Below are positions 1-64,000 of a stretch of DNA of 64,000 nt, piece by piece. The notes under the pieces were generated by a model. That model saw only the letters and a list, made by a program, of their open reading frames with translations, was not told the origin of the DNA and searched no databases. Source of the DNA: an uncultured Bacteroidota bacterium (GTDB taxonomy: Bacteria > Bacteroidota > Bacteroidia > Flavobacteriales > Flavobacteriaceae). Numbering within the stretch: the stretch's first letter is position 1; every line of letters begins with the position of its first letter. A program made the translations under genes and the position numbers. The stretch covers positions 1 to 64,000 of the forward strand of contig CACKBL010000005.1 in the NCBI GenBank assembly GCA_902598305.1. The letters are read 5' to 3'.

Positions 1-37
1 GCATCTACTTAATGATTAAATTTATAACCAATTTGAA

Positions 38-565
38 TTGATTTTGAGCACAATTTTTTTATTAGGTTATATGGGATGTGGTAAAAGCATTCTTGGAAAA
101 GCATTAGCTTCTCAGAAAAATATTTCTTTTATTGATCTAGATAAAAAAATTGAGGAACATGAAAACAAGTCATTGCAGAATATTTTCGAATCGAAAGGAG
201 AATTATATTTTCGTCAAGTTGAAAGAAAAATTTTGTTAAAGTTGATTAATTCATCTGTTCCAAAAATTGTGTCATTGGGTGGTGGGACACCATGTTATTT
301 TTCAAACATGACAGATATCATAAACTCTAATCACCAATCTATATACTTTAACGCAAGTATAGATAATCTTGTAAATAGATTACACAATCAAAATGAAAAT
401 AGACCTCTTATTAACCATCTGAAAAATAAAATTGATTTAAGAGAATTTGTTTCAAAGCATCTTTTTGAAAGATCATTATTTTATGAAAAAGCTAAAATAA
501 AAATAAACGTTGATGGTAAATCAATTCCTGAAATAATAGGAGAAATTCTACTTTCTCTAGACTAG
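38..565 (+). CDS. aroK: Shikimate kinase
   Basis: Phosphorylates shikimate with ATP in the chorismate (aromatic amino acid) pathway; cytosolic. The P-loop GYMGCGKS is at residues 10-17, the substrate-binding DLD at 33-35, GELYFRQVE near 54-62 and the SLGGGT loop near 79-84. At 175 residues it has the usual length. No ATG lies upstream of the P-loop: after the in-frame stop at 17-19 the only plausible starts are TTG at 38 or TTG at 44, so a TTG start is needed. Its last 9 bases overlap the convergent phosphoribosyltransferase gene. aroQ, from the same pathway, is at 41648, so the pathway genes are scattered. Confidence 0.95.
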   Translation: MILSTIFLLGYMGCGKSILGKALASQKNISFIDLDKKIEEHENKSLQNIFESKGELYFRQVERKILLKLINSSVPKIVSLGGGTPCYFSNMTDIINSNHQSIYFNASIDNLVNRLHNQNENRPLINHLKNKIDLREFVSKHLFERSLFYEKAKIKINVDGKSIPEIIGEILLSLD

Positions 566-1060
566 ATATATACCTTTTTTTTCCCCCGTTAAATTAACTT
601 TAACAGTTTCATTAACTGAGGTAGATAGTGAGATTCCTTTAAAATCGGCTTTTATTGGGAATTTGTTATGTTCTCTATTTACCAAAACGGCTATTTTTAT
701 TTGTTTAATATGAACAATTAACAGAAATTTTAATGCGTGCGAAAGTACTAATCCGGTATTTAGAACGTCATCAATAATCACTACGCTCTTATTTACTAAA
801 TTTTCAACTGCAAAATCCATCGAAATTTTATTACCAGGTTTTTTTTTATCTATGTTCAGTTTTAATGTTGTTATTTTTATCTGAGTAATTTCATTGAGAA
901 TTTTTTCAATTTCTTTAGCAAAAATAGAACCATTATCTTCGATACCTACAAGAAAAATTTCTTTACTATTGATATTAGATTCAAATATTTGATATGCAAC
1001 TCTTTTCGTACAATATTGAATTTTTCTTTCATCAAAAATTAAATTTTCGGATTTAAACAT
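557..1060 (-). CDS. Phosphoribosyltransferase family protein
   Basis: A type I phosphoribosyltransferase fold of 167 residues. The PRPP-binding motif VVIIDDVLNTG is near residues 93-103 and a PyrR/HPRT-like core surrounds it. The exact base substrate cannot be read from the sequence; it could be a purine (hypoxanthine-type) enzyme or a PyrR-like bifunctional protein. A second PRT with better PyrR context lies at 55345 next to pyrB, so this copy is less likely to be PyrR. It sits between convergent aroK and the S4 gene, 11 bases from the latter, and may be co-transcribed with it. Confidence 0.85.
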   Translation of the reverse strand: MFKSENLIFDERKIQYCTKRVAYQIFESNINSKEIFLVGIEDNGSIFAKEIEKILNEITQIKITTLKLNIDKKKPGNKISMDFAVENLVNKSVVIIDDVLNTGLVLSHALKFLLIVHIKQIKIAVLVNREHNKFPIKADFKGISLSTSVNETVKVNLTGEKKGIYLV

Positions 1061-1071
1061 TTTGTTATCAT

Positions 1072-1422
1072 TTAGGTTAAAAATTTATCAATATTTCTTC
1101 TTTCTTTTTTTGTAGGTCTTCCCTCACCTTTTTTTCTAAAGAAATTTGTTTTGTTAGGAATTTTATTTTTAGAATCTACTTCTTTTTTTGTTCTATACAT
1201 ATCTACTAATTTACTACCAACTCTAGATTTTGGGAAATTCAAAACTAAAAACTTGTATGTATTACCATTTTTTCTTATCGAAACCTCATCATTTACTAAT
1301 ACTTCATATGACGGTTTTACTTTTTTATCGTTAACAATCACATTACCATTTTTACAAGCTTTTGTCGCTTTGTTTCTAGATTCAAAATATCTTACAGTCC
1401 AGATGTAAAAGTCGATTCTCAT
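1072..1422 (-). CDS. S4-domain RNA-binding protein (Hsp15/HslR family)
   Basis: A small basic protein (116 residues) with an S4 RNA-binding fold in the N-terminal half, including the RNKATKACKNGNVIVNDKKV region at about 17-36 and NDEVSIRKNG at about 44-53. The C-terminus is lysine/arginine-rich (KKGEGRPTKKERR). Hsp15 of E. coli recycles 50S subunits carrying a nascent chain; a similar role in stalled-ribosome handling is inferred from the family. It is transcribed divergently from the FKBP lipoprotein gene, from which it is separated by 38 bases. Confidence 0.88.
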   Translation of the reverse strand: MRIDFYIWTVRYFESRNKATKACKNGNVIVNDKKVKPSYEVLVNDEVSIRKNGNTYKFLVLNFPKSRVGSKLVDMYRTKKEVDSKNKIPNKTNFFRKKGEGRPTKKERRNIDKFLT

Positions 1423-1436
1423 TTATAAATAAATAT

Positions 1437-1444
1437 TAAATTTG
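1437..1444 (+). promoter_or_regulatory. Bacteroidota -7 promoter element (TAaaTTTG)
   Basis: TAAATTTG matches the TAnnTTTG consensus exactly and lies 16 bases before the ATG of the FKBP lipoprotein gene, predicting a leader of about a dozen bases. No TTG -33 element is seen at a good distance. Confidence 0.45.
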
Positions 1445-1460
1445 TGTAAATTAAACATAA

Positions 1461-2384
1461 ATGGTCAAATTAAAAATTGAACATTCTTTTATTAAAAGTT
1501 TAAAATTTATACTTCCAATTTCTTTTATTTTAATTTGTATATCGTGCAGACCCAACGATGAGGATGACGAAGAACCACCTAGAGATTATCTTGAACAATC
1601 TTTAGAAGATGACCAAAAGCTAGTCCAATATTTAAAATCCCATTACTACAATTATAAAGATTTTAGTGATGTATTTAATGATGACAACGAGATTTTCATT
1701 GATACTATTCTGTCAGAAAATTCTAACTTAAAATCCCTTTTCGATTTTGCTGTTGAAACCTCTATACCATTAGCTTCTAATGAAGGACAAATCATAGAAC
1801 ACAAATTGTATCATATTGTTGTCACAGAAGGAGTTAGAATGGAGGATAGACCAAGTATAGTTGACTCAGTATACCTTACATATAAAGGTAAATTATTAAA
1901 TGGAAATGTGTTTGACAAGAAAACAAACCCAGTTTGGTTTGATACTGCTAATGTGATTAGAGGCTTCAGATACGGATTACAGTACTTTTCACCAGGGAAT
2001 TTTATTCAAAGAGAAAATGGAACTATTGATTTTAATCAATTTGGAAGAGGATTAATTTTTATGCCTTCCGGACTAGGATACTTTAATAGTGCACAAACTA
2101 ATATTCCAACTTATTCCCCTTTAATTTTTGAAATTTCGATGTTTACCACAAATAAATCTGACCATGATAACGATGGTGTTCTATCAATTGATGAAGATCC
2201 GAACAAAGATGGGAATCCATACAATGATGACACAGATGAGGATGGTATAATTAATATGTATGATGAAGACGATGATGGAGACGGAATTTTAACAAAAGAT
2301 GAATTAGATGGAGATGACCCGGATAATTTACCGGATGATTCAAATAATGATGGTGTCCCAGATTATCTTGACAAAAACACTTAG
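1461..2384 (+). CDS. FKBP-like peptidyl-prolyl isomerase lipoprotein with calcium-binding repeats
   Basis: A predicted surface or periplasmic lipoprotein of 307 residues. The N-terminus has a hydrophobic signal (about 14-28) ending in a lipobox ISC with Cys at about 29, followed by an acidic linker. Residues about 115-230 resemble an FKBP-type fold (DSVYLTYKGKLLNGNVFD, then GLIFMPSGLGYF), which would catalyse proline cis-trans isomerisation during folding of exported proteins. The last 75 residues carry four thrombospondin type-3-like DxDxDG loops (for example DHDNDGVLSIDED), expected to bind calcium. Its end overlaps the convergent barrel gene by 4 bases. The FKBP active site was not checked residue by residue, so catalysis is inferred. 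Confidence 0.85.
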   Translation: MVKLKIEHSFIKSLKFILPISFILICISCRPNDEDDEEPPRDYLEQSLEDDQKLVQYLKSHYYNYKDFSDVFNDDNEIFIDTILSENSNLKSLFDFAVETSIPLASNEGQIIEHKLYHIVVTEGVRMEDRPSIVDSVYLTYKGKLLNGNVFDKKTNPVWFDTANVIRGFRYGLQYFSPGNFIQRENGTIDFNQFGRGLIFMPSGLGYFNSAQTNIPTYSPLIFEISMFTTNKSDHDNDGVLSIDEDPNKDGNPYNDDTDEDGIINMYDEDDDGDGILTKDELDGDDPDNLPDDSNNDGVPDYLDKNT

Positions 2385-3007
2385 TTGTCTAAATCTTTCT
2401 CTTTTCCAAGCTCGTAAGTCAAACTAATAGACCATAACTTTGGTCTTATATCAGAATAAGCTTCAATATCTATGCTGTTATTTCCTAAAATTTCTATCTC
2501 GTTATCTGTAAATCCTCTTTCAAAACGAAACCCTAATCCAAATTTACCAATTTCAATTCTTGAGCCAATTTGCAATCCCATTGTAAAACTGTTAGTATAA
2601 TTTCCAAAATTTAATGATTTACTCTTTATTGAAATTATATTTTGAAATATTGGACCTGTAAATATTGAAATTGGACCAAAAAATTTATATCCAATTAAAA
2701 TTGGAATCTCCACTTTGTTTATTTCAACCCTATCTAAAGAAATAATTTCAGATTTATTTTGACTTATTTGCAATTCAGGTCTAATATAAAAGTCAACCAA
2801 TTTTAGTTGGGCATAAAACCCAAAATGTAGGCTTGCAATCGAGGCAGTCTCAATCCCGTTTTTCAATGAGCTTATTCCTTCAATATCTCCGACATTATCG
2901 AAATTTAAGCCAAACTTTAATCCATAATTAATCTGGCAATACGATTTTTTAACAGCTAAATTTGAAAGTATCAAAATAAAAAAAAATAATAAATATTTTT
3001 TTTTCAT
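2381..3007 (-). CDS. Outer-membrane beta-barrel protein (PorT/OMP_b-brl_2-like)
   Basis: A 208-residue secreted protein. It has a signal peptide (MKKKYLLFFFILILSNLAVKKSYC), then alternating hydrophobic and polar strands starting with INYGLKFGLNFDNVGD and ending SISLTYELGKEK, the pattern of a small 8-stranded barrel. The function of these Bacteroidota barrels is generally unknown; some are PorT-like type IX secretion parts, which cannot be claimed here. It overlaps the start of the transketolase C-terminal gene by 4 bases, so it is probably transcribed with the tkt pair. Confidence 0.8.
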   Translation of the reverse strand: MKKKYLLFFFILILSNLAVKKSYCQINYGLKFGLNFDNVGDIEGISSLKNGIETASIASLHFGFYAQLKLVDFYIRPELQISQNKSEIISLDRVEINKVEIPILIGYKFFGPISIFTGPIFQNIISIKSKSLNFGNYTNSFTMGLQIGSRIEIGKFGLGFRFERGFTDNEIEILGNNSIDIEAYSDIRPKLWSISLTYELGKEKDLDN

Positions 3008-3957
3008 TTTCTTAAAAGAACTTTTTTCACAGCTTTAACAATTGAATTAGAATCTAAACCATATTTTTTCATCAGTTTAGATGGTGATCCGGATTCACCA
3101 AAAGTATCATTAGTAGCAACGAATTCTTGTGGGACAGGGTCATTTTCTGTTAAAACTCTTGAAATACTTTCGCCTAGTCCTCCTAAAAAATTATGCTCTT
3201 CAGCTGAAACTAAACAACGACTTTTATTTATTGACTTTAAAATAATTTTTTTATCAATTGGTTTTATTGTATGAATATTGATAATTTCTGCCGAAATACC
3301 CATATCACTCAACTTTCTACCAGCAATAATAGATTCCCAAACCAAATGACCGGTTGCTACAATAGTAACATCATTTCCTTCATTAAGCAGAATACCTTTG
3401 CCTATCTCAAATTTTTGTTCAAGGTTTGTAAAATTTGGAACTTTAGGTCTGCCAAATCTTAAATAAACTGGCCCTTCATGCTCAGCTATTTTTAATGTTG
3501 CTAATTTAGTTTGATTATAATCACAGGTATTAATCACAGTCATCCCAGGTAACATCTTCATTAAACCAATATCTTCTAGTATTTGATGCGTAGCTCCGTC
3601 TTCTCCAAGTGTTAATCCTGCGTGTGAAGCACAAATCTTTACATTTTTTCCAGAATATGCAATGGATTGCCTAATTTGATCGTAAACTCTACCGGTCGAA
3701 AAATTAGCAAAAGTACCAGTAAAAGGTATTTTACCACCAATCGTAAGTCCAGCTGCAATGCCCATCATATTTGCTTCCGCTATTCCCACCTGAAAAAACC
3801 TTTTTGGATTTTCTATTTTAAATTGATTCATTTTCAACGATCCAGTTAAATCTGCGCATAATGCTACTACATTTTTATTTTTCCTTCCTAGTTCAGTAAG
3901 ACCATCACCAAATCCTGATCTTGTGTCTTTTAATTCTGTGTAAGTGTATCCATTCAT
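3004..3957 (-). CDS. Transketolase, C-terminal subunit (split transketolase)
   Basis: The Pyr and C-terminal domains of transketolase (317 residues), which form the active site together with the thiamine-binding subunit encoded just upstream. Visible motifs are the cofactor glutamate region VGIAEANMMGIAAGL at about 77-91 and the substrate-side segments ASHAGLTLGEDGATHQ and VYLRFGRPKVP. The enzyme moves C2 units in the non-oxidative pentose phosphate pathway. A gap of only 9 bases separates it from the N-terminal gene. Splitting of transketolase into two ORFs is normal in this phylum and is not a frameshift. Confidence 0.93.
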   Translation of the reverse strand: MNGYTYTELKDTRSGFGDGLTELGRKNKNVVALCADLTGSLKMNQFKIENPKRFFQVGIAEANMMGIAAGLTIGGKIPFTGTFANFSTGRVYDQIRQSIAYSGKNVKICASHAGLTLGEDGATHQILEDIGLMKMLPGMTVINTCDYNQTKLATLKIAEHEGPVYLRFGRPKVPNFTNLEQKFEIGKGILLNEGNDVTIVATGHLVWESIIAGRKLSDMGISAEIINIHTIKPIDKKIILKSINKSRCLVSAEEHNFLGGLGESISRVLTENDPVPQEFVATNDTFGESGSPSKLMKKYGLDSNSIVKAVKKVLLRK

Positions 3958-3966
3958 ATCCTATTA

Positions 3967-4812
3967 TTAGTAGTCTCCAAGTGTTTCTGGATTTTGAGAT
4001 AAAGCAATTTCAAGCTGTTCGTCGTTTGGAGCAACTCCGTGCCATTCATGGGTATTCATCATAAAATCAACCCCATTCCCCATTTCAGTTTTTATAAGTA
4101 AGCAAATAGGCAACTTTTTATTTGTTTCTCTCTTTGCTTCTTTTAATTTCTCAATAATTGATTTTAGACTATTTCCATTTTCTATATCTAAAACTTTCCA
4201 TCCAAAAGCTTCAAATTTAATTTTTAAATTTCCTATGGGTAGTACTTCACTTGTTGAACCATCAATTTGTTTACCATTTAAGTCAACACATAAAATTAAA
4301 TTATCTATTTTTTTTGCCGATGCAAACATTATGGCTTCCCAATTTTGGCCTTCTTGTAACTCTCCATCTCCAACTAAGACGTAAACAAGTTTATTGTCAT
4401 TATTTAGTTTTTTAGATAAAGCACTACCGATTGCTACAGATATTCCTTGGCCTAGAGATCCAGAAGCAACTCTTACACCTGGTAGTTTTTCATGAGTAGT
4501 CGGATGACCTTGTAGTCTAGAATTTAATTTTCTAAAAGTTTTGAGTTCACTGATAGGGAAAAACCCTTTCCTAGCTAATACACTGTAAAAAACGGGTGAG
4601 ATATGACCGTTGGATAAAAAAAATATATCTTCATTTTCCCCATCCATATCAAATCCTTCATTTAAATCTAAAATTTCGTTGTAAAGAGCAACAAAAAGTT
4701 CAGTACAACCAAGTGATCCTCCAGGATGACCAGAGTTTACAGAGTGAACCATTCTTAAAATATCTCTCCTGACTTGAAGTGTTATTCTTTCTAGATTAGC
4801 AATTGACGACAT
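3967..4812 (-). CDS. Transketolase, N-terminal thiamine-diphosphate-binding subunit
   Basis: Carries the TPP-binding domain (281 residues). HSVNSGHPGGSLGCTEL is at about 23-39, SGSLGQGISVAIGSAL at about 117-132, and the GDGELQEGQNWEA TPP motif at about 148-160 with the metal-binding DLNGKQIDG about 25 residues later. It works as a heteromer with the downstream C-terminal subunit. It is first in the tkt-tkt-barrel run and is transcribed divergently from tgt; the 136-base gap holds a palindrome at 4892-4906. Confidence 0.93.
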   Translation of the reverse strand: MSSIANLERITLQVRRDILRMVHSVNSGHPGGSLGCTELFVALYNEILDLNEGFDMDGENEDIFFLSNGHISPVFYSVLARKGFFPISELKTFRKLNSRLQGHPTTHEKLPGVRVASGSLGQGISVAIGSALSKKLNNDNKLVYVLVGDGELQEGQNWEAIMFASAKKIDNLILCVDLNGKQIDGSTSEVLPIGNLKIKFEAFGWKVLDIENGNSLKSIIEKLKEAKRETNKKLPICLLIKTEMGNGVDFMMNTHEWHGVAPNDEQLEIALSQNPETLGDY

Positions 4813-4891
4813 AACTATTACTTTATATTGTAAATTTAATTTTTTAGATTAATTTCATTGAGTCAATGAGCATCAATTTTGAAAAGATTAC

Positions 4892-4906
4892 GAACAATTA
4901 TTGTTC
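4892..4906. promoter_or_regulatory. 15-bp perfect palindrome, candidate operator between tkt and tgt
   Basis: GAACAAT-T-ATTGTTC is a perfect 7-1-7 inverted repeat in the divergent gap. It lies 5 bases before TATATTTT (4912-4919), a near match to the -7 consensus, so a bound dimer could block a tgt promoter. No regulator gene is adjacent. Nothing else recognisable is seen in 4813-4948. Confidence 0.4.
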
Positions 4907-4948
4907 ATTAGTATATTTTTTAATAATTAAAATTTCCTCAAAAAAAAC

Positions 4949-6079
4949 ATGGAGTTTAAGTTAATCAAAAAAGATATTCGCTCAAATGCGCGTGCAGGTG
5001 TTTTAAATTGTTCAATTGGAAAAATTAATACCCCAATTTTTATGCCCGTTGGCACTCAGGCCACAGTCAAAGGTATTGATCAAAAGATATTGAGTAATCA
5101 AATTAATTCTAAAATTATATTGAGTAATACATATCATTTGTACTTAAGACCTGGTACTAGAGTTATTAAAAAAGCAGGCGGAATTCATAAATTTATGAAT
5201 TGGGATAAATTAATATTAACAGATTCAGGCGGATTTCAAGTATATTCATTATCTAATTCAAGAAAAATATCAGAAAAGGGAGTGATATTTCAGTCACATA
5301 TAGACGGGAGCAAACATTTATTAACCCCTGAATCAGTGATTGAAATACAAAGAGAAATTGGAGCAGATGTAATAATGGCTTTTGATGAATGTCCCCCATA
5401 TCCTTCTAAATTTCAATATGTGAAAGATTCTATGAAGTTAACACATAGGTGGTTAGATCGATGTATAAAAAAGCATAATAATTCTCCATTTCTTTATAAC
5501 AATAAACAATATTTATTTCCAATTATTCAAGGAGGAGTTTATAATGATTTAAGAAAAGAATCAGCAGATTTTGTTTCAAGTAGATTCGCTGAAGGATATG
5601 CAATTGGGGGCTTATCCGTAGGTGAGCCAGACGAAGAAATGTATAAAGTTTCAGATTTGGTTTGTTCAATTTTGCCATCTGATAAACCTAGATATTTAAT
5701 GGGAGTCGGCACCCCTGTTAATTTATTAGAGAATATTTCAAATGGAGTTGATATGTTTGATTGTGTTATCCCTACAAGAAATGGGAGGAATGGGATGTTA
5801 TTTACGTTTGAAGGGATTATTAACATAAAAAACAAAAAATGGCAGAATGACTTTTCAAAAATTCAAGATAAGCATGATAAAGATTCTAATAATCTTTATT
5901 CTAAAGCTTATCTTAGACATCTATTCATGGCAAATGAAATTCTCGGGAAGCAAATAGCTACTATCCATAATTTAAATTTTTATAATAGTCTATTAAAAAT
6001 TGCAAGAGATAAAATATTGATTGGTGAATTCGCATCTTGGAAAAACAAAATAGTGAAAAAATTAAATACAAGGATTTAG
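4949..6079 (+). CDS. tgt: tRNA-guanine transglycosylase
   Basis: Exchanges guanine-34 for the queuine precursor preQ1 in GUN-anticodon tRNAs. The 376-residue length is standard. Motifs include LILTDSGGFQVYSL near 89-102 (first catalytic Asp), DVIMAFDECPPYP near 144-156 and GGLSVGEP near 220-227. The nucleophile region is DMFDCVIPTRNGRNG near 268-282. The usual zinc ligands (CxCxxC...H) are not obvious: the segment after the catalytic region reads WQNDFSKIQDKHDKDSNNLYSKAYLRHLFMANE with no cysteine. Zinc-less Tgt-like proteins occur, so this is worth noting rather than alarming. It is followed directly by the LptF/G gene with no gap. Confidence 0.95.
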   Translation: MEFKLIKKDIRSNARAGVLNCSIGKINTPIFMPVGTQATVKGIDQKILSNQINSKIILSNTYHLYLRPGTRVIKKAGGIHKFMNWDKLILTDSGGFQVYSLSNSRKISEKGVIFQSHIDGSKHLLTPESVIEIQREIGADVIMAFDECPPYPSKFQYVKDSMKLTHRWLDRCIKKHNNSPFLYNNKQYLFPIIQGGVYNDLRKESADFVSSRFAEGYAIGGLSVGEPDEEMYKVSDLVCSILPSDKPRYLMGVGTPVNLLENISNGVDMFDCVIPTRNGRNGMLFTFEGIINIKNKKWQNDFSKIQDKHDKDSNNLYSKAYLRHLFMANEILGKQIATIHNLNFYNSLLKIARDKILIGEFASWKNKIVKKLNTRI

Positions 6080-7159
6080 ATGCTTAAAATTTTAGATACT
6101 TACATAATCAAAAATTATTTAATTACTTTTTTAGTTGCTTTATTCTTATTTATTCCAATTGGAATTATGGTTGATGTTGCTGAAAGGATAGATAAGTTTA
6201 AGGAAAATGAGATACCATTTAATGAAATCATAGATTACTATTTTGACTTCATGTGGTATTTTGGAAACTTACTTTTTCCAATCCTATTGTTTCTATCAAT
6301 AATTTGGTTTACATCGAAACTAGCAAATAACACAGAAATTATATCTATTTTGAGTTCAGGTGTATCATTTTCAAGATTTCTCAGGCCATACTTTATATCT
6401 GCCTCATTGCTAGCGATTATTTCCTTTTTTATTGGAATGTTTGTTGTCCCTAAGGCAAGTAAAGGTTTTAATGAGTTCAATTATAAGTATTTGAATAAAA
6501 AATTTCAAATTAGAAATACATCGAGAGTGTTTAAACAAATTTCTAAAAATGAATTTGTTTATGTAAGTAGCTATAACCCCACAAGAGAGAGAGCCATGGA
6601 TTTTACCCTTGAACACTTCGAAAATGAAAAATTAAAATTCAAAATCATGGCACAGTCAATTAGATGGATTAAGTCTGACTCTGTATTTCGTCTATTAAAT
6701 TTTAGGAAAAGAAGTATTTATGAGGATGAAGAAGTTTTAATAAAAAAGAAATCAGTGGACACTATTTTTAATTTTAATATTCAAGATTTATCACCTTTAA
6801 ATTACAAAGCCGAGACACTTACTCTATTTGATTTAAATAAATTTATAAACTCTGAAATTAAATCAGGATCTAAGTTAATTAATCAACATTTATTAGTTAG
6901 ACATAAAAGATATAGCTTACCATTATCCGTTTTTGTACTTACTTTAATATCAGTATCTGTTTCCTCCGTGAGAAGAAGAGGTGGTATGGGAATGAACCTT
7001 GCAATGGGAATTTTAATGGGGTTTTTATTTATATTTATTGATAAAGTTTTAGTTGTTTTAGTAAACAAGTCAAACCTTTCAGCTGCCGTTGCTGCTTGGT
7101 CTCCTATATTATTTTTTGCTGGCGCAGGGTTCCTTCTAATGAGATATGCGAAGAGATAG
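6080..7159 (+). CDS. LptF/LptG-family permease (YjgP/YjgQ)
   Basis: An inner-membrane subunit of the lipopolysaccharide transport complex LptB2FG (359 residues). The layout fits the family: membrane helices at about 10-30, 50-75 and 98-120, then a periplasmic beta-jellyroll domain (about 125-265), then three C-terminal helices (about 275-355). Whether it is LptF or LptG cannot be told here. The ATG follows the tgt stop without a gap, and the gene overlaps the next by 14 bases, so tgt, this gene and the transporter are probably one transcript. Confidence 0.9.
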   Translation: MLKILDTYIIKNYLITFLVALFLFIPIGIMVDVAERIDKFKENEIPFNEIIDYYFDFMWYFGNLLFPILLFLSIIWFTSKLANNTEIISILSSGVSFSRFLRPYFISASLLAIISFFIGMFVVPKASKGFNEFNYKYLNKKFQIRNTSRVFKQISKNEFVYVSSYNPTRERAMDFTLEHFENEKLKFKIMAQSIRWIKSDSVFRLLNFRKRSIYEDEEVLIKKKSVDTIFNFNIQDLSPLNYKAETLTLFDLNKFINSEIKSGSKLINQHLLVRHKRYSLPLSVFVLTLISVSVSSVRRRGGMGMNLAMGILMGFLFIFIDKVLVVLVNKSNLSAAVAAWSPILFFAGAGFLLMRYAKR

Positions 7160-8027
7160 TTACAAAAGTCTAATTCATTTACATTTTTTGATTTTTTTGT
7201 GGGGTTTCACATCCATTTTTGGTGTTTTGATTACTCTTGACCCAATTTTAATTGTTTGGTTTAGATTGTTAATTGCGGCAATTTTAATCTTTGTTTTTTT
7301 ATTTCTCATTTACAAAGATTCATTGAGATTGAGCAATTCAAGTTTTTTTAATTTCTTTATAGGGGGCCTATTAATATCCATTCACTGGTATTTGTTTTTT
7401 TATTCAATAAAAATTTCTTCTATTTCATTAACTCTATCCATTTTGTCTACAGCATCTTTGATGACCTCATTTCTAGAGCCCATTTTTTATAAAAGACCAT
7501 TTAGAATCCATGAACTTGTTTTTGGATTAATCGCAGTAGTCGGACTTGTACTAATTTTTGGAATACAATATGAAAACTATTTTGCTATTCTTATTTCCCT
7601 AATTTGCACTTTATTATCGGTTTTATTTTCTATTTTAAATGGTTATTTGATAAAAAATCATTCATCTTTTCAAATTTCTTTTTATGAAATATTATTCGGT
7701 CTGATTATAACTTCATTAATTATACTATTATCTGATATTCAATTTCCATTGCTTATTTCTATCAAATTTTCTGACTGGATTTATATTTTTATTTTAGGAT
7801 CATTGTGTACTGCATATGCTTTTGTCGCCTCCACATATATCTTAAAATTCATATCACCGTATACTATGATGATGTCATTAAACCTTGAACCCATTTATGG
7901 TATTATTTTTTCATTGATTATTTTTGGAGAAAAAGAATATATGAGTATTCAATTTTACATTGGAGCAGGAATTATATTCTTAGGAGTTATAGGAAATATT
8001 TTATATAAGTATAAAAAAATATCTTAA
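7146..8027 (+). CDS. DMT-superfamily transporter (EamA family)
   Basis: An integral membrane protein of 293 residues with about ten hydrophobic helices in two five-helix halves, typical of drug/metabolite exporters. Around residues 90-115 the sequence LTLSILSTASLMTSFLEPIFYKR and near 236-262 MMMSLNLEPIYGIIFSLIIFGE are the repeated EamA signatures. The substrate is unknown; relatives export amino acids or metabolites. Its start lies inside the LptF/G gene. Confidence 0.88.
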   Translation: MRRDSYKSLIHLHFLIFLWGFTSIFGVLITLDPILIVWFRLLIAAILIFVFLFLIYKDSLRLSNSSFFNFFIGGLLISIHWYLFFYSIKISSISLTLSILSTASLMTSFLEPIFYKRPFRIHELVFGLIAVVGLVLIFGIQYENYFAILISLICTLLSVLFSILNGYLIKNHSSFQISFYEILFGLIITSLIILLSDIQFPLLISIKFSDWIYIFILGSLCTAYAFVASTYILKFISPYTMMMSLNLEPIYGIIFSLIIFGEKEYMSIQFYIGAGIIFLGVIGNILYKYKKIS

Positions 8028-8056
8028 AAACTTTAATTTTATATTAATTAATTGAA

Positions 8057-9010
8057 ATGGAATATCTAGATTTTGAGTTACCGATAAAAGAAATTCAAGA
8101 ACAATTATCAAAATGCGAAATAATTGGAAGTGAAAGTGATATTGATGTTACAGATACTTGTACTAAATTGGAGCTGAAACTAAAAAAAACTAAAGAGAAA
8201 ATTTATGGAAATTTAACTCCATGGCAAAGAGTCCAACTATCTAGACATCCTTCTCGACCATACACGTTAGATTATATAAAAGCTATATGTGGAAATACAT
8301 TTTTAGAACTGCACGGTGATAGGAATATTAAGGATGATAAAGCTATGATTGCTGGATTGGGAAAGGTTAAATACCAAACTTTTATGTTCGTAGGAACTCA
8401 AAAGGGTTACAATACAGTTACCAGAAAATATAGGAATTTTGGTATGGCTAATCCAGAAGGCTACAGGAAAGCTTTGAGAGTCATGAAATCGGCAGAAAAA
8501 TTTAATATTCCTATTGTATGTTTAATTGACACACCTGGAGCTTACCCAGGACAAGAAGCTGAAGAGAGAGGCCAAGGAGAGGCAATAGCTAGAAATATTT
8601 TTAATATGCTTTCAATAAAAGTTCCAATTATTACTATAATTATTGGGGAAGGAGCTTCCGGGGGTGCTTTAGGTATAGGAATTGGAGATAGAATTTTAAT
8701 GTTAGAAAACACCTGGTACTCTGTCATATCTCCTGAATCATGCTCATCTATATTGTGGAGAAGTTGGGAGTATAAGGAAACAGCAGCTGAGTCTTTAAAA
8801 CTAACCGCTCAGGATATGAAAAAATCAAAATTGATTGACAAGATAATCAAAGAACCACTTGGTGGAGCACATCAAAATAGAGAAAAAATGTTTACAATTG
8901 TTGGAAATGAAATAACCAAATCATTTCTAGAATTAGAAAAACTTTCGCCTCAAGATTTAATTAATTCAAGGAGAAACAAATTTGAAAAAATGGGGGTTTT
9001 TAAGAGTTAA
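8057..9010 (+). CDS. accA: Acetyl-CoA carboxylase carboxyltransferase, alpha subunit
   Basis: With AccD it transfers the carboxyl group from biotin to acetyl-CoA, the first step of fatty acid synthesis. The 317-residue length is standard. The crotonase-like core shows [21 protein letters not shown]-type sequence (residues about 155-176) and [13 protein letters not shown] at about 196-208, with [18 protein letters not shown] after it. It sits 29 bases after the transporter gene. The 121-base gap to dnaB (9011-9131) is AT-rich and shows no clear signal. Confidence 0.96.
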
Positions 9011-9131
9011 TTAATCGAATCTATAAGTATTAACAATTTTATCATAATTATAAACATTTAGTGTTGACTGTTTTCCAATACTTTAATTTTTTTAAAGAAA
9101 GAATTAATCATTCTTTTTTTTACATTTAAAT

Positions 9132-10634
9132 GTGGAAAAAAGAGAACAATTAATATCGTCAAAAAGTTTCAATAAAGGGATTTTTAGTTTAGGTTCGGGA
9201 AAAATTCCACCACAGGCGTTAGATTTGGAAGAAGCAGTGCTTGGGGCAATGTTGATTGATAAGAAAGGTGTTGATGAAGTAATTGACATCCTTCAAAAGG
9301 ACGCTTTTTATAAAGAGTCTCACCAAAATATTTTTGAAGCTATCTATAGTCTTTTTCAGTCTTCGGAGCCAGTTGACCTCTTAACTGTTTCAGCTAAGCT
9401 CAGAAAGATGGGCGTATTAGAAAAAGTTGGAGGAGATTTTTATCTTGTTCAATTGTCAAAAAAAGTATCAACCTCTGCAAATATTGAATTTCATGCCAGA
9501 ATTATACTTCAAAAGTTTATACAAAGATCATTAATTAGAATATCAAATGAAATTATAGAAAACTCGTTTAAAGATTCAGTGGATGTTTTTGATTTATTAG
9601 ATGAGGCCGAATCTAAATTATACGAGATTACCCAAGGCAATATTAAAAGATCTTCAGAAACAGCTCAAAGTTTGGTAATTCAAGCAAAAAAAAGAATCGA
9701 GGATATTTCAAATAAAGATGGATTGAGTGGAGTTGCAACAGGATTTGACAAACTAGATTTACTTACCTCAGGATGGCAACCAAGTGACCTGATAATTATA
9801 GCTGCAAGACCCGGAATGGGTAAGACTGCTCTTACTTTGTCGATGGCAAGGAATATAGCTGTTCTTAAAAAAACTCCAGTAGCCTTCTTTTCTTTAGAAA
9901 TGTCTTCAGTACAACTAATTACAAGATTAATTTCCGCTGAAACTGGACTGACATCAGAAAAATTAAGAACTGGAAAGCTTGAAAGCCACGAATGGGAGCA
10001 GCTAAATGTAAAAGTTGGTGACCTGGAAAAAGCCCCTCTTTACATTGATGACAGTCCCTCTTTATCCATTTTCGATCTTAGGGCAAAAGCAAGGCGATTG
10101 TCCTCTAAACATGGAATCAAATTGATTATTGTTGATTATTTGCAATTAATGACCTCCGGGACAATAAATAAAACGGGAAATAGAGAACAGGAAATATCGT
10201 CGATTTCAAGAAATTTAAAGGCCTTAGCTAAAGAATTAAATGTACCTGTTATTGCTCTATCTCAATTGTCCAGAGCTGTGGAAACTAGAGGAGGAACTAA
10301 AAGACCAATATTATCAGATTTAAGAGATTCAGGTGCAATTGAACAAGACGCTGATATTGTTTCATTTATCTATAGACCAGAGTATTATGGCATAGATGAG
10401 TGGGATGATGATGACAGGTCTTCATCAGAAGGACAAGCAGATTTTATAGTGGCAAAACATCGAAATGGGGGATTGGACACAATAAGACTCAAATTTACTC
10501 CACAACTAGGGAAATTTGAAAATTTAAATCACATGGATTCATCATTCGAATATCCTTCAAAAATAAATGAACTTAAAAAGAGGAGGGACCCTACCGAAGG
10601 AAGTTTCAATGATAAAGACGATACTCCTTTTTAA
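9132..10634 (+). CDS. dnaB: Replicative DNA helicase
   Basis: The hexameric helicase that unwinds DNA ahead of the replisome (500 residues). The N-terminal DnaG-interaction domain begins at PPQALDLEEAVLGAML (about 25-40). The RecA-like domain has Walker A AARPGMGKTA at about 225-235 and Walker B LIIVDYLQLM at about 332-341, then SQLSRAVETR and the arginine-finger region. The start is GTG at 9132; the ATG at 9130 is in another frame and soon hits a stop. It converges on rplT with only 3 bases between the genes. Confidence 0.97.
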   Translation: MEKREQLISSKSFNKGIFSLGSGKIPPQALDLEEAVLGAMLIDKKGVDEVIDILQKDAFYKESHQNIFEAIYSLFQSSEPVDLLTVSAKLRKMGVLEKVGGDFYLVQLSKKVSTSANIEFHARIILQKFIQRSLIRISNEIIENSFKDSVDVFDLLDEAESKLYEITQGNIKRSSETAQSLVIQAKKRIEDISNKDGLSGVATGFDKLDLLTSGWQPSDLIIIAARPGMGKTALTLSMARNIAVLKKTPVAFFSLEMSSVQLITRLISAETGLTSEKLRTGKLESHEWEQLNVKVGDLEKAPLYIDDSPSLSIFDLRAKARRLSSKHGIKLIIVDYLQLMTSGTINKTGNREQEISSISRNLKALAKELNVPVIALSQLSRAVETRGGTKRPILSDLRDSGAIEQDADIVSFIYRPEYYGIDEWDDDDRSSSEGQADFIVAKHRNGGLDTIRLKFTPQLGKFENLNHMDSSFEYPSKINELKKRRDPTEGSFNDKDDTPF

Positions 10635-10637
10635 TAT

Positions 10638-10982
10638 TTATTTTACTTTATTTACAATTTTACTAAAAGTATCTGGATTGTTCATTGCAATGTCAGATAA
10701 AACTTTTCTATCTAAGTTCACTTTTTTAGATTTTAAGTTTGAGATTAATTTACTATAGGAACTACCATTTAACTTTGCAGCAGCATTTATTCTTATTATC
10801 CATAATAATCTAAAAGATCTTTTTTTGTTTTTCCTATCTCTATACGAATATAGCAGTCCTTTTTCAACAGCATTTTTAGCAACTTTCCAAACATTTTTTC
10901 TTCTACCGTAATATCCCTTCGCTTGTTTTAGGATTTTCTTCCTCTTGTTTCTAGAGGCAACTGAATTTTGTGATCTTGGCAT
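10638..10982 (-). CDS. rplT: 50S ribosomal protein L20
   Basis: A 114-residue 23S rRNA-binding protein needed early in 50S assembly. The N-terminus [30 protein letters not shown] is the family signature (normally MPR..N.V..R.RRKKILK.AKGY.G). It is last in the thrS-infC-rpmI-rplT cluster. L20 often represses this operon in other bacteria; no such leader is visible here because infC follows thrS after only 15 bases. Confidence 0.98.
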
Positions 10983-11007
10983 TTTTTACGTTTTTTTAAA
11001 AATAATA

Positions 11008-11205
11008 CTATTTTAATCTTAACTGTTGTTCTATGTTCTGTAGGTCACTTTTATGAACAAGACTAGAATGAGTTAGTTTTAGTTTTCTTTTTTTTGATTT
11101 CTTTGTTAAAATATGATTTTTAAATGCATTTTTTCTCTTTATTTTACCAGTGCCTGTTAATTTGAATCTTTTTTTCGCACTTGATTTGGTTTTCATTTTT
11201 GGCAT
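11008..11205 (-). CDS. rpmI: 50S ribosomal protein L35
   Basis: A 65-residue basic protein beginning [20 protein letters not shown], the standard L35 signature. It lies between infC (15 bases upstream) and rplT (25 bases downstream) in the conserved translation cluster. Confidence 0.98.
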
Positions 11206-11220
11206 AATTTTGAGTTTGAA

Positions 11221-11778
11221 TTATTTAATTTTTTTTGGGTTTATGAACATAATCATTCTTTTTCCCTCCAACTTTGGCAATTGTTCAACCTTTCCATATT
11301 CTTCTAAATCTTGCGCTAACCGCAATAATAGAATTTGTCCTTGTTCTTTAAATATAATTGATCTTCCTTTAAAGAAAACAAAAGCTTTTAATTTTGCACC
11401 ATCCCTCAAAAATTTTTCAGCATGTTTTCTTTTAAATAAATAATCATGTTCGTCTGTTTGAGGTCCAAATCTAATTTCCTTAACGACAACTTTCGTTGTT
11501 TTAGATTTTAGTGCCTTATCTCTTTTCTTTTGTTCGTAAAGGAATTTCTTGTATTCCAGAATTTTACATACAGGTGGAACAGCTTTTCCTGAAATCTCTA
11601 CTAAATCCAAATCTAAATTGTTTGCCATTTGAAGTGCCTTTTGTTTGGTGTATACTCCAGTTTCAATATTGTCACCCACCAACCGTACTTGTGTAGCAAG
11701 TATTTTTTCATTGATAAGATGAGGGTTTTCCTTTATTACCCTACCAGGTCTATTAGATCTTCTTCTTCGAATTGCTAT
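11221..11778 (-). CDS. infC: Translation initiation factor IF-3 (non-canonical AUA/AUU start)
   Basis: IF-3 binds the 30S subunit, prevents premature 50S joining and checks the start codon. The first ATG/GTG/TTG in this frame (TTG at 11682) would leave out the conserved N-terminus. Upstream, the open frame continues with RRRRSNRP and then [22 protein letters not shown], which is typical IF-3. The only start-like codons before RRRR are ATA at 11778-11776 (giving M-A-I-RRRR) and ATT at 11772-11770; no ATG, GTG or TTG fits. I set the start at the ATA because MAIRRRR is a common IF-3 N-terminus. The mature protein is then about 185 residues. AUU starts are known for infC in E. coli, where they allow self-repression. 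Confidence 0.93.
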
Positions 11779-11793
11779 GACAAATATTTTAAA

Positions 11794-13737
11794 TTAAACT
11801 TCAAATGAATAACTATTTTTAATCTCCGATGACAATTTTTCGATGAAGGTTTCAGTTGTCAAGGATCCTAAATCACCATCACTTATATTTCTTACTGATA
11901 CAACGTCGTCTTTCATTTCTTTTTCACCAATTATCAACATATAGGGATATTTTTTTAATTGAGCATCTCTAATTTTTTTCCCTATCGTTTCATTTCTATT
12001 ATCAATTAGAGCGCGAATTTCGTTAATTTTCATCTTATTTAAAACTTTTTCTGCGTATTTTTCATACTTTTCAGAAAGCGTTAAAATTATCAATTGATCT
12101 GGAATCAACCATAGTGGAAGTTTCCCACTTGTGTGTTCTAGTAAAATAGCAACAAACCTTTCTAAACTTCCAAAAGGGGCTCTATGAATCATAACAGGGC
12201 GTAAAAAAATATTTTCTTTAGATTTATACTTTAGGTCAAACCTTTCTGGTAAGTTGTAATCAACTTGGATGGTGCCTAGCTGCCATTTTCTTCCTAAAGC
12301 ATCTTTTACCATAAAATCTAATTTAGGACCGTAAAACGCTGCTTCGCCATATTCAATTTTATAATCTAATTTTTTCAAATCAGCAGCTTTTAAAATAGCA
12401 TTTTCTGCTAAATTCCAATTTTTTTCTGAACCAATATACTTCTCTGGAGTTTTTGGGTCTCTCAAAGAAACTTGAACATTAAAGTTATTAAAGCTTACCG
12501 CTTTAAAAACGTATGATACCAAATCTATTACCTTTATGAATTCTTCCTCTAATTGGTCAGGGGTGCAAAATATATGTGCATCATCTTGGGTGAATCCTCT
12601 GACTCTTGTTAGTCCGTGCAGCTCTCCACTTTGTTCATACCTGTATACTGTACCAAATTCTGCATATCTTTTCGGTAAATCTTTATAACTCCAATTTTGT
12701 GAGTTATAAATTTCGCAGTGATGAGGACAATTCATTGGCTTTAAAAGAAAAGTTTCTTTTTTTCCAGGAGTTTCAATTGGCTGAAAGCTGTCTAATCCGT
12801 ATTTCTCATAATGACCAGAGGTTTCATACAATTCTTTTTTACCGATGTGAGGTGACTCGACTAACTCGTAACCAGCTTTATCTTGTGCCTTTTTTAAAAA
12901 ATTTTCTAATCTATTTTTTAAATTAGTTCCTTTTGGAAGCCATAGTGGAAGACCTAGACCGACTCGAGTGCTAAAAGTAAATAGATTCAACTCTTTACCT
13001 ATTTTCCTATGGTCTCTTTTGTTAGCCTCTTCAATTAAAGTATTATATTCTTTTAAAAGTTTTTGTTTTGGAAATGAAATCCCGTAGATTCTAGTTAATT
13101 GCTTATTATTTTCGTCACCTCTCCAATACGCACCAGCTACGTTTGTTAGTTTAACAGCTTTTACTAAACCTGTGTGGGGAATATGACCTCCCTTACAAAG
13201 ATCGCTAAAATCTGAGTGATCACAGAATGTAATTTCTCCATCTTTTAAATCTTCAATTAATTCAAGTTTATATTCATTTTTTTCTTTTCTGTAGTATTTT
13301 TCTGCATCTATTTTTGATAAAAATTTCATTTTAAACTCGCTTTTTTTAGATGCGAGGAGAATAAATTTTTTTTCAATTTTAGAAAAATCCTTCTCTGAAA
13401 TGGTTTCATCTCCTAAATCAAAATCATAATAAAATCCATTTTCAATTGATGGTCCAATAGTTAGTTTAGCTTTCGGATAAAGACTCAAAATAGTTTGGGC
13501 AAGAATATGAGCCGAAGAATGCCAGAATGCTGATTTTCCTTCATCATCATTCCATGTGTAAAAGTTTAATTTTCCACTTTCGTAAATTTTTGTCGATAGT
13601 TCTATTGTTGATCCGTTAAAATTAGCTGATAAGACGTTTCTAGCTAGACCTTCACCTATATCTTTTGCAATGTTAAATGCAGAAATTCCTTTTTCATACT
13701 TTTTAGAAGACCCGTTTTTTAGAACTATTTCTATCAT
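11794..13737 (-). CDS. thrS: Threonyl-tRNA synthetase
   Basis: Charges tRNA-Thr (647 residues). Domains in order: TGS (about 1-60), the editing domain with HSSAH near 75, then the class II catalytic core with MNCPHHCEIY (zinc Cys), GLTRVRGFTQDDAHIF (motif 2), HRAPFGSLERF (motif 3), and the anticodon-binding domain (about 545-640). An in-frame TTG lies four codons upstream, but ATG at 13737 gives the usual MIEIVLKNGS start. First gene of the cluster with infC-rpmI-rplT. Confidence 0.97.
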   Translation of the reverse strand: MIEIVLKNGSSKKYEKGISAFNIAKDIGEGLARNVLSANFNGSTIELSTKIYESGKLNFYTWNDDEGKSAFWHSSAHILAQTILSLYPKAKLTIGPSIENGFYYDFDLGDETISEKDFSKIEKKFILLASKKSEFKMKFLSKIDAEKYYRKEKNEYKLELIEDLKDGEITFCDHSDFSDLCKGGHIPHTGLVKAVKLTNVAGAYWRGDENNKQLTRIYGISFPKQKLLKEYNTLIEEANKRDHRKIGKELNLFTFSTRVGLGLPLWLPKGTNLKNRLENFLKKAQDKAGYELVESPHIGKKELYETSGHYEKYGLDSFQPIETPGKKETFLLKPMNCPHHCEIYNSQNWSYKDLPKRYAEFGTVYRYEQSGELHGLTRVRGFTQDDAHIFCTPDQLEEEFIKVIDLVSYVFKAVSFNNFNVQVSLRDPKTPEKYIGSEKNWNLAENAILKAADLKKLDYKIEYGEAAFYGPKLDFMVKDALGRKWQLGTIQVDYNLPERFDLKYKSKENIFLRPVMIHRAPFGSLERFVAILLEHTSGKLPLWLIPDQLIILTLSEKYEKYAEKVLNKMKINEIRALIDNRNETIGKKIRDAQLKKYPYMLIIGEKEMKDDVVSVRNISDGDLGSLTTETFIEKLSSEIKNSYSFEV

Positions 13738-13784
13738 ATTTGAAAACAATAATATTTCTTATGGATTTGCATTGTAAATATAAA

Positions 13785-14012
13785 TTAATCTTTCTTTATT
13801 TTTCCAATCAATGATTTGACTAATTGATTTATACCAATAAAACCCATTGCTACTGCAATTGATGAAAGAAAAACCCCAAGCAGTAGAACTGGAAAAAAAA
13901 GAATATTTTCTTGATTTTTAAACGCTTGCATAATTACAATAGGCGAAACAAAACATAAAATTATAAAGTAAAAAATTTTCCTTAAAGACTTTTTAAAAAG
14001 AGTATTATTCAT
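13785..14012 (-). CDS. Small two-helix membrane protein (DUF6095-like)
   Basis: A 75-residue protein with two hydrophobic helices (about 12-30 and 39-63) and lysine-rich ends, so both termini are probably cytoplasmic. Its place directly after murQ (4-base overlap) and features such as AFKNQENILFFPVL resemble the small Flavobacteriaceae family I recall as DUF6095, a frequent murQ neighbour. The function is unknown; the context hints at cell-wall recycling or envelope work only by association. Confidence 0.7.
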   Translation of the reverse strand: MNNTLFKKSLRKIFYFIILCFVSPIVIMQAFKNQENILFFPVLLLGVFLSSIAVAMGFIGINQLVKSLIGKIKKD

Positions 14013-14824
14013 TTCAATTGCTGGTTTTCAATCACTTTTCTTATACTACCGAACTCTTTGAACAATTCCAAAGCTTTTTCTTTAGATATGCCTAAACTTT
14101 TTTCAATGATTCTAATTGCTCTTTCTTTAAGTTTATTATTGTTTGTTTGCATATCTATCATTTTATTTCCTTTTATATGTCCTAGTTTAACCATTGCAGA
14201 GGTAGTTATCATATTCAAAATCATTTTTTGAGCGGTGCCAGCTTTCATCCTAGTACTCCCAGTAATAAATTCTGGACCAACTACAACCTCTATTGGAAAT
14301 TTTGAAAATTTTGCTAAAGGTGTATTAAAATTACAACAAATAGAGCCGGTTAAAATACCGTATTTATTACATGATTTTATACCTTCGACAACATAAGGGG
14401 TAGTCCCAGATGCAGCAATTCCAATTACAAAATCCTTTTTATTTATTTTTTTATCACAAAGATCCTGCCACGCCTGAGTCTTTGAATCTTCTGCGTGTTC
14501 AACACTTTGATATAGTGCATCAGTACCTCCTGCAATTATTCCATTAACTTTCCAATCAGGTGTTCCAAAAGTTGGTGGACATTCTGTAGCATCTAAAACA
14601 CCTAATCTCCCACTAGTACCGGCTCCAATATAAAATAATCTACCCTCGGATGAAAGTTTAGAAACCAATGCATCAACAAGCTTAGAAATTGATGGAAGAA
14701 CTTTTTTTACCGAAGAACAAATTTTTTTGTCTTCATTATGAATTGAATTAATCAACTCAGAAGTAGAAAGTCTTTCTAAATTATCATAAATTGAGTCTTG
14801 CTCTGTAACTTTTTTGATTGACAT
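14009..14824 (-). CDS. murQ: N-acetylmuramic acid 6-phosphate etherase
   Basis: Cleaves the lactyl ether of MurNAc-6-phosphate to give GlcNAc-6-phosphate during peptidoglycan recycling. A SIS domain is visible: FYIGAGTSGRLGVLDATECPP near residues 64-83 (active-site Glu region), IGIAASGTTPYV near 133-144 and GSTRMKAGTAQK near 187-198. At 271 residues it is slightly shorter than the E. coli enzyme (about 298), with the C-terminal helical part reduced. It is followed by the small membrane protein with a 4-base overlap. Confidence 0.95.
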   Translation of the reverse strand: MSIKKVTEQDSIYDNLERLSTSELINSIHNEDKKICSSVKKVLPSISKLVDALVSKLSSEGRLFYIGAGTSGRLGVLDATECPPTFGTPDWKVNGIIAGGTDALYQSVEHAEDSKTQAWQDLCDKKINKKDFVIGIAASGTTPYVVEGIKSCNKYGILTGSICCNFNTPLAKFSKFPIEVVVGPEFITGSTRMKAGTAQKMILNMITTSAMVKLGHIKGNKMIDMQTNNNKLKERAIRIIEKSLGISKEKALELFKEFGSIRKVIENQQLK

Positions 14825-14847
14825 TTTTGTTATTTCACTAAAATGAA

Positions 14848-16089
14848 TTATTTGTTTAAAAAATCTAACTTTTTATCCAAATTATCTTTAATGAGGTTTA
14901 AAAAATCTTGAGTATTTAGGTAATGATTTGAATTTAAATTTTCTTTATGAACCAGCATAGCCAAGTCTTTTGTCATAAAACCGCTTTCAACAACATTTAT
15001 GCAAATTTCTTCTAACAACACACAAAATTTTTTGAGTTTTGAATTTCTATCTATTTTAGCCCTGTGTGTAAGTCCACGAGTCCATGCAAAAATTGAAGCA
15101 ATTGGATTAGTCGAAGTAGGTTTTCCTTTTTGATGCTCTCTATAATGTCTAGTTACTGTACCGTGAGCTGCCTCAGCTTCTAATGTATTTCCATCAGGAG
15201 TTACAAGTGTGGAAGTCATTAAACCTAAAGACCCAAATCCTTGAGCGACAGTATCAGACTGGACATCCCCGTCGTAGTTTTTACATGCCCAAACAAAACC
15301 ACCTTTCCATTTCATAGCTGCTGCAACCATATCGTCTATGAGTCTGTGTTCATAAAAAATTCCAATTTTTCTGAACTTTTCTTTAAATTCATTTTCATAG
15401 ACGTCATGAAAAATATCTTTAAATCTTCCATCATATGCTTTCAGTATTGTATTTTTTGTCGAAAGATAGAGTGGCCACCTTTTTGAAATAGCTTGATTCA
15501 TACATGATCTCGCAAACCCATAAATAGATGACTCAATATTATACATAGCCATAGCGACACCATCTTCTTGAAAATTATATACCTCCCATGTTAAGGTTTC
15601 ATCTCCATTTTCGGGAGTAAATGTCATTGTCAAGGTCCCTTTACCGTGTGTTACTATATCTGTAGCTTTGTATTGGTCTCCGAATGCATGCCTACCAATA
15701 CAAATAGGTTTATCCCACCCTTGAACATATTTCGGTATATTTTTCATAATAATAGGTTCTCTAAATACAGTTCCTCCAACAATATTTCTAATCGTTCCAT
15801 TTGGAGAACGCCACATTTTTTTTAAAGTGTACTCTTGAACTCTTTGTTCATCAGGAGTAATAGTTGCACACTTAATTCCTACATTAAATCTTTTGATTGC
15901 TTCCGCAGCTTTTACGGTTACTAAATCGTTAGTAAAATCTCTATTTTTTATACCTAAATCAAAATACTTAATTTCAATATCCAAGTAAGGAAGAATCAAT
16001 TTTTCTTTTATAAACTTCCAAATGACTCTTGTCATTTCGTCCCCATCCATTTCTACTACAGGATTTTTTACTTTGATTTTTTTAATCAT
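14848..16089 (-). CDS. icd: NADP-dependent isocitrate dehydrogenase, eukaryote-like dimeric type
   Basis: Oxidatively decarboxylates isocitrate to 2-oxoglutarate in the TCA cycle, producing NADPH. The 413-residue sequence follows the eukaryotic cytosolic/mitochondrial subfamily: [12 protein letters not shown] at about 13-24, substrate loop SPNGTIRN near 95-102, metal-binding [28 protein letters not shown] region near 250-280 and NADP-binding [11 protein letters not shown] near 308-318. It is neither the E. coli type nor the long monomeric type. The rplS terminator lies between the two genes, so icd needs its own promoter, which I cannot pick out. Confidence 0.95.
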
Positions 16090-16110
16090 TTTTGTTACAT
16101 AAAAATTAAA

Positions 16111-16132
16111 AAAAGTCGCTTAAGCGACTTTT
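16111..16132 (-). terminator. Rho-independent terminator after rplS
   Basis: AAAAGTCGCTTAAGCGACTTTT is a perfect inverted repeat. On the minus strand the stem is followed by a run of seven T in all, three bases after the rplS stop. It is the only clear intrinsic terminator I see in the window. Confidence 0.85.
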
Positions 16133-16134
16133 AT

Positions 16135-16485
16135 CTATAATTGAAGTTCTTTAATCTTCGCTTTTTTGCCTCTTAACTTTCTAAAATAAAAAATTCTTGA
16201 TTTTCTCACTTTTCCTTTCTTGTTAATTTCAATCTTTTGTAGAGTTGGCATGTTTAATGGAAATATTCTTTCAACTCCAATTGTCCCTGACATTTTTCTG
16301 ATAGTAAATGTTTTGTTTAAACCCTCACCTTTAATTTGAATCACAACACCTTTAAAAAATTGGGTTCTTATTTTTTCACCTTCACGGATTTCGTAATATG
16401 CAGTTACAGTGTCACCTGCCTTAAAGGAAGGAAAATTTTTATTTTCAACTAATTGTTCTTGTATGCTTTTTATAGTAGCATTCAT
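16135..16485 (-). CDS. rplS: 50S ribosomal protein L19
   Basis: A ribosomal protein at the 30S-50S interface (116 residues). Signatures are FKAGDTVTAYYEIREGEKIRTQFFKGVVI near 20-48 and TIRKMSGTIGVERIFPLNMP near 58-77. An in-frame ATG ten codons upstream (16515) would add MYFCSLIILK, which lies across the predicted promoter and is not L19-like; ATG at 16485 gives the normal start. Flanked by a promoter (16505-16535) and a terminator (16111-16132), it looks monocistronic. Confidence 0.97.
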   Translation of the reverse strand: MNATIKSIQEQLVENKNFPSFKAGDTVTAYYEIREGEKIRTQFFKGVVIQIKGEGLNKTFTIRKMSGTIGVERIFPLNMPTLQKIEINKKGKVRKSRIFYFRKLRGKKAKIKELQL

Positions 16486-16504
16486 TTTTAAAATGATCAG
16501 ACTG

Positions 16505-16535
16505 CAAAAATACAATTATTTTTTTGTCAAAACAA
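16505..16535 (-). promoter_or_regulatory. rplS promoter
   Basis: On the minus strand TTG (16535-16533), a 20-base spacer, then TATTTTTG (16512-16505) match the Bacteroidota consensus TTG-N17-23-TAnnTTTG. The predicted transcript starts about 15 bases before the rplS ATG. Confidence 0.65.
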
Positions 16536-16572
16536 TATTCTATATCCATATATTAACTTATTAACCCTCGTT

Positions 16573-17244
16573 TCATAGTAAATCAGGTCGATGTTTTTTA
16601 GTCCTTTCAAAAGATTTTTTATCTCTCCATCTTTCAATTTCTTTATTATTTCCAGAAATTAAAATTTTTGGAACTTTTAATCCTTTGTAATTTTCTGGGC
16701 GAGTGTAGACAGGTTCTGATAATCTATTATCCTGGAAACTATCTGTTAATGCCGATGATTCGTCTCCTAATACTCCTGGAATTAGTCTTATAATTGAGTC
16801 ACAAAATACAGCTGCTGCTAGCTCTCCTCCAGATAAAACATAATCACCGATTGAAATTTCATGAGTTACTAAATGTTGTCTAATTCTTTGATCTATACCC
16901 TTATAATGTCCACAAATTAATATTATATTTTCTGATAAGGAAAACTTATTACTTGATTTTTGAGTGAGTTTTTCTCCGTCGGGAGTCAAATAGATAATAT
17001 ATGAATAATCACGATCTCCTTTTAATTTTTTTATACAATCATAGATGGGTTGTATCATAAGTACCATGCCACTTCCTCCTCCATATTGGTAGTCATCAAC
17101 TTTTTTTTGTTTGTTTTTTGAAAAGTCTCTGATATTGTGATAATTAATAGATATTAAATCTTTCTTCAAAGCTTTTTTGATAATAGAATGTTCTAAGGAG
17201 TTTTTAATTATGTCGGGGAATAGTGATAATATATCAATTCTCAT
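16573..17244 (-). CDS. trmD: tRNA (guanine-37-N1)-methyltransferase
   Basis: Methylates G37 next to the anticodon to prevent frameshifting (223 residues). The SPOUT trefoil-knot sequences are visible: ILICGHYKGIDQRIR at about 112-126 and IGDYVLSGGELAAAVFCDSIIRLIPGVLG at about 135-163, then DNRLSEPVYTRP. It lies 12 bases after the Deg protease gene and is probably co-transcribed with it. Unlike many bacteria it is separated from rplS by the rplS promoter rather than sharing an operon. Confidence 0.97.
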   Translation of the reverse strand: MRIDILSLFPDIIKNSLEHSIIKKALKKDLISINYHNIRDFSKNKQKKVDDYQYGGGSGMVLMIQPIYDCIKKLKGDRDYSYIIYLTPDGEKLTQKSSNKFSLSENIILICGHYKGIDQRIRQHLVTHEISIGDYVLSGGELAAAVFCDSIIRLIPGVLGDESSALTDSFQDNRLSEPVYTRPENYKGLKVPKILISGNNKEIERWRDKKSFERTKKHRPDLL

Positions 17245-17256
17245 ATAAAGGTAAAT

Positions 17257-18615
17257 CTAAAAGCGCAATCGAATTTTTTCTCCGTTAGGGCTAAGGTAAG
17301 TTAACCATCTTACACTTTCTGGTTCCATTTGCAAAACTTGGTCTACTGCATCAATTGAATTCCCATTGATATCAATTAAAATTGAATTATCTTCTATTTG
17401 GCCTTTTAAAAATTCTCCCGAATCAACAATCCTGAGTCCACTTTCAATATTCAAGTTTTCTTTTTCTTTTTTCGTTAAATTAGAAAGGGTCATATTTAAA
17501 AACTGTATAGTTTTTGTTTTTTCTAATTTTACCATTAAGTATTTTTTTATGTCATTTCTAAAGAATCCTAATTTCACTTTATCGCCTGGTCTTTTGCTCT
17601 CAAGATATCCCGTTAAGTCAGAAAATTTTTTAATTTTTATGTTATCCACAGAGATTAAAATATCTCCTTTTTTTATTCCAGCATTAAAAGCACCCATATT
17701 TTCTAGGACGCTACTTACATAAAAACCCTCAGTCTGTTTGATATTATTTTCGTTTATGAATTTTTCAAATTCAGGAGAAATTGCAAAACCCTGAACTCCT
17801 AGCATTCCTTTTTGATTAGTTCCAAATTCTATAATATCTTCGAAAACCTTTCTCGCTATATTACTCGGAACTGCAAAAGAATAACCTTCAAAACCTCCTG
17901 AAATTGTTGTAATTGCAGTATTAATACCAATTAATTCACCGTTTAAATTAACTAATGCACCTCCACTGTTACCTTGGTTTACAGCTGCATCTGTTTGAAT
18001 AAAAGACTGATTTCTTCTATCAAGTTTATTTAAATCTCTTGATTTGGCACTAATAATTCCCGCTGTGACCGTGGAATTTAAGTTAAATGGGTTTCCAATA
18101 GCTAAAACCCATTCGCCAATTTTTGTATTATCAGAATTACCAAAATAAAGGTAGGGAAGTAATTTTTGAGTTTGAATTTTTAATACAGCAATGTCAGTAT
18201 AAGGGTCAGTTCCAACAAGTTTTGCTTCGTACCTAATATTATCATTAGTTGTGACTTCAATTTTACTTGCATCCTCGATAACATGGTTATTCGTTATAAT
18301 AAAACCATCGGGTGAGACAATTACACCTGAACCAGTTCCAATTCGGTTTTGAGGATTTCTATTTCTGCCGTAAAAATAATCCAAATAAGAAAAGTCATCT
18401 GAAACAATTGAGGTGTTTTTAACATGAACAACAGCATTAATACTTTTTTCAGCAGCTTCAACGAAATCAACAGGTTGAGCAAGAACTCTGTTTAATGAAG
18501 GAGTAAATTTGACTGAACGAGAATATAATTCGCTAATAGTATCTTTAGATTTCTTTTCATTTGAGCATGAAAAAAAAATTATAAAGAGAAACCAAAACTT
18601 CAAGTATGTTTTCAT
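17257..18615 (-). CDS. Deg/HtrA-family serine protease, lipoprotein
   Basis: A periplasmic quality-control protease (452 residues). ATG at 18615 gives a lipoprotein signal (KTYLKFWFLFIIFFSC); a longer frame to 18678 adds an unlikely prefix. The trypsin-like domain has the triad His in ITNNHVIEDA, Asp in DPYTDIAVLKI and Ser in NQGNSGGALVN. One complete PDZ domain follows (GMLGVQGFAI to VKLGFFRN), then a partial second PDZ-like segment at the C-terminus. It could be DegP- or DegQ-like; the sequence does not decide. It is divergent from dapF. Confidence 0.93.
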   Translation of the reverse strand: MKTYLKFWFLFIIFFSCSNEKKSKDTISELYSRSVKFTPSLNRVLAQPVDFVEAAEKSINAVVHVKNTSIVSDDFSYLDYFYGRNRNPQNRIGTGSGVIVSPDGFIITNNHVIEDASKIEVTTNDNIRYEAKLVGTDPYTDIAVLKIQTQKLLPYLYFGNSDNTKIGEWVLAIGNPFNLNSTVTAGIISAKSRDLNKLDRRNQSFIQTDAAVNQGNSGGALVNLNGELIGINTAITTISGGFEGYSFAVPSNIARKVFEDIIEFGTNQKGMLGVQGFAISPEFEKFINENNIKQTEGFYVSSVLENMGAFNAGIKKGDILISVDNIKIKKFSDLTGYLESKRPGDKVKLGFFRNDIKKYLMVKLEKTKTIQFLNMTLSNLTKKEKENLNIESGLRIVDSGEFLKGQIEDNSILIDINGNSIDAVDQVLQMEPESVRWLTYLSPNGEKIRLRF

Positions 18616-18714
18616 TAAATAATTATTTTGTACAAATTTTATAAATAATAACTTCGTATTAAGTTTACAATTTTTCATTTAACTCCATTTTAACAATAAA
18701 AATATTAAACTTCA

Positions 18715-19488
18715 ATGAAAATAAAATTTGAGAAATACGAATCGGGAGGAAATGACTTTGTGTTAATAGATGACAGAAATAATTTATATGATTTAAATTC
18801 AGATAAAATAAAAACAATTTGTGACAGGAATTTTGGAATTGGATCTGATGGATTAATTATTCTGAAGAAATCTAAAATTGCAGATTTTAAAATGATTTAT
18901 TACAATTCGAATGGTCAAACGAGCTCATTGTGCGGTAATGGAACTAGGTGCCTTTTTTCTTTTTCATTAAGTTTAGGCATTAATAAAAAAATAGCAAAAA
19001 TTGAAACATCTGAAGGAATTTATACAGCAACAATTTCAAATAGAAATTTGGTGTCCTTAAAAATGAAAAATATTTATAACATCCATTTATTTGATAATAA
19101 AGCATATTTAAATTCTGGTTCTCCCCACCATGTTGAAATGATTGATGATTTAAATAAAATATCAGTTAAAAATTTGGGCTCATCAATTCGTTTTTCCAAT
19201 AGGTACTCTCCTGATGGTACAAATGTTAATTTTTTTAATAAAATAAACGATAAAAAATTTGAAATTAGAACATATGAACGTGGAGTTGAAGATGAAACCC
19301 TTTCGTGTGGGACAGGTGCTACTGCCGTTGCGATAGCAGCTCATGCAATGAGGTTAACAAATCAGAGTGAAATAATAATTAAAACTAAAGGGGGAGAATT
19401 AATTATTTCGTTTGAAACCTCAAAAAAAGGATATAAGAATATTTATCTCGAAGGACCTACAAGATTTGTTTTTAAAGGAGAATACTAA
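18715..19488 (+). CDS. dapF: Diaminopimelate epimerase
   Basis: Converts LL- to meso-diaminopimelate for lysine and peptidoglycan synthesis. Both catalytic cysteines are present: SLCGNGTRC near residues 70-78 and TLSCGTGATAVA near 199-210. Starts MKIKFEKYESGGNDFVLIDD, as expected. Its 257-residue length is normal. It overlaps the GNAT gene at TAATG, starting a dapF-GNAT-mltG transcript. dapA from the same pathway is at 29115. Confidence 0.96.
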   Translation: MKIKFEKYESGGNDFVLIDDRNNLYDLNSDKIKTICDRNFGIGSDGLIILKKSKIADFKMIYYNSNGQTSSLCGNGTRCLFSFSLSLGINKKIAKIETSEGIYTATISNRNLVSLKMKNIYNIHLFDNKAYLNSGSPHHVEMIDDLNKISVKNLGSSIRFSNRYSPDGTNVNFFNKINDKKFEIRTYERGVEDETLSCGTGATAVAIAAHAMRLTNQSEIIIKTKGGELIISFETSKKGYKNIYLEGPTRFVFKGEY

Positions 19489-20006
19489 TGAGAGCGGACA
19501 AAATTTATCTTCGAGCCCTTGAACTAGACGATATAGAGTTTTTGTTTGAAATTGAGAATAATAGGGATTTTTGGGAAATATCTTATACGATACTTCCATT
19601 TTCAAAATATTATCTTGAAAAATATATCAAGGAATCGAATCATGACATTTTTTCAGAAAAACAGTTTCGTTTTGTTATAAGTATTGAAAATAAATATCCT
19701 GTCGGATTGATTGATTTATTTGATTTTGACCCGATTAATCACCGTGCTGGGATTGGTATAGTCATAAATAACACCCAAAGAAAAAAGGGTTATGCCATAA
19801 AATCAGTTAAATTAATTGAAGATTATTCAAGAAAAAATTTACAGATTCACCAATTATATGTCAATGTGAGGGTAGATAACCAAAATAGTTTGGATTTGTT
19901 TAAGAAGCTGGGTTACGTGGAAATCGGAATTAAAAAGGATTGGAATTATCTTGATGGTCAATATATAGATGAAGTGTTATTTCAGAAAATTTTGGGTAGT
20001 GAATAA
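19488..20006 (+). CDS. GNAT acetyltransferase (RimJ/RimL-like)
   Basis: A 172-residue GNAT-fold enzyme starting RADKIYLRALELDD, with the acetyl-CoA-binding region around GIGIVINNTQRKKGYAIKSVKLIEDY (about 84-109) and the conserved NQNSLDLFKKLGYVEIG (about 130-146). The target is unknown; RimJ/RimL-type enzymes acetylate N-termini or small amines. It lies between dapF and mltG with overlaps at both ends, which suggests a link to cell-wall metabolism only by position. Confidence 0.87.
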   Translation: MRADKIYLRALELDDIEFLFEIENNRDFWEISYTILPFSKYYLEKYIKESNHDIFSEKQFRFVISIENKYPVGLIDLFDFDPINHRAGIGIVINNTQRKKGYAIKSVKLIEDYSRKNLQIHQLYVNVRVDNQNSLDLFKKLGYVEIGIKKDWNYLDGQYIDEVLFQKILGSE

Positions 20007-21021
20007 TAAAAAATATCTTATTCTTTTATCTTTTTTTTTATTCTTTTTAGTTGTTATTTTTTGTTGGCTTTTTCTAGTGTCTAATATCTTAGTTGAAAAT
20101 AAAAAATTAGAATTTTATATTAAAAAAAACACATCTTTTACGGAATTTTTCAAAATTATAAGCCCTCATCTTAAATCTAAAACAAGTTTTAGACTAGCAT
20201 CTAAGTTGAAAAAGTTTGATAAAAATATAAAGCCAGGCAGATATATAATTGAAAAATCAATGAATAACCACCAACTTATAAATAACTTAAGAGTTAACAA
20301 CATTCCAGTCAACCTTACTTTTAACAACTTGGAAAGAATTGAAAATTTAGCGTCAGTTATATCAAACCAATTAGAAGTAGACAGTCTAGATCTGATTAAT
20401 CAACTTTTAAATGAAGAATTTCTAAAAAAAAATGGATTTAATTCAAATAACGCACTTTCAATGTACATCCCAAATTCATATGAACTGTTTTGGAATACAA
20501 GCTCTGTTAACTTTCAAAAAAGAATGTATAGGGAATACTTAAAATTTTGGAATGAGGAAAGACTTTCTAGAGCTAAAGAAATTAATTTAACGCCAATACA
20601 AGTTAGTATTCTGGCTTCAATAGTTAATAAAGAGTCATCTAAAAATATTGAAAGACCTGTCATTGCAGGAGTATATTTAAATCGGCTTAATAAAAAAATT
20701 AAACTTCAAGCGGATCCCACTGTTATTTATTCCATGAAGAAAAAAGAGAATAATTTTAAAAAGATTATTAAAAGAGTACTTTTTAAAGATTTAAATTTAA
20801 ATTCTGAATACAATACATATAGATATTTTGGTTTACCACCAGGTCCAATTTGCATGCCTGATATTTCTTCAATTGACGCAGTTTTAAATTATAAAAAACA
20901 TGACTATTTATATTTTGTCGCAAATCCAAATAAGCCAGGTTATCACTCATTTTCAAAAAACTTGAGAGATCACAATAATTACAGAAGGGTTTACTTAAAT
21001 TGGTTAAGAAAAAAAAAGTAG
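19999..21021 (+). CDS. mltG: Endolytic murein transglycosylase
   Basis: Cuts nascent glycan strands at the inner membrane and so sets their length. One N-terminal membrane anchor (about 5-27), a LysM-like segment, then the YceG catalytic domain with the key Glu in ILASIVNKESSKNIERP and GVYLNRLNKKIKLQADPTV after it, ending YLYFVANPNKPGYHSFSKNLRDHN. I place the start at GTG 19999, which overlaps the GNAT stop (GTGAATAA); an ATG at 19969 further inside GNAT is possible. It converges with the RsmI-like gene, 7 bases apart. Confidence 0.94.
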   Translation: MNNKKYLILLSFFLFFLVVIFCWLFLVSNILVENKKLEFYIKKNTSFTEFFKIISPHLKSKTSFRLASKLKKFDKNIKPGRYIIEKSMNNHQLINNLRVNNIPVNLTFNNLERIENLASVISNQLEVDSLDLINQLLNEEFLKKNGFNSNNALSMYIPNSYELFWNTSSVNFQKRMYREYLKFWNEERLSRAKEINLTPIQVSILASIVNKESSKNIERPVIAGVYLNRLNKKIKLQADPTVIYSMKKKENNFKKIIKRVLFKDLNLNSEYNTYRYFGLPPGPICMPDISSIDAVLNYKKHDYLYFVANPNKPGYHSFSKNLRDHNNYRRVYLNWLRKKK

Positions 21022-21028
21022 GATTATA

Positions 21029-21745
21029 TTATTTAATACCAATCAAAAATACAGTTGGTTTTTTATCGAGATTTATTTTTTCTTTTTTCCAATCACGAAT
21101 TGGTAAACTAATAATTTTTTCTTCTTTTGAATCCAAGCATGATGCAACTGAAAGTTGAGTATTTGGAGATAATACTTTTTTCATTAAAGCTAAAAGTTGA
21201 TTGTTTCTATATGGCGTTTCAATAAAAATTTGAGTTTCATAATATTTTATAGATTTTTTTTCTAAATATTTTAATTGTTTTGTTCTTTCTTTAATATTTA
21301 TTGGTAGATAACCAGTAAATGTAAATTTTTGGCCATTCATTCCAGATGAGATTAATCCAAGTAAAATTGAGGATGGGCCAACTAGAGGTTTGACGTTGAT
21401 TTTTAAAATATGCGCTGAGTTTATTACTGAGGCACCAGGGTCTGCAATAACAGGATTTCCCGAATCTGACATTAGTCCCATGTTTTCTCCTTTTTTTAGT
21501 GGATTCAAATAATTTTCAACATCTAAATAGTTTTTATTTTTATTTATTTGAATAAAAAACAAATCATCTTGATTTTTTTCGGGTAAAATTTTTTTTATAA
21601 ATCTTCTTGATTTTTTTTCACTTTCTACAATGAAATATCTTATTTCATTTATAATTCTCAAGTTATAACTAGATATATGCTCTAAGCTATCATTATTTCC
21701 TATAAAACTTGGTATTATGTAAAGTGTTGATTTTTTTATTTCCAA
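21029..21745 (-). CDS. RsmI-family SAM-dependent methyltransferase
   Basis: A tetrapyrrole-methylase-fold enzyme (238 residues) related to RsmI, which 2'-O-methylates C1402 of 16S rRNA. LMSDSGNPVIADPGASVINSAH near 91-112 and VGPSSILLGLISSGM near 121-135 are family motifs. It lacks the usual RsmI N-terminus, so the exact rRNA target is uncertain. The start is TTG inside the end of the phosphatase gene (10-base overlap), implying translational coupling. Third gene of a dnaA-led cluster. Confidence 0.85.
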   Translation of the reverse strand: MEIKKSTLYIIPSFIGNNDSLEHISSYNLRIINEIRYFIVESEKKSRRFIKKILPEKNQDDLFFIQINKNKNYLDVENYLNPLKKGENMGLMSDSGNPVIADPGASVINSAHILKINVKPLVGPSSILLGLISSGMNGQKFTFTGYLPINIKERTKQLKYLEKKSIKYYETQIFIETPYRNNQLLALMKKVLSPNTQLSVASCLDSKEEKIISLPIRDWKKEKINLDKKPTVFLIGIK

Positions 21746-22179
21746 TTATCTATTACTCTTTTGCAACCTTGATAGATTTTATCGTAGACTATCTCAAATC
21801 CTTCATCATTGCCATAGTAAGGGTCTTCTATCTCAAAGGGATCGTTTAAAAGTTGGACGACCGAATTCACTTTATGATATGATATAAGGTCTTTAATATC
21901 ATAAAAATTTTGTTTGTCCATCACAAAAATGTAATCAAAATTGTTAAAATCTTTTACTTTAATTTGCCTTGCTTTTTGAGTACTAATATCAACTCCATTT
22001 TTTTGTGCTACGTAGATACTTCTTTTGTCAGGGGGATACCCAGCATGGTAATTTGCAACACCAGCAGAATCTACTTTTACATTAAATTTTTTAGACATAT
22101 TCTCAAAAACACCTTGAGCAAGAGGTGACCTGCAAATGTTTCCTAAACACACCATAAGCACATCTCCAGGTTTGTGCAT
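21736..22179 (-). CDS. Low-molecular-weight protein-tyrosine phosphatase
   Basis: A 147-residue cysteine phosphatase. The P-loop VCLGNICRSP (C-x5-R-S) is at about 10-19 and the catalytic acid is in LNDPFEIEDPYYG near 110-122. Such enzymes dephosphorylate protein tyrosine or arginine; the substrate is unknown. It starts 1 base after dnaA stops and overlaps the methyltransferase. Confidence 0.93.
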   Translation of the reverse strand: MHKPGDVLMVCLGNICRSPLAQGVFENMSKKFNVKVDSAGVANYHAGYPPDKRSIYVAQKNGVDISTQKARQIKVKDFNNFDYIFVMDKQNFYDIKDLISYHKVNSVVQLLNDPFEIEDPYYGNDEGFEIVYDKIYQGCKRVIDNWK

Positions 22180-22180
22180 A

Positions 22181-23608
22181 TCAAAGAGTTAGTTTTTTAT
22201 TTAAATCTTCGACATATTTTCTGAATTGCTTGTCTGTAAAGGATAAATTATCTACCGTTTTACAGGCATGTAAAACAGTAGCATGATCCCTTTTACCGAT
22301 TTGACTTCCTATGCTTGCAAGTGAAGCTTTAGTAAATTTTTTCGCAAAATACATAGCTAATTGTCTTGCTTGAACTATGTGTCTCTTTCTAGTTTTTGAC
22401 TGAAGGGTTTCCACATCCATTTGAAAATATTCCGAAACTACTTTCTGAATATAGTCAATGCTAACCTCTCTTTTGGTGTTTTTAACAAACTTATCTACAA
22501 TTTCTTTTGCTAATTCAATTGTTACTTCAAGTTTGTTAAATGAAGATTGTGCTATTAATGAAATTATGGCACCTTCTAGTTCCCTAATATTACTTTTTAT
22601 ATTTTTTGCTATGTAATCAACAATATCATCGTCAATAACAACGCCATCTCTGTATAGCTTGTTTTTGAGTATAGAAAACCTTGTTTCATAATTTGGTTGT
22701 TGCAATTCAGCAGACAAACCCCATTTGAATCTTGATAGAAGTCTTTGTTCAATATCTTGCATATCCACTGGAGCTTTGTCAGATGTAATAATTACTTGTT
22801 TTCCGTTTTGGTGGAGATGATTAAAAATGTGAAAAAAAACATCTTGTGTACCCGATTTACCCGACAAAAATTGAACATCATCTATTATTAGTATGTCAAT
22901 TATCTGGTAGAAGTGAATGAAGTCATTTCTTGTATTCTTTTTTACTGATTCAATGTATTGCTGTGTAAACTTCTCTGCAGAAATATATAGAACAGTCTTT
23001 TCAGGAAACTTTTCTTTAATTTTTACACCTATCGCGTGTGCTAAATGAGTTTTCCCTAAACCAACATTTCCAAAAATTAATAATGGATTAAAGGAAGTAC
23101 CACCTGGTTTGTTGGCAACGGCAATCCCGGCGGATCTAGCTAACCTGTTTGAATCACCTTCTAAAAAGTTTTGAAAATTATAATTAGGGTTCAATTGAGA
23201 TTCAATATTGAGATTTCTGATTCCAGGGATTACAAAAGGATTCTTAAGTTGACCATTTAGACTATTTAATGGGGCATCAACCTGCTGAGATTGAAAATTC
23301 TCTTGTTGGTTACTTGGAATACTTTCGGTAAACGGTTTTTTATTTCCATAAGTATTTTCCATTTTAATCACATAGACAAGACGAGCGGCTTCACCTAATT
23401 CTTTAGTTAGAGCAATTTTTAAAAGTTTAATGTAGTGCTCTTCCAACCATTCATAAAAAAATTTACTTGGAACCTGAATACTTAAGGCATTGTCATTTAA
23501 TTTCAAAGGTTTGATCGGTTCAAACCATGTTTTATATGCTTGAGGCTGAATATTGTCTTTGATAAAACTTAGACAATTATTCCAGGAAGATTCAGCAGTT
23601 TTATGCAT
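22181..23608 (-). CDS. dnaA: Chromosomal replication initiator DnaA
   Basis: Binds DnaA boxes and opens the origin (475 residues). Domain I spans about 1-80 (WFEPIKPLKL), a glutamine/asparagine-rich linker follows, then AAA+ with Walker A FGNVGLGKTHLAHA near 178-191 and Walker B IIDDVQFLSG near 240-249. Domain IV ends with the DNA-binding IGKRDHATVLHACKTV near 437-453. The 130-base region upstream (23609-23738) is A/T-rich but has no DnaA box, so it is not evidently the origin. Confidence 0.98.
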   Translation of the reverse strand: MHKTAESSWNNCLSFIKDNIQPQAYKTWFEPIKPLKLNDNALSIQVPSKFFYEWLEEHYIKLLKIALTKELGEAARLVYVIKMENTYGNKKPFTESIPSNQQENFQSQQVDAPLNSLNGQLKNPFVIPGIRNLNIESQLNPNYNFQNFLEGDSNRLARSAGIAVANKPGGTSFNPLLIFGNVGLGKTHLAHAIGVKIKEKFPEKTVLYISAEKFTQQYIESVKKNTRNDFIHFYQIIDILIIDDVQFLSGKSGTQDVFFHIFNHLHQNGKQVIITSDKAPVDMQDIEQRLLSRFKWGLSAELQQPNYETRFSILKNKLYRDGVVIDDDIVDYIAKNIKSNIRELEGAIISLIAQSSFNKLEVTIELAKEIVDKFVKNTKREVSIDYIQKVVSEYFQMDVETLQSKTRKRHIVQARQLAMYFAKKFTKASLASIGSQIGKRDHATVLHACKTVDNLSFTDKQFRKYVEDLNKKLTL

Positions 23609-23738
23609 TTAAATAACTATATAGTTTTCTTTTTAATATTGTTTTGGATATTTCATTTTAGATAAATCAAATATGCTAAAAAAAAAATAAAAAAAAACAT
23701 CTTTTGGTATTGATTTTAAACTTTTTTTTTTAGAAATT

Positions 23739-24179
23739 ATGAGCATATCATTTTTCAGTATTTTGAAATTTCAATTTGAATCATCAACTTTAAAAGTTAG
23801 GTATTGTGAAACTGACCAAATGGGGTTTGTTCATCACAGTAACTACTTAAAATATTTTGAAGTTGCTAGGCTAGAATGGCTTGATAAACTTGGGATATCA
23901 TATAAAAAGATGGAAGAAGACGGTGTATTATTACCTGTTATTTATACAGAAATAAAATATTTGTTTCCATTAAAATTCGACGACATTTTTGTTGTCAAAG
24001 TTGGAATTGATAAAATACCTCTGTCAAGATTAGTTTTAAACTACCAGATTGATAATCATGAAAATAAAAAAATTTGTTTTGGACGTGTTCACCTAGCATT
24101 TTTAAATTCAAAAAAGCATAAGCCAATGAGAGCACCTGATAAATTTACTTTAGTATTCAAAAAAAATTATGAGTTATAA
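23739..24179 (+). CDS. Acyl-CoA thioesterase (YbgC/4HBT hot-dog fold)
   Basis: A hot-dog-fold thioesterase of 146 residues. The signature RYCETDQMGFVHHSNYLKYFEVARLEWL is at about 21-48, with the catalytic Asp in ETDQMG. YbgC/FadM-type enzymes hydrolyse short or long acyl-CoA; the chain length is unknown here. The first 15 or so residues (MSISFFSILKFQFES) look non-conserved, so the start may be later. The gene overlaps the convergent ribD by 13 bases. Confidence 0.88.
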   Translation: MSISFFSILKFQFESSTLKVRYCETDQMGFVHHSNYLKYFEVARLEWLDKLGISYKKMEEDGVLLPVIYTEIKYLFPLKFDDIFVVKVGIDKIPLSRLVLNYQIDNHENKKICFGRVHLAFLNSKKHKPMRAPDKFTLVFKKNYEL

Positions 24180-25177
24180 ATTTTAATTTTTTTTTCTGTA
24201 ATATTTTTTGGAAGTAAAGGAGCTCTAGTCCCAGAAATTAATTTTTTAGAAGTTTTGAAAATTCTGATTTCATCAAAAATCTCTTGATTTATAAATTCTT
24301 GAATTGTAAAACTTCCACCTTCAACTAAAATTGATGAAATTTGTTTATTGTATAAAAATTTTATTGCTTTTTTTAAAAAAAGATTTTTGTTATTGTTTTT
24401 TTTAACATTCAATTTCTTGTTCGTTATATGTATAAAATTTTTTGATTTAAAAATATCAGAATTTTTGTCCGCTCGGTCATTAGGATCAAATATAATTTTC
24501 ACAGGACTTCTACCCGGTAGATGTCTATTCGTAAGTTTTGGATTATCATCTATCAAAGTTTGGACACCAACAAGAATGGACTCTTCTTCTTTTCTCCACT
24601 TGTGGACTAAAACCCTATCTTTCATTGAAGTTAAATAATTTACCTTACCCCTGTTACTAGACTTTTTTTCAGGACTAATAAAGCCATCTTTTGATTCTGC
24701 CCACTTTAATATTATATACGGTCTTTTTTTTTCATGAAAACAAAAAAATCTTTTATTTAAATCTCTAGCTTGATTCTCACAAACCCCAAAAGTCACATTT
24801 ATACCACTTTCTATAAGTCTTTTTATACCTTTTCCATTAACATGAATATTTGGATCTAGGCAACCAATGACAACATTTTTAATTCCACTCTCAATAATTA
24901 GACTTGTGCAGGGGGGTGTCTTTCCTTGATGATTACATGGTTCAAGATTTACATAAAGAGTGGATTTTTTTAATTCTTCATTTTCTTTTATTTTTTTTAT
25001 TGCCATGACTTCAGCATGATCTTTCCCAGCTTTTTTGTGCCAACCTTCTGAAATTATTTTTTGATTGTATACTATAACGCATCCAACAAGAGGATTTGGG
25101 TAAGTGTATCCTTGACTTTTGATTGCTAAATCAAAGCATCTGTGCATAAATTTTTTATGATTTTTATGATTTTCCAA
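24167..25177 (-). CDS. ribD: Bifunctional riboflavin biosynthesis deaminase/reductase
   Basis: Deaminates and then reduces the pyrimidine intermediate in riboflavin synthesis (336 residues). The deaminase domain has DHAEVMAIKKI (about 48-58) and NLEPCNHQGKTPPC (about 76-89), the zinc site. The C-terminal reductase domain begins at RPYIILKWAESKDG (about 151) and includes the NADPH-binding SILVEGGSF. The start is TTG at 25177 by length comparison with relatives; ATG at 25147 is the alternative. No other rib gene is nearby. Confidence 0.94.
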   Translation of the reverse strand: MENHKNHKKFMHRCFDLAIKSQGYTYPNPLVGCVIVYNQKIISEGWHKKAGKDHAEVMAIKKIKENEELKKSTLYVNLEPCNHQGKTPPCTSLIIESGIKNVVIGCLDPNIHVNGKGIKRLIESGINVTFGVCENQARDLNKRFFCFHEKKRPYIILKWAESKDGFISPEKKSSNRGKVNYLTSMKDRVLVHKWRKEEESILVGVQTLIDDNPKLTNRHLPGRSPVKIIFDPNDRADKNSDIFKSKNFIHITNKKLNVKKNNNKNLFLKKAIKFLYNKQISSILVEGGSFTIQEFINQEIFDEIRIFKTSKKLISGTRAPLLPKNITEKKIKIYNS

Positions 25178-25198
25178 TCCTTATATTTAGCTTTAAAA

Positions 25199-25206
25199 CA
25201 AAGATA
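25199..25206 (-). promoter_or_regulatory. ribD -7 element (TAtcTTTG)
   Basis: On the minus strand TATCTTTG fits TAnnTTTG exactly. A TTG (25233-25231) lies 24 bases further up, slightly beyond the usual spacing. The transcript would begin about 18 bases before the TTG start of ribD. Confidence 0.45.
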
Positions 25207-25223
25207 ATTTATTAAAATAATTA

Positions 25224-25706
25224 ATGTTTACAATAAGGCAAATTTGTAAGAAAGATAATTTAAGTCTAAGTGAAGTAATACGAAAAGTTTTGATTGAAAT
25301 CGGAGTTCCAAAAAGAGGAACTGCCTTTTCTGATTTAGAAGTTGACTTTATGTTTGAAGCTTATAATAAGAAAAGGTCAATTTATTATGTAGTTGAAAAT
25401 GATGGAAAAATTTATGGAGGAGCAGGAATATCTCATTTAAATGAAGCTGATTATAATATTTGTGAATTGCAAAAAATGTATTTCCTTCCTTCAATTAGAG
25501 GTAAAGGTTTAGGTAATCAAATGATTGAAAAGTGTCTGGATTTTGCATTAGATAATAAATTTAAATATTGTTATATTGAAACCCTACCTTACATGAAAGC
25601 TGCACAAAAACTATATCTCAAAAAAGGATTTTCTTACATTGAAGGTCCTATCGGGAATACTGGTCACACTTCATGCAATGTCTGGCTTCTTAAAAAACTC
25701 AAATGA
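25224..25706 (+). CDS. GNAT N-acetyltransferase
   Basis: A 160-residue GNAT protein. The acetyl-CoA-binding motif LQKMYFLPSIRGKGLGNQMIEKCLDFA lies at about 85-111 and the C-terminal motif AAQKLYLKKGFSYIEGP at about 129-145. The substrate is unknown. It overlaps prmC at ATGA, so gnat-prmC-ligA form one transcript. Confidence 0.88.
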   Translation: MFTIRQICKKDNLSLSEVIRKVLIEIGVPKRGTAFSDLEVDFMFEAYNKKRSIYYVVENDGKIYGGAGISHLNEADYNICELQKMYFLPSIRGKGLGNQMIEKCLDFALDNKFKYCYIETLPYMKAAQKLYLKKGFSYIEGPIGNTGHTSCNVWLLKKLK

Positions 25707-26542
25707 CAATAGGTGAATTTAATTTAAAGTTTCGTTCCGATTTAACTGATTTATATTCAGCTCAGGAAGTTTCCTCATTGTTCAAAATTGTTTTGGAAGA
25801 ATTACTCTCTTTTGACATAACTAAATTTTATTTAAAACCTAATTATAAATTAACCAATACCGAATTAGAAAAAATAAACAAGTTCACAAGTGAATTAAAG
25901 AAAGGTAAGCCCTATCAATATATTATTGGTGAAACAACATTTTGCAATTGGAAATTTTACGTTAATGAAAGTGTTTTAATACCTAGGGTAGAGACGGAAG
26001 GTCTTGTAGATTGGGTTTTGAGTGATAACAAGGATTCAAAAGTGACCATGATTGATTTTTGTTCTGGAAGTGGTTGTATCGCAATTACTATTAAGATGAA
26101 AAGAAAAAACTGGGATATTATTGCTTTGGAAAAAAGCAAAAAGGCTATTGAAGTAGCTAAGCGAAATTCACGGAGGTATTCGGTAAATATTAATTATTTA
26201 CATGCTGATGTTTTTTCATGGAATAAATATGATGAAATTGATATTATGATATCAAACCCTCCTTACATATTAGATAGTCAAAAAAAATTCATGAAAGAAA
26301 ATGTTTTAAATTTTGAACCAAAAAAATCAATTTTTGTTTCAGATGAAAATCCTTTGATTTTTTATAAGAGGATTTTTGATATTTCAAAAATAAAATTGAA
26401 AGCTGGAGGTCGTATATATTTTGAAATAAATCCTAAATTTAAAAATCAATTAATATCCCTTTCAAAAAAATACCAATTTTTTAATTACGAATTGAAAAAA
26501 GATATTTTTAAAAGAAATAGATATATTAAGTTTCAGAAATGA
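25703..26542 (+). CDS. prmC: Release-factor glutamine methyltransferase
   Basis: Methylates the GGQ glutamine of RF1/RF2 to speed termination (279 residues). The helical N-terminal domain is followed by a Rossmann methyltransferase with MIDFCSGSGCIAI near 115-127 and the catalytic MISNPPYI near 183-190. The motif PYQYIIGETTFCNWKFYVNESVLIPRVETEG near 72-102 is typical. It overlaps ligA by 4 bases. Confidence 0.95.
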   Translation: MTIGEFNLKFRSDLTDLYSAQEVSSLFKIVLEELLSFDITKFYLKPNYKLTNTELEKINKFTSELKKGKPYQYIIGETTFCNWKFYVNESVLIPRVETEGLVDWVLSDNKDSKVTMIDFCSGSGCIAITIKMKRKNWDIIALEKSKKAIEVAKRNSRRYSVNINYLHADVFSWNKYDEIDIMISNPPYILDSQKKFMKENVLNFEPKKSIFVSDENPLIFYKRIFDISKIKLKAGGRIYFEINPKFKNQLISLSKKYQFFNYELKKDIFKRNRYIKFQK

Positions 26543-28530
26543 ACCAAGAAGATCGTATAAAAAGGTTAAGGAAAAAACTACATATCTATAATAACGCATA
26601 CTACAACGAAGACGAGAGTTTGATTTCTGACTTTGAATTTGATATGCTTCTGAAAGAATTAGAGGAGTTAGAAAAAAAATACCCTCAGTTTTATGACGAA
26701 AATTCACCAACCGTTAGAATAGGAGGAGAGGTTACTAAAAAATTTCAGAGTTTTAATCACAACTATCCAATGTATTCTTTAGCAAATACTTATTCGAAAG
26801 ATGAAATTAAAGAATGGATTAGAAGAATTGAAAAAAAATACGGTCAGAATATAAATGACTTTAATTGTGAATTAAAATTTGATGGTGCATCTATAAATCT
26901 ATATTATGAAAAAGGCAAATTAGTGAGAGCGCTAACTAGAGGAGATGGTATTAAAGGGGACGATGTAACATCAAATATCAAAACAATCAAAAATATACCT
27001 TTGATTTTAAATGGGGCATATCCAGAAAAGTTTGAAATTAGAGGAGAAGTGATTTTACCAATAGATAGTTTTAATTATCTTAACAGTAAAAGAAAAGAGG
27101 AAGGACTTCCTCTATTTAGAAATCCCAGAAATACTGCTTCAGGTTCATTAAAACTTCAAGATAGCAGAGAGGTTGCAGTACGAAGACTAAAGTGTTTTTT
27201 TTATTCAGTTGTTGGTGAAAATTCATTTTTATTTCATTCTGAGTTATTAAAAAAATCAAGACAATGGGGATTTTTTATTCCTGAAACCATGAAAAGAGTA
27301 AATTCAGTAGATGAAATATTTCATTTTATCGATTTTTGGGAAAATAAGAAGACGGAATTACCCTATGAAATAGATGGTATTGTAATTAAAGTAAATTCCA
27401 TTAAAGTTCAAAATGAGTTAGATTTTACATCAAAAGTGCCAAGATGGGCTATTTCATATAAATATAAAGCAGAAAGACAAAGCACAAGACTTCTATCCGT
27501 AACATATCAAGTTGGAAGAACTGGGGCCGTAACACCAGTAGCAAATTTTGAGCCTATTAATCTTTCGGGCACTATTGTTAAAAGAGCAACCTTGCATAAT
27601 TCAGATCAGATAGAAAAACTTTCTCTTAGAATAGGTGACTATGTATATGTTGAAAAAGGTGGAGAAATAATTCCAAAAATTGTTGGAATTGATCAACTTA
27701 GAAGAGGGAATTTTGATGATTTAATAAAATTTATTACTTATTGTCCTGATTGTGGTTCGAAACTAAAAAAAATACAAGGTGAGGCACAACATTATTGTAA
27801 AAATGAAAATGAATGTAAAACTCAGATAATAGGAAAAATTCAGCACTTTGTATCTCGAAAAGCCATGAATATTGAAGGTTTTGGAAGTGAAAGAGTAGTC
27901 TTACTTTTTAATAATGGCGTCATTAATAATATCGCTGAAATATACAAAATAGAAATCGAAGACTTAGTTAGTTTGGAAGGTATGGCAGAAAAATCTGCAA
28001 TAAATTTAATAAAATCCATAAAGCAGTCTAAAAAACAGCCTTTTCAAAAAGTTCTTTTTTCAATTGGAATTAGGCATGTCGGAGAAACAGTCGCTTCAAA
28101 ATTAGCCAATCACTTTGGCTCTATTGAGAATCTAATTAACTCTAGTTATGATGATTTAATCTCGGTCGAGGAAATAGGAGAAAAAATTATTAATAGTATA
28201 ATTAATTATTTTAATAATTCTCAAAACTTATTAATTATAGAAAAACTTTTAAAAGTGGGTCTTAATTTCAAGACAGTTGAAAATAATAAAAAATCTAATA
28301 TTTTAAATGGTAAAAATATCGTGATATCTGGCACATTTGAAAATTTGTCAAGAGAAAAAATCAAACAATTGATTTTAGAAAATGGAGGGAATCTATCATC
28401 TGCTGTTAACTCTAAGACAAAAATTATAATCGGAGGACAGTCAATCGGACCATCAAAAAAAAAGAAGGCTGAGATTTTAAAAATACCAATTATTAGTGAA
28501 AAAGACTTTTTAGAAATGTTAGACACATAA
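26539..28530 (+). CDS. ligA: NAD-dependent DNA ligase
   Basis: Seals nicks in replication and repair (663 residues). The NAD-binding Ia domain is at about 1-70, the adenylated Lys sits in CELKFDGASINLYYE near 113-127, and the OB fold region has YQVGRTGAVTPVANFEP. The four-cysteine zinc finger runs CPDCGSKLKKIQGEAQHYC...C near 403-426. HhH repeats and a C-terminal BRCT domain (about 585-660) follow. The 70-base gap after it (28531-28600) holds a near-consensus TAggTTTT. Confidence 0.98.
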   Translation: MNQEDRIKRLRKKLHIYNNAYYNEDESLISDFEFDMLLKELEELEKKYPQFYDENSPTVRIGGEVTKKFQSFNHNYPMYSLANTYSKDEIKEWIRRIEKKYGQNINDFNCELKFDGASINLYYEKGKLVRALTRGDGIKGDDVTSNIKTIKNIPLILNGAYPEKFEIRGEVILPIDSFNYLNSKRKEEGLPLFRNPRNTASGSLKLQDSREVAVRRLKCFFYSVVGENSFLFHSELLKKSRQWGFFIPETMKRVNSVDEIFHFIDFWENKKTELPYEIDGIVIKVNSIKVQNELDFTSKVPRWAISYKYKAERQSTRLLSVTYQVGRTGAVTPVANFEPINLSGTIVKRATLHNSDQIEKLSLRIGDYVYVEKGGEIIPKIVGIDQLRRGNFDDLIKFITYCPDCGSKLKKIQGEAQHYCKNENECKTQIIGKIQHFVSRKAMNIEGFGSERVVLLFNNGVINNIAEIYKIEIEDLVSLEGMAEKSAINLIKSIKQSKKQPFQKVLFSIGIRHVGETVASKLANHFGSIENLINSSYDDLISVEEIGEKIINSIINYFNNSQNLLIIEKLLKVGLNFKTVENNKKSNILNGKNIVISGTFENLSREKIKQLILENGGNLSSAVNSKTKIIIGGQSIGPSKKKKAEILKIPIISEKDFLEMLDT

Positions 28531-28600
28531 CATACTAAATGAGTTTTGAAATAATTTGTAATTTATCTTTACTTGCAGTTTAGGTTTTGTAAATTTACTA

Positions 28601-29113
28601 TTGGTGATTAGAAAACTATTTCATTCAATTAAATATAAAAACGATTTTAATAGAAGGATTTCTAACAATATTGTTACATCTGATTTTAAAATAAAAAGTG
28701 TTAGAGTCGTTATGGATAAAAAGCTTCCTGTTGACGAAAATTATTTTAGAAATCTTTTATGTGAAATAACTGACTCAAAAATTTATTTCACTTTTATTAA
28801 ATTTTCAAATACAAAAGAAAATATATCAAATGAAAAACATTGTTATGGAATTCACAATATAAGTTTATTTGGTAATTTTCGAGATAAACTTGCTAAAGCA
28901 TGTAAAAGAAGAGTTGATTTGCAAATTAATTTTTTTGATAATGACAATTTATATTTAAAATGGATAGCTATTAAAGGTGATTATAAATTAAGCTTTGGGT
29001 TTAGTAAAACCGATATTAGAATTAATGATGTCATTTTTGACTTTCTGCCCATACAAACAGATATTTTTAAAAATGAATTCCGAAAATATATTAGAATATT
29101 AGAAACTATTTAG
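28601..29113 (+). CDS. Conserved hypothetical protein (DUF6913-like)
   Basis: I recognise no catalytic motif in this 170-residue soluble protein. It is basic at the N-terminus (IRKLFHSIKYKNDFNRR) and lacks a signal peptide or membrane helix. Its position immediately before dapA and its size resemble a Flavobacteriaceae family I recall as DUF6913. The start is TTG at 28601 or GTG at 28604, because no ATG is available. It ends 1 base before the dapA start, so the two are coupled, but a role in lysine/peptidoglycan synthesis is only guilt by association. Confidence 0.72.
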   Translation: MVIRKLFHSIKYKNDFNRRISNNIVTSDFKIKSVRVVMDKKLPVDENYFRNLLCEITDSKIYFTFIKFSNTKENISNEKHCYGIHNISLFGNFRDKLAKACKRRVDLQINFFDNDNLYLKWIAIKGDYKLSFGFSKTDIRINDVIFDFLPIQTDIFKNEFRKYIRILETI

Positions 29114-29114
29114 A

Positions 29115-30005
29115 TTGAATTTTTTAAAAGGTACAGGAGTTGCAATAATTACCCCATTTAAAAAAAGTGGAGAAATCGATTTTGATGCATATAAACTATT
29201 GATAGAGTATTATGTAAAAAATAATATTAGTTATTTAGTAATTCTTGGAACTACTGGAGAATCTCACACTATTACTTTAAAGGAAAAAAATAAAATTCTG
29301 GAAAATGTAGTTGAATTTAATAGAGGAAGGTTGCCTCTAATTGTTGGTATTGGAGGGAATGACACCCAAAGTCTAGTCAATCAAATTTTGAACTATAACT
29401 TGAAAAATTTCAGTGCTATTTTAACAGTTTGTCCTTATTATAATAAACCATCACAAGCTGGGTTATATGAGCATTTTTATCATGTATCTAAAGCTTCAAC
29501 TATTCCAATTATTTTATATGATGTTCCATCTAGGACAGGTACATCAATTTCAAACACAACCGTCTTAAAATTATTAAAAAATTGTAAAAATATCATTGGG
29601 ATAAAAGATGCCACCGGTGATATAAAACGAGGGGTAGATTTAATAAATAAAACTTCAAAAAGTTTTCATGTAATTTCTGGTGACGACTTTACTGCACTTG
29701 ATTTAGTTTTAAGTGGTGGCTCAGGTGTTATTAGTGTTGTTGCAGGTGCTTTCCCAAAGGAATTTTCTAAAATTATATCCTTGGCAAAACAAAATAAAAC
29801 ACAAGAGGCGAAAGAAAAATTTAAAAAAATTAAAAATATTATTGATCTTTTATTCAAAGAGGGGAATCCTTCGGGAATAAAAGCTTTACTCTCATTAATG
29901 GGTTTTTGTAAAAATATTTTAAGACTACCCCTAACCCCAGTAGATAAAAACTTATACGACGATATCAAGGATAAATTTAAAATTTTCGAGAAAAATTTAT
30001 TGTAA
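29115..30005 (+). CDS. dapA: 4-Hydroxy-tetrahydrodipicolinate synthase
   Basis: Condenses pyruvate with aspartate semialdehyde, the first committed step to diaminopimelate (296 residues, TIM barrel). GTTGESHTITLKEK is at about 44-57, the tyrosine relay in YYNKPSQAGLYEHFYHV at about 106-122, and the Schiff-base lysine in IIGIKDATGD at about 158-167. The start codon is TTG at 29115, 1 base after the previous stop. Confidence 0.96.
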   Translation: MNFLKGTGVAIITPFKKSGEIDFDAYKLLIEYYVKNNISYLVILGTTGESHTITLKEKNKILENVVEFNRGRLPLIVGIGGNDTQSLVNQILNYNLKNFSAILTVCPYYNKPSQAGLYEHFYHVSKASTIPIILYDVPSRTGTSISNTTVLKLLKNCKNIIGIKDATGDIKRGVDLINKTSKSFHVISGDDFTALDLVLSGGSGVISVVAGAFPKEFSKIISLAKQNKTQEAKEKFKKIKNIIDLLFKEGNPSGIKALLSLMGFCKNILRLPLTPVDKNLYDDIKDKFKIFEKNLL

Positions 30006-30051
30006 AAATTTAGATATCGGTTAGTGTTTTTAATTTCTTATCATATTTAGT

Positions 30052-30059
30052 TAAATTTG
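30052..30059 (+). promoter_or_regulatory. bamD -7 element abutting the start codon (TAaaTTTG)
   Basis: TAAATTTG ends 3 bases before the bamD ATG at 30063. If transcription starts about 4 bases after the element, as in this phylum, the mRNA would begin at the A of ATG. A -33 TTG is not evident. Confidence 0.4.
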
Positions 30060-30062
30060 TGG

Positions 30063-30875
30063 ATGTTTTTTTATAATCAAAGAATTAAATATTTATTATT
30101 AAGTTTCATTTTGTTTTCTTGTAATAGTTACCAAAAGATGCTTAACAGTAAGGAAACTGCTCCTAAGTTAAAAGCGGCACAAAATTACTATGATAATGGG
30201 GAATACAGAAGAGCTAACCGCTTATACGAGCAAATCATCCCCTCGTACAGAGGAAAACCACAGGCCCAGAGATTGATTTATTTTTTTGCTAATTCACACT
30301 ACCAACTAGGTAATTATTTTTTAGCTGCCTACCAATTTGAAAGTTTTGTAAAATCTTTTCCTAGAAGCGAAAAATTAGATGAAGCAAACTTTATGATTGC
30401 AAAATGTTACTATATGCTATCTCCAACTTATAGTCTAGATCAGGAAAATACCAACGAGGCAATGGAAAAGTTACAAATTTTTATTGATAATTATCCCAAG
30501 TCAGATTATCTATCAGAAGCAAATAGCTATATTAAAGAACTACAAGTAAAACTTGAAGAAAAAGACTTTGAAATATCAAAACAATATTATACCATAAGAG
30601 ATTATAAAGCAGCAATAAGTTCTTTAGATAATTTTATATCAAATTTTCCTGGTACCCCGTTTAGGGAAAATGCATTATATTATAAGTTTTTATCTCAGTA
30701 CGAAATTGCTACTAATAGTGTACCTAATAAAAAACTTGAAAGACTTAAAGGTGCCATTGAAACTCATAATGCAATTCTTAGATATTATCCTGAAACACTT
30801 TTCATGGATGATATTTCTAAAAAGCTTGATGAAATAGAAAAAGAGATAAAAATAATTAATAAAACTAACACATAA
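30063..30875 (+). CDS. bamD: Outer-membrane assembly lipoprotein BamD
   Basis: A TPR lipoprotein of the BAM complex that inserts beta-barrels (270 residues). ATG at 30063 gives a signal ending in a lipobox (LLSFILFSCNS, Cys at about 20). Tandem TPR-like helices follow, with AAQNYYDNGEYRRANRLYEQIIPSYRG near 38-64 and ANFMIAKCYYML near 106-117. A TTG two codons upstream is unlikely. It opens the conserved bamD-rpoZ-coaBC-porD-recN run. Confidence 0.93.
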   Translation: MFFYNQRIKYLLLSFILFSCNSYQKMLNSKETAPKLKAAQNYYDNGEYRRANRLYEQIIPSYRGKPQAQRLIYFFANSHYQLGNYFLAAYQFESFVKSFPRSEKLDEANFMIAKCYYMLSPTYSLDQENTNEAMEKLQIFIDNYPKSDYLSEANSYIKELQVKLEEKDFEISKQYYTIRDYKAAISSLDNFISNFPGTPFRENALYYKFLSQYEIATNSVPNKKLERLKGAIETHNAILRYYPETLFMDDISKKLDEIEKEIKIINKTNT

Positions 30876-30885
30876 ATTTTTTAAA

Positions 30886-31212
30886 ATGACTAAATACAGA
30901 GAATCAAAAGCCCCAGTAACAACTTCTACTTATAATAGAGGAGAAATTGAAAAAGGAGTTGACAATATTTATGAAGCAATATCAATAATATCAAAAAGAT
31001 CTGCTCAAATAAACATTGATATTAGAAAGGAATTACATGAAAAGTTGGAGGAATTTGCTACCCATAACGACAGCTTAGAAGAAATTTTCGAAAACAAAGA
31101 GCAGATAGAAGTCTCCAAATTTTATGAGAGTCTTCCAAAGCCTCATGCTTTAGCCATTGAGGAATGGTTTAAAAACAAAGTTTATCATAGGAATACTGAC
31201 GAAGACGTTTAA
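30886..31212 (+). CDS. rpoZ: RNA polymerase omega subunit, Bacteroidota type
   Basis: A 108-residue RpoZ-like protein. The N-terminal APVTTSTYNRGEIEKGVDNIYEAISIISKRSAQIN (about 9-43) is the omega core that clamps the beta-prime C-terminus. The C-terminal extension (about 55-108) is typical of this phylum. It lies between bamD (10 bases) and coaBC (1-base overlap). Confidence 0.92.
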   Translation: MTKYRESKAPVTTSTYNRGEIEKGVDNIYEAISIISKRSAQINIDIRKELHEKLEEFATHNDSLEEIFENKEQIEVSKFYESLPKPHALAIEEWFKNKVYHRNTDEDV

Positions 31213-32420
31213 TGTACACGCTTGGAGGTAAAAAGGTACTCCTAGGTATTTCTGGAAGTATTGCAGCTTATAAATCTCCTCAGTTGGTTAGATTGCTAAT
31301 TAAAAAAGGAGCGGAGGTAAAGGTAGTGTTAACTCCAAGCGCAATGGATTTCGTTACTCCAACAACACTTTCAACTTTATCGAAGAATCCAGTTAATACA
31401 TCTTTTACGGAAATTAAGGATGAAAATGATAACCCCGAATGGAATAATCATGTTGAATTGTCTTTGTGGGCTGATTTTATAATTATAGCACCAGCAACCT
31501 CAAATACCATATCTTCAATGGCATCTGCGCGATGTGATAACCTATTACTAGCCTGTTATTTGTCAGCTAAATGTCCGGTTTTTGTTGCTCCATCTATGGA
31601 TTTAGACATGTACAAGCACCCAGGTAATCAAGAAAATTTAAATAAATTAAAAAGTTTTGGAAATATAATTTTAGAATCTGAAAGTGGTGACTTAGCGAGT
31701 GGTTTAAAAGGTAAGGGAAGGATGATGGAACCTAAAAATATAATTAAATATATAATTAAAGACTTAAAAAATGAGCTCCCATTAAAAGGAAAAAAAATAT
31801 TGATATCTGCGGGTCCTACCTACGAAAAAATTGACCCAGTCAGATTTATTGGTAATTTTTCATCGGGTAAAATGGGCTTTTCATTAGCTGAAGCTGCTAC
31901 AAATCTTGGCGCAAATGTAACTTTAATATCTGGTCCGACATCATTAAAAATTTTTAATAGCTCTATTAATTTGATAAATGTTGTCACAGCTGATGAAATG
32001 TATAATGCAATCTTAAAGTATTTCTTTAGTGTAGACATATTTGTATCTGCTGCAGCTGTAGCTGACTTTATTCCAAATGAGTACCATCATTTAAAAATTA
32101 AAAAAAGTCAAAAATTAAGTCAAATTACTATTAAGGAAAACATTGATATACTCTATAATTTGGGAAAAATTAAAACAAATCAGTTTATGTTAGGTTTTGC
32201 ACTTGAGACAAATGATGGAAATGACAATGCTTACAATAAGCTAATTAACAAAAATTTAGATGCAATTTTTTTAAATATTTTAGATGATAAACAAAATGTT
32301 TTTAATTCTGATTATAATCATGGAAAATACATAACTAGAAAAAAATCTGTATCATTCGAATTAACAACAAAATTAGATTTATCGTATAAAATATTTGAAC
32401 AAATAATAAGAGATTCGTGA
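31212..32420 (+). CDS. coaBC: Bifunctional phosphopantothenoylcysteine decarboxylase/synthetase
   Basis: Carries out two consecutive steps of coenzyme A synthesis (402 residues). CoaC part: GISGSIAAYKSPQLVRLL at about 9-26, APATSNTISSMASARCDNLL and PSMDLDMYKHP (the PXMNxxMW equivalent). CoaB part: ISAGPTYEKIDPVRFIGNFSSGKMG near 198-222 and VSAAAVADFIP near 276-286. coaE, the last CoA-pathway enzyme, lies downstream at 36809 in the same direction. Confidence 0.95.
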   Translation: MYTLGGKKVLLGISGSIAAYKSPQLVRLLIKKGAEVKVVLTPSAMDFVTPTTLSTLSKNPVNTSFTEIKDENDNPEWNNHVELSLWADFIIIAPATSNTISSMASARCDNLLLACYLSAKCPVFVAPSMDLDMYKHPGNQENLNKLKSFGNIILESESGDLASGLKGKGRMMEPKNIIKYIIKDLKNELPLKGKKILISAGPTYEKIDPVRFIGNFSSGKMGFSLAEAATNLGANVTLISGPTSLKIFNSSINLINVVTADEMYNAILKYFFSVDIFVSAAAVADFIPNEYHHLKIKKSQKLSQITIKENIDILYNLGKIKTNQFMLGFALETNDGNDNAYNKLINKNLDAIFLNILDDKQNVFNSDYNHGKYITRKKSVSFELTTKLDLSYKIFEQIIRDS

Positions 32421-33298
32421 GAAAATTTGTAGTCCTACTTTTACTATCAAACTTAAAATTATTTAGTCAAACTGTTAATTGTAATTTTGTACTCAATTCA
32501 GACTTTGTAGATCAAACGAATCAACAAGTTTTTTCTACATTGGAAAAGTCTGTTAATGAATTTATAAATAGTAACCTTTGGAATAATAAATCTTTAGAGC
32601 TACATCAAAGAGTTAAGTTTAATTTAGTTCTGAATTTAAATTCATATGTTGGGTCAAATTTCACCGGCACATTACAAGTTCAAGTAGAGAGACCCGTTTA
32701 TGAGTCAACATATTTAAGCCCAATTTTTAATTTTTTGGATAAAGACATTTCTTTTCAATATGACGAATATCAACCATTATTCTACAATCCCGTTAGTTTT
32801 GAATCCAATTTAATTTCAATTCTCAGTTTTTACGTGTATTTAGCAATAGGAATGGAAGCTGATACATTTAAGGTTAACAGTGGCACTATTTATTTTAAAG
32901 AAGCTCAAAAAATTGTTTCACTCGCACAACAGAAAAACATTAAGGGTTGGAATCAAAGTGATGGAACAAGAAACAGGTTTTGGTTAGTTGACACATTATT
33001 ATCAAATACTTTTAGAGAATATAGGACTGTTCAATATGAGTATCATAGAGAAGGAATGGACTTTATGACAACTGATTTAAATAAGGCAAAAAATGGAGTA
33101 TTATTTTCTTTAGAAAAATTTTTACCCTTGTATAAACGTAGACCAAATGCTTTTTTAATTCAGACTTTTTTTGATGCAAAATCAGACGAAATTGTTGACA
33201 TTTTTTCTCAAGGTCCTGAAATTGAATTAAAAAAGACTTTAAAAACACTAAATAAAATTGCTCCATATTTTGGCCCAAAATGGAAAAAGATTAGATAA
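32417..33298 (+). CDS. porD: Type IX secretion protein PorD (DUF4835 family)
   Basis: A secreted protein of 293 residues with a short signal peptide (RKFVVLLLLSNLKLFSQ). The family is known in Bacteroidota as DUF4835 or PorD and has been linked to the type IX secretion/gliding system; its molecular role is unclear. Typical sequences are VQVERPVYESTYLSPIFNFLDKDISFQY near 92-119 and the C-terminal GPEIELKKTLKTLNKIAPYF. GTG start overlapping coaBC by 4 bases. Its place between coaBC and recN is the standard order in Flavobacteriia. Confidence 0.87.
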   Translation: MRKFVVLLLLSNLKLFSQTVNCNFVLNSDFVDQTNQQVFSTLEKSVNEFINSNLWNNKSLELHQRVKFNLVLNLNSYVGSNFTGTLQVQVERPVYESTYLSPIFNFLDKDISFQYDEYQPLFYNPVSFESNLISILSFYVYLAIGMEADTFKVNSGTIYFKEAQKIVSLAQQKNIKGWNQSDGTRNRFWLVDTLLSNTFREYRTVQYEYHREGMDFMTTDLNKAKNGVLFSLEKFLPLYKRRPNAFLIQTFFDAKSDEIVDIFSQGPEIELKKTLKTLNKIAPYFGPKWKKIR

Positions 33299-33364
33299 AA
33301 AAAATTTAAAAAGTAATTGCAAACATTGATTTAATTTTAACGATATTTAAAAAAATAAAATGAC

Positions 33365-35014
33365 TTGTTAAAGGAGCTGACTATTTCAAACTATGCTTTA
33401 ATTGATTATTTGAAGGTTGACTTAACCCAAGGATTTACTTCAATAACTGGAGAAACCGGCGCCGGAAAATCAATTCTCTTAGGAGGTTTGTCTTTAGCCT
33501 TAGGGAAAAGAGCTGACCTAAATTTAGTGAAAGATAAAACAAAAAAATGTTTCGTTGATTTACTATTTTCAATAACAAATCTTAATTTAAAAAATCTCTT
33601 TGATTCATTAGATATAGATTACGATTCATTGACAACAGTAAGAAGAGAAATTATTCCTTCTGGAAAGTCAAGAGCATTTATAAATGATACTCCAGTTAAT
33701 TTGGAAACATTGCAAAAAATTTCATATGAACTTATTGATATTCATTCACAATTTCAAAACCATTTCATTATTAAAGAAGAATATCAAATCGACATTTTAG
33801 ATTTGTTGGCAAAAAATCAAAATTTAATTGAAAAATATAATTTAAACTTTTTTTCCTTTAAAGAACTTAAAAATAAAATAGATAAGCTTGAGGCATCTAG
33901 GGTTAATATGAATCAAGAGAAAGATTATAATACCCATCTCTTAAATGAAATTAAAGCTATTGATGTTAGCGAATCTGTAGATTCAATAGAGCAAAAATTT
34001 AATCAATTAAGTAATTCAGAAGAAATAAATACAACTTTTAATCAGATTTTAAATATTCTCCAACACGAAGAAAATGGAATCAATGTAAAATTAAATCAAG
34101 TAAGATTTTTAATCAAAAAAATATCTAATATTTCTATTGAATACAAAAGAATTTTTGAAAGAATTGAGAGTGTTATTATTGAATTAGATGATATAACTAA
34201 GGATATCAAGAATGAAAATGATATTATTGAATATAACCCTGAAATGAAAGAAATTTTAAGTCAAAAACTAGAAAAAATTTATTCTCTATTCAGAAAGCAT
34301 GAGGTAAATAAATTAGATGACTTAATGTTAATTAAAGAAAAAATAGAAAGAAAGGTTTCAGATACCGAAAATCTTGATATTACCATAAATGAGAACAAAA
34401 AAAAGTTAGTGGAAACAAAATTAGTACTAAATAAACTATCAGAAAAAATTCGACAAAGAAGAAATAAAGTAATACCCGTTCTAAAGAGCCAAATGGAAAA
34501 TTTACTTAAAGACATGGGAATGTTAAATACAATTTTTAAAATCGAACTTAAAGATTCTGATATTTTTTTAAAAAATGGAAAGGACAAGTTATTATTTAAT
34601 TTTTCTGCAAATAAAGGCACTCCACTTGGCCCTTTGAATAAAACAGCGTCTGGAGGTGAATTGTCAAGAATTATGCTCGCACTTAAATCTATTTTATCAA
34701 ATTATAAAAACCTACCGACAATTATTTTTGATGAAATTGATACTGGAGTTTCAGGAGAAATAGCAAACAGTATTGGAAGAATTATGAAAAACATGGCAAT
34801 AAATATGCAGGTGATTTCAATTACACACTTACCGCAGGTCGCTGCAAAAGCAAATAATCATTTCAAAGTTTTTAAAACAATAAGAAACCAAAAAACATCA
34901 ACAGAACTTAAAAATTTAAATTTCAACGAGAGGGTTTCAGAAATTGCTGAAATGCTATCTGGCGACGAATCTACTTCAAGCGCTAGTGATTTGGCGAAGG
35001 AATTACTTAATTAA
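33365..35014 (+). CDS. recN: DNA repair protein RecN
   Basis: An SMC-like ATPase acting in double-strand break repair (549 residues). Walker A TGETGAGKSILLGGL is at about 28-42, a long coiled-coil middle region spans about 150-370, and the signature NKTASGGELSRIMLAL (about 424-439) and Walker B TIIFDEIDTGVSGE (about 453-466) follow. The start must be TTG at 33365 (LLKELTISNYALID); the ATG just upstream is out of frame. Confidence 0.96.
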   Translation: MLKELTISNYALIDYLKVDLTQGFTSITGETGAGKSILLGGLSLALGKRADLNLVKDKTKKCFVDLLFSITNLNLKNLFDSLDIDYDSLTTVRREIIPSGKSRAFINDTPVNLETLQKISYELIDIHSQFQNHFIIKEEYQIDILDLLAKNQNLIEKYNLNFFSFKELKNKIDKLEASRVNMNQEKDYNTHLLNEIKAIDVSESVDSIEQKFNQLSNSEEINTTFNQILNILQHEENGINVKLNQVRFLIKKISNISIEYKRIFERIESVIIELDDITKDIKNENDIIEYNPEMKEILSQKLEKIYSLFRKHEVNKLDDLMLIKEKIERKVSDTENLDITINENKKKLVETKLVLNKLSEKIRQRRNKVIPVLKSQMENLLKDMGMLNTIFKIELKDSDIFLKNGKDKLLFNFSANKGTPLGPLNKTASGGELSRIMLALKSILSNYKNLPTIIFDEIDTGVSGEIANSIGRIMKNMAINMQVISITHLPQVAAKANNHFKVFKTIRNQKTSTELKNLNFNERVSEIAEMLSGDESTSSASDLAKELLN

Positions 35015-35024
35015 CTTATATTTG
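34991..35024 (+). promoter_or_regulatory. fabI promoter
   Basis: TTG (34991-34993), a 23-base spacer and TATATTTG (35017-35024) match the Bacteroidota consensus. The -33 element lies inside the end of recN. The predicted leader is about 8 bases. Confidence 0.55.
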
Positions 35025-35035
35025 TAAAAATAATT

Positions 35036-35842
35036 ATGTCGCATAATCTATTAAAAAATAAAAAGGGTTTAATATTTGGTGCTTTAGATAATAAATCAAT
35101 AGCATGGAAAGTAGCTGAACTTGTAAAAGCTGAAGGTGGTGAAATAATATTGACAAATGCTCCTGTTGCTCTGAGGATGGGGGAAATTAATAAATTAGGC
35201 GATGAGTTAGATTCACCTGTAATTCCAGCTGACGCAACAAACATTTCTGAGCTAGAAACCTTGGTTCAAGGTGCACTTGATCATTTTAAAGGTAAATTTG
35301 ATTTCGTATTACATTCAATTGGGATGTCTCTGAATGTAAGAAAAAAAAGACATTATACTAATCAAAATCATGAATGGACTAAAAAAGGTTGGGATATTTC
35401 CGCACTTTCATTTCATAAGCTGTTACAAGTTTTGTATGAAAAAGATGCATTAAATCAGTGGGGTAGCATTGTTGCATTGACCTATATTGCTGCTCAGAGA
35501 ACATTTCCGAATTATAATGATATGGCAGATAACAAAGCTTATCTAGAGTCAATTGCAAGAAGTTTTGGTTATTTTTTTGGGAAAAATAAAAAAGTAAGGA
35601 TAAATACAATATCTCAGTCTCCTACTAGAACAACCGCAGGTCAAGGAGTTGAGGGCTTAGAGAATTTTTTAAATTTTTCCGAAAAGACCTCTCCTCTAGG
35701 AAATGCATCAGCATTTGAGTGTGCTCAATATGTAGTATCACTTTTTTCTGATTACACAAGAAAAGTCACAATGCAAAATTTATTTCATGACGGAGGATTT
35801 TCCACAACTGGAGTTGGACAGGAAATAATAGAGGACTTTTAG
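35036..35842 (+). CDS. fabI: Enoyl-[acyl-carrier-protein] reductase
   Basis: Reduces the enoyl-ACP double bond with NAD(P)H in fatty acid elongation (268 residues). The Rossmann start LIFGALDNKSIAWKVAEL is at about 13-30. The FabI-type active site Tyr-x6-Lys reads NYNDMADNK (Tyr about 162), with a second Tyr ten residues before in TYIAAQRTF. VRINTISQSPTRTTAGQG follows. The cofactor-binding loop is normal, so it should be a classical triclosan-type FabI. Confidence 0.95.
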   Translation: MSHNLLKNKKGLIFGALDNKSIAWKVAELVKAEGGEIILTNAPVALRMGEINKLGDELDSPVIPADATNISELETLVQGALDHFKGKFDFVLHSIGMSLNVRKKRHYTNQNHEWTKKGWDISALSFHKLLQVLYEKDALNQWGSIVALTYIAAQRTFPNYNDMADNKAYLESIARSFGYFFGKNKKVRINTISQSPTRTTAGQGVEGLENFLNFSEKTSPLGNASAFECAQYVVSLFSDYTRKVTMQNLFHDGGFSTTGVGQEIIEDF

Positions 35843-35847
35843 TTTAA

Positions 35848-36807
35848 GTGTTGCAAGAAGAACCATATCTTAATTCCTTTCAGAAAGCTCTTTCATATAA
35901 GGGAAGAATCAAAATGTTTATCTCGTTCGTGGCCTTATCATTTGTAATTTGGTTTTTTAGAAAATTTTCTAAAGAATACCAAGAAGAAATCAAAATGAAA
36001 ATTGAACTGATAGATATCCCTAAATCACATATAATTTCGTCAGTTTCAGATTCAATTTTAAATCTCAATTTAAATGCTACAGGGTTCCAATTTCTTTACT
36101 ACTATTTTTTAGATAATACAGTGAAAATAAGTTTTCAAAAAGCTGTTTATAGAAACAATACAGGATCTTTAGAAATAGCATCTGAATTCAATAAATTACA
36201 AGATCAATTATTGGGTGACCCGGAAATTTTAAGTTTTTTTCCAAGTAAAATTGAAATAAATTATCAGTCAGAATTTTCTAAAAAGGTTCCGATAGTATTT
36301 CCAAAATTTAATCTAGATATTGGTTATTCGATAACAAATCTCAATTTGTATCCTGATAGTATCATAGTGACTGGACCAAAGAATGTGCTAGAAGATATCA
36401 ATCATGTTGATTTAGACTATAAAAATGAATCAACTTTAAAGTCAAATTTTTTTGACAAAATTCCAATTAACCAGGGAGAAAATGAATTGAACTATAATGT
36501 AAAAGAAGTGGATGTTGAGGTCACAATAGATCTTTTTTCAGAAAAAAATTTAAACATTCCAATTTCAGTATCAAATCTCCCAAAATCTAAGGTTTTAAAA
36601 TTATTTCCTTCTCAAGTTGAACTAGTATTTTCATCATCTATAAATAACTTAAAAAAAATAAAACCTTCTGATTTCAGAGTAGGATTCAATTATGATAGTG
36701 TTGACAAAGAAAAAAATACTGCAAAAATTAAATTATTAAAATCTCCACTAAGCGCTAAGAATGTGAGACTGAATCCTCAAGATATTTTTTTTTTAATTAG
36801 AGAATAG
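35848..36807 (+). CDS. YbbR/CdaR-like membrane-anchored protein
   Basis: A 319-residue protein with one membrane helix near the N-terminus (about 22-39) and an extracytoplasmic part made of repeated beta-rich YbbR-like segments (for example FPKFNLDIGYSITNLNLYPDSIIVTGP near 150-176). YbbR/CdaR proteins modulate the c-di-AMP cyclase CdaA in Firmicutes; here no cdaA is adjacent, so the function is an inference. Starts at GTG 35848 or TTG 35851, 5 bases after fabI, and is followed by coaE after 1 base. Confidence 0.78.
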   Translation: MLQEEPYLNSFQKALSYKGRIKMFISFVALSFVIWFFRKFSKEYQEEIKMKIELIDIPKSHIISSVSDSILNLNLNATGFQFLYYYFLDNTVKISFQKAVYRNNTGSLEIASEFNKLQDQLLGDPEILSFFPSKIEINYQSEFSKKVPIVFPKFNLDIGYSITNLNLYPDSIIVTGPKNVLEDINHVDLDYKNESTLKSNFFDKIPINQGENELNYNVKEVDVEVTIDLFSEKNLNIPISVSNLPKSKVLKLFPSQVELVFSSSINNLKKIKPSDFRVGFNYDSVDKEKNTAKIKLLKSPLSAKNVRLNPQDIFFLIRE

Positions 36808-36808
36808 A

Positions 36809-37396
36809 ATGTCTAAAGTAATTGCTTTAACGGGAGGGATAGGTAGTGGAAAAACATTTGTTGCTTCTATTTTTCAAAAGTTAGCTGGTATTCCTTGTTT
36901 TTGCTCAGACCTTGAAGCAAAAAAAATCATGAATGAAAATGATTATATAAAGAAAGAAATAATTTCATTATTAGGACCTGAATCATTTGTAAATAACAAA
37001 TTGAACTCCCAATTTATTAGAAATAAAATTTTTAACTCTCAAAAAAAATTGAAATTAATAAATGATTTAGTTCATAAGCAAGTTAGAATTAATTTTAAAA
37101 AATGGCTTAGAGTGCAAAATTCAAAATACGTACTCAAAGAAACGGCCATTTTGTTCGAACACAATTATCATTTAGATGTTGGTTTATCAATACTCGTAAC
37201 AGCTCCAATAAAAACTAGAATAGAAAGAATAATTAAAAGAGATAATGTCTCTCGGAAAAAAATTGAGAAAATAATTGAAAATCAATGGGATGATAAGAAA
37301 AAAATGCATCTTAGTGACTACTTTATTGAAAACATAAGTAAGGTAAAAACTATTAAAAAAGTTCAGGATTTAATTGAAGTTTTTTCTGTCATTTAA
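36809..37396 (+). CDS. coaE: Dephospho-CoA kinase
   Basis: Phosphorylates dephospho-CoA in the final CoA step (195 residues). The P-loop LTGGIGSGKTFVASIF is at about 7-22, the CoA-binding region SDLEAKKIMNE at about 34-44, and ETAILFEHNYHLDVGLSILVTAP at about 111-133. Downstream (37397-37470) is a 74-base AT-rich gap before the sensor kinase. Confidence 0.94.
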   Translation: MSKVIALTGGIGSGKTFVASIFQKLAGIPCFCSDLEAKKIMNENDYIKKEIISLLGPESFVNNKLNSQFIRNKIFNSQKKLKLINDLVHKQVRINFKKWLRVQNSKYVLKETAILFEHNYHLDVGLSILVTAPIKTRIERIIKRDNVSRKKIEKIIENQWDDKKKMHLSDYFIENISKVKTIKKVQDLIEVFSVI

Positions 37397-37470
37397 ATTA
37401 AATCCTTCATTAACATTGTTTTAGCAAAATAAATACAATTTAATTATGAAATTTGCAATTTAGAATTTAA

Positions 37471-39051
37471 ATGAAGAAAAGTTATTTCTTTTTTTTAGTT
37501 TGTTTTATGATAATATGTGTTACTGGAATTATATTAGTTCAGTGGTACTTCATAAACACCACAATTCAAAACAGGGATCAAGAATTTTCTTTAGCTGTTA
37601 AGCAGTCATTAAATTCGGTTGCCAATGATGTTCAAGAAAATGAGTTAAGACACTATATACAAACTTTTGAAAAATTAAAAGACTCAATTGGAAAACCAGA
37701 TAGTGCCCAATTAAGAAATTTTTTCCTTTTCTACGATAGTGACGATGAATCAAACCTTTCTTCATTGTTTACATTTGGACTTGTAGAGGAAAAATTTAAT
37801 ATAGCTATACCAAATGAAGAAATTGGTGAGATTGAAGTTTCAAATGTAAATGATATTAAAGGATTTGAAACGACTAGAATTTTTAAACAAGCTTTCGACC
37901 GTGAAAATCAAAGAAAAATCTCAAGTGCAACCTTTCAAAAAATGGAAAGAATAAGTGCAATTGATCAAGCCACTTATTCTTCAATATTCTCTAAAATGGC
38001 AAATTCTTTTCCTATACATAAAAGAATTAATTCATTTGAAATTGCTTCTTTGCTTCAAAGAGAGTTTAATTCAAGAAATATTCAAACAGAGTTCGAATTT
38101 GGTGTTTTCAGTAATGGTCTTGCGACCAAAATTATTTCAAAAAATTATGAAGGGTCTCTTTCTGGACCAAAATACTCTATTCCAATTTTTGTCGATGAAC
38201 AAGGAAGTAGTTTATATAATCTTGTAGTAACTTTCCCAAAAAAAGAAAAATACTTAATGTCATCTGTAATGGGAGTTGCTAGTTTATCTTTTATTTTAAC
38301 TATTTTAATAATTCTTCTGTGTGCTATTTCGTTATTTCAAATTTTAAAACAGAAAAAAATATCTGAGATAAAGTCAGATTTTATAAATAACATGTCGCAC
38401 GAGTTTAAAACACCAATCGCAACAATAAATCTTGCAATTGATGCTATTGAAAGCCAGCTAGAAATCAAGAATAGCAAAAAAAAACATCAATATCTGAAGA
38501 TAATGCGCGAAGAAAATAGGAGGATGCATGACCAGGTTGAAACAATACTAACAATTTCTCAACTTGATAAAAGTAACACATTGATTGATAAAACTGATAT
38601 TGATGTTCACAAAACAATTAAAGATTCTCTTGGCCACATTGCCTTATTGGTTCAGAACAAAAGGGTCGAAATCAAGACTTCTTTTAAGTCAAAGAAGACA
38701 AAAATATTTGGAAATAGAAATCACTTAGTTAATGTTTTTACAAATTTGTTGGATAATGCAATTAAATATTCAAAGGAGAATCCGATTATTAAAATAGAAA
38801 CTTTAAATGATGATAAAAACACATATATAAAAATTGAAGACAAAGGAATAGGAATGAGTGATGATACTTTAAAAATGATTTTCGAAAAATTTTTTAGAGA
38901 ACAAAATGGAGATGTCCACAATATCAAAGGTCACGGACTTGGATTAGCATATGTAAAGAAAATTATTTCTCTTCACAATGGTAAAATTTCAGTAGAAAGT
39001 GTTGAAGGGCAGGGAACTAAATTTAAAATTCAATTTCCTTTATTTATTTAA
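37471..39051 (+). CDS. Sensor histidine kinase, no HAMP domain
   Basis: An inner-membrane kinase of 526 residues. Helix 1 is at about 6-27, an extracytoplasmic sensor spans about 28-262, and helix 2 is at about 266-288. The H-box DFINNMSHEFKTP (phosphorylated His about 310) begins about 15 residues after helix 2, leaving no room for a HAMP domain. The ATPase part shows the N-box TNLLDNAIKYSKE, G1 EDKGIGMSDD and G2 KGHGLGLAYVKKI. It resembles the RprX family of Bacteroidota; the signal is unknown. It is 9 bases from its response regulator. Confidence 0.92.
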   Translation: MKKSYFFFLVCFMIICVTGIILVQWYFINTTIQNRDQEFSLAVKQSLNSVANDVQENELRHYIQTFEKLKDSIGKPDSAQLRNFFLFYDSDDESNLSSLFTFGLVEEKFNIAIPNEEIGEIEVSNVNDIKGFETTRIFKQAFDRENQRKISSATFQKMERISAIDQATYSSIFSKMANSFPIHKRINSFEIASLLQREFNSRNIQTEFEFGVFSNGLATKIISKNYEGSLSGPKYSIPIFVDEQGSSLYNLVVTFPKKEKYLMSSVMGVASLSFILTILIILLCAISLFQILKQKKISEIKSDFINNMSHEFKTPIATINLAIDAIESQLEIKNSKKKHQYLKIMREENRRMHDQVETILTISQLDKSNTLIDKTDIDVHKTIKDSLGHIALLVQNKRVEIKTSFKSKKTKIFGNRNHLVNVFTNLLDNAIKYSKENPIIKIETLNDDKNTYIKIEDKGIGMSDDTLKMIFEKFFREQNGDVHNIKGHGLGLAYVKKIISLHNGKISVESVEGQGTKFKIQFPLFI

Positions 39052-39060
39052 ATATATAAA

Positions 39061-39765
39061 ATGAGTAATAACAAGAAAAAAATTTTACTAGTTGAAGACG
39101 ATCCTAATTTCGGGAGTATATTAAGAGAATATCTAAAAATTAATGGTTATCAAGTTACTTTGGCTAAAAACGGTATTGAGGGTTTTGAAAAATTTAAAAA
39201 AGAAAAATTCTCATTATGTCTGCTTGATGTCATGATGCCTTACAAAGACGGATTCACTCTTGCTAAAGAGATTAGAGAAATTGATGATTTGGTACCACTA
39301 ATTTTTTTAACTGCAAAAACTCTAAAGGAAGATGTATTGAAGGGTTTCAAATTGGGAGCAGATGATTATTTGACAAAACCATTTGATTCTGAGGTTTTAC
39401 TGGCTAAAATTAAGTCTATTCTTGGCAGGAGATTGATAAAAGAAGTTGCTGACACAGTTGAAACACAGTTTAAAATTGGTAATTTCAGCCTTAATACAAA
39501 ACTTAGATTATTAATTTACTTAGATCATAAACCGATTAAATTATCACCAAAGGAAAATCAACTTCTCAGACTTTTAGCTATTCACATAAATGATCTTCTT
39601 CCTAGGGATCAAGCTTTAAGTAAAATATGGAGAGATGATAATTATTTTACTTCAAGGTCAATGGATGTTTACATAGCAAAACTTAGAAAATATTTAAAGA
39701 AAGATAGTAGGGTTGAAATTCTTAATATCCATGGGAAAGGATTTCGCATGGTTGTAAATCAATAG
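39061..39765 (+). CDS. OmpR-family response regulator (RprY-like)
   Basis: A DNA-binding partner of the preceding kinase (234 residues). The receiver domain has acidic EDD near 13-15, the phosphoacceptor Asp in CLLDVMMPYKDG (about 55) and conserved Lys in DDYLTKPFD. The C-terminal winged helix (about 140-232) has LSPKENQLLRLL and RSMDVYIAKLRKYL. The targets are unknown. It converges on xerD with 1 base between stop codons. Confidence 0.93.
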   Translation: MSNNKKKILLVEDDPNFGSILREYLKINGYQVTLAKNGIEGFEKFKKEKFSLCLLDVMMPYKDGFTLAKEIREIDDLVPLIFLTAKTLKEDVLKGFKLGADDYLTKPFDSEVLLAKIKSILGRRLIKEVADTVETQFKIGNFSLNTKLRLLIYLDHKPIKLSPKENQLLRLLAIHINDLLPRDQALSKIWRDDNYFTSRSMDVYIAKLRKYLKKDSRVEILNIHGKGFRMVVNQ

Positions 39766-39766
39766 T

Positions 39767-40666
39767 TTATTTTCTTGGATGATATTTATTTAAAGTTTTA
39801 GACAAATGTTTAGTGTCCAAGTGAGTATAAACTTCTGTTGTGGTAATATTTTCGTGCCCCATCATAATTTGTATCGATCTCAAATCGGCACCATTCTCTA
39901 GCAAATGAGTGGCAAATGAATGTCTGAAAGTATGTGGGCTAACTGTTTTTCTTATGTTTGATTTCCGGTGGGCTTCTTTAACTATTGTAAAAATCATTGC
40001 TCTAGTAAGTTTCTTTCCGTTTCTATTCAGAAAAACTATGTCATTTGAGTTTTTTTTAATTTTTTTTAAAATTCTAAAATTATCAACATAGTTGCTAATT
40101 TTTGATTCACATATCGTACCTAAAGGGACTAGCCTTTGCTTATTGCCTTTACCTTGAATTAAAAGCAGTTTTTCATCATAATGAATATCTGAAATTTTTA
40201 AATTAATTAACTCACTTACTCTTAATCCGCTTCCATATAGAGTTTCCAAAATAGCTGAATTTCTAATACCATGATTTTTATTTAGTTCAGAATTCTTTAT
40301 CAATAGTTCAATTTCTTGAATTGATAACACATCTGGTAGTTTATTTACAATTTTTGGTGATTCAATTAACTCCATTGGCGATGTTTTGTTATACCCCTCA
40401 AATACTAAATAATTAAAAAAACTTTTTAGAGAAGACAAAAGTCTTGCCTGTGATCTTGAATTTATATCTTTTGAAATTTTATATATAAATTCTTGCATAA
40501 ATTTTTTATCACATTGGTTTAAGCTCAGTTTAGAGTTGTATTTTCTTATATATCTCAACAGGTTTTGAATATCGTATGAATAACTTTTAATAGAGTTTCT
40601 AGAAAGACCTCTCTCAATTTTTAAATAAATTATATAATCTTTTAATAAGTTTTCCCAAGTCCTCAT
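39767..40666 (-). CDS. xerD: Tyrosine recombinase XerD
   Basis: Resolves chromosome dimers at dif together with XerC or by itself (299 residues). A SAM-like N-terminal core-binding domain (about 5-90) precedes the catalytic domain with Arg in GSGLRVSELINLK, Lys in IQGKGNKQRLVPLG, HTFRHSFATHLLENGA and the C-terminal GHENITTTEVYTH with nucleophile Tyr. The neighbourhood (next to aroQ, not in a phage or integron) supports XerD rather than an integrase. It overlaps the preceding hydrolase by 4 bases. Confidence 0.93.
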   Translation of the reverse strand: MRTWENLLKDYIIYLKIERGLSRNSIKSYSYDIQNLLRYIRKYNSKLSLNQCDKKFMQEFIYKISKDINSRSQARLLSSLKSFFNYLVFEGYNKTSPMELIESPKIVNKLPDVLSIQEIELLIKNSELNKNHGIRNSAILETLYGSGLRVSELINLKISDIHYDEKLLLIQGKGNKQRLVPLGTICESKISNYVDNFRILKKIKKNSNDIVFLNRNGKKLTRAMIFTIVKEAHRKSNIRKTVSPHTFRHSFATHLLENGADLRSIQIMMGHENITTTEVYTHLDTKHLSKTLNKYHPRK

Positions 40667-41583
40667 AAATCAAATTTCATTCCGGTTCTTGCTATATTAT
40701 ATCCTCTTTTAATTATTTCTTTAGTTATTATATTATTTGGTTTAAGTAAAGGATTCGTGTGATTTAAGTGAATAAAATAAACCTTTTTCTTGTGCTTTTT
40801 CTTTAGATTTTTTAACCTTTCAAGGGTTTCAACAACAAATGGATGTGGAATTTCATTCATATTTCTGTGAGGTATTTCTTTATCATTATAAAAAGTTCCA
40901 TCAATAAATGCATAGTCTACATTCCTTATTAAATCTTCTATTTTTTTATCCCATTTTTCCCATTTATCTATATCTGGAAGGAATAAAGCCGATTTGGCAT
41001 CTCCTTTAATTAGATATCCCACTGTTTCTGAAAACTCGTCTCTATGTGGCACAAGTATTGGCTTTATGGAAATATATTTACTTAAAGTCTGTATAGAGTC
41101 ATTTTTCAATTCATTTATTATAATATTTTTTTCTTGAATTAATTGCGACCAAGGCCCATTATTTTCTAAAAAAAACGACATTTTAGGCATGGAGTAAACA
41201 TTGATTTTTCGTGCTCCTAAAGATTCTTTCCCAAAAAATAAAAGGCCAGAGTAATGCCCAATATGTGCATGAGTAAGTGCAATTCCTCCTAAGCTTGCCC
41301 TTGAAGCTAAAGACTTTATCATCTGATATTGCTTGGTAATGTCTGGAGAAGCATCAATCAAAAAAAATCTATTTTCAATATTGTCAATTAACCCTACCGA
41401 GGTTACACTTTCAAAGATTTTTTTTTCCCACAGTATTTTACAACAAGATTTATCACATCCTATTTGTGGTGATCCTCCATCTTGAGCAATCCCTAAAATT
41501 ATTAAACTTGATAAATTATTTTGAGATTGTATTTTATAGCTTGTAAACAAAAAAAATATTAATAAGGCTTTTTTAGCAAACAT
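40663..41583 (-). CDS. Secreted metallo-beta-lactamase-fold hydrolase, PqqB-like
   Basis: A 306-residue protein with a signal peptide (FAKKALLIFFLFTSYKIQS) and a PqqB-type MBL fold: LGIAQDGGSPQIGCDKSCC near 31-49, metal ligands in LTHAHIGHYSGL near 103-114 (the HxHxGH form), DIDKWEKW and a C-terminal YFIHLNHTNPLL. PqqB family members serve pyrroloquinoline quinone synthesis, but no other pqq gene is visible here. It could act on an exported metabolite instead. It is transcribed with xerD (4-base overlap). Confidence 0.85.
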   Translation of the reverse strand: MFAKKALLIFFLFTSYKIQSQNNLSSLIILGIAQDGGSPQIGCDKSCCKILWEKKIFESVTSVGLIDNIENRFFLIDASPDITKQYQMIKSLASRASLGGIALTHAHIGHYSGLLFFGKESLGARKINVYSMPKMSFFLENNGPWSQLIQEKNIIINELKNDSIQTLSKYISIKPILVPHRDEFSETVGYLIKGDAKSALFLPDIDKWEKWDKKIEDLIRNVDYAFIDGTFYNDKEIPHRNMNEIPHPFVVETLERLKNLKKKHKKKVYFIHLNHTNPLLKPNNIITKEIIKRGYNIARTGMKFDL

Positions 41584-41635
41584 TTCATTAAAAAGTATTT
41601 GATCAATAAAAATATAATTTATGAATCATTTTAGG

Positions 41636-41643
41636 TAATTTTG
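41636..41643 (+). promoter_or_regulatory. aroQ -7 element next to the start codon (TAatTTTG)
   Basis: TAATTTTG ends 4 bases before the aroQ ATG at 41648, which would give a nearly leaderless mRNA. A -33 TTG is not seen at a normal distance. Confidence 0.4.
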
Positions 41644-41647
41644 TTCC

Positions 41648-42067
41648 ATGAATATTAGTATAATAAATGGCCCAAATTTAAATCTCTTGGGAGTCAGGGA
41701 GCCAGATATTTATGGTTTTTCAAATTTCGAGGACTATCTAAAAACTTTAAAAGATAAATTTCCTAAAATTAATTTTGACTATTTTCAATCAAATATTGAA
41801 GGTGAAATAATAGATAGGTTACATCATGTAGGTTTTCAATCAGATGGTATAATTTTAAATGCTGCAGCATACACTCATACATCCGTTGGGATAGGTGATG
41901 CTGTAAAAGCTATAAAAACTAAAGTTATTGAAGTACATATTTCAAATACTTTCTCTAGAGAAGATTTTAGGCACAACTCCTTTATTACGCCACACGCAAA
42001 GGGTCTTATAACTGGTTTCGGACTAGATTCTTATTATTTAGCTGTAAATAGTTTTGTTCTTGACTAA
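41648..42067 (+). CDS. aroQ: 3-Dehydroquinate dehydratase, type II
   Basis: Dehydrates 3-dehydroquinate in the shikimate pathway (139 residues, dodecameric flavodoxin-like fold). IINGPNLNLLGVREPDIYG is at about 5-23 with the catalytic Tyr, LNAAAYTHTSVGIGDAV at about 75-91 and EVHISNTFSREDFRHNS at about 98-114 with the catalytic His. Its stop is directly adjacent to the stop of convergent lpdA, with no gap. Confidence 0.96.
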   Translation: MNISIINGPNLNLLGVREPDIYGFSNFEDYLKTLKDKFPKINFDYFQSNIEGEIIDRLHHVGFQSDGIILNAAAYTHTSVGIGDAVKAIKTKVIEVHISNTFSREDFRHNSFITPHAKGLITGFGLDSYYLAVNSFVLD

Positions 42068-43456
42068 CTATAAATGAATTGTTTCATCATAGGCATTAGC
42101 AACAGCTTCCATTATCGCTTCACTCATTGTTGGGTGTGGGTGAACTGATTTGAGAATTTCATGTCCTGTTGTTTCTAATTTTCTCCCTATTACAGCCTCT
42201 GCGATCATCTCTGTTACGCCACTGCCTATCATGTGGCAACCCAGCCATTCACCATATTTTGCATCGAATATTACTTTTACAAATCCATCAGAAGAACCAC
42301 TGGCTTTTGCCTTACCAGAAGCAGAAAAAGGAAATTTCCCGACTTTTATATCAAAACCTTTTTCAGTTGCTTGTTTTTCTGTATATCCAACCGAAGCAAC
42401 CTCAGGATGACAGTAGGTACAACCGGGAATGTTATTGTAATTGATGGGTTCAACTTGAATACCCGAAATTTTTTCAATGCACAGAATTCCCTCTGCAGAG
42501 GCAACATGAGCTAGTGCTTGACCTTTGGTAATATCTCCAATTGCATAATAACCAGGAATATTTGTTTCATAAAAGTCATTTACCAAAATTTTATCATTAT
42601 CTATCGCTACTCCCACTTCTTCCAATCCTAAATTTTCAATATTACTTTTAACACCAACTGCAGATAGTACTACTTCTGAATCCAACTTGACTTCCTTTTC
42701 TCCATTTTTTATATTTAATATTGGGCTTTTACCTGTATTATCTATTCCAATTACCTCTGAGTTTGTCATTATATTAATTCCCATTTTTTTGAACGATTTT
42801 TCTAGCTGAGAAGATATATCTTCATCCTCTAATGGGGCTATTCTTTCTTGGAATTCAATAAGTGTAACGTCTGTTCCCATTGATTTGTAAAAGTAGGCAA
42901 ATTCAATTCCTATTGCTCCAGAACCGATGATAGACAGTTTTCTAGGTTGTTTTTTTAATGTCATGGCTTCACGATACCCGATTATTTTTTTTCCATCTAT
43001 AGGAATTGATTTTATTTCCCTAGATCTGGCACCGGTGGCAATTATTATATGTTTACCCTCAATTTCTTTCTCCTCGCTACTGTTGATAATTTTTACTTTC
43101 TTACTTTTTCCAATTAATCCCTCTCCTATAAAAACATCTATTTTGTTTTTTTTCATAAGAAAATCTACTCCTTTGTTCATATTTTGAGCAACGTCTCGAC
43201 TTCTATTAATAACAGCGTTAAAATCTTTTTCATAGTTTTTAACATTTATTCCATAATCTTTCGCATGCTTTATGTACTCAAAAACTTGAGCAGATTTCAA
43301 AAGTGCTTTCGTTGGAATACACCCCCAGTTTAAACATATTCCTCCCAAACTTTCCTTTTCAATGATTGCTGTTTTTAATCCTAGCTGTGATGCTCTAATA
43401 GCAGAAACATAACCGCCAGGACCACTTCCAATTATAATTACATCATAGGTTTCCAT
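42068..43456 (-). CDS. lpdA: Dihydrolipoyl dehydrogenase
   Basis: The E3 flavoenzyme of 2-oxoacid dehydrogenase and glycine-cleavage complexes (462 residues). FAD site IIIGSGPGGYVSAIRA near 6-21, redox-active disulfide LGGICLNWGCIPTKAL near 37-52, NAD site IGSGAIGIEFAYF, and C-terminal active-site HPHPTMSEA. ATG at 43456 is chosen over TTG at 43471, since METYDVIIIG is the normal start. The E1/E2 genes are not in this window. Confidence 0.95.
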   Translation of the reverse strand: METYDVIIIGSGPGGYVSAIRASQLGLKTAIIEKESLGGICLNWGCIPTKALLKSAQVFEYIKHAKDYGINVKNYEKDFNAVINRSRDVAQNMNKGVDFLMKKNKIDVFIGEGLIGKSKKVKIINSSEEKEIEGKHIIIATGARSREIKSIPIDGKKIIGYREAMTLKKQPRKLSIIGSGAIGIEFAYFYKSMGTDVTLIEFQERIAPLEDEDISSQLEKSFKKMGINIMTNSEVIGIDNTGKSPILNIKNGEKEVKLDSEVVLSAVGVKSNIENLGLEEVGVAIDNDKILVNDFYETNIPGYYAIGDITKGQALAHVASAEGILCIEKISGIQVEPINYNNIPGCTYCHPEVASVGYTEKQATEKGFDIKVGKFPFSASGKAKASGSSDGFVKVIFDAKYGEWLGCHMIGSGVTEMIAEAVIGRKLETTGHEILKSVHPHPTMSEAIMEAVANAYDETIHL

Positions 43457-43468
43457 TGTGTTTTTTTT

Positions 43469-43476
43469 CAAATTTA
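43469..43476 (-). promoter_or_regulatory. lpdA -7 element (TAaaTTTG)
   Basis: The minus strand reads TAAATTTG exactly, predicting a start about 8-9 bases before the lpdA ATG and so an lpdA transcript separate from the msrB pair. Confidence 0.4.
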
Positions 43477-43485
43477 CAAAATCGT

Positions 43486-43890
43486 TTACTTATTTTTTTT
43501 TGGAATAAAATCTATACTAGCAGAGTTTACACAATATCTTTGGTTTGTTTTGGTTGGACCGTCATTAAATACATGTCCCTGATGTCCTCCACAGTTTGAA
43601 CATAGAATTTCAATTCTCAAAACCCCAATTTTAAAATCCTTTTTATATTCTATTGAATTTTTAATACACTCATCAAATGAAGGCCATCCACATCCACTAT
43701 CAAATTTAGACTTTGATTTGTACAAAGGTTTACCACACCCTTTGCAAACATAAATTCCATCTTCAAAATGATTATTATATTTTCCAGTGTAAGGTAGTTC
43801 TGTACCACCCCGTCTTAAAATATCATATTCCTTTTTCGAGAGTTTTTTTTCCCAATATTCTTCGGTTTTATTTTCTTTTTTAAAATTCAA
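43486..43890 (-). CDS. msrB: Peptide-methionine (R)-S-oxide reductase, cytoplasmic copy
   Basis: Reduces methionine-R-sulfoxide (134 residues). Two zinc CxxC pairs are present (CKGCGKPLY near 48-56 and CSNCGGHQGH near 97-106), plus SGCGWPSFDE and the catalytic Cys in QRYCVNSASIDF near 118-129. No signal peptide. The start is TTG directly after the stop of the second msrB gene, so the two are translated from one message. Confidence 0.93.
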   Translation of the reverse strand: MNFKKENKTEEYWEKKLSKKEYDILRRGGTELPYTGKYNNHFEDGIYVCKGCGKPLYKSKSKFDSGCGWPSFDECIKNSIEYKKDFKIGVLRIEILCSNCGGHQGHVFNDGPTKTNQRYCVNSASIDFIPKKNK

Positions 43891-44355
43891 TTATTTTTCT
43901 ATAAAAATTAATGCTGCTCCGTTAATACAATGCCTTTTTCCAGTGGTTTCTCTCGGACCGTCATTAAACATGTGACCTAGGTGACCACCACAATTTGAAC
44001 ATTTTAACTCGGTTCTTGGATATCCGATTTTATAATCTATATCATATTCAATATTATTTTTGATTTCTCTGTCAAAAGAAGGCCATCCACTACCAGAGTC
44101 ATATTTGTTTTCTGAGCTGTAAAGTGGTTTTTTACAACCTCTACATGCATAGTAACCAGATTTTTTGTTAAAATTAAGACTGCTTGAAAAAGCTGGCTCA
44201 GTGAAAGACTTTCTCAAAACATTATAAGATAGCTGAGGCAAAATATTTTTCCACTCAGAATCTGACATAGCAACATTATACTTTTTCGTTTCTTTTGCCT
44301 CCTGGCAAGACAAAAAGAAAGGAACAATGACAACAAAGAGAAAAAAATATTTCAC
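43891..44355 (-). CDS. msrB: Peptide-methionine (R)-S-oxide reductase, lipoprotein copy
   Basis: A second MsrB (154 residues from the start chosen here). GTG at 44355 gives a lipoprotein signal (VKYFFLFVVIVPFFLSC), putting the enzyme outside the inner membrane; TTG at 44361 or ATG at 44421 are alternatives that add polar residues before the hydrophobic stretch. The catalytic domain has both CxxC pairs (CRGCKKPLY, CSNCGGHLGH), SGSGWPSFDRE and the catalytic Cys in RHCINGAAL. It is likely to repair oxidised periplasmic or outer-membrane proteins. Confidence 0.9.
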   Translation of the reverse strand: MKYFFLFVVIVPFFLSCQEAKETKKYNVAMSDSEWKNILPQLSYNVLRKSFTEPAFSSSLNFNKKSGYYACRGCKKPLYSSENKYDSGSGWPSFDREIKNNIEYDIDYKIGYPRTELKCSNCGGHLGHMFNDGPRETTGKRHCINGAALIFIEK

Positions 44356-44465
44356 AAACAAATTTACTTTATTGTTATCTAAAATTAATATTTTACATAT
44401 CGAAAGATATTTACATATCATAATTTAAAGCTATCATAATAAAAAACTTCGTACTTTTAAAAAAT

Positions 44466-45812
44466 ATGCTTTCAAAAAAAAAACCGAAGAAAGGTAGTAA
44501 AAAACTTATTAATGCTTGGGCTTTTTATGATTGGGCTAATTCGGTCTACTCACTGGTGATAACTACTGCAATTTTTCCTCTTTATTACGCAGCTTTATTT
44601 GCCGAAAATAACAAAATACTTTTTATGGGTCACCATATTAAAAACACAGCTATGATTAGTTTTTTGACAGCATTTGCTTTTGTGATAATTTCATTTATTT
44701 CACCAATTTTAGCTGGTATTGCTGATTTTTTAGGAAATAAAAAACGCTTTATGCAATTTTTTGTTTATCTAGGTTCTTTTTCGTGTATTGGATTGTTTTG
44801 GTTTAATCTTGATAATATTTATACTGGTCTTTTTCTTTATTTCTTAGCATTAATTGGATTTTGGGCCAGTCTAATTTTCTATAATTCTTACCTTCCAGAT
44901 GTAGCTTATCCTGACCAACAAGACAAAGCAAGTGCTAGAGGTTACTCATTAGGCTATATTGGGAGTGTGATTCTGCTTTTATTCAATTTATCACTAATTA
45001 TGCAACCTGATTTTTACGGTATTTCAGGAACTCCTGGAGAAGCAAGAGCCTATGCAATGAAAATATCATTTGTATGTGTTGGTATGTGGTGGTTAATATT
45101 TAGTCAAATCTCGTTTTTCTACTTACCTAAGGGAGAAAAGAAGACTATAGCGAAAAAAAATATTATTTTTCATGGATATAGGGAGCTTAAAAGTGTATAC
45201 GATTTAATAAAAATAGACTTTTCTTTAAAGCGTTTTTTGCTAGCTTTTTTTGTTTATTCACTGGCGCTTCAAACAATTATGCTTGTTGCCGCTTATTTTG
45301 GAGAGGAGGAAATAATTTGGTCTTCAGATCAAGAAAAAACTGTAGGATTAATTGTTAGTATCTTACTTATTCAGATAATAGCCATTTTTGGTGCAATAAT
45401 TGCAGCAAGAGCATCCATAAAATTTGGAAATATACCTACTTTATTTGTCGCTAACATCCTTTGGGGACTTATTTGTATTTACGCTTATTATATATACACA
45501 CCTTTTCAGTTTTACTTGGTTGCTGGATTAGTTGGAATGGTTATGGGAGGATTGCAATCAACTTCTAGAGCCACATATTCCAAATATTTACCAAACACAA
45601 AAGATACTGCTTCTTACTTTAGTTTTTATGGAGTCACTGAAAAAATAGCTGTTGTTTTTGGTATGACACTTTTCGGAATTGTTGATCAAATAACGGGAAG
45701 TATGAGGTTATCAGTTATATTCTTTATGTTATTTTTTTTAGTTGGTGGTTTTTTAATCTTAAGTATAAATATCAAAAAAGGAAAATTTAACAATAATAAA
45801 CAACTGGCATAG
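44466..45812 (+). CDS. MFS transporter (UMF1/Atg22-like)
   Basis: A 448-residue membrane protein of about 12 helices with the UMF1 signature NAWAFYDWANSVYSLVITTAIFPLYY near 17-42 and DFLGNKKRFMQFFVYLGS, a cytosolic MFS loop. The C-half has GGLQSTSRATYSKYLP. Eukaryotic Atg22 exports amino acids from the vacuole; the bacterial substrate is unknown. It is divergent from the msrB pair. Confidence 0.9.
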   Translation: MLSKKKPKKGSKKLINAWAFYDWANSVYSLVITTAIFPLYYAALFAENNKILFMGHHIKNTAMISFLTAFAFVIISFISPILAGIADFLGNKKRFMQFFVYLGSFSCIGLFWFNLDNIYTGLFLYFLALIGFWASLIFYNSYLPDVAYPDQQDKASARGYSLGYIGSVILLLFNLSLIMQPDFYGISGTPGEARAYAMKISFVCVGMWWLIFSQISFFYLPKGEKKTIAKKNIIFHGYRELKSVYDLIKIDFSLKRFLLAFFVYSLALQTIMLVAAYFGEEEIIWSSDQEKTVGLIVSILLIQIIAIFGAIIAARASIKFGNIPTLFVANILWGLICIYAYYIYTPFQFYLVAGLVGMVMGGLQSTSRATYSKYLPNTKDTASYFSFYGVTEKIAVVFGMTLFGIVDQITGSMRLSVIFFMLFFLVGGFLILSINIKKGKFNNNKQLA

Positions 45813-45824
45813 ATATTGAATATA

Positions 45825-45832
45825 TAATTTTG
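45825..45832 (+). promoter_or_regulatory. Candidate lon -7 element (TAatTTTG)
   Basis: TAATTTTG fits the consensus. A transcript from here would have a leader of about 75 bases that contains the palindrome at 45887-45901. No exact -33 TTG is seen. Confidence 0.3.
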
Positions 45833-45886
45833 AAAAAGATAATGTACCTTAAAAATATATAATCTGTACTATTACTTTATCTTAAA

Positions 45887-45901
45887 ATGACATTATGTCA
45901 T
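45887..45901. promoter_or_regulatory. 15-bp perfect palindrome before lon
   Basis: ATGACAT-T-ATGTCAT is a perfect 7-1-7 inverted repeat that ends 9 bases before the chosen lon start at 45911, where the half-site ATGACA appears again. It could be an operator or an mRNA hairpin. Confidence 0.4.
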
Positions 45902-45910
45902 GTATCTGTT

Positions 45911-48361
45911 ATGACAAAAGCGATTTTTTCATCCTTTGACGACTTTTCTTTAGATAGTGTAGGTTCTGAAGCTGAACTAATACCTCTGATGACATCTGAA
46001 GATGAAGAGGCACTTGAAAAAGAGGAATTACCTGAGGTTGTTCCTTTACTTCCAGTAAAAAATACAGTTTTATTTCCGGGTGTTGTTATACCTATAACAG
46101 TAGGAAGGGACAAGTCTATACAACTTATTAAGGATGCAAATAAATCCAAAAATCCTATCGGAGTTGTTGCCCAAAAAGATAAGAAAGTTGAAGATCCTTC
46201 AATTAATGACCTCTATGAGATGGGAACGGTAGCACAAATTTTAAGAGTTTTGAAGATGCCAGATGGGAGTACAACAATTATAATTCAGGGTAAAAAAAGA
46301 TTTAAGATTGAGAATTTGATTCATACCACACCATATCTTAAGGTTAAAATTAGTTCTATTATAGAAAATAAAAAAGAAAAGAAAGAGTCTGAATTTAAGT
46401 TAACTGTTGAATCAATAAAAGAGACAGCAATTAAGATAATTAATGAAAATCAAAATATTCCAAGTGAAGCTTCATTCGCAATTAAAAATATTCAAAGTGA
46501 CTCATTTTTGATAAATTTTGTCTCTTCAAATATGAATCTCACAGTGAACGATAAACAAAAAATCTTGGGTTCCAAAAATATTACTGATAGAGCTCTATTG
46601 TGTTTAAAATATATCAATTTAGAATATCAAAAGCTGGAATTAAAAAATGATATTCAATCTAGAGTAAGAAATGATTTAGATCAACAGCAAAGGGAATACT
46701 ATCTACACCAACAGATGAAGACTATTCAAGAGGAACTTGGAGGACACACACAGGAAGAGGAAGTTGAAGAATTAAGAAAAAGAGCTTCTGAAAAACTATG
46801 GAGTGGTAGAGTTCAAAACACATTTGAAAAAGAAATTTCTAAACTTCAAAGAATGAACCCCCAAGTTGCTGAATTTTCTGTGCAGAGGAACTACATTGAG
46901 TTACTCCTTGACCTTCCATGGGATAACTATTCAACTGACAAATTTGATCTTAAAAAATCAGTAAAAATTTTAAACAGAGATCATTTTGGTTTAGATGAGG
47001 TAAAAAAAAGAATCCTAGAATACCTTGCTGTTCTAAAGTTAAGAAATGACATGAAATCACCAATTATTTGTCTTCACGGCCCCCCTGGAGTTGGTAAAAC
47101 ATCTTTAGGAAAATCTATTGCAGAAGCAATTGGAAGAGAATACGTAAGGGTTTCACTTGGAGGTTTGAAAGATGAATCTGAGATTAGAGGTCATCGTAAA
47201 ACATACATAGGAGCTATGCCTGGTCGAATCATTCAAAACCTTAAAAAAGCTGGAACTTCTAATCCTGTATTTGTTTTAGATGAAATTGATAAAGTTGGAT
47301 TTGGTTCTCAAGGTGATCCCTCTTCTGCACTACTTGAAGTTTTAGATCCAGAGCAGAATAGTGATTTTTATGACAATTTTCTTGAATTGGGTTACGATTT
47401 ATCAAAGGTTATGTTTATAGCAACTGCAAATAATATATCAGCTATAAATCCAGCACTCAGAGATAGAATGGAATTTATTAACATAAGCGGTTACAGCCTC
47501 GAGGAAAAAGCAATAATTGCAAAAAAATATTTGATTCCTAAACAAGTAAAAGAACATGGTTTAAACAAAAAAGATTTTATCCTTTCCAAACCAATTGTAG
47601 AAATTATAATAGATAAGTATACTAGAGAATCAGGCGTAAGAGGTTTAGAAAAGCAAATTGCCAAATCAATACGATATGCCGCTAAATCAATTGCAATGGA
47701 TGAAAAATATTCATTGAATCCGTCCAAAGAAGAAATTAAAGAAATTTTGGGTCCTGAATTAATTAAAAGAGAGGTTTTTAAAAATAATAATAAAGCAGGA
47801 GTTGTAGTTGGTCTTGCATGGACTTCTGCAGGTGGAGAAATCTTATTTATTGAATCTGCCTTATCTCCTGGAAAGGGTCAACTTTCAATCACTGGAAATC
47901 TTGGAAAAATAATGAAAGAATCAGCAACCATTGCTCTCGAGTATATAAAATCAAATGCAGATTTATTTGATTTAAATAAAATAAAATTTGATAAATATAA
48001 TGTTCACATCCACATTCCTGAGGGTTCTACACCAAAAGATGGGCCAAGCGCAGGAATAACAATGTTAACCTCACTTGTTTCTCTTTTCAGTCAAAAAAAA
48101 GTAAAAAAGTATTTATCAATGACAGGTGAGATTACATTGAGAGGCAAGGTACTTCCTGTTGGCGGAATAAAGGAAAAAATTTTAGCTGCTAAAAGATCAA
48201 AAATCAAAGAGATTATACTTTGTGAAGAAAATAAAAAGGACGTTATGTTAATCCAAAAGAATTATCTAAAAAATCTAAATTTCCATTATGTTAGCGAAAT
48301 GAAAGATGTAATTAAATTATCTTTAACAGATGAGATTGTATCAAATCCCAAAAAAATTTAA
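45911..48361 (+). CDS. lon: ATP-dependent Lon protease
   Basis: A soluble hexameric AAA+ protease that degrades misfolded and regulatory proteins (816 residues). An acidic N-terminal segment (DEEALEKEELPEVVP) precedes the LON substrate domain (LLPVKNTVLFPGVVIPITVGR). Walker A GPPGVGKTSLGKSIA is near 396 and Walker B VFVLDEIDKVG near 455. The protease domain has catalytic Ser in PKDGPSAGITM (about 713) and Lys in GGIKEKILAAKRS (about 756). An ATG at 45887 is in frame, but it lies in a palindrome and adds MTLCHVSV, unlike relatives; ATG at 45911 is preferred. Confidence 0.96.
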   Translation: MTKAIFSSFDDFSLDSVGSEAELIPLMTSEDEEALEKEELPEVVPLLPVKNTVLFPGVVIPITVGRDKSIQLIKDANKSKNPIGVVAQKDKKVEDPSINDLYEMGTVAQILRVLKMPDGSTTIIIQGKKRFKIENLIHTTPYLKVKISSIIENKKEKKESEFKLTVESIKETAIKIINENQNIPSEASFAIKNIQSDSFLINFVSSNMNLTVNDKQKILGSKNITDRALLCLKYINLEYQKLELKNDIQSRVRNDLDQQQREYYLHQQMKTIQEELGGHTQEEEVEELRKRASEKLWSGRVQNTFEKEISKLQRMNPQVAEFSVQRNYIELLLDLPWDNYSTDKFDLKKSVKILNRDHFGLDEVKKRILEYLAVLKLRNDMKSPIICLHGPPGVGKTSLGKSIAEAIGREYVRVSLGGLKDESEIRGHRKTYIGAMPGRIIQNLKKAGTSNPVFVLDEIDKVGFGSQGDPSSALLEVLDPEQNSDFYDNFLELGYDLSKVMFIATANNISAINPALRDRMEFINISGYSLEEKAIIAKKYLIPKQVKEHGLNKKDFILSKPIVEIIIDKYTRESGVRGLEKQIAKSIRYAAKSIAMDEKYSLNPSKEEIKEILGPELIKREVFKNNNKAGVVVGLAWTSAGGEILFIESALSPGKGQLSITGNLGKIMKESATIALEYIKSNADLFDLNKIKFDKYNVHIHIPEGSTPKDGPSAGITMLTSLVSLFSQKKVKKYLSMTGEITLRGKVLPVGGIKEKILAAKRSKIKEIILCEENKKDVMLIQKNYLKNLNFHYVSEMKDVIKLSLTDEIVSNPKKI

Positions 48362-48426
48362 TTTATCGATTTATGTGAGTTTTTTATTTCACTATTTAAA
48401 CTTAAAATGAAAACTCTTTATTATCT

Positions 48427-49113
48427 ATGACCGGAAATATAATTTCAGTTGATGGATTTTCATCAACAGGTAAAAGTACACTTGCAAGTAAACTTGCTGA
48501 ACACTACAATTTCTATTATTTAAATTCTGGATTAATGTATAGAATTATAAGCCATTTTGCATTAAATAATGATTGTATAATAAATAATATGATCAAGGAG
48601 TCGCAATTAATAAATCAACTTGATAATTTAAATTTTGACTGGATGATTGACAATAAAGGGAATAAGTGCTTGTCATTTGATGGAAAAATTTTTGGAGAGG
48701 AAATGTATAGTTTTGAAATATCCGACATTGTTAGTTCTGTAGCCAAATTAGAGTCAGTAAGAAGTTTTTTATTTAGACAGCAAAAAAAACTAGCAGTTAA
48801 AAAATCTATTGTTGTAGAAGGAAGAGATATCGGGACTGTTGTGTTTCCTGATGCTAAGGTAAAATTTTTTTTAAGTGCAGATTTAGATATAAGAACCATG
48901 AGGAGAAACAAACAAATAGAGGAAAACAATATCTCATTTGATTCCATGAAAGTAGAAGACAACTTAATTAAAAGGGATAAAATAGATTCTGAGAGAAAAA
49001 TAGCACCTCTTAAAAAAGCCAAAAATGCATTTGAAATTGATACTTCTAAAAAATCACAGATCGAAGTATTTGATATTGCTAAAAATTATATAGACTCAAA
49101 TTTTAAATTTTAA
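48427..49113 (+). CDS. cmk: Cytidylate kinase
   Basis: Phosphorylates CMP/dCMP (228 residues). P-loop ISVDGFSSTGKSTLASKLA near 5-23; the NMP-binding YYLNSGLMYRIIS follows and VVEGRDIGTVVFPDAKVKFFLSAD near 133-156 holds the base-specific contacts. The usual GPSGSGKS form is replaced by FSSTGKS, still a valid P-loop. rpsA, a frequent neighbour of cmk elsewhere, is 4 kb away on the same strand. It overlaps no gene but ends 10 bases before the convergent SulP stop. Confidence 0.94.
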   Translation: MTGNIISVDGFSSTGKSTLASKLAEHYNFYYLNSGLMYRIISHFALNNDCIINNMIKESQLINQLDNLNFDWMIDNKGNKCLSFDGKIFGEEMYSFEISDIVSSVAKLESVRSFLFRQQKKLAVKKSIVVEGRDIGTVVFPDAKVKFFLSADLDIRTMRRNKQIEENNISFDSMKVEDNLIKRDKIDSERKIAPLKKAKNAFEIDTSKKSQIEVFDIAKNYIDSNFKF

Positions 49114-49123
49114 AACTTGTGTG

Positions 49124-50944
49124 TTAAGATTTATTTATTGATAGGAAAGTTGATTCAAAATCATTAAAAATTTGTTCTTCTGGAATTAAACTAGGTATTA
49201 TGTTTGCCTTTTCCAATAAGTCCTTCGGCTGATCATTAAGCCCAACAAGAAATACTCTTTTATCTTTTGAAATTAAATCATTAATTACAGATTCTAGTGC
49301 GTACAACCCTGACTGGTCCATGTAGGGCACTTTTTTGAGTCTAATGATTAAGATGGATATTGTTGATGGGATTTGTTTAGCCGTTTGATTAAAATTAGAA
49401 CTACTTCCAAAAAAGAGTGGTCCTTCAATGTCTTTAATAAAAATCTCATCTTTAAAATTTGATGGAAGTTTGAATTCCCCTTTTTTAATTGGAAAAATAT
49501 TAAAGCTTTCACTGGTTAAATCTCCAACTTTCTTCATAAATATTAAAGATGCGATAACTAAACCTATTCCAACAGCATAGACTAAATTCCAAATGGATGA
49601 TAATACAAGTACTACTAATAAAATAAAAACCTCTGGTTTTGGCATATAAGGGATGGCTTTTAACCCTTTATAATCCATGACACCTATCCCTACAGTTATT
49701 AAAATGCCAGCAAGAACCGCAGCAGGAATCTTTGAAGCAATAGGACCTACAGCAAGGAGAATAAAAAGAAGTAAAAGTCCAGCAATCATTCCAGATAGCC
49801 TTGTTTTACCACCGGAATTTATATTTACTACTGTTCTTATTGTAGCTCCTGCTCCGGGAATACCACCAAAGAGAGCTCCAATTGAATTTCCAATTCCTTG
49901 GCCAATTAGCTCTTTATTAGGTTCATGGATTGTTTTGGTCATATTATCAGCAACAATAGAGGTTAAAAGTGAATCAATTGCCCCCAAAAGTGCAAGAGTA
50001 ATTGCAGTAAAAATATATTTTACAACTAATGAAATATTAAGGACCTTAAACACACCATACTGTATTTCTGGAAGCCCTGAGGGTATAGCTGATATTGGTC
50101 TATAATTTATTCCAAATCCATAAGCAACTCCAGACACTACAAATAAAGCCACAAGGGTACTTGGTACAACGGTAGTTATTTTTTTAAATCCATAAATAAT
50201 AGCTAACGTAAAAAAAGCTAATAGGAGTTCAGTTATATCAATGTTTTTTAAAATTCTAGGTAAAACATTGAAAGTTCCCAAAACTCCAGAAGCTTCTTTG
50301 CTAGCCAAAGTTTTAGCCTCTGTCATTATATCACTCTCAGTTATTTTGTTAGAATTTTTAATTGCAGACTCAAAATCATCCAAAACTAACATCTCATCAC
50401 TTATTTCGTTGTTAAGAGATTTTTGAAGAAGATTACTTTCTGCCTTTTCTTTAAAATTTTGAACAAATTCCTTATCTTCTTTAACGTAATAACCCACAGT
50501 TGGTGCGATTTGAGTAACTAGAATAATTACACCTATAGCTGTCATAAAACCTGAAACTACAGGGTAAGGAATGTATCTTATATATTTTCCAATCCCAACT
50601 AAGCCCAATACAATTTGTAAAAGACCCGATAGTAGAAATACTGCAAGAATAATGGGTAAGGCCTTGCTAATAGACCCATCAAAATTGGATAAAATATCTG
50701 CAATGAAAACCATACTTACTGCCGTCATAGGAGCAGTAGGACCTGATATTTGAGTTGGGGTACCTCCGAAAAAAGCTGCAAAAAAACTGATAAAAATTGC
50801 ACCATATAAACCGGCACTAGGCCCTAAACCGGAGCTTAAGCCAAACGCCAGTGCAAGTGGAAGGGCAACAATACCTGCAGTTATACCTCCAAAAAAATCT
50901 CCTCGGAAGTTAGTAAAGTCAAATTTTAGTACATTTTTAAACAT
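49124..50944 (-). CDS. SulP-family inorganic anion transporter with STAS domain
   Basis: A membrane transporter (606 residues) for anions such as sulfate or bicarbonate. The SLC26/SulP core starts FFGGITAGIVALPLALAFGLSSGLGP near 18-43, with LIGQGIGNSIGALFGGIPGAGATIRTVVNINSGGKTR near 343-379. A C-terminal STAS domain (about 495-600) has the DQSG motif in PYMDQSGLYALE. A hydrophilic insert of about 85 residues (KEDKEFVQNFKEKAE... to VLGTFNVLPR) interrupts the core around residues 155-240. ATG at 50944 is preferred over TTG at 50953. It lies 57 bases after the symporter gene. Confidence 0.9.
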   Translation of the reverse strand: MFKNVLKFDFTNFRGDFFGGITAGIVALPLALAFGLSSGLGPSAGLYGAIFISFFAAFFGGTPTQISGPTAPMTAVSMVFIADILSNFDGSISKALPIILAVFLLSGLLQIVLGLVGIGKYIRYIPYPVVSGFMTAIGVIILVTQIAPTVGYYVKEDKEFVQNFKEKAESNLLQKSLNNEISDEMLVLDDFESAIKNSNKITESDIMTEAKTLASKEASGVLGTFNVLPRILKNIDITELLLAFFTLAIIYGFKKITTVVPSTLVALFVVSGVAYGFGINYRPISAIPSGLPEIQYGVFKVLNISLVVKYIFTAITLALLGAIDSLLTSIVADNMTKTIHEPNKELIGQGIGNSIGALFGGIPGAGATIRTVVNINSGGKTRLSGMIAGLLLLFILLAVGPIASKIPAAVLAGILITVGIGVMDYKGLKAIPYMPKPEVFILLVVLVLSSIWNLVYAVGIGLVIASLIFMKKVGDLTSESFNIFPIKKGEFKLPSNFKDEIFIKDIEGPLFFGSSSNFNQTAKQIPSTISILIIRLKKVPYMDQSGLYALESVINDLISKDKRVFLVGLNDQPKDLLEKANIIPSLIPEEQIFNDFESTFLSINKS

Positions 50945-50950
50945 AAGGTC

Positions 50951-50958
50951 CAAAAATA
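50951..50958 (-). promoter_or_regulatory. SulP-gene -7 element (TAttTTTG)
   Basis: The minus strand reads TATTTTTG, exactly TAnnTTTG, ending 6 bases before the ATG at 50944. It covers the alternative TTG start, which supports the ATG. Confidence 0.42.
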
Positions 50959-51010
50959 AAAATAATTTTTAATTATTAACTTTTCTTAAATATTAAATTC
51001 TTATTGTCTA

Positions 51011-52672
51011 CTAAGGTTTTCTTATTTCTAGTACTAATCTTTGAACTTCTATTGGAACTTTTTTTGTGAATTTTGAAACAATTATTGAAATTAAAAAATT
51101 AAATAACATCGCTATGCTTCCAAACCCCTCTGGAGAGATTCCAAACCACCATTGAGATGAATTTCCTCCTCCAAACCATCCGAATTTGAATTTTAACATA
51201 TAAACAAGCATCAATGACATTCCAGCGATCATTCCGCAAATAGCACCTTCTTTGTTCATTTTTAAACTAAATATTCCCATTACGATTGCTGGGAAAAAAG
51301 ATGCAGCTGCAAGTCCAAATGCAAGCGCAACAGTAGCGGCAACAAAACCAGGTGGATTAATACCAAAATATCCTGCTAGCATTACTGCTACAAAAGAAGA
51401 AATTCTAGCCGCTACTAACTCTTGTTTTTCATTTACTTTAGGGTAAATAATTCCCTTTATTAAGTCATGGGAAATCGATGAGGAAATTACTAACAATAGA
51501 CCAGCTGCAGTTGATAATGCAGCTGCTAACGCCCCTGCAGCAAGTAGGGCAATCACCCAGTTGGGCAATTGCGCAATTTCCGGATTAGCTAATACCATAA
51601 TATCTCTGTCAATAATTAATTCATTTTTATTTGCATCAGCGCTATATTGAATTATTTGGTCGTTATTTTTGTCTGTAAATTCTATAAGACCAGTTTCCTC
51701 CCACTTTTTAAACCACGTAGGCATATTTGAGTATGTCTTATTGTTGGTTGTTTCTATTAGATTTATTCTAGCAAATACTGCAATAGCCGGTGCAGTGGTA
51801 TATAATATAGCTATAAATAAAAGAGCCCATCCGGCTGATTTTCTAGCATCACTAACTTTTTTAACAGTAAAAAATCGAACAATTACGTGAGGTAAGCCTG
51901 CTGTACCAACCATTAAGGCAAGTGTTATTAGAAGCATATCCAAAATTGATTTGCTTCCGCTGGTATAATTATTAAATCCTAATTCATTGTGTAACGAATT
52001 TAATTTATCAAGAAGATACATGCCATTTTGATCTGTAGAGCCAAATCCTATTTGTGGGATTACCCAACCTGTGCTAAGAAATGAAATGAAAATTGCTGGT
52101 ATTAGAAAGGCGAAAATTAAAACGCAATATTGAGCTACTTGGGTATAGGTAATTCCTTTCATTCCTCCCAATACTGCATAAAATAAAACTATAGCCATTC
52201 CAATAAAGACTCCGGTATTAATATCAACTTCAAGATATCTCGAAAACACAACACCAACACCTCTCATTTGTCCTGCAACGTATGTGAATGAAACTATCAA
52301 GGCACAAAAAATAGCAACTAATCTTGCAGTTGATGAATAGTATCTTTCTCCAATAAAGTCAGGCACAGTAAATTTTCCAAATTTCCTGAGATAAGGAGCT
52401 AAGAGTAATGCTAATAAAACATATCCACCAGTCCACCCCATAAGATATACGGAACCGTCATAACCTATAAATGAAATTATTCCTGCCATTGAAATAAAGG
52501 ATGCAGCTGACATCCAATCAGCAGCAGTAGCCATACCGTTTGCTATAGGAGGAACACCTCTTCCAGCTATATAGAACTCTTTAGTATCTCCTGCTCTAGA
52601 CCAAATAGCAATTGCTATGTATAAAGTAAATGATAACCCAACTAAAAGCCAGATCCATGATTGAAGCTCCAT
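51011..52672 (-). CDS. Sodium:solute symporter (ActP-like), large subunit
   Basis: A 553-residue SSS-family symporter with about 13 helices. FYIAGRGVPPIANGMATAADWMSAASFISMAG near 32-63 and GFVAATVALAFGLAAASFFPAIVMGIF near 427-453 are typical of the acetate/pyruvate-type symporters (ActP, MctC). It starts directly after the DUF4212 gene (TAAATG), and the pair is known as a two-component solute:sodium symporter. The substrate, probably a small carboxylate, is an inference. Confidence 0.92.
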   Translation of the reverse strand: MELQSWIWLLVGLSFTLYIAIAIWSRAGDTKEFYIAGRGVPPIANGMATAADWMSAASFISMAGIISFIGYDGSVYLMGWTGGYVLLALLLAPYLRKFGKFTVPDFIGERYYSSTARLVAIFCALIVSFTYVAGQMRGVGVVFSRYLEVDINTGVFIGMAIVLFYAVLGGMKGITYTQVAQYCVLIFAFLIPAIFISFLSTGWVIPQIGFGSTDQNGMYLLDKLNSLHNELGFNNYTSGSKSILDMLLITLALMVGTAGLPHVIVRFFTVKKVSDARKSAGWALLFIAILYTTAPAIAVFARINLIETTNNKTYSNMPTWFKKWEETGLIEFTDKNNDQIIQYSADANKNELIIDRDIMVLANPEIAQLPNWVIALLAAGALAAALSTAAGLLLVISSSISHDLIKGIIYPKVNEKQELVAARISSFVAVMLAGYFGINPPGFVAATVALAFGLAAASFFPAIVMGIFSLKMNKEGAICGMIAGMSLMLVYMLKFKFGWFGGGNSSQWWFGISPEGFGSIAMLFNFLISIIVSKFTKKVPIEVQRLVLEIRKP

Positions 52673-52924
52673 TTATTTGAATTTTTTATCTAATTTATTC
52701 ATTAGGTATATGTATAAAAATATTAAAATGACAAAGACATAAATCGAACCTTGTTGTGAAAACCAGAACCCAAGGGGGAATCCACCAATTTGAAATTGAT
52801 TTAATTGTTCAACGAGGATTATACCAAATCCGTAAGATACAGTAAACCATACTGAAAGAAGAATTGTAACGTATTTTATGTTGGATTTCCAATAGTCGTT
52901 CTTGTTGGAATTTTTTTTCTCCAA
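52673..52924 (-). CDS. Sodium:solute symporter small subunit (DUF4212)
   Basis: An 83-residue membrane protein with two helices (about 19-39 and 54-75) and the family signature GIILVEQLNQFQIGGFPLGFWFSQQGSIYVFV. These proteins pair with ActP-like symporters. Start is TTG at 52924; no ATG fits. Confidence 0.9.
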   Translation of the reverse strand: MEKKNSNKNDYWKSNIKYVTILLSVWFTVSYGFGIILVEQLNQFQIGGFPLGFWFSQQGSIYVFVILIFLYIYLMNKLDKKFK

Positions 52925-53043
52925 TTTTCAAAAAATTTTTTTAATGTACAAAAAACAATTTATAGTAAGTTAGAAGATCACTTATTTAATTTTTAGAATT
53001 TAATTTTTATAAAAATATCATTACAATTATTTTAATTAAATAG

Positions 53044-53073
53044 TTGTAAATAAATCATTTAAACATATATTTG
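53044..53073 (+). promoter_or_regulatory. rpsA promoter (TTG-N19-TAtaTTTG)
   Basis: TTG at 53044-53046, an exact 19-base spacer and TATATTTG at 53066-53073 make the best match to the Bacteroidota consensus in the window. Transcription is predicted from about 53077, giving a leader of about 93 bases. The stretch 52925-53043 before it is AT-rich with no other recognisable signal. Confidence 0.7.
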
Positions 53074-53089
53074 CAGACTCTTTGATTAA

Positions 53090-53152
53090 GTGAAACGGAG
53101 TTTCATTAACCCTTCTGTTAATTTCAATTAAAGTTTCACAAATTATTAACAG
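53090..53152 (+). promoter_or_regulatory. Structured rpsA leader RNA with alternative folds
   Basis: Two folds share the same bases. Fold 1 has local hairpins: TGAAAC (53091-53096) with GTTTCA (53100-53105), and TTAAC (53106-53110) with GTTAA (53117-53121). Fold 2 has GTGAAAC (53090-53096) with GTTTCAC (53133-53139) and CTGTTAA (53115-53121) with TTAACAG (53146-53152); these 7-bp stems interleave, making an H-type pseudoknot. All stems are perfect. It sits between the promoter and the rpsA ATG at 53170, so it may control S1 synthesis. Confidence 0.5.
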
Positions 53153-53169
53153 GATACAAATTTAAAATT

Positions 53170-55293
53170 ATGGCTAAGAAAGAAAAAGATAAAAAAGAAA
53201 AACCTAAAAACGTTGGAATAAAAAAGAAAACTTCGTCAAAACCAACAAATTCATCTGCCAAAACAACTACTCAAAATAAAACTACTTCTGCTAAAAAGTC
53301 AGTTCCTACGTCAAAAAAAGAAACTAAACTAAAAAAAACAAAATCAGTTGCAGATAAAAAAGAATCGGTTAAAACTAAAAAAATAACTTCAAAAAAAGTA
53401 AATGATTCTGGAGAAGATAAATTAAAACCTACCTCTAAAACTAAAACAAAACCGAAACAAAAAAAAGAATCAGGATTAAATGAAAAAGCTCAGAAAGAAG
53501 TGATAAAAAAATCACCAAAACCTTCTGTTAAAAAATCAAAAATAGTAAAAGAAAAAACTGATGAAAAGCTTGCTGATTTCGATTGGCATCACTACGAAGA
53601 AGGTTTAGATGAAATTGACAATAAAAAAATTGAGGAATTTGAAAAACTAGTTTCAAAAAACTTCGTTGACACCACAGATGAGGATGTTATTGAAGGAGTC
53701 GTAGTACATATGACAGACAGAGAAGCTATAATAGATATTAATGCTAAATCTGAAGGAGTTATTTCTTTGAACGAATTCAGATACAACACTAATCTGAAAA
53801 TTGGTGATAAGGTTGAGGTAATAGTTGATATGAGAGAAGACAAAACGGGTCAATTAATCTTATCACACAGAAAAGCAAGAACTATAAAAGCATGGGAAAG
53901 AGTTAATAATGCACACGATAGTGGTGAAATAGTAAATGGTTACGTTAAATGTAGAACAAAAGGTGGAATGATAGTTGATGTTTTTGGAATAGAAGCTTTT
54001 CTCCCAGGTTCTCAAATTGATGTAAAACCAATAAGGGATTATGATCAATTTGTAGACAAAACAATGGAATTTAAAGTTGTTAAAATTAATCATGAATTTA
54101 AAAATGTGGTTGTTTCTCATAAAGCACTTATAGAAGCTGATATTGAAGAGCAAAAGAAAGAGATTATTGGCCAATTAGAAAAAGGTCAAGTTCTTGAAGG
54201 AACAGTTAAAAACATCACTTCGTATGGGGTTTTCATCGATCTTGGTGGTGTCGACGGTTTAATACACATTACCGATTTGTCTTGGAGCAGGATAATTCAC
54301 CCTAGTGAAATTTTGGAACTTGATCAAAAACTTAATGTTGTTATTTTAGATTTTGATGATAATAAATCTAGAATTCAATTAGGATTAAAACAACTCAGCG
54401 ACCATCCTTGGGATAAACTAGGAGACGATGTTAAGGAAGGATCAAAGGTTAAAGGAAAAGTAGTTGTGATTGCTGATTATGGAGCCTTTATTGAAATTGA
54501 AGATGGTGTTGAGGGTCTAGTTCACGTCTCGGAAATGTCTTGGTCAACTCATCTAAGGTCTGCTCAAGATTTTGTAAATGTTGGAGATGAGGTTGAAGCT
54601 CAAATTCTCACCATGGATAGAGAGTCAAGAAAAATGTCATTGGGAATTAAGCAATTAACTCAAGACCCTTGGACTGACATAACTTCTAAATATCCCGTTG
54701 GATCTAAACATAAAGGTATAGTTAGAAACTTCACAAACTTTGGGGTTTTTATTGAACTTGAAGAAGGAATTGATGGTTTGGTTTATATATCTGATTTGTC
54801 CTGGACGAAAAAAGTTAAACATCCTTCTGAAATTTTGACAGTGGGCGATACTATAGATGTAATTGTTATGGAATTAGATGTTGACGGAAGGAAGTTGAGT
54901 CTTGGACATAAACAAACAAAAGAAAATCCATGGGATAAGTATGAAAAAGAGTTTTCTGAAGGAACCGTACATAATGTTGAGTTATCAGAAATTGTGGATA
55001 AGGGAGCAACTATAGATTTTAATGAAAATATAACTGCTTTTGTCCCTTCAAGACACATGGAAAAAGAAGATGGTAGTAGATTAGGTCTAAAGGAAAAAGT
55101 TAAATTTAAGATTATTGAGTTTAATAAAGATTTCAAACGGGTAGTTGCATCTCATACTTTAACATATAGAAAAGACGATAGAAAAAGTAAAGCCAAAATT
55201 AAAAATCAAACCAACTCTGATTCAAATGAAAAAGCAACACTTGGAGATTTAGATGCTCTAGCAGATCTAAAAGAAAAAATGGAAAAAAAGTAA
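53170..55293 (+). CDS. rpsA: 30S ribosomal protein S1 with lysine-rich N-terminal tail
   Basis: Binds mRNA at the ribosome and helps start translation where Shine-Dalgarno pairing is absent (707 residues). Six S1 OB-fold repeats are visible from about residue 160 to 680, for example GTVKNITSYGVFIDLGGVDG and GKVVVIADYGAFIEIEDGVEG. Before the conserved FDWHHYEEG (from residue 137) lies a tail of 136 residues with 47 lysines and many Ser/Thr, like a histone H1 or AlgP tail. Bacteroidota S1 usually starts closer to this motif. The tail is in frame with no internal stop, and ATG at 53170 is the only good start after the leader. Confidence 0.95.
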   Translation: MAKKEKDKKEKPKNVGIKKKTSSKPTNSSAKTTTQNKTTSAKKSVPTSKKETKLKKTKSVADKKESVKTKKITSKKVNDSGEDKLKPTSKTKTKPKQKKESGLNEKAQKEVIKKSPKPSVKKSKIVKEKTDEKLADFDWHHYEEGLDEIDNKKIEEFEKLVSKNFVDTTDEDVIEGVVVHMTDREAIIDINAKSEGVISLNEFRYNTNLKIGDKVEVIVDMREDKTGQLILSHRKARTIKAWERVNNAHDSGEIVNGYVKCRTKGGMIVDVFGIEAFLPGSQIDVKPIRDYDQFVDKTMEFKVVKINHEFKNVVVSHKALIEADIEEQKKEIIGQLEKGQVLEGTVKNITSYGVFIDLGGVDGLIHITDLSWSRIIHPSEILELDQKLNVVILDFDDNKSRIQLGLKQLSDHPWDKLGDDVKEGSKVKGKVVVIADYGAFIEIEDGVEGLVHVSEMSWSTHLRSAQDFVNVGDEVEAQILTMDRESRKMSLGIKQLTQDPWTDITSKYPVGSKHKGIVRNFTNFGVFIELEEGIDGLVYISDLSWTKKVKHPSEILTVGDTIDVIVMELDVDGRKLSLGHKQTKENPWDKYEKEFSEGTVHNVELSEIVDKGATIDFNENITAFVPSRHMEKEDGSRLGLKEKVKFKIIEFNKDFKRVVASHTLTYRKDDRKSKAKIKNQTNSDSNEKATLGDLDALADLKEKMEKK

Positions 55294-55344
55294 TTATTTA
55301 AGTAATTTTACACATGATATATCGAAATTATATTTAATATATTC

Positions 55345-55905
55345 GTGAAACAAAAAAAACTTCTTGATAAATTTACTTTAGATGTATTATTAAATAGATT
55401 AAGTTGCGAATTAATTGAAAACCACTTTGATTTCCAAAATTCCGTTTTAATTGGGTTACAACCAAGAGGAATCTTTGTTCTCAGTAAGTTGGTTAAGAAA
55501 TTAAAGGACAAATATTTAATCCCTAATTTGAAATATGGAAAATTAGACACTACATTTTTCCGTGATGATTTTAGAAGTAAAAAGGAACAACCTAAAGCCA
55601 GTTTTTCTAATATAAATTTCGATATTGAAAACAAACGTGTAGTTTTAATTGATGATGTTTTGTATACTGGAAGGAGTATAAGAGCAGCTTTAATTGCTAT
55701 TGAGTCATATGGAAGACCTACAAAGATTGAATTATTAACATTAATTAATAGAAGGTTTACCAGACATCTTCCAATTCAACCTGACTATGTTGGTCTTAAT
55801 GTAGATACTCTGCAAAATGACAGAGTTAATGTTAATTTACAAGGATCAAATATTGAAGACGCTGTTTACATATTAAAGGATGATGATGAAACAAATTTCA
55901 GTTAA
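55345..55905 (+). CDS. pyrR: PyrR-like phosphoribosyltransferase
   Basis: A 186-residue type I PRT with SVLIGLQPRGIFVLSKL near 32-48, the PRPP loop RVVLIDDVLYTGRSIRAAL near 98-116 and the PyrR-type LLTLINRRFTRHLPIQPDYVG near 130-150. In Firmicutes PyrR regulates pyr mRNA and has uracil PRT activity. Here it overlaps pyrB by 26 bases, which supports PyrR. No antiterminator hairpin is visible in the 51-base gap after rpsA. GTG start. Confidence 0.9.
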   Translation: MKQKKLLDKFTLDVLLNRLSCELIENHFDFQNSVLIGLQPRGIFVLSKLVKKLKDKYLIPNLKYGKLDTTFFRDDFRSKKEQPKASFSNINFDIENKRVVLIDDVLYTGRSIRAALIAIESYGRPTKIELLTLINRRFTRHLPIQPDYVGLNVDTLQNDRVNVNLQGSNIEDAVYILKDDDETNFS

Positions 55906-56830
55906 TAACCTTTTAGGGATAAAGTATCTTTCCAGAGATGATATCAATTTAATTTTTGAAACGGCTGATAATTTTAAAGAAATTTTAAGACGGAAAATAA
56001 AAAAAGTTCCAACTCTTAAAGGTATTACTGTTGCTAACCTCTTCTTTGAAAATTCAACTAGGACAAAATTATCTTTTGAGTTAGCAGAAAAAAGATTAAG
56101 CGCTGACATAATAAACTTTACAAAAACAGGATCTTCAATTTCAAAAGGAGAGACACTTATAGATACTGTCAATAATATCCTAGCCATGAAAGTAGATATG
56201 ATAATTATAAGACATCCTAGTCCAGGTGCGGCTGAATTTTTGACTAGAAATACAAATTCATGTATAATTAACGCAGGAGATGGAACTCATGAACATCCCA
56301 CCCAAGGTTTACTGGACACATATTCAATAAATGAAAAACTTGGATCGGTAAACAACAAGAGAGTTCTTATTTTAGGTGACATTTTACATTCAAGAGTTGC
56401 ATTATCAAATATTTTTGCTCTAAAGCTTTTAGGTGCTAAAATAAAAGTTTGTGGTCCAAAAAGTTTGATTCCTAAATTCATTCAAAATCTTGATGTTAAA
56501 TATGAATCAAACCTTGAGAAAGGGCTTGTTTGGTGCGATGCAGTAAACATTTTGAGAGTACAAAATGAAAGAATGAATGAAACGTATTTTCCTTCTTTAC
56601 GAGAATATCATAATTTATATGGAATCAAATTGTCATCTATAAAAAATTTGAGAAAAGAAATTTTAATACTTCACCCTGGGCCCATTAATAGAGGGGTTGA
56701 AATTACATCCGAGGTGTTGGATAACAAAAAAACAATTGTTCTTGATCAAGTTGAAAACGGAGTTGCAATAAGAATGGCTGTCTTGTATCTTTTAGCTTCA
56801 AAGGCTAGTGGAATCAGTAATTATAATTAA
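55880..56830 (+). CDS. pyrB: Aspartate carbamoyltransferase catalytic subunit
   Basis: Joins carbamoyl phosphate and aspartate in pyrimidine synthesis (316 residues). Carbamoyl-phosphate site ENSTRTKLSFELAEKRL near 58-74, HPTQGLLDTYSI near 138-149 and LHPGPINRGVEI near 269-280 are all present. Three ATG codons in a row (55880, 55883, 55886) could start it, all inside pyrR. No regulatory pyrI is seen. Confidence 0.96.
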   Translation: MMMKQISVNNLLGIKYLSRDDINLIFETADNFKEILRRKIKKVPTLKGITVANLFFENSTRTKLSFELAEKRLSADIINFTKTGSSISKGETLIDTVNNILAMKVDMIIIRHPSPGAAEFLTRNTNSCIINAGDGTHEHPTQGLLDTYSINEKLGSVNNKRVLILGDILHSRVALSNIFALKLLGAKIKVCGPKSLIPKFIQNLDVKYESNLEKGLVWCDAVNILRVQNERMNETYFPSLREYHNLYGIKLSSIKNLRKEILILHPGPINRGVEITSEVLDNKKTIVLDQVENGVAIRMAVLYLLASKASGISNYN

Positions 56831-56879
56831 TAATTAATTTAAATATTAACACTTTTTATTTTAAAAAAGAAATCTAGTA

Positions 56880-57785
56880 ATGAAATTAACTATTCTTGGT
56901 TCAAGTGCTTCTACACCTAAAGTAAATAAGTATACAACATCTCAACTTTTAAAAATTAGAAATCACCACATTTTAATTGATTGTGGAGAAGGTATACAAA
57001 TGCAACTAAGGAAACTGAAAATTAATTTTTCTAAAATCAGTCACATTTTTATTTCTCATTTACATGGAGATCATTATTTTGGACTAATTGGGCTTATTTC
57101 AACATTTCGTCTTTTAGGAAGAGATTCTGATTTGAATATTTATGGACCTGAAGGTTTGCGAGAAGTAATTAATATGCAACTAAAACTATCATGTTCATGG
57201 TTAACCTACAAAGTTATTTTTCATACCCTAAAGAGTAAAAGTCAAAAAATAGTTTTAAACAATCAAGATTTTACAGTCAAAACAATCCCTTTAAATCATA
57301 GAATATATACCAATGGATTTTTGTTTGAAGAAAAATTTTATGAAAGAAATTTAAATAAATCTAAAATTAAAGAATACAAGTTAAAAGTAGACGATATAAA
57401 AAAAATTAAAAATGGTGGTGATTTCTTTCTTAAGGATGGAAAAAAAATAGAAAATTCTTTCTTTCTGAGAGCTCCAAAGAAGTCTAAACGATACGCATTT
57501 TGTAGTGATACAGCTTATTATTTGGATATAATTGAATTAATTTCGTCAGTTGATTGTCTTTATCACGAATCAACATTTCTTGACTCACATTCTGACCTAG
57601 CAAAAAAAACAAAACACAGTACTGCCTCTGATGCAGCAAAAATAGCTAGCGCCGCTAATGTTGGGAAATTAATATTAGGGCATTTTTCAAACAGATATAA
57701 AAATCAAGAAAAATTTCTTCTTGAAGCTAAAATTCATTTTAAAAATGTCGAATTAGCAATTGAAGGAACTGAATTTGATATTTAA
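56880..57785 (+). CDS. rnz: Ribonuclease Z
   Basis: An MBL-fold endonuclease that trims the 3' end of pre-tRNAs (301 residues). LTILGSSASTPK starts the fold; metal ligands are in FISHLHGDHYFGLIG (about 58-72, HxHxDH form), FCSDTAYY and the C-terminal LILGHFSNRYK (about 261-271). It follows pyrB by 49 AT-rich bases. Confidence 0.95.
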   Translation: MKLTILGSSASTPKVNKYTTSQLLKIRNHHILIDCGEGIQMQLRKLKINFSKISHIFISHLHGDHYFGLIGLISTFRLLGRDSDLNIYGPEGLREVINMQLKLSCSWLTYKVIFHTLKSKSQKIVLNNQDFTVKTIPLNHRIYTNGFLFEEKFYERNLNKSKIKEYKLKVDDIKKIKNGGDFFLKDGKKIENSFFLRAPKKSKRYAFCSDTAYYLDIIELISSVDCLYHESTFLDSHSDLAKKTKHSTASDAAKIASAANVGKLILGHFSNRYKNQEKFLLEAKIHFKNVELAIEGTEFDI

Positions 57786-57830
57786 TATTTGTAGATTATT
57801 ATATGTTTATTAGTAATTTTAAATATAACT

Positions 57831-58481
57831 ATGAGTCATAAGGGAGATTTAAGTAATTTTAGAAAATCATACGAAAAGGGATTAATTTCAGACGATTTTA
57901 AAAATTTTAATCCATTTTTTATTTTTGAGAATTGGTTTGAGGAAGCAAAACAAGATAAAAGCATTTTGGAACCAAATGCCATGACATTGTCAACTGTGAG
58001 TTTAGATTTCTCTCCGAAGTCTAGAATCGTTTTACTTAAAAAATTCAGCTCAATTGGTTTTACTTTTTTCACCAACTATGATAGTAACAAGGGTAAGTCA
58101 ATTTCAAACAATAACAATGTGTGTCTTAATTTTTATTGGCCATCCTTGGAAAAACAAATTATTATAAAAGGGAATGCAAGTAAAATATCTGAAAATGAAT
58201 CTGAAGATTATTTTAAATCTAGACCTTTTGGAAGTAAAATTGGAGCAATCGCTTCAAACCAAAGTGAAGTTATTGAGAATAGGGAGTTTCTCGAGAAAAA
58301 GTTTAGAGAAGCAAATAATTTATATAATAAAATCAATCCTCAAAGGCCAGAAAACTGGGGTGGATACTTAGTAAAACCCTTATTATTTGAATTTTGGCAA
58401 GGAAGAAAAAACAGATTACATGATCGTTTAGAATTTATTTATGAAGGAAATATTTGGAATGCTAACAGATTGTCCCCTTAG
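57831..58481 (+). CDS. pdxH: Pyridoxamine 5'-phosphate oxidase
   Basis: An FMN enzyme making pyridoxal phosphate (216 residues). FMN-binding SRIVLLKKFSSIGFTFFTNYDSNKGKS near 62-88, GAIASNQSEVI near 137-147 and the C-terminal ENWGGYLVKPLLFEFWQGRKNRLHDR near 177-202 are family motifs. Upstream TTTG, 22 bases, then TAATTTTA is a near-consensus promoter. It is 2 bases from sixA. Confidence 0.96.
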   Translation: MSHKGDLSNFRKSYEKGLISDDFKNFNPFFIFENWFEEAKQDKSILEPNAMTLSTVSLDFSPKSRIVLLKKFSSIGFTFFTNYDSNKGKSISNNNNVCLNFYWPSLEKQIIIKGNASKISENESEDYFKSRPFGSKIGAIASNQSEVIENREFLEKKFREANNLYNKINPQRPENWGGYLVKPLLFEFWQGRKNRLHDRLEFIYEGNIWNANRLSP

Positions 58482-58483
58482 TT

Positions 58484-58960
58484 ATGAAAAAATTACTCCT
58501 TTTACGTCACGCTAAATCTTCATGGCAATATCATGTTGAAGATTACGATAGACCTTTATCTGAAAAGGGCATAAAAGACATTAATAAGGTATCATTGAAA
58601 AATATTAATGTTTTTAAGAGATTTGAAATTATTTTGACAAGCCCAGCTAACAGAGCCCTTCATACCTCAATCATATTTAGTCGAAATGTCTTTGCTAAAT
58701 ACGAAAGATTAAGAGTGGTTGATGAATTATATTCGTTTAATTATAAAAATATAATCGATTATGTTTACAAGCTAGATAACGCACTTTCGAATGTCGTTTT
58801 AGTTGGACATAACCCTGCATTTTCAAATGCAGCGGAATACTTTTCTGAAAAACGTCCACCAGAATTAAAGACATCAGATTGGATAATGTTAGAATTTAGA
58901 CAAAATAACTGGTCAAAGGTTAGTAAAGGAATTTATACCTATGAATCAAAAAAAAGCTGA
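58484..58960 (+). CDS. sixA: SixA-like phosphohistidine phosphatase
   Basis: A 158-residue histidine-phosphatase-fold protein with LLLRHAKSSWQ near 5-15 (RHG-type motif; phosphorylated His about 9) and VVLVGHNPAFSNAAEYF near 106-122 with the second His. SixA removes phosphate from histidine in phosphorelay proteins in E. coli; here it lies before ppk1, overlapping it by 20 bases, so a role linked to polyphosphate is possible but only by position. Confidence 0.9.
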   Translation: MKKLLLLRHAKSSWQYHVEDYDRPLSEKGIKDINKVSLKNINVFKRFEIILTSPANRALHTSIIFSRNVFAKYERLRVVDELYSFNYKNIIDYVYKLDNALSNVVLVGHNPAFSNAAEYFSEKRPPELKTSDWIMLEFRQNNWSKVSKGIYTYESKKS

Positions 58961-61028
58961 AAATAAAAAATTTAATTTCGTCAACAGAGAGTTGAGTTGG
59001 TTAAATTTTAACGAAAGAGTTTTGGAAGAGGCATCTGATAAAACAGTCCCATTGATTGAGAGACTTCGATTTTTAGGTATTTTTTCCAATAATTTAGACG
59101 AATTTTTTCAAGTAAGATTTGCATCTGTCAAGAGAATAGCTCAGTCAGGCAAGTCTGGTAAAAAAGTTTTAGGAGGGATTGAAGCTAAAGAGTTACTAAA
59201 ATCGATAACAAACAAAGTAATAGAACTTCAGCAAAAAAGTAATACGATTTTAAATGATATTGAAAGAGAATTAAAGAAAGAAAATGTAGTATTTATTAAT
59301 GAGAAGCAAGTTAAAAATTATCAAATTCAATATTTAACAGATTACTTTTTAGAAAAAGTTAATCCATCTTTAGTTACTGTTATTTTAAAAGAGGAATATC
59401 AAGATTTTACAGACAACAAAACTTTTTTTGCAATTAAAATGGAATTGAATTCCAATAGAAATAATAGTTTATCTGAAAATAAAATTTATGCCTTTATAGA
59501 ACTACCAAAAAAATTAGATCGTTTCATTGTTTTACCAGTCGAAAAAAATGGCATGCAGTTTATAATGATGCTTGACGATCTAATAAGATTTCACTTCCAT
59601 TTGATTTTTAGCATGTTTGATTATAAGAAAATTGACGCACATATGTTCAAAATAACAAGAGATGGAGAATTAGATATTGAAGAAAATTTTGGTAAAAGTT
59701 ATGCTGAAAAAATAATGAATAGTGTAAGAGATAGAATTTTTGCAGATCCTGTCAGGCTCGTTCATGATAAAAATATTGACCCAGTCACTCTGGAAAAAGT
59801 TATGGGTAAGCTCGGAGTAAAATCAAAAAAAAGTCTAATTCCCGGAGGTCGCTACCATAGACGTGCTGATTATATGAAATTCCCAAGTTTAAATAGAAGT
59901 GATTTAATGTATCAAAAAACTATTCCTTTGTCTGTTAAAAATTTAGGATTAGAACAAAACATAATTCAAGCGGTTTCCAAAAAAGATTATTTGATTTATA
60001 CCCCTTACCACAGCTTTTCTTATTTAATAAAGTTCTTGAGGGAATCTGCACTCGACCCAAATGTTAAAACAATTAAAATAACTCTTTATAGACTGGCTAG
60101 ATATTCTCAAGTCGTAAGTTCTCTCATTAATGCTGTAAAAAATGGGAAAAAAGTGATTGTTTATGTGGAGTTACAAGCAAGATTCGACGAAGAAAATAAT
60201 ATAAATATCGCTGATAAACTTGAAAAATCAGGAGTCCAAATAATCATGGGTGTAAGAGGATTGAAAGTTCACTCAAAGATTTGTTTAGTCTTGAGGTATG
60301 AAAAAGATAAAATTAAAAAGTATGGTTTTGTAAGCACAGGTAATTTCAATGAGTATACTGCAAAAATATACACTGATTACACATTATTTACTTCAAATCA
60401 AAAAATATTAAAGGACGTATCTAAGGTTTTCGACTTTTTAGAAGTTAATTATGAATTTAAGAGGTATAAGCATTTAATTGTTTCTCCGCACTACACATAT
60501 CAAAAATTGATTGAATTGATTGATAACGAAATCCGAAACAAACTTATTGGTATAAAGTCAAAAATTAGACTGAAACTTAATAGTATTACAAATTATAAAA
60601 TAATATCAAAATTATATGAAGCCAGTAATGCAGGTGTTAAAATTGAAATGATTGTGAGAGGTGTATGTTGTCTAATTCCTGGGGTAAAGAATATGAGCGA
60701 AAATATTAAAGTCATCAGTGTAGTAGATAAATATTTAGAACATCCTAGAATCTATATTTTTGAAAATGCTGGTAAAACCAAAGTATATATATCATCTGCT
60801 GATTGGATGACTAGAAATTTTGAAAATAGGATAGAGGTTACTTGCCCTATATACGATACTGACCTTCAAAATCAAATTATAGATACCTTTAATATAAGCT
60901 GGAAAGACAACGTGAAAAGCAGACTAATAAATGAATTTAAATTAAGGAATATTCGAAAACAAAATATTGTGAAGACGAGATCTCAATTTGAGACTTATAA
61001 ATATTTTAAAAATCTGTCTTCCCAATGA
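58941..61028 (+). CDS. ppk1: Polyphosphate kinase 1
   Basis: Makes polyphosphate from ATP reversibly (695 residues). Starts NRELSWLNFNERVLEEA, has RYHRRADYMKFPS, the first catalytic His in LKVHSKICLVLRYE (about 444), GFVSTGNFNEYTAKIY and the second conserved region EHPRIYIFENAGKTKVYISSADWMTRN. Starts inside sixA and overlaps ppx by 4 bases, so synthesis and breakdown of polyphosphate are co-transcribed. Confidence 0.96.
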   Translation: MNQKKAENKKFNFVNRELSWLNFNERVLEEASDKTVPLIERLRFLGIFSNNLDEFFQVRFASVKRIAQSGKSGKKVLGGIEAKELLKSITNKVIELQQKSNTILNDIERELKKENVVFINEKQVKNYQIQYLTDYFLEKVNPSLVTVILKEEYQDFTDNKTFFAIKMELNSNRNNSLSENKIYAFIELPKKLDRFIVLPVEKNGMQFIMMLDDLIRFHFHLIFSMFDYKKIDAHMFKITRDGELDIEENFGKSYAEKIMNSVRDRIFADPVRLVHDKNIDPVTLEKVMGKLGVKSKKSLIPGGRYHRRADYMKFPSLNRSDLMYQKTIPLSVKNLGLEQNIIQAVSKKDYLIYTPYHSFSYLIKFLRESALDPNVKTIKITLYRLARYSQVVSSLINAVKNGKKVIVYVELQARFDEENNINIADKLEKSGVQIIMGVRGLKVHSKICLVLRYEKDKIKKYGFVSTGNFNEYTAKIYTDYTLFTSNQKILKDVSKVFDFLEVNYEFKRYKHLIVSPHYTYQKLIELIDNEIRNKLIGIKSKIRLKLNSITNYKIISKLYEASNAGVKIEMIVRGVCCLIPGVKNMSENIKVISVVDKYLEHPRIYIFENAGKTKVYISSADWMTRNFENRIEVTCPIYDTDLQNQIIDTFNISWKDNVKSRLINEFKLRNIRKQNIVKTRSQFETYKYFKNLSSQ

Positions 61029-61927
61029 AAATAGAAAAATTTGCTGCAATTGATATAGGTTCAAATGCAATAAGACTTCTCATTTCAAACGTCATAATTA
61101 AAAAGGGATTTCCAATAAAATTTATTAAAAGTTCAATTGTGAGGGTCCCTATAAGACTTGGTCAAGAATCATTTACAATTGGTGAAATTTCATCAAAAAA
61201 TAAAAAAAAAATAATTCAAACAATAAGGGCTTTTAAACATATTATTAAAGTGAATGAAGTTAAAAGCTCGCTTGCTTTCGCAACTTCTGCATTAAGAGAA
61301 GCAAATAATTCAAAGGAGATAATTCAGGAAGTAAAAAAGAAAACAAAAATAAAAATTGAAATTATTGATGGTAGAAAAGAGGCTAAAATAATTTCATTAA
61401 ATAATATTTTTGAATTTTTAAATAAAAATAGAACGTTTATATATGTTGACGTTGGCGGAGGGAGTACGGAATTTTCAATTATATTAAATGGAAAAAGAAA
61501 AAAATCTAAATCTTTCAAGATTGGAACAGTAAGAATGATTAATAAAATAACTAGTGAAGATGTTTGGGATCAAATTCGTATTTGGATTAAGTCTAATATA
61601 AATATAGGTCAACAAAGCAAAATTGCTCTGATTGGCTCCGGTGGTAATATAAATAAAATATTCAAAATTGCTGGAGTTAAAGATTCTAGACCACTAACTC
61701 TAATAAAGCTTAACTCTATATATAATTCTTTGGTAAAAATGAGCTATGAAGAAAGAATAATTAATTTTGATTTAAACCCAGATAGATCCGATGTAATTAT
61801 CCCGGCGGCTGAAATATTTTTAAAAACACTTGAATGGTCGGGTTCCTCTGAAATTTATGTACCAAAAGTGGGGCTAGCGGATGGGATGGTAAGGCTATTA
61901 TACAAGAAACACGAAAACAAAGGATAA
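61025..61927 (+). CDS. ppx: Exopolyphosphatase / pppGpp phosphatase family
   Basis: A 300-residue ASKHA-fold phosphatase with FAAIDIGSNAIRLLISNV near 5-22, LAFATSALREANNS near 82-95 and YVDVGGGSTEFSI near 139-151. Only the two catalytic domains are present; the C-terminal HD-like domain of E. coli Ppx (513 residues) is missing, as in short GppA/Ppx enzymes. Pairing with ppk1 favours polyphosphate as the substrate. It converges with dnaX across 40 bases. Confidence 0.93.
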   Translation: MKIEKFAAIDIGSNAIRLLISNVIIKKGFPIKFIKSSIVRVPIRLGQESFTIGEISSKNKKKIIQTIRAFKHIIKVNEVKSSLAFATSALREANNSKEIIQEVKKKTKIKIEIIDGRKEAKIISLNNIFEFLNKNRTFIYVDVGGGSTEFSIILNGKRKKSKSFKIGTVRMINKITSEDVWDQIRIWIKSNINIGQQSKIALIGSGGNINKIFKIAGVKDSRPLTLIKLNSIYNSLVKMSYEERIINFDLNPDRSDVIIPAAEIFLKTLEWSGSSEIYVPKVGLADGMVRLLYKKHENKG

Positions 61928-61967
61928 ATCTTTTATTTCACAAACTAATTGTTTGATATTAAGGGTT

Positions 61968-63665
61968 TTAATAATCTAAATCAAGTTTTTTTCTCAATAT
62001 TTCGAGTGATGGATTTATCTCAACTAATTTTTCAAATTTTTCTGTCGGTGTAAATAATATATTTTTTTTAATTGACTTATTTGAATCAATCTTTACCTTA
62101 ATAAAATCATTTTTTAGTGATTTTCTAATATATTCTGTTAGTTTTGGAAGCTCATACTCTAATTCTTTTTTATTAATGTCTGAAATTACAGTATATTTTA
62201 CCTCATTATTATTTTTTTTTGGTCTACTTATTTTCAGCAAAGAGGCTATATTAAATTCTTTATTTTGTAATTTCATATCATGATAAGTATTCCAGCATCT
62301 TTCCAAATCCTCTTGTGTAAAATTACTTTCATTCCCTATACTTTTCGATTTCGATAAATCACCACTTGTTTTTCTTTTTTTAAATGTTCTTTTTTTTTCA
62401 ACACTTGCTAGTGAAAAGGAAGAGACTTCTTTAAATCCTGAACCTAACTTTGGAGTTTTCTTTTTTAATTCATCTTTGTTGATTTCTTCTTTAGAGTCAT
62501 ATTTAGGAATTGAATTTTCTAAGGAATTTTTATTAGTCCTCTCATTTTTATCATTTTCAATAATTATTAGTTTTTCATCATTTTTTAAGGTTTTTTTTTT
62601 AAGAATATTTTCTCCCTCTGCTTTTATGGATGAAATCTCCATTAAACACAATTCGGCATGAATTCTTTTATTATCAATATTTTTAAAATTTATTTCAAAT
62701 GAATTTGTGATATTGAGTGCTTTTCTAATCCAATCTAAATCAACTCTTTTTGATTGATTATAATAGAAGTTTTTTAAGTTTTCGCTTGTTTCAATTAATT
62801 TAAATGTGTTTTCATTCTTGCAGAAAAAAAGATTCCTAAAATGATTTGAGAGGCCAATAATAAAATCTATTTCACTATATCCATTTGCTATTATCTTATC
62901 AATGCCTATTAAAACTTCTGAAATATTTTTTTCAATAATTTTGTCACAAATATTCAAGTATAGTTCAGATCCGATTATATTTAAGTTCTTTGAAACTTTA
63001 TTAATGCTTAAATTGTTGTCACAAAAGTTTATCATCCTGTCTAATATTTGCAAACCATCTCTTAAAGATCCATCTGAAGACTCTGCTATTAGAAATAGAG
63101 CCTCATCATCGAATTTAATTTCTTGTTCCAATAAGATAGCCTCCAGTTTCTTTTTTATATCTAAAACACTTATCCTCTTAAAATCATAAATTTGGCATCT
63201 TGACAAGACAGTAGGTAAGATTTTTGATTTTTCAGTAGTAGCTAGTATAAAAATGACATGTTCAGGTGGTTCCTCTAACGTTTTAAGAAATGCATTAAAT
63301 GCATCTATTGTTAACATGTGTGCTTCGTCAATTATATATATTTTATAATTACCAATCCTTGGAGGTACCCTTACTTTTTCGTTCAAATTTCTCATGTTTT
63401 CAACCCCATTATTCGAAGCAGCATCTAGTTCGAAAATATTAAATGAGTAATCATTATTTTCATCTTCATCTAAATTTATTTTCTTAGCTAAAATTCGTGC
63501 ACAAGTCGTTTTGCCAACCCCTCGCGGACCAGAAAATAATAAAGCTTGGCCTAGCTTACCTTTATTTATTGCATTTTCAAGAGTGCTAGTAACAGCTTCT
63601 TGTCCAACAACATCCTTAAATGTTTTTGGCCGATATTTTATTGCAGAAATTTTATATTCACCCAT
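61968..63665 (-). CDS. dnaX: DNA polymerase III gamma/tau subunit
   Basis: The clamp-loader ATPase (565 residues). Walker A FSGPRGVGKTTCARILA near 43-59, Walker B YIIDEAHMLT near 109-118, sensor 1 ILATTEK near 141-147 and the SRC motif LSRCQIYDF near 154-162. The zinc-binding cysteine cluster that normally sits between Walker A and FELDAASNN is absent; only about 20 residues link them. After the AAA+ part comes a lysine-rich linker (about 350-450) and a C-terminal region. Whether a shorter gamma form is made is not visible; no clear slippery AAAAAAG with hairpin was confirmed. Confidence 0.95.
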   Translation of the reverse strand: MGEYKISAIKYRPKTFKDVVGQEAVTSTLENAINKGKLGQALLFSGPRGVGKTTCARILAKKINLDEDENNDYSFNIFELDAASNNGVENMRNLNEKVRVPPRIGNYKIYIIDEAHMLTIDAFNAFLKTLEEPPEHVIFILATTEKSKILPTVLSRCQIYDFKRISVLDIKKKLEAILLEQEIKFDDEALFLIAESSDGSLRDGLQILDRMINFCDNNLSINKVSKNLNIIGSELYLNICDKIIEKNISEVLIGIDKIIANGYSEIDFIIGLSNHFRNLFFCKNENTFKLIETSENLKNFYYNQSKRVDLDWIRKALNITNSFEINFKNIDNKRIHAELCLMEISSIKAEGENILKKKTLKNDEKLIIIENDKNERTNKNSLENSIPKYDSKEEINKDELKKKTPKLGSGFKEVSSFSLASVEKKRTFKKRKTSGDLSKSKSIGNESNFTQEDLERCWNTYHDMKLQNKEFNIASLLKISRPKKNNNEVKYTVISDINKKELEYELPKLTEYIRKSLKNDFIKVKIDSNKSIKKNILFTPTEKFEKLVEINPSLEILRKKLDLDY

Positions 63666-63670
63666 TAGCT

Positions 63671-63678
63671 CAAAAATA
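63671..63678 (-). promoter_or_regulatory. dnaX -7 element (TAttTTTG)
   Basis: The minus strand reads TATTTTTG and ends 5 bases before the dnaX ATG at 63665, predicting an mRNA with almost no leader. The nearest TTG upstream (63706-63704) is 25 bases away. Confidence 0.42.
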
Positions 63679-63742
63679 TAAAAAGCTTGTTTAATTTTTT
63701 TATCAAAATTTAAAATTCGATAAAAATTGTTAACAATAATTA

Positions 63743-63750
63743 TAAATTTG
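63743..63750 (+). promoter_or_regulatory. rnpB -7 element (TAaaTTTG)
   Basis: TAAATTTG lies just before the RNase P RNA, so transcription would start near 63754, close to the expected 5' end. The nearest TTG (63727-63729) is only 13 bases upstream, so the -33 element is weak. Confidence 0.5.
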
Positions 63751-63756
63751 CAATGC

Positions 63757-64000
63757 AGGTCTTCTTATCGCTCTAAATTTAGAGAGGAAAGTCCGGACAC
63801 CGAAGAGCAGTATAGCGGGTAATACCCGTCGATTATCGATACGATAATTAGGACTAGTGCAACAGAAAGTATGTACAGGAAAGCTGTAGTGAAATCATGT
63901 AAACTCTATGCGGTGCAACGCCAAATATATCTGCATTTAAGAGTTGCTCGTTCTTTGTAGAGGGGTAGGCGGTTTGAGTTTTTGAGTAATTAAAAACCTA
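63757..64000 (+). ncRNA. rnpB: RNase P RNA (5' part, cut by window end)
   Basis: The catalytic RNA that removes 5' leaders from pre-tRNAs. The universal motif GAGGAAAGTCCGGAC is at 63784-63798, the preceding P3 hairpin CTCTAAATTTAGAG at 63771-63784, a CGGGT-AAT-ACCCG stem at 63816-63828, the conserved GTGCAACAGAAAG at 63857-63869, GGTGCAACGCC at 63913-63923 and GAGGGGTAGGC at 63960-63970. The 3' end (the usual GATAAAT block and the P1 partner strand) lies beyond the window, so the gene is partial. The exact 5' end is approximate. Confidence 0.95.

Follow-up and report, generated by a model that had tools for sequence, protein, structure and literature searches.

A conserved pseudoknotted leader RNA upstream of rpsA in Flavobacteriales, a probable operator for ribosomal protein S1

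Introduction

In gammaproteobacteria the ribosomal protein S1 represses its own synthesis, competing with the 30S subunit at an rpsA start that lacks a Shine-Dalgarno (SD) sequence, and pseudoknots are high-affinity targets of S1 (PMC10931766). Bacteroidota do without Shine-Dalgarno pairing when they begin translation, and S1 has been put forward as the replacement (PMC6847099). An A at -12/-13 favours initiation in Flavobacterium johnsoniae, with domain 4 of S1 placed near -12 to -15 (PMC6847099). The ribosomal protein leaders (r-leaders) reported by Eckert and Weinberg (2020) include those of S4, S15 and S16 in Flavobacteria and of L13 and S4 in Bacteroidia (PMC7247131). The text of PMC9723704, on F. 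psychrophilum and 64 of its structured 5′ regions, does not name rpsA. A search of the open-licence literature and of Rfam found no rpsA or S1 leader outside the gammaproteobacteria. The motifs of Weinberg et al. from 2017 are reportedly included in Rfam.

The subject of this study is the leader of rpsA in a stretch of 64,000 nucleotides (the window; contig CACKBL010000005.1, positions 1 to 64,000) from an uncultured bacterium of the family Flavobacteriaceae with a source genome of 1.8 Mb. It is interpreted as a cis-acting leader RNA, new to Rfam, that would most likely serve as the operator for repression of rpsA translation by free S1, a reading to which a probability of roughly 0.7 is given.

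The rpsA locus and its promoter

A promoter of the Bacteroidetes type, for which TAnnTTTG is the known consensus of the phylum, precedes rpsA in the window (Table 1), and its TTTGC occupies the identical place in all aligned leaders. The TTG and TATATTTG elements put the start of the rpsA transcript near 53077, so that the leader of about 93 nt predicted in the first-pass annotation is plausible. With this predicted 5′ end the leader RNA would plausibly start at or adjoining P1, its first helix. The accompanying claim that a leader of such length is outstanding in the window did not hold, the distances from TAnnTTTG to the ATG of other open reading frames running from 3 to 203 nt, many of which may reflect chance matches. 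TAnnTTTG is found 89-130 nt upstream of the ATGs at 33908, 41583, 3007 and 8057, some of which may have further long leaders and some of which may be chance.

The S1 encoded in the window carries an N-terminal extension of ~130 residues rich in Lys, Ser and Thr (MAKKEKDKKEKPKN..., window 53170-53560), while the S1 of most Flavobacteriaceae starts with MAEEK or MSEKE and has a much shorter tail. At the far end of the window, positions 63752-64000 hold a bacterial RNase P class A RNA (136 bits) that is cut by the window end.

Table 1. Features of the rpsA locus in the window. Z values are from the cognate-pairing test with 37 representatives and with the hold-out set, in that order.
Feature	Positions	Strand	Basis or remark
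Bacteroidetes-type promoter: TTG 53044-53046, 19 bp, TATATTTG 53066-53073	53044..53073	+	Sequence, consensus fit
P1 5′ strand ACUC	53077..53080	+	Pairs with 53098-53101; Z -4.0, -5.0
P2 5′ strand UUGA	53082..53085	+	Pairs with 53124-53127; Z -5.4 in both sets
P3 5′ strand GUGAAAC, loop-loop (kissing) helix	53090..53096	+	Pairs with 53133-53139; Z -7.7, -6.1
First-pass hairpin 1 (53091-53096/53100-53105)	53091..53105	+	In window sequence, not conserved
P1 3′ strand GAGU	53098..53101	+	As P1 5′ strand
First-pass hairpin 2 (53106-53110/53117-53121)	53106..53121	+	Weak or no support
P4 5′ strand UUCUGUUAAU	53113..53122	+	Pairs with 53145-53154; Z -11.8, -11.6
P2 3′ strand UCAA	53124..53127	+	As P2 5′ strand
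P3 3′ strand GUUUCAC	53133..53139	+	As P3 5′ strand
P4 3′ strand AUUAACAGGA	53145..53154	+	As P4 5′ strand
Conserved AUACAAAU, flush with P4	53154..53161	+	-16 to -9 of AUG
rpsA, ribosomal protein bS1, 707 aa	53170..55293	+	ORF; S1 relatives in 80 rpsA loci

Conserved helices of the leader

The rpsA leader RNA is genuine and exceeds in size what the first-pass annotation described. The four stems proposed there, two local hairpins and two longer interleaved pairings, are present, perfectly complementary and mutually exclusive as described. The longer pairings correspond to P3 (53090/53139) and P4 (53121/53146), with P4 now a helix of 10 bp including one G-U where a shorter stem had been given, while P1, P2 and AUACAAAU had been absent from that description.

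A protein search yielded 80 rpsA loci, nearly all from Flavobacteriaceae, and in 79 of these a clearly related leader extends between the promoter TTTGC and an ATACAA that precedes the start codon. The remaining locus (L007) begins inside rpsA. Plain MAFFT alignment of 78 leaders gave TTTGC, CTTC and ATACAA as near-fixed points. In this sequence-only alignment 86.9% of cells pair in P1-P4 with two-sided changes in 21 of 25 pairs, rising to 95.5% of cells and seven of eight pairs for P4, and the covariation score was 0.416 compared with 0.245 for shuffled alignments and 0.11-0.18 for slid structures. As shuffles ignore relatedness, an alignment-free test of cognate pairing was added, in which the own 3′ segment of each of 37 representatives was set against the 3′ segments of other species. 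All four helices gave negative Z values, that of P1 being the weakest and that of P4 the strongest (Table 1). A structure-free scan of 443 anchored segment pairs by the same test had a median of 0 and its top 45 results all lay over or next to P1-P4, such that conserved pairing besides P1-P4 was rejected from among the strongest results of this unbiased scan.

A model of the leader (R1), in which pairs were defined for P1 and P4 only with P2 and P3 left unpaired, supplied from its matches a hold-out set of 32 divergent leaders with <80% similarity to any training sequence. The four helices were recovered in this set (Table 1) with four control segment pairs at Z +1.7 to -0.4, although as R1 favours P1 and P4 only the hold-out values of P2 and P3 are independent of selection. 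The compensatory changes expected by the first-pass annotation in its interleaved stems are found, with P3 and P4 covarying across relatives. Within the window's genus P1 is conserved and there are compensatory changes in P3, where GUGAAAC/GUUUCAC becomes GUGAAGC/GCUUCAC, and in P2, where UUGA/UCAA becomes UCGA/UCGA. The helix consensus in relatives is CCUUUU/AAAAGG for P1, AGCGA/UCGCU for P2, GGAAAG/CUUUCC for P3 and UUCUGUGU/AYACAGAA for P4. These sequence comparisons show that P1, P2, P3 and P4 are each under selection as a helix.

Distribution of the leader and its association with rpsA

R1 has a single match per genome in 230 of the 249 Flavobacteriaceae genomes (204 of the 214 of high quality) and in all seven genomes of the window's genus; among 296 genomes sampled across Flavobacteriales 137 gave a match, in about ten families. 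No match was found in 19 of the 249 Flavobacteriaceae genomes and in many other Bacteroidia; a second model (R2) found the leader in genome G305 where R1 had missed it, indicating that part of the missing matches is lost sensitivity. A tblastn search located S1 in 96 of the 98 loci that were fetched; the remaining two are contig-end pieces of 500-590 bases. In the parsed loci S1 lies directly downstream of the leader on the same strand. The sole match in the window's genome is at rpsA, even at E up to 10. Genome G477 gave two weak matches, the better-scoring of which lacks S1 and was discarded as a false positive. The leader is strictly associated with rpsA, S1 being downstream in all checkable loci, and as a conserved structured RNA that immediately precedes a ribosomal protein gene and is restricted to rpsA it shares these two features with autogenous r-leaders. 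Rfam 15 contains no family that matches the leader of the window, 18 rpsA loci or the consensus-like leader L035 at or above the gathering threshold, which rules out a known Rfam family as its identity and agrees with the first-pass annotation, in which no named RNA family was known for it.

R2 extended the set of rpsA leaders to further families of the class, some of these leaders being very short (77-87 nt). Among 40 rpsA upstream regions read from other families a P4-like stem directly adjoins ATACAA in about one third (families f19, f23, f24, f33, f34, f36, f53, f56 and f58, plus f40 and f85), while no such leader was seen in those read from families such as f17, f29, f48 and f52. In the leaders with this arrangement the loop of P4 base-pairs with a segment further upstream, mostly one inside a possible hairpin loop, as in L221 where UGCGG/CCGCA pairing falls within the loop of GGCUGUUU/AAACAGCU, with ACCGG/CCGGU in L207 and GUAGAU/AUCUAC in L199. 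Outside the order the cognate-pairing Z was -7.3 for P4 in 17 leaders and -5.3 for P3, the loop-loop helix, in 15, values that are somewhat favourable as the leaders were picked by the ATACAA motif and by eye. These comparisons indicate that a simpler core, consisting of P4, AUACAA and an upstream hairpin that kisses through its loop, is shared by about ten families outside Flavobacteriales. The core is scattered across the class (L217, L228, L236 and others) and absent in other families, which suggests repeated loss or repeated gain. The class- and phylum-level matches L200, L202, L203 and L204 have no S1 downstream and were rejected as false positives. Searching the class with an exact IUPAC pattern gave zero matches, the pattern being too strict for this to carry much information.

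The AUACAAA motif and its spacing from the start codon

ATACAA is present in all 78 aligned leaders and followed by A in 77 of them, usually lying 8-18 nt from the AUG, a short distance that is mostly constant, and it is retained together with P4 in leaders outside the order. AUACAAA and parts of P4 are the only near-invariant parts of the leader, the helices varying freely in sequence. In the window AUACAAAU overlaps the stretch of mRNA at -12 to -15 that has been placed near S1 on the 30S subunit (PMC6847099).

In 13 loci (L019, L028, L031, L035, L046, L048, L051, L056, L060, L061, L073, L075 and L082) an extra hairpin, P5, is found between AUACAAA and the AUG, beginning ~2-3 nt past AUACAAAN and stopping ~11-17 nt short of the AUG such that the unpaired spacing remains about 13-20 nt. 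The sequences of P5 differ by lineage, so that it seems to have had more than one origin, each with the unpaired spacing kept, and these loci suggest that the spacing from AUACAAA to the AUG matters.

Topology

In Flavobacteriales P1, P3 and P4 support a kissing hairpin of the ABACBC type (P1-P3-P1′-P4-P3′-P4′). The first-pass annotation had proposed an H-type pseudoknot; P3 and P4 do cross in this way (ABAB) and both are supported, and the pair belongs to a larger kissing-hairpin structure plus a crossing helix. With P2 included the strand order is P1 P2 P3 P1′ P4 P2′ P3′ P4′ or ABCADBCD, with a computed genus of 1, and is the last of the four irreducible patterns of that genus. For the 1939 pseudoknotted structures of a published survey, Table 3 gives ABAB (1688), ABACBC (365) and ABCABC (51) at genus 1 and does not list ABCADBCD (PMC3390330). 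If all the helices coexist, the leader would exemplify an RNA topology that this survey lacks.

All four helices can form without overlap in 71 of 80 and in 91 of 96 leaders compared with ~60% of shuffled controls, a permissive control that the leaders exceed mildly and that carries little information on coexistence. Covariation speaks for each helix singly, not for joint formation. The combined proposal that all four helices coexist as a natural ABCADBCD RNA, that the leader is an S1-sensing operator and that P2 was added to an older kissing hairpin still seen in other Bacteroidia is therefore put forward tentatively, at somewhat less than even odds.

Regulation of rpsA by the leader

By its position and gene association the leader is probably a self-regulatory S1 leader as the first-pass annotation had suggested, with the qualification that it is not confined to Flavobacteriia as proposed there. 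On the comparative evidence hairpins P1 and P4 are joined by pairing of their loops (P3, and in Flavobacteriales also P2), with the end of P4 abutting AUACAAA at the place of S1 on the initiating 30S subunit. S1 free of ribosomes may bind both the folded leader and the AUACAAA tail, stabilising the fold, and the folded leader with bound S1 would then block the loading of a 30S subunit carrying its own S1 at the SD-less start. When S1 is scarce the 30S subunit would win, opening P4 and allowing rpsA to be translated. Inspection of the leader by eye revealed no hairpin followed by a T run, which points to translational control rather than termination.

The gene association fits S1 and another sensor of translation alike. 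Furthermore the fold described for the rpsA leader of gammaproteobacteria is another one, so that the fold seen in Flavobacteriales is not a requirement of S1. The fold begins at or beside the predicted 5′ end and AUACAAA falls within the S1 zone, which would also suit a constitutive element for translation or stability, the 5′ fold protecting the end of the mRNA and AUACAAA acting as a standby or S1 loading site with no feedback. In keeping with such a role, supplying extra S1 stimulated initiation on an SD-less mRNA in F. johnsoniae (PMC9976891), and for tisB a standby site requiring a pseudoknot has been described (PMC7708055). However, four covarying helices, two of them loop-loop, exceed the needs of a protective hairpin and the element is present as a single copy per genome at the S1 gene alone, making a constitutive role unlikely.

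S2 is the anchor of S1 on the ribosome, and complex pseudoknotted folds occur in riboswitches. A leader that senses a signal other than S1, such as another ribosomal protein (for example S2), the state of ribosome assembly, a small molecule or temperature, would be in keeping with both, but in the genomes searched the leader was present at rpsA only, and its freely varying helices are unlike a small-molecule pocket, near-invariance being limited to AUACAAA and parts of P4. Such sensing is considered a little less probable than a constitutive role.

The alternation of two local hairpins with the pseudoknot, as suggested in the first-pass annotation, is contradicted by the comparison of relatives and very improbable. 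In its favour, neither hairpin has a mismatch in the window and hairpin 1 appears together with P4 in the nested minimum-energy fold. However, none of the seven close relatives aligned has hairpin 1, which forms in the window sequence alone of the eight and shows no covariation (Z +0.6 with 37 representatives, -0.7 in the hold-out), while hairpin 2 has a weak Z (-2.9 and -2.3, respectively) and pairs near chance level (46% of cells compared with 44% when shuffled).

Repression by free S1 is preferred among these readings, and the leader would then be an S1 leader outside the gammaproteobacteria. With a near-invariant AUACAAA at the position of S1, it would offer a natural target of high information for probing S1 recognition.

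Comparison with known systems

The rpsA leader belongs to a known kind of RNA, the r-leader, in which it forms a new family with an unusual fold. It resembles the r-leaders of Eckert and Weinberg (2020) in being a conserved structured ribosomal protein leader in Bacteroidota, but none of those 20 belongs to rpsA and the word pseudoknot is absent from their text (PMC7247131). A leader pseudoknot is needed for autogenous repression at the uS15 operators of E. coli and of mycobacterial rpsO, the latter pseudoknot lying upstream of the start site as in the rpsA leader of Flavobacteriales (PMC10931766); these operators differ in gene and protein and have a single pseudoknot with no kissing hairpins. 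Autoregulation of a 30S protein at initiation is known in the same order from rpsU (bS21) of F. johnsoniae, which differs in acting via an extended SD and ribosomes without bS21 rather than through a leader fold (PMC9976891).

The gammaproteobacterial rpsA leader, as known from E. coli, shares with the Flavobacteriales leader the gene, a start without canonical SD and a structured leader, and there S1 competes with the 30S subunit (PMC10931766). Its specific fold has AU-rich single-stranded stretches and is conserved in several gammaproteobacterial families (PMC10931766). Compared by description only, the two differ in that neither kissing hairpins nor AUACAAA are reported for the gammaproteobacterial leader in the same review (PMC10931766). 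Set apart by description in this way, the rpsA leaders of Flavobacteriales and gammaproteobacteria look like RNAs of independent origin.
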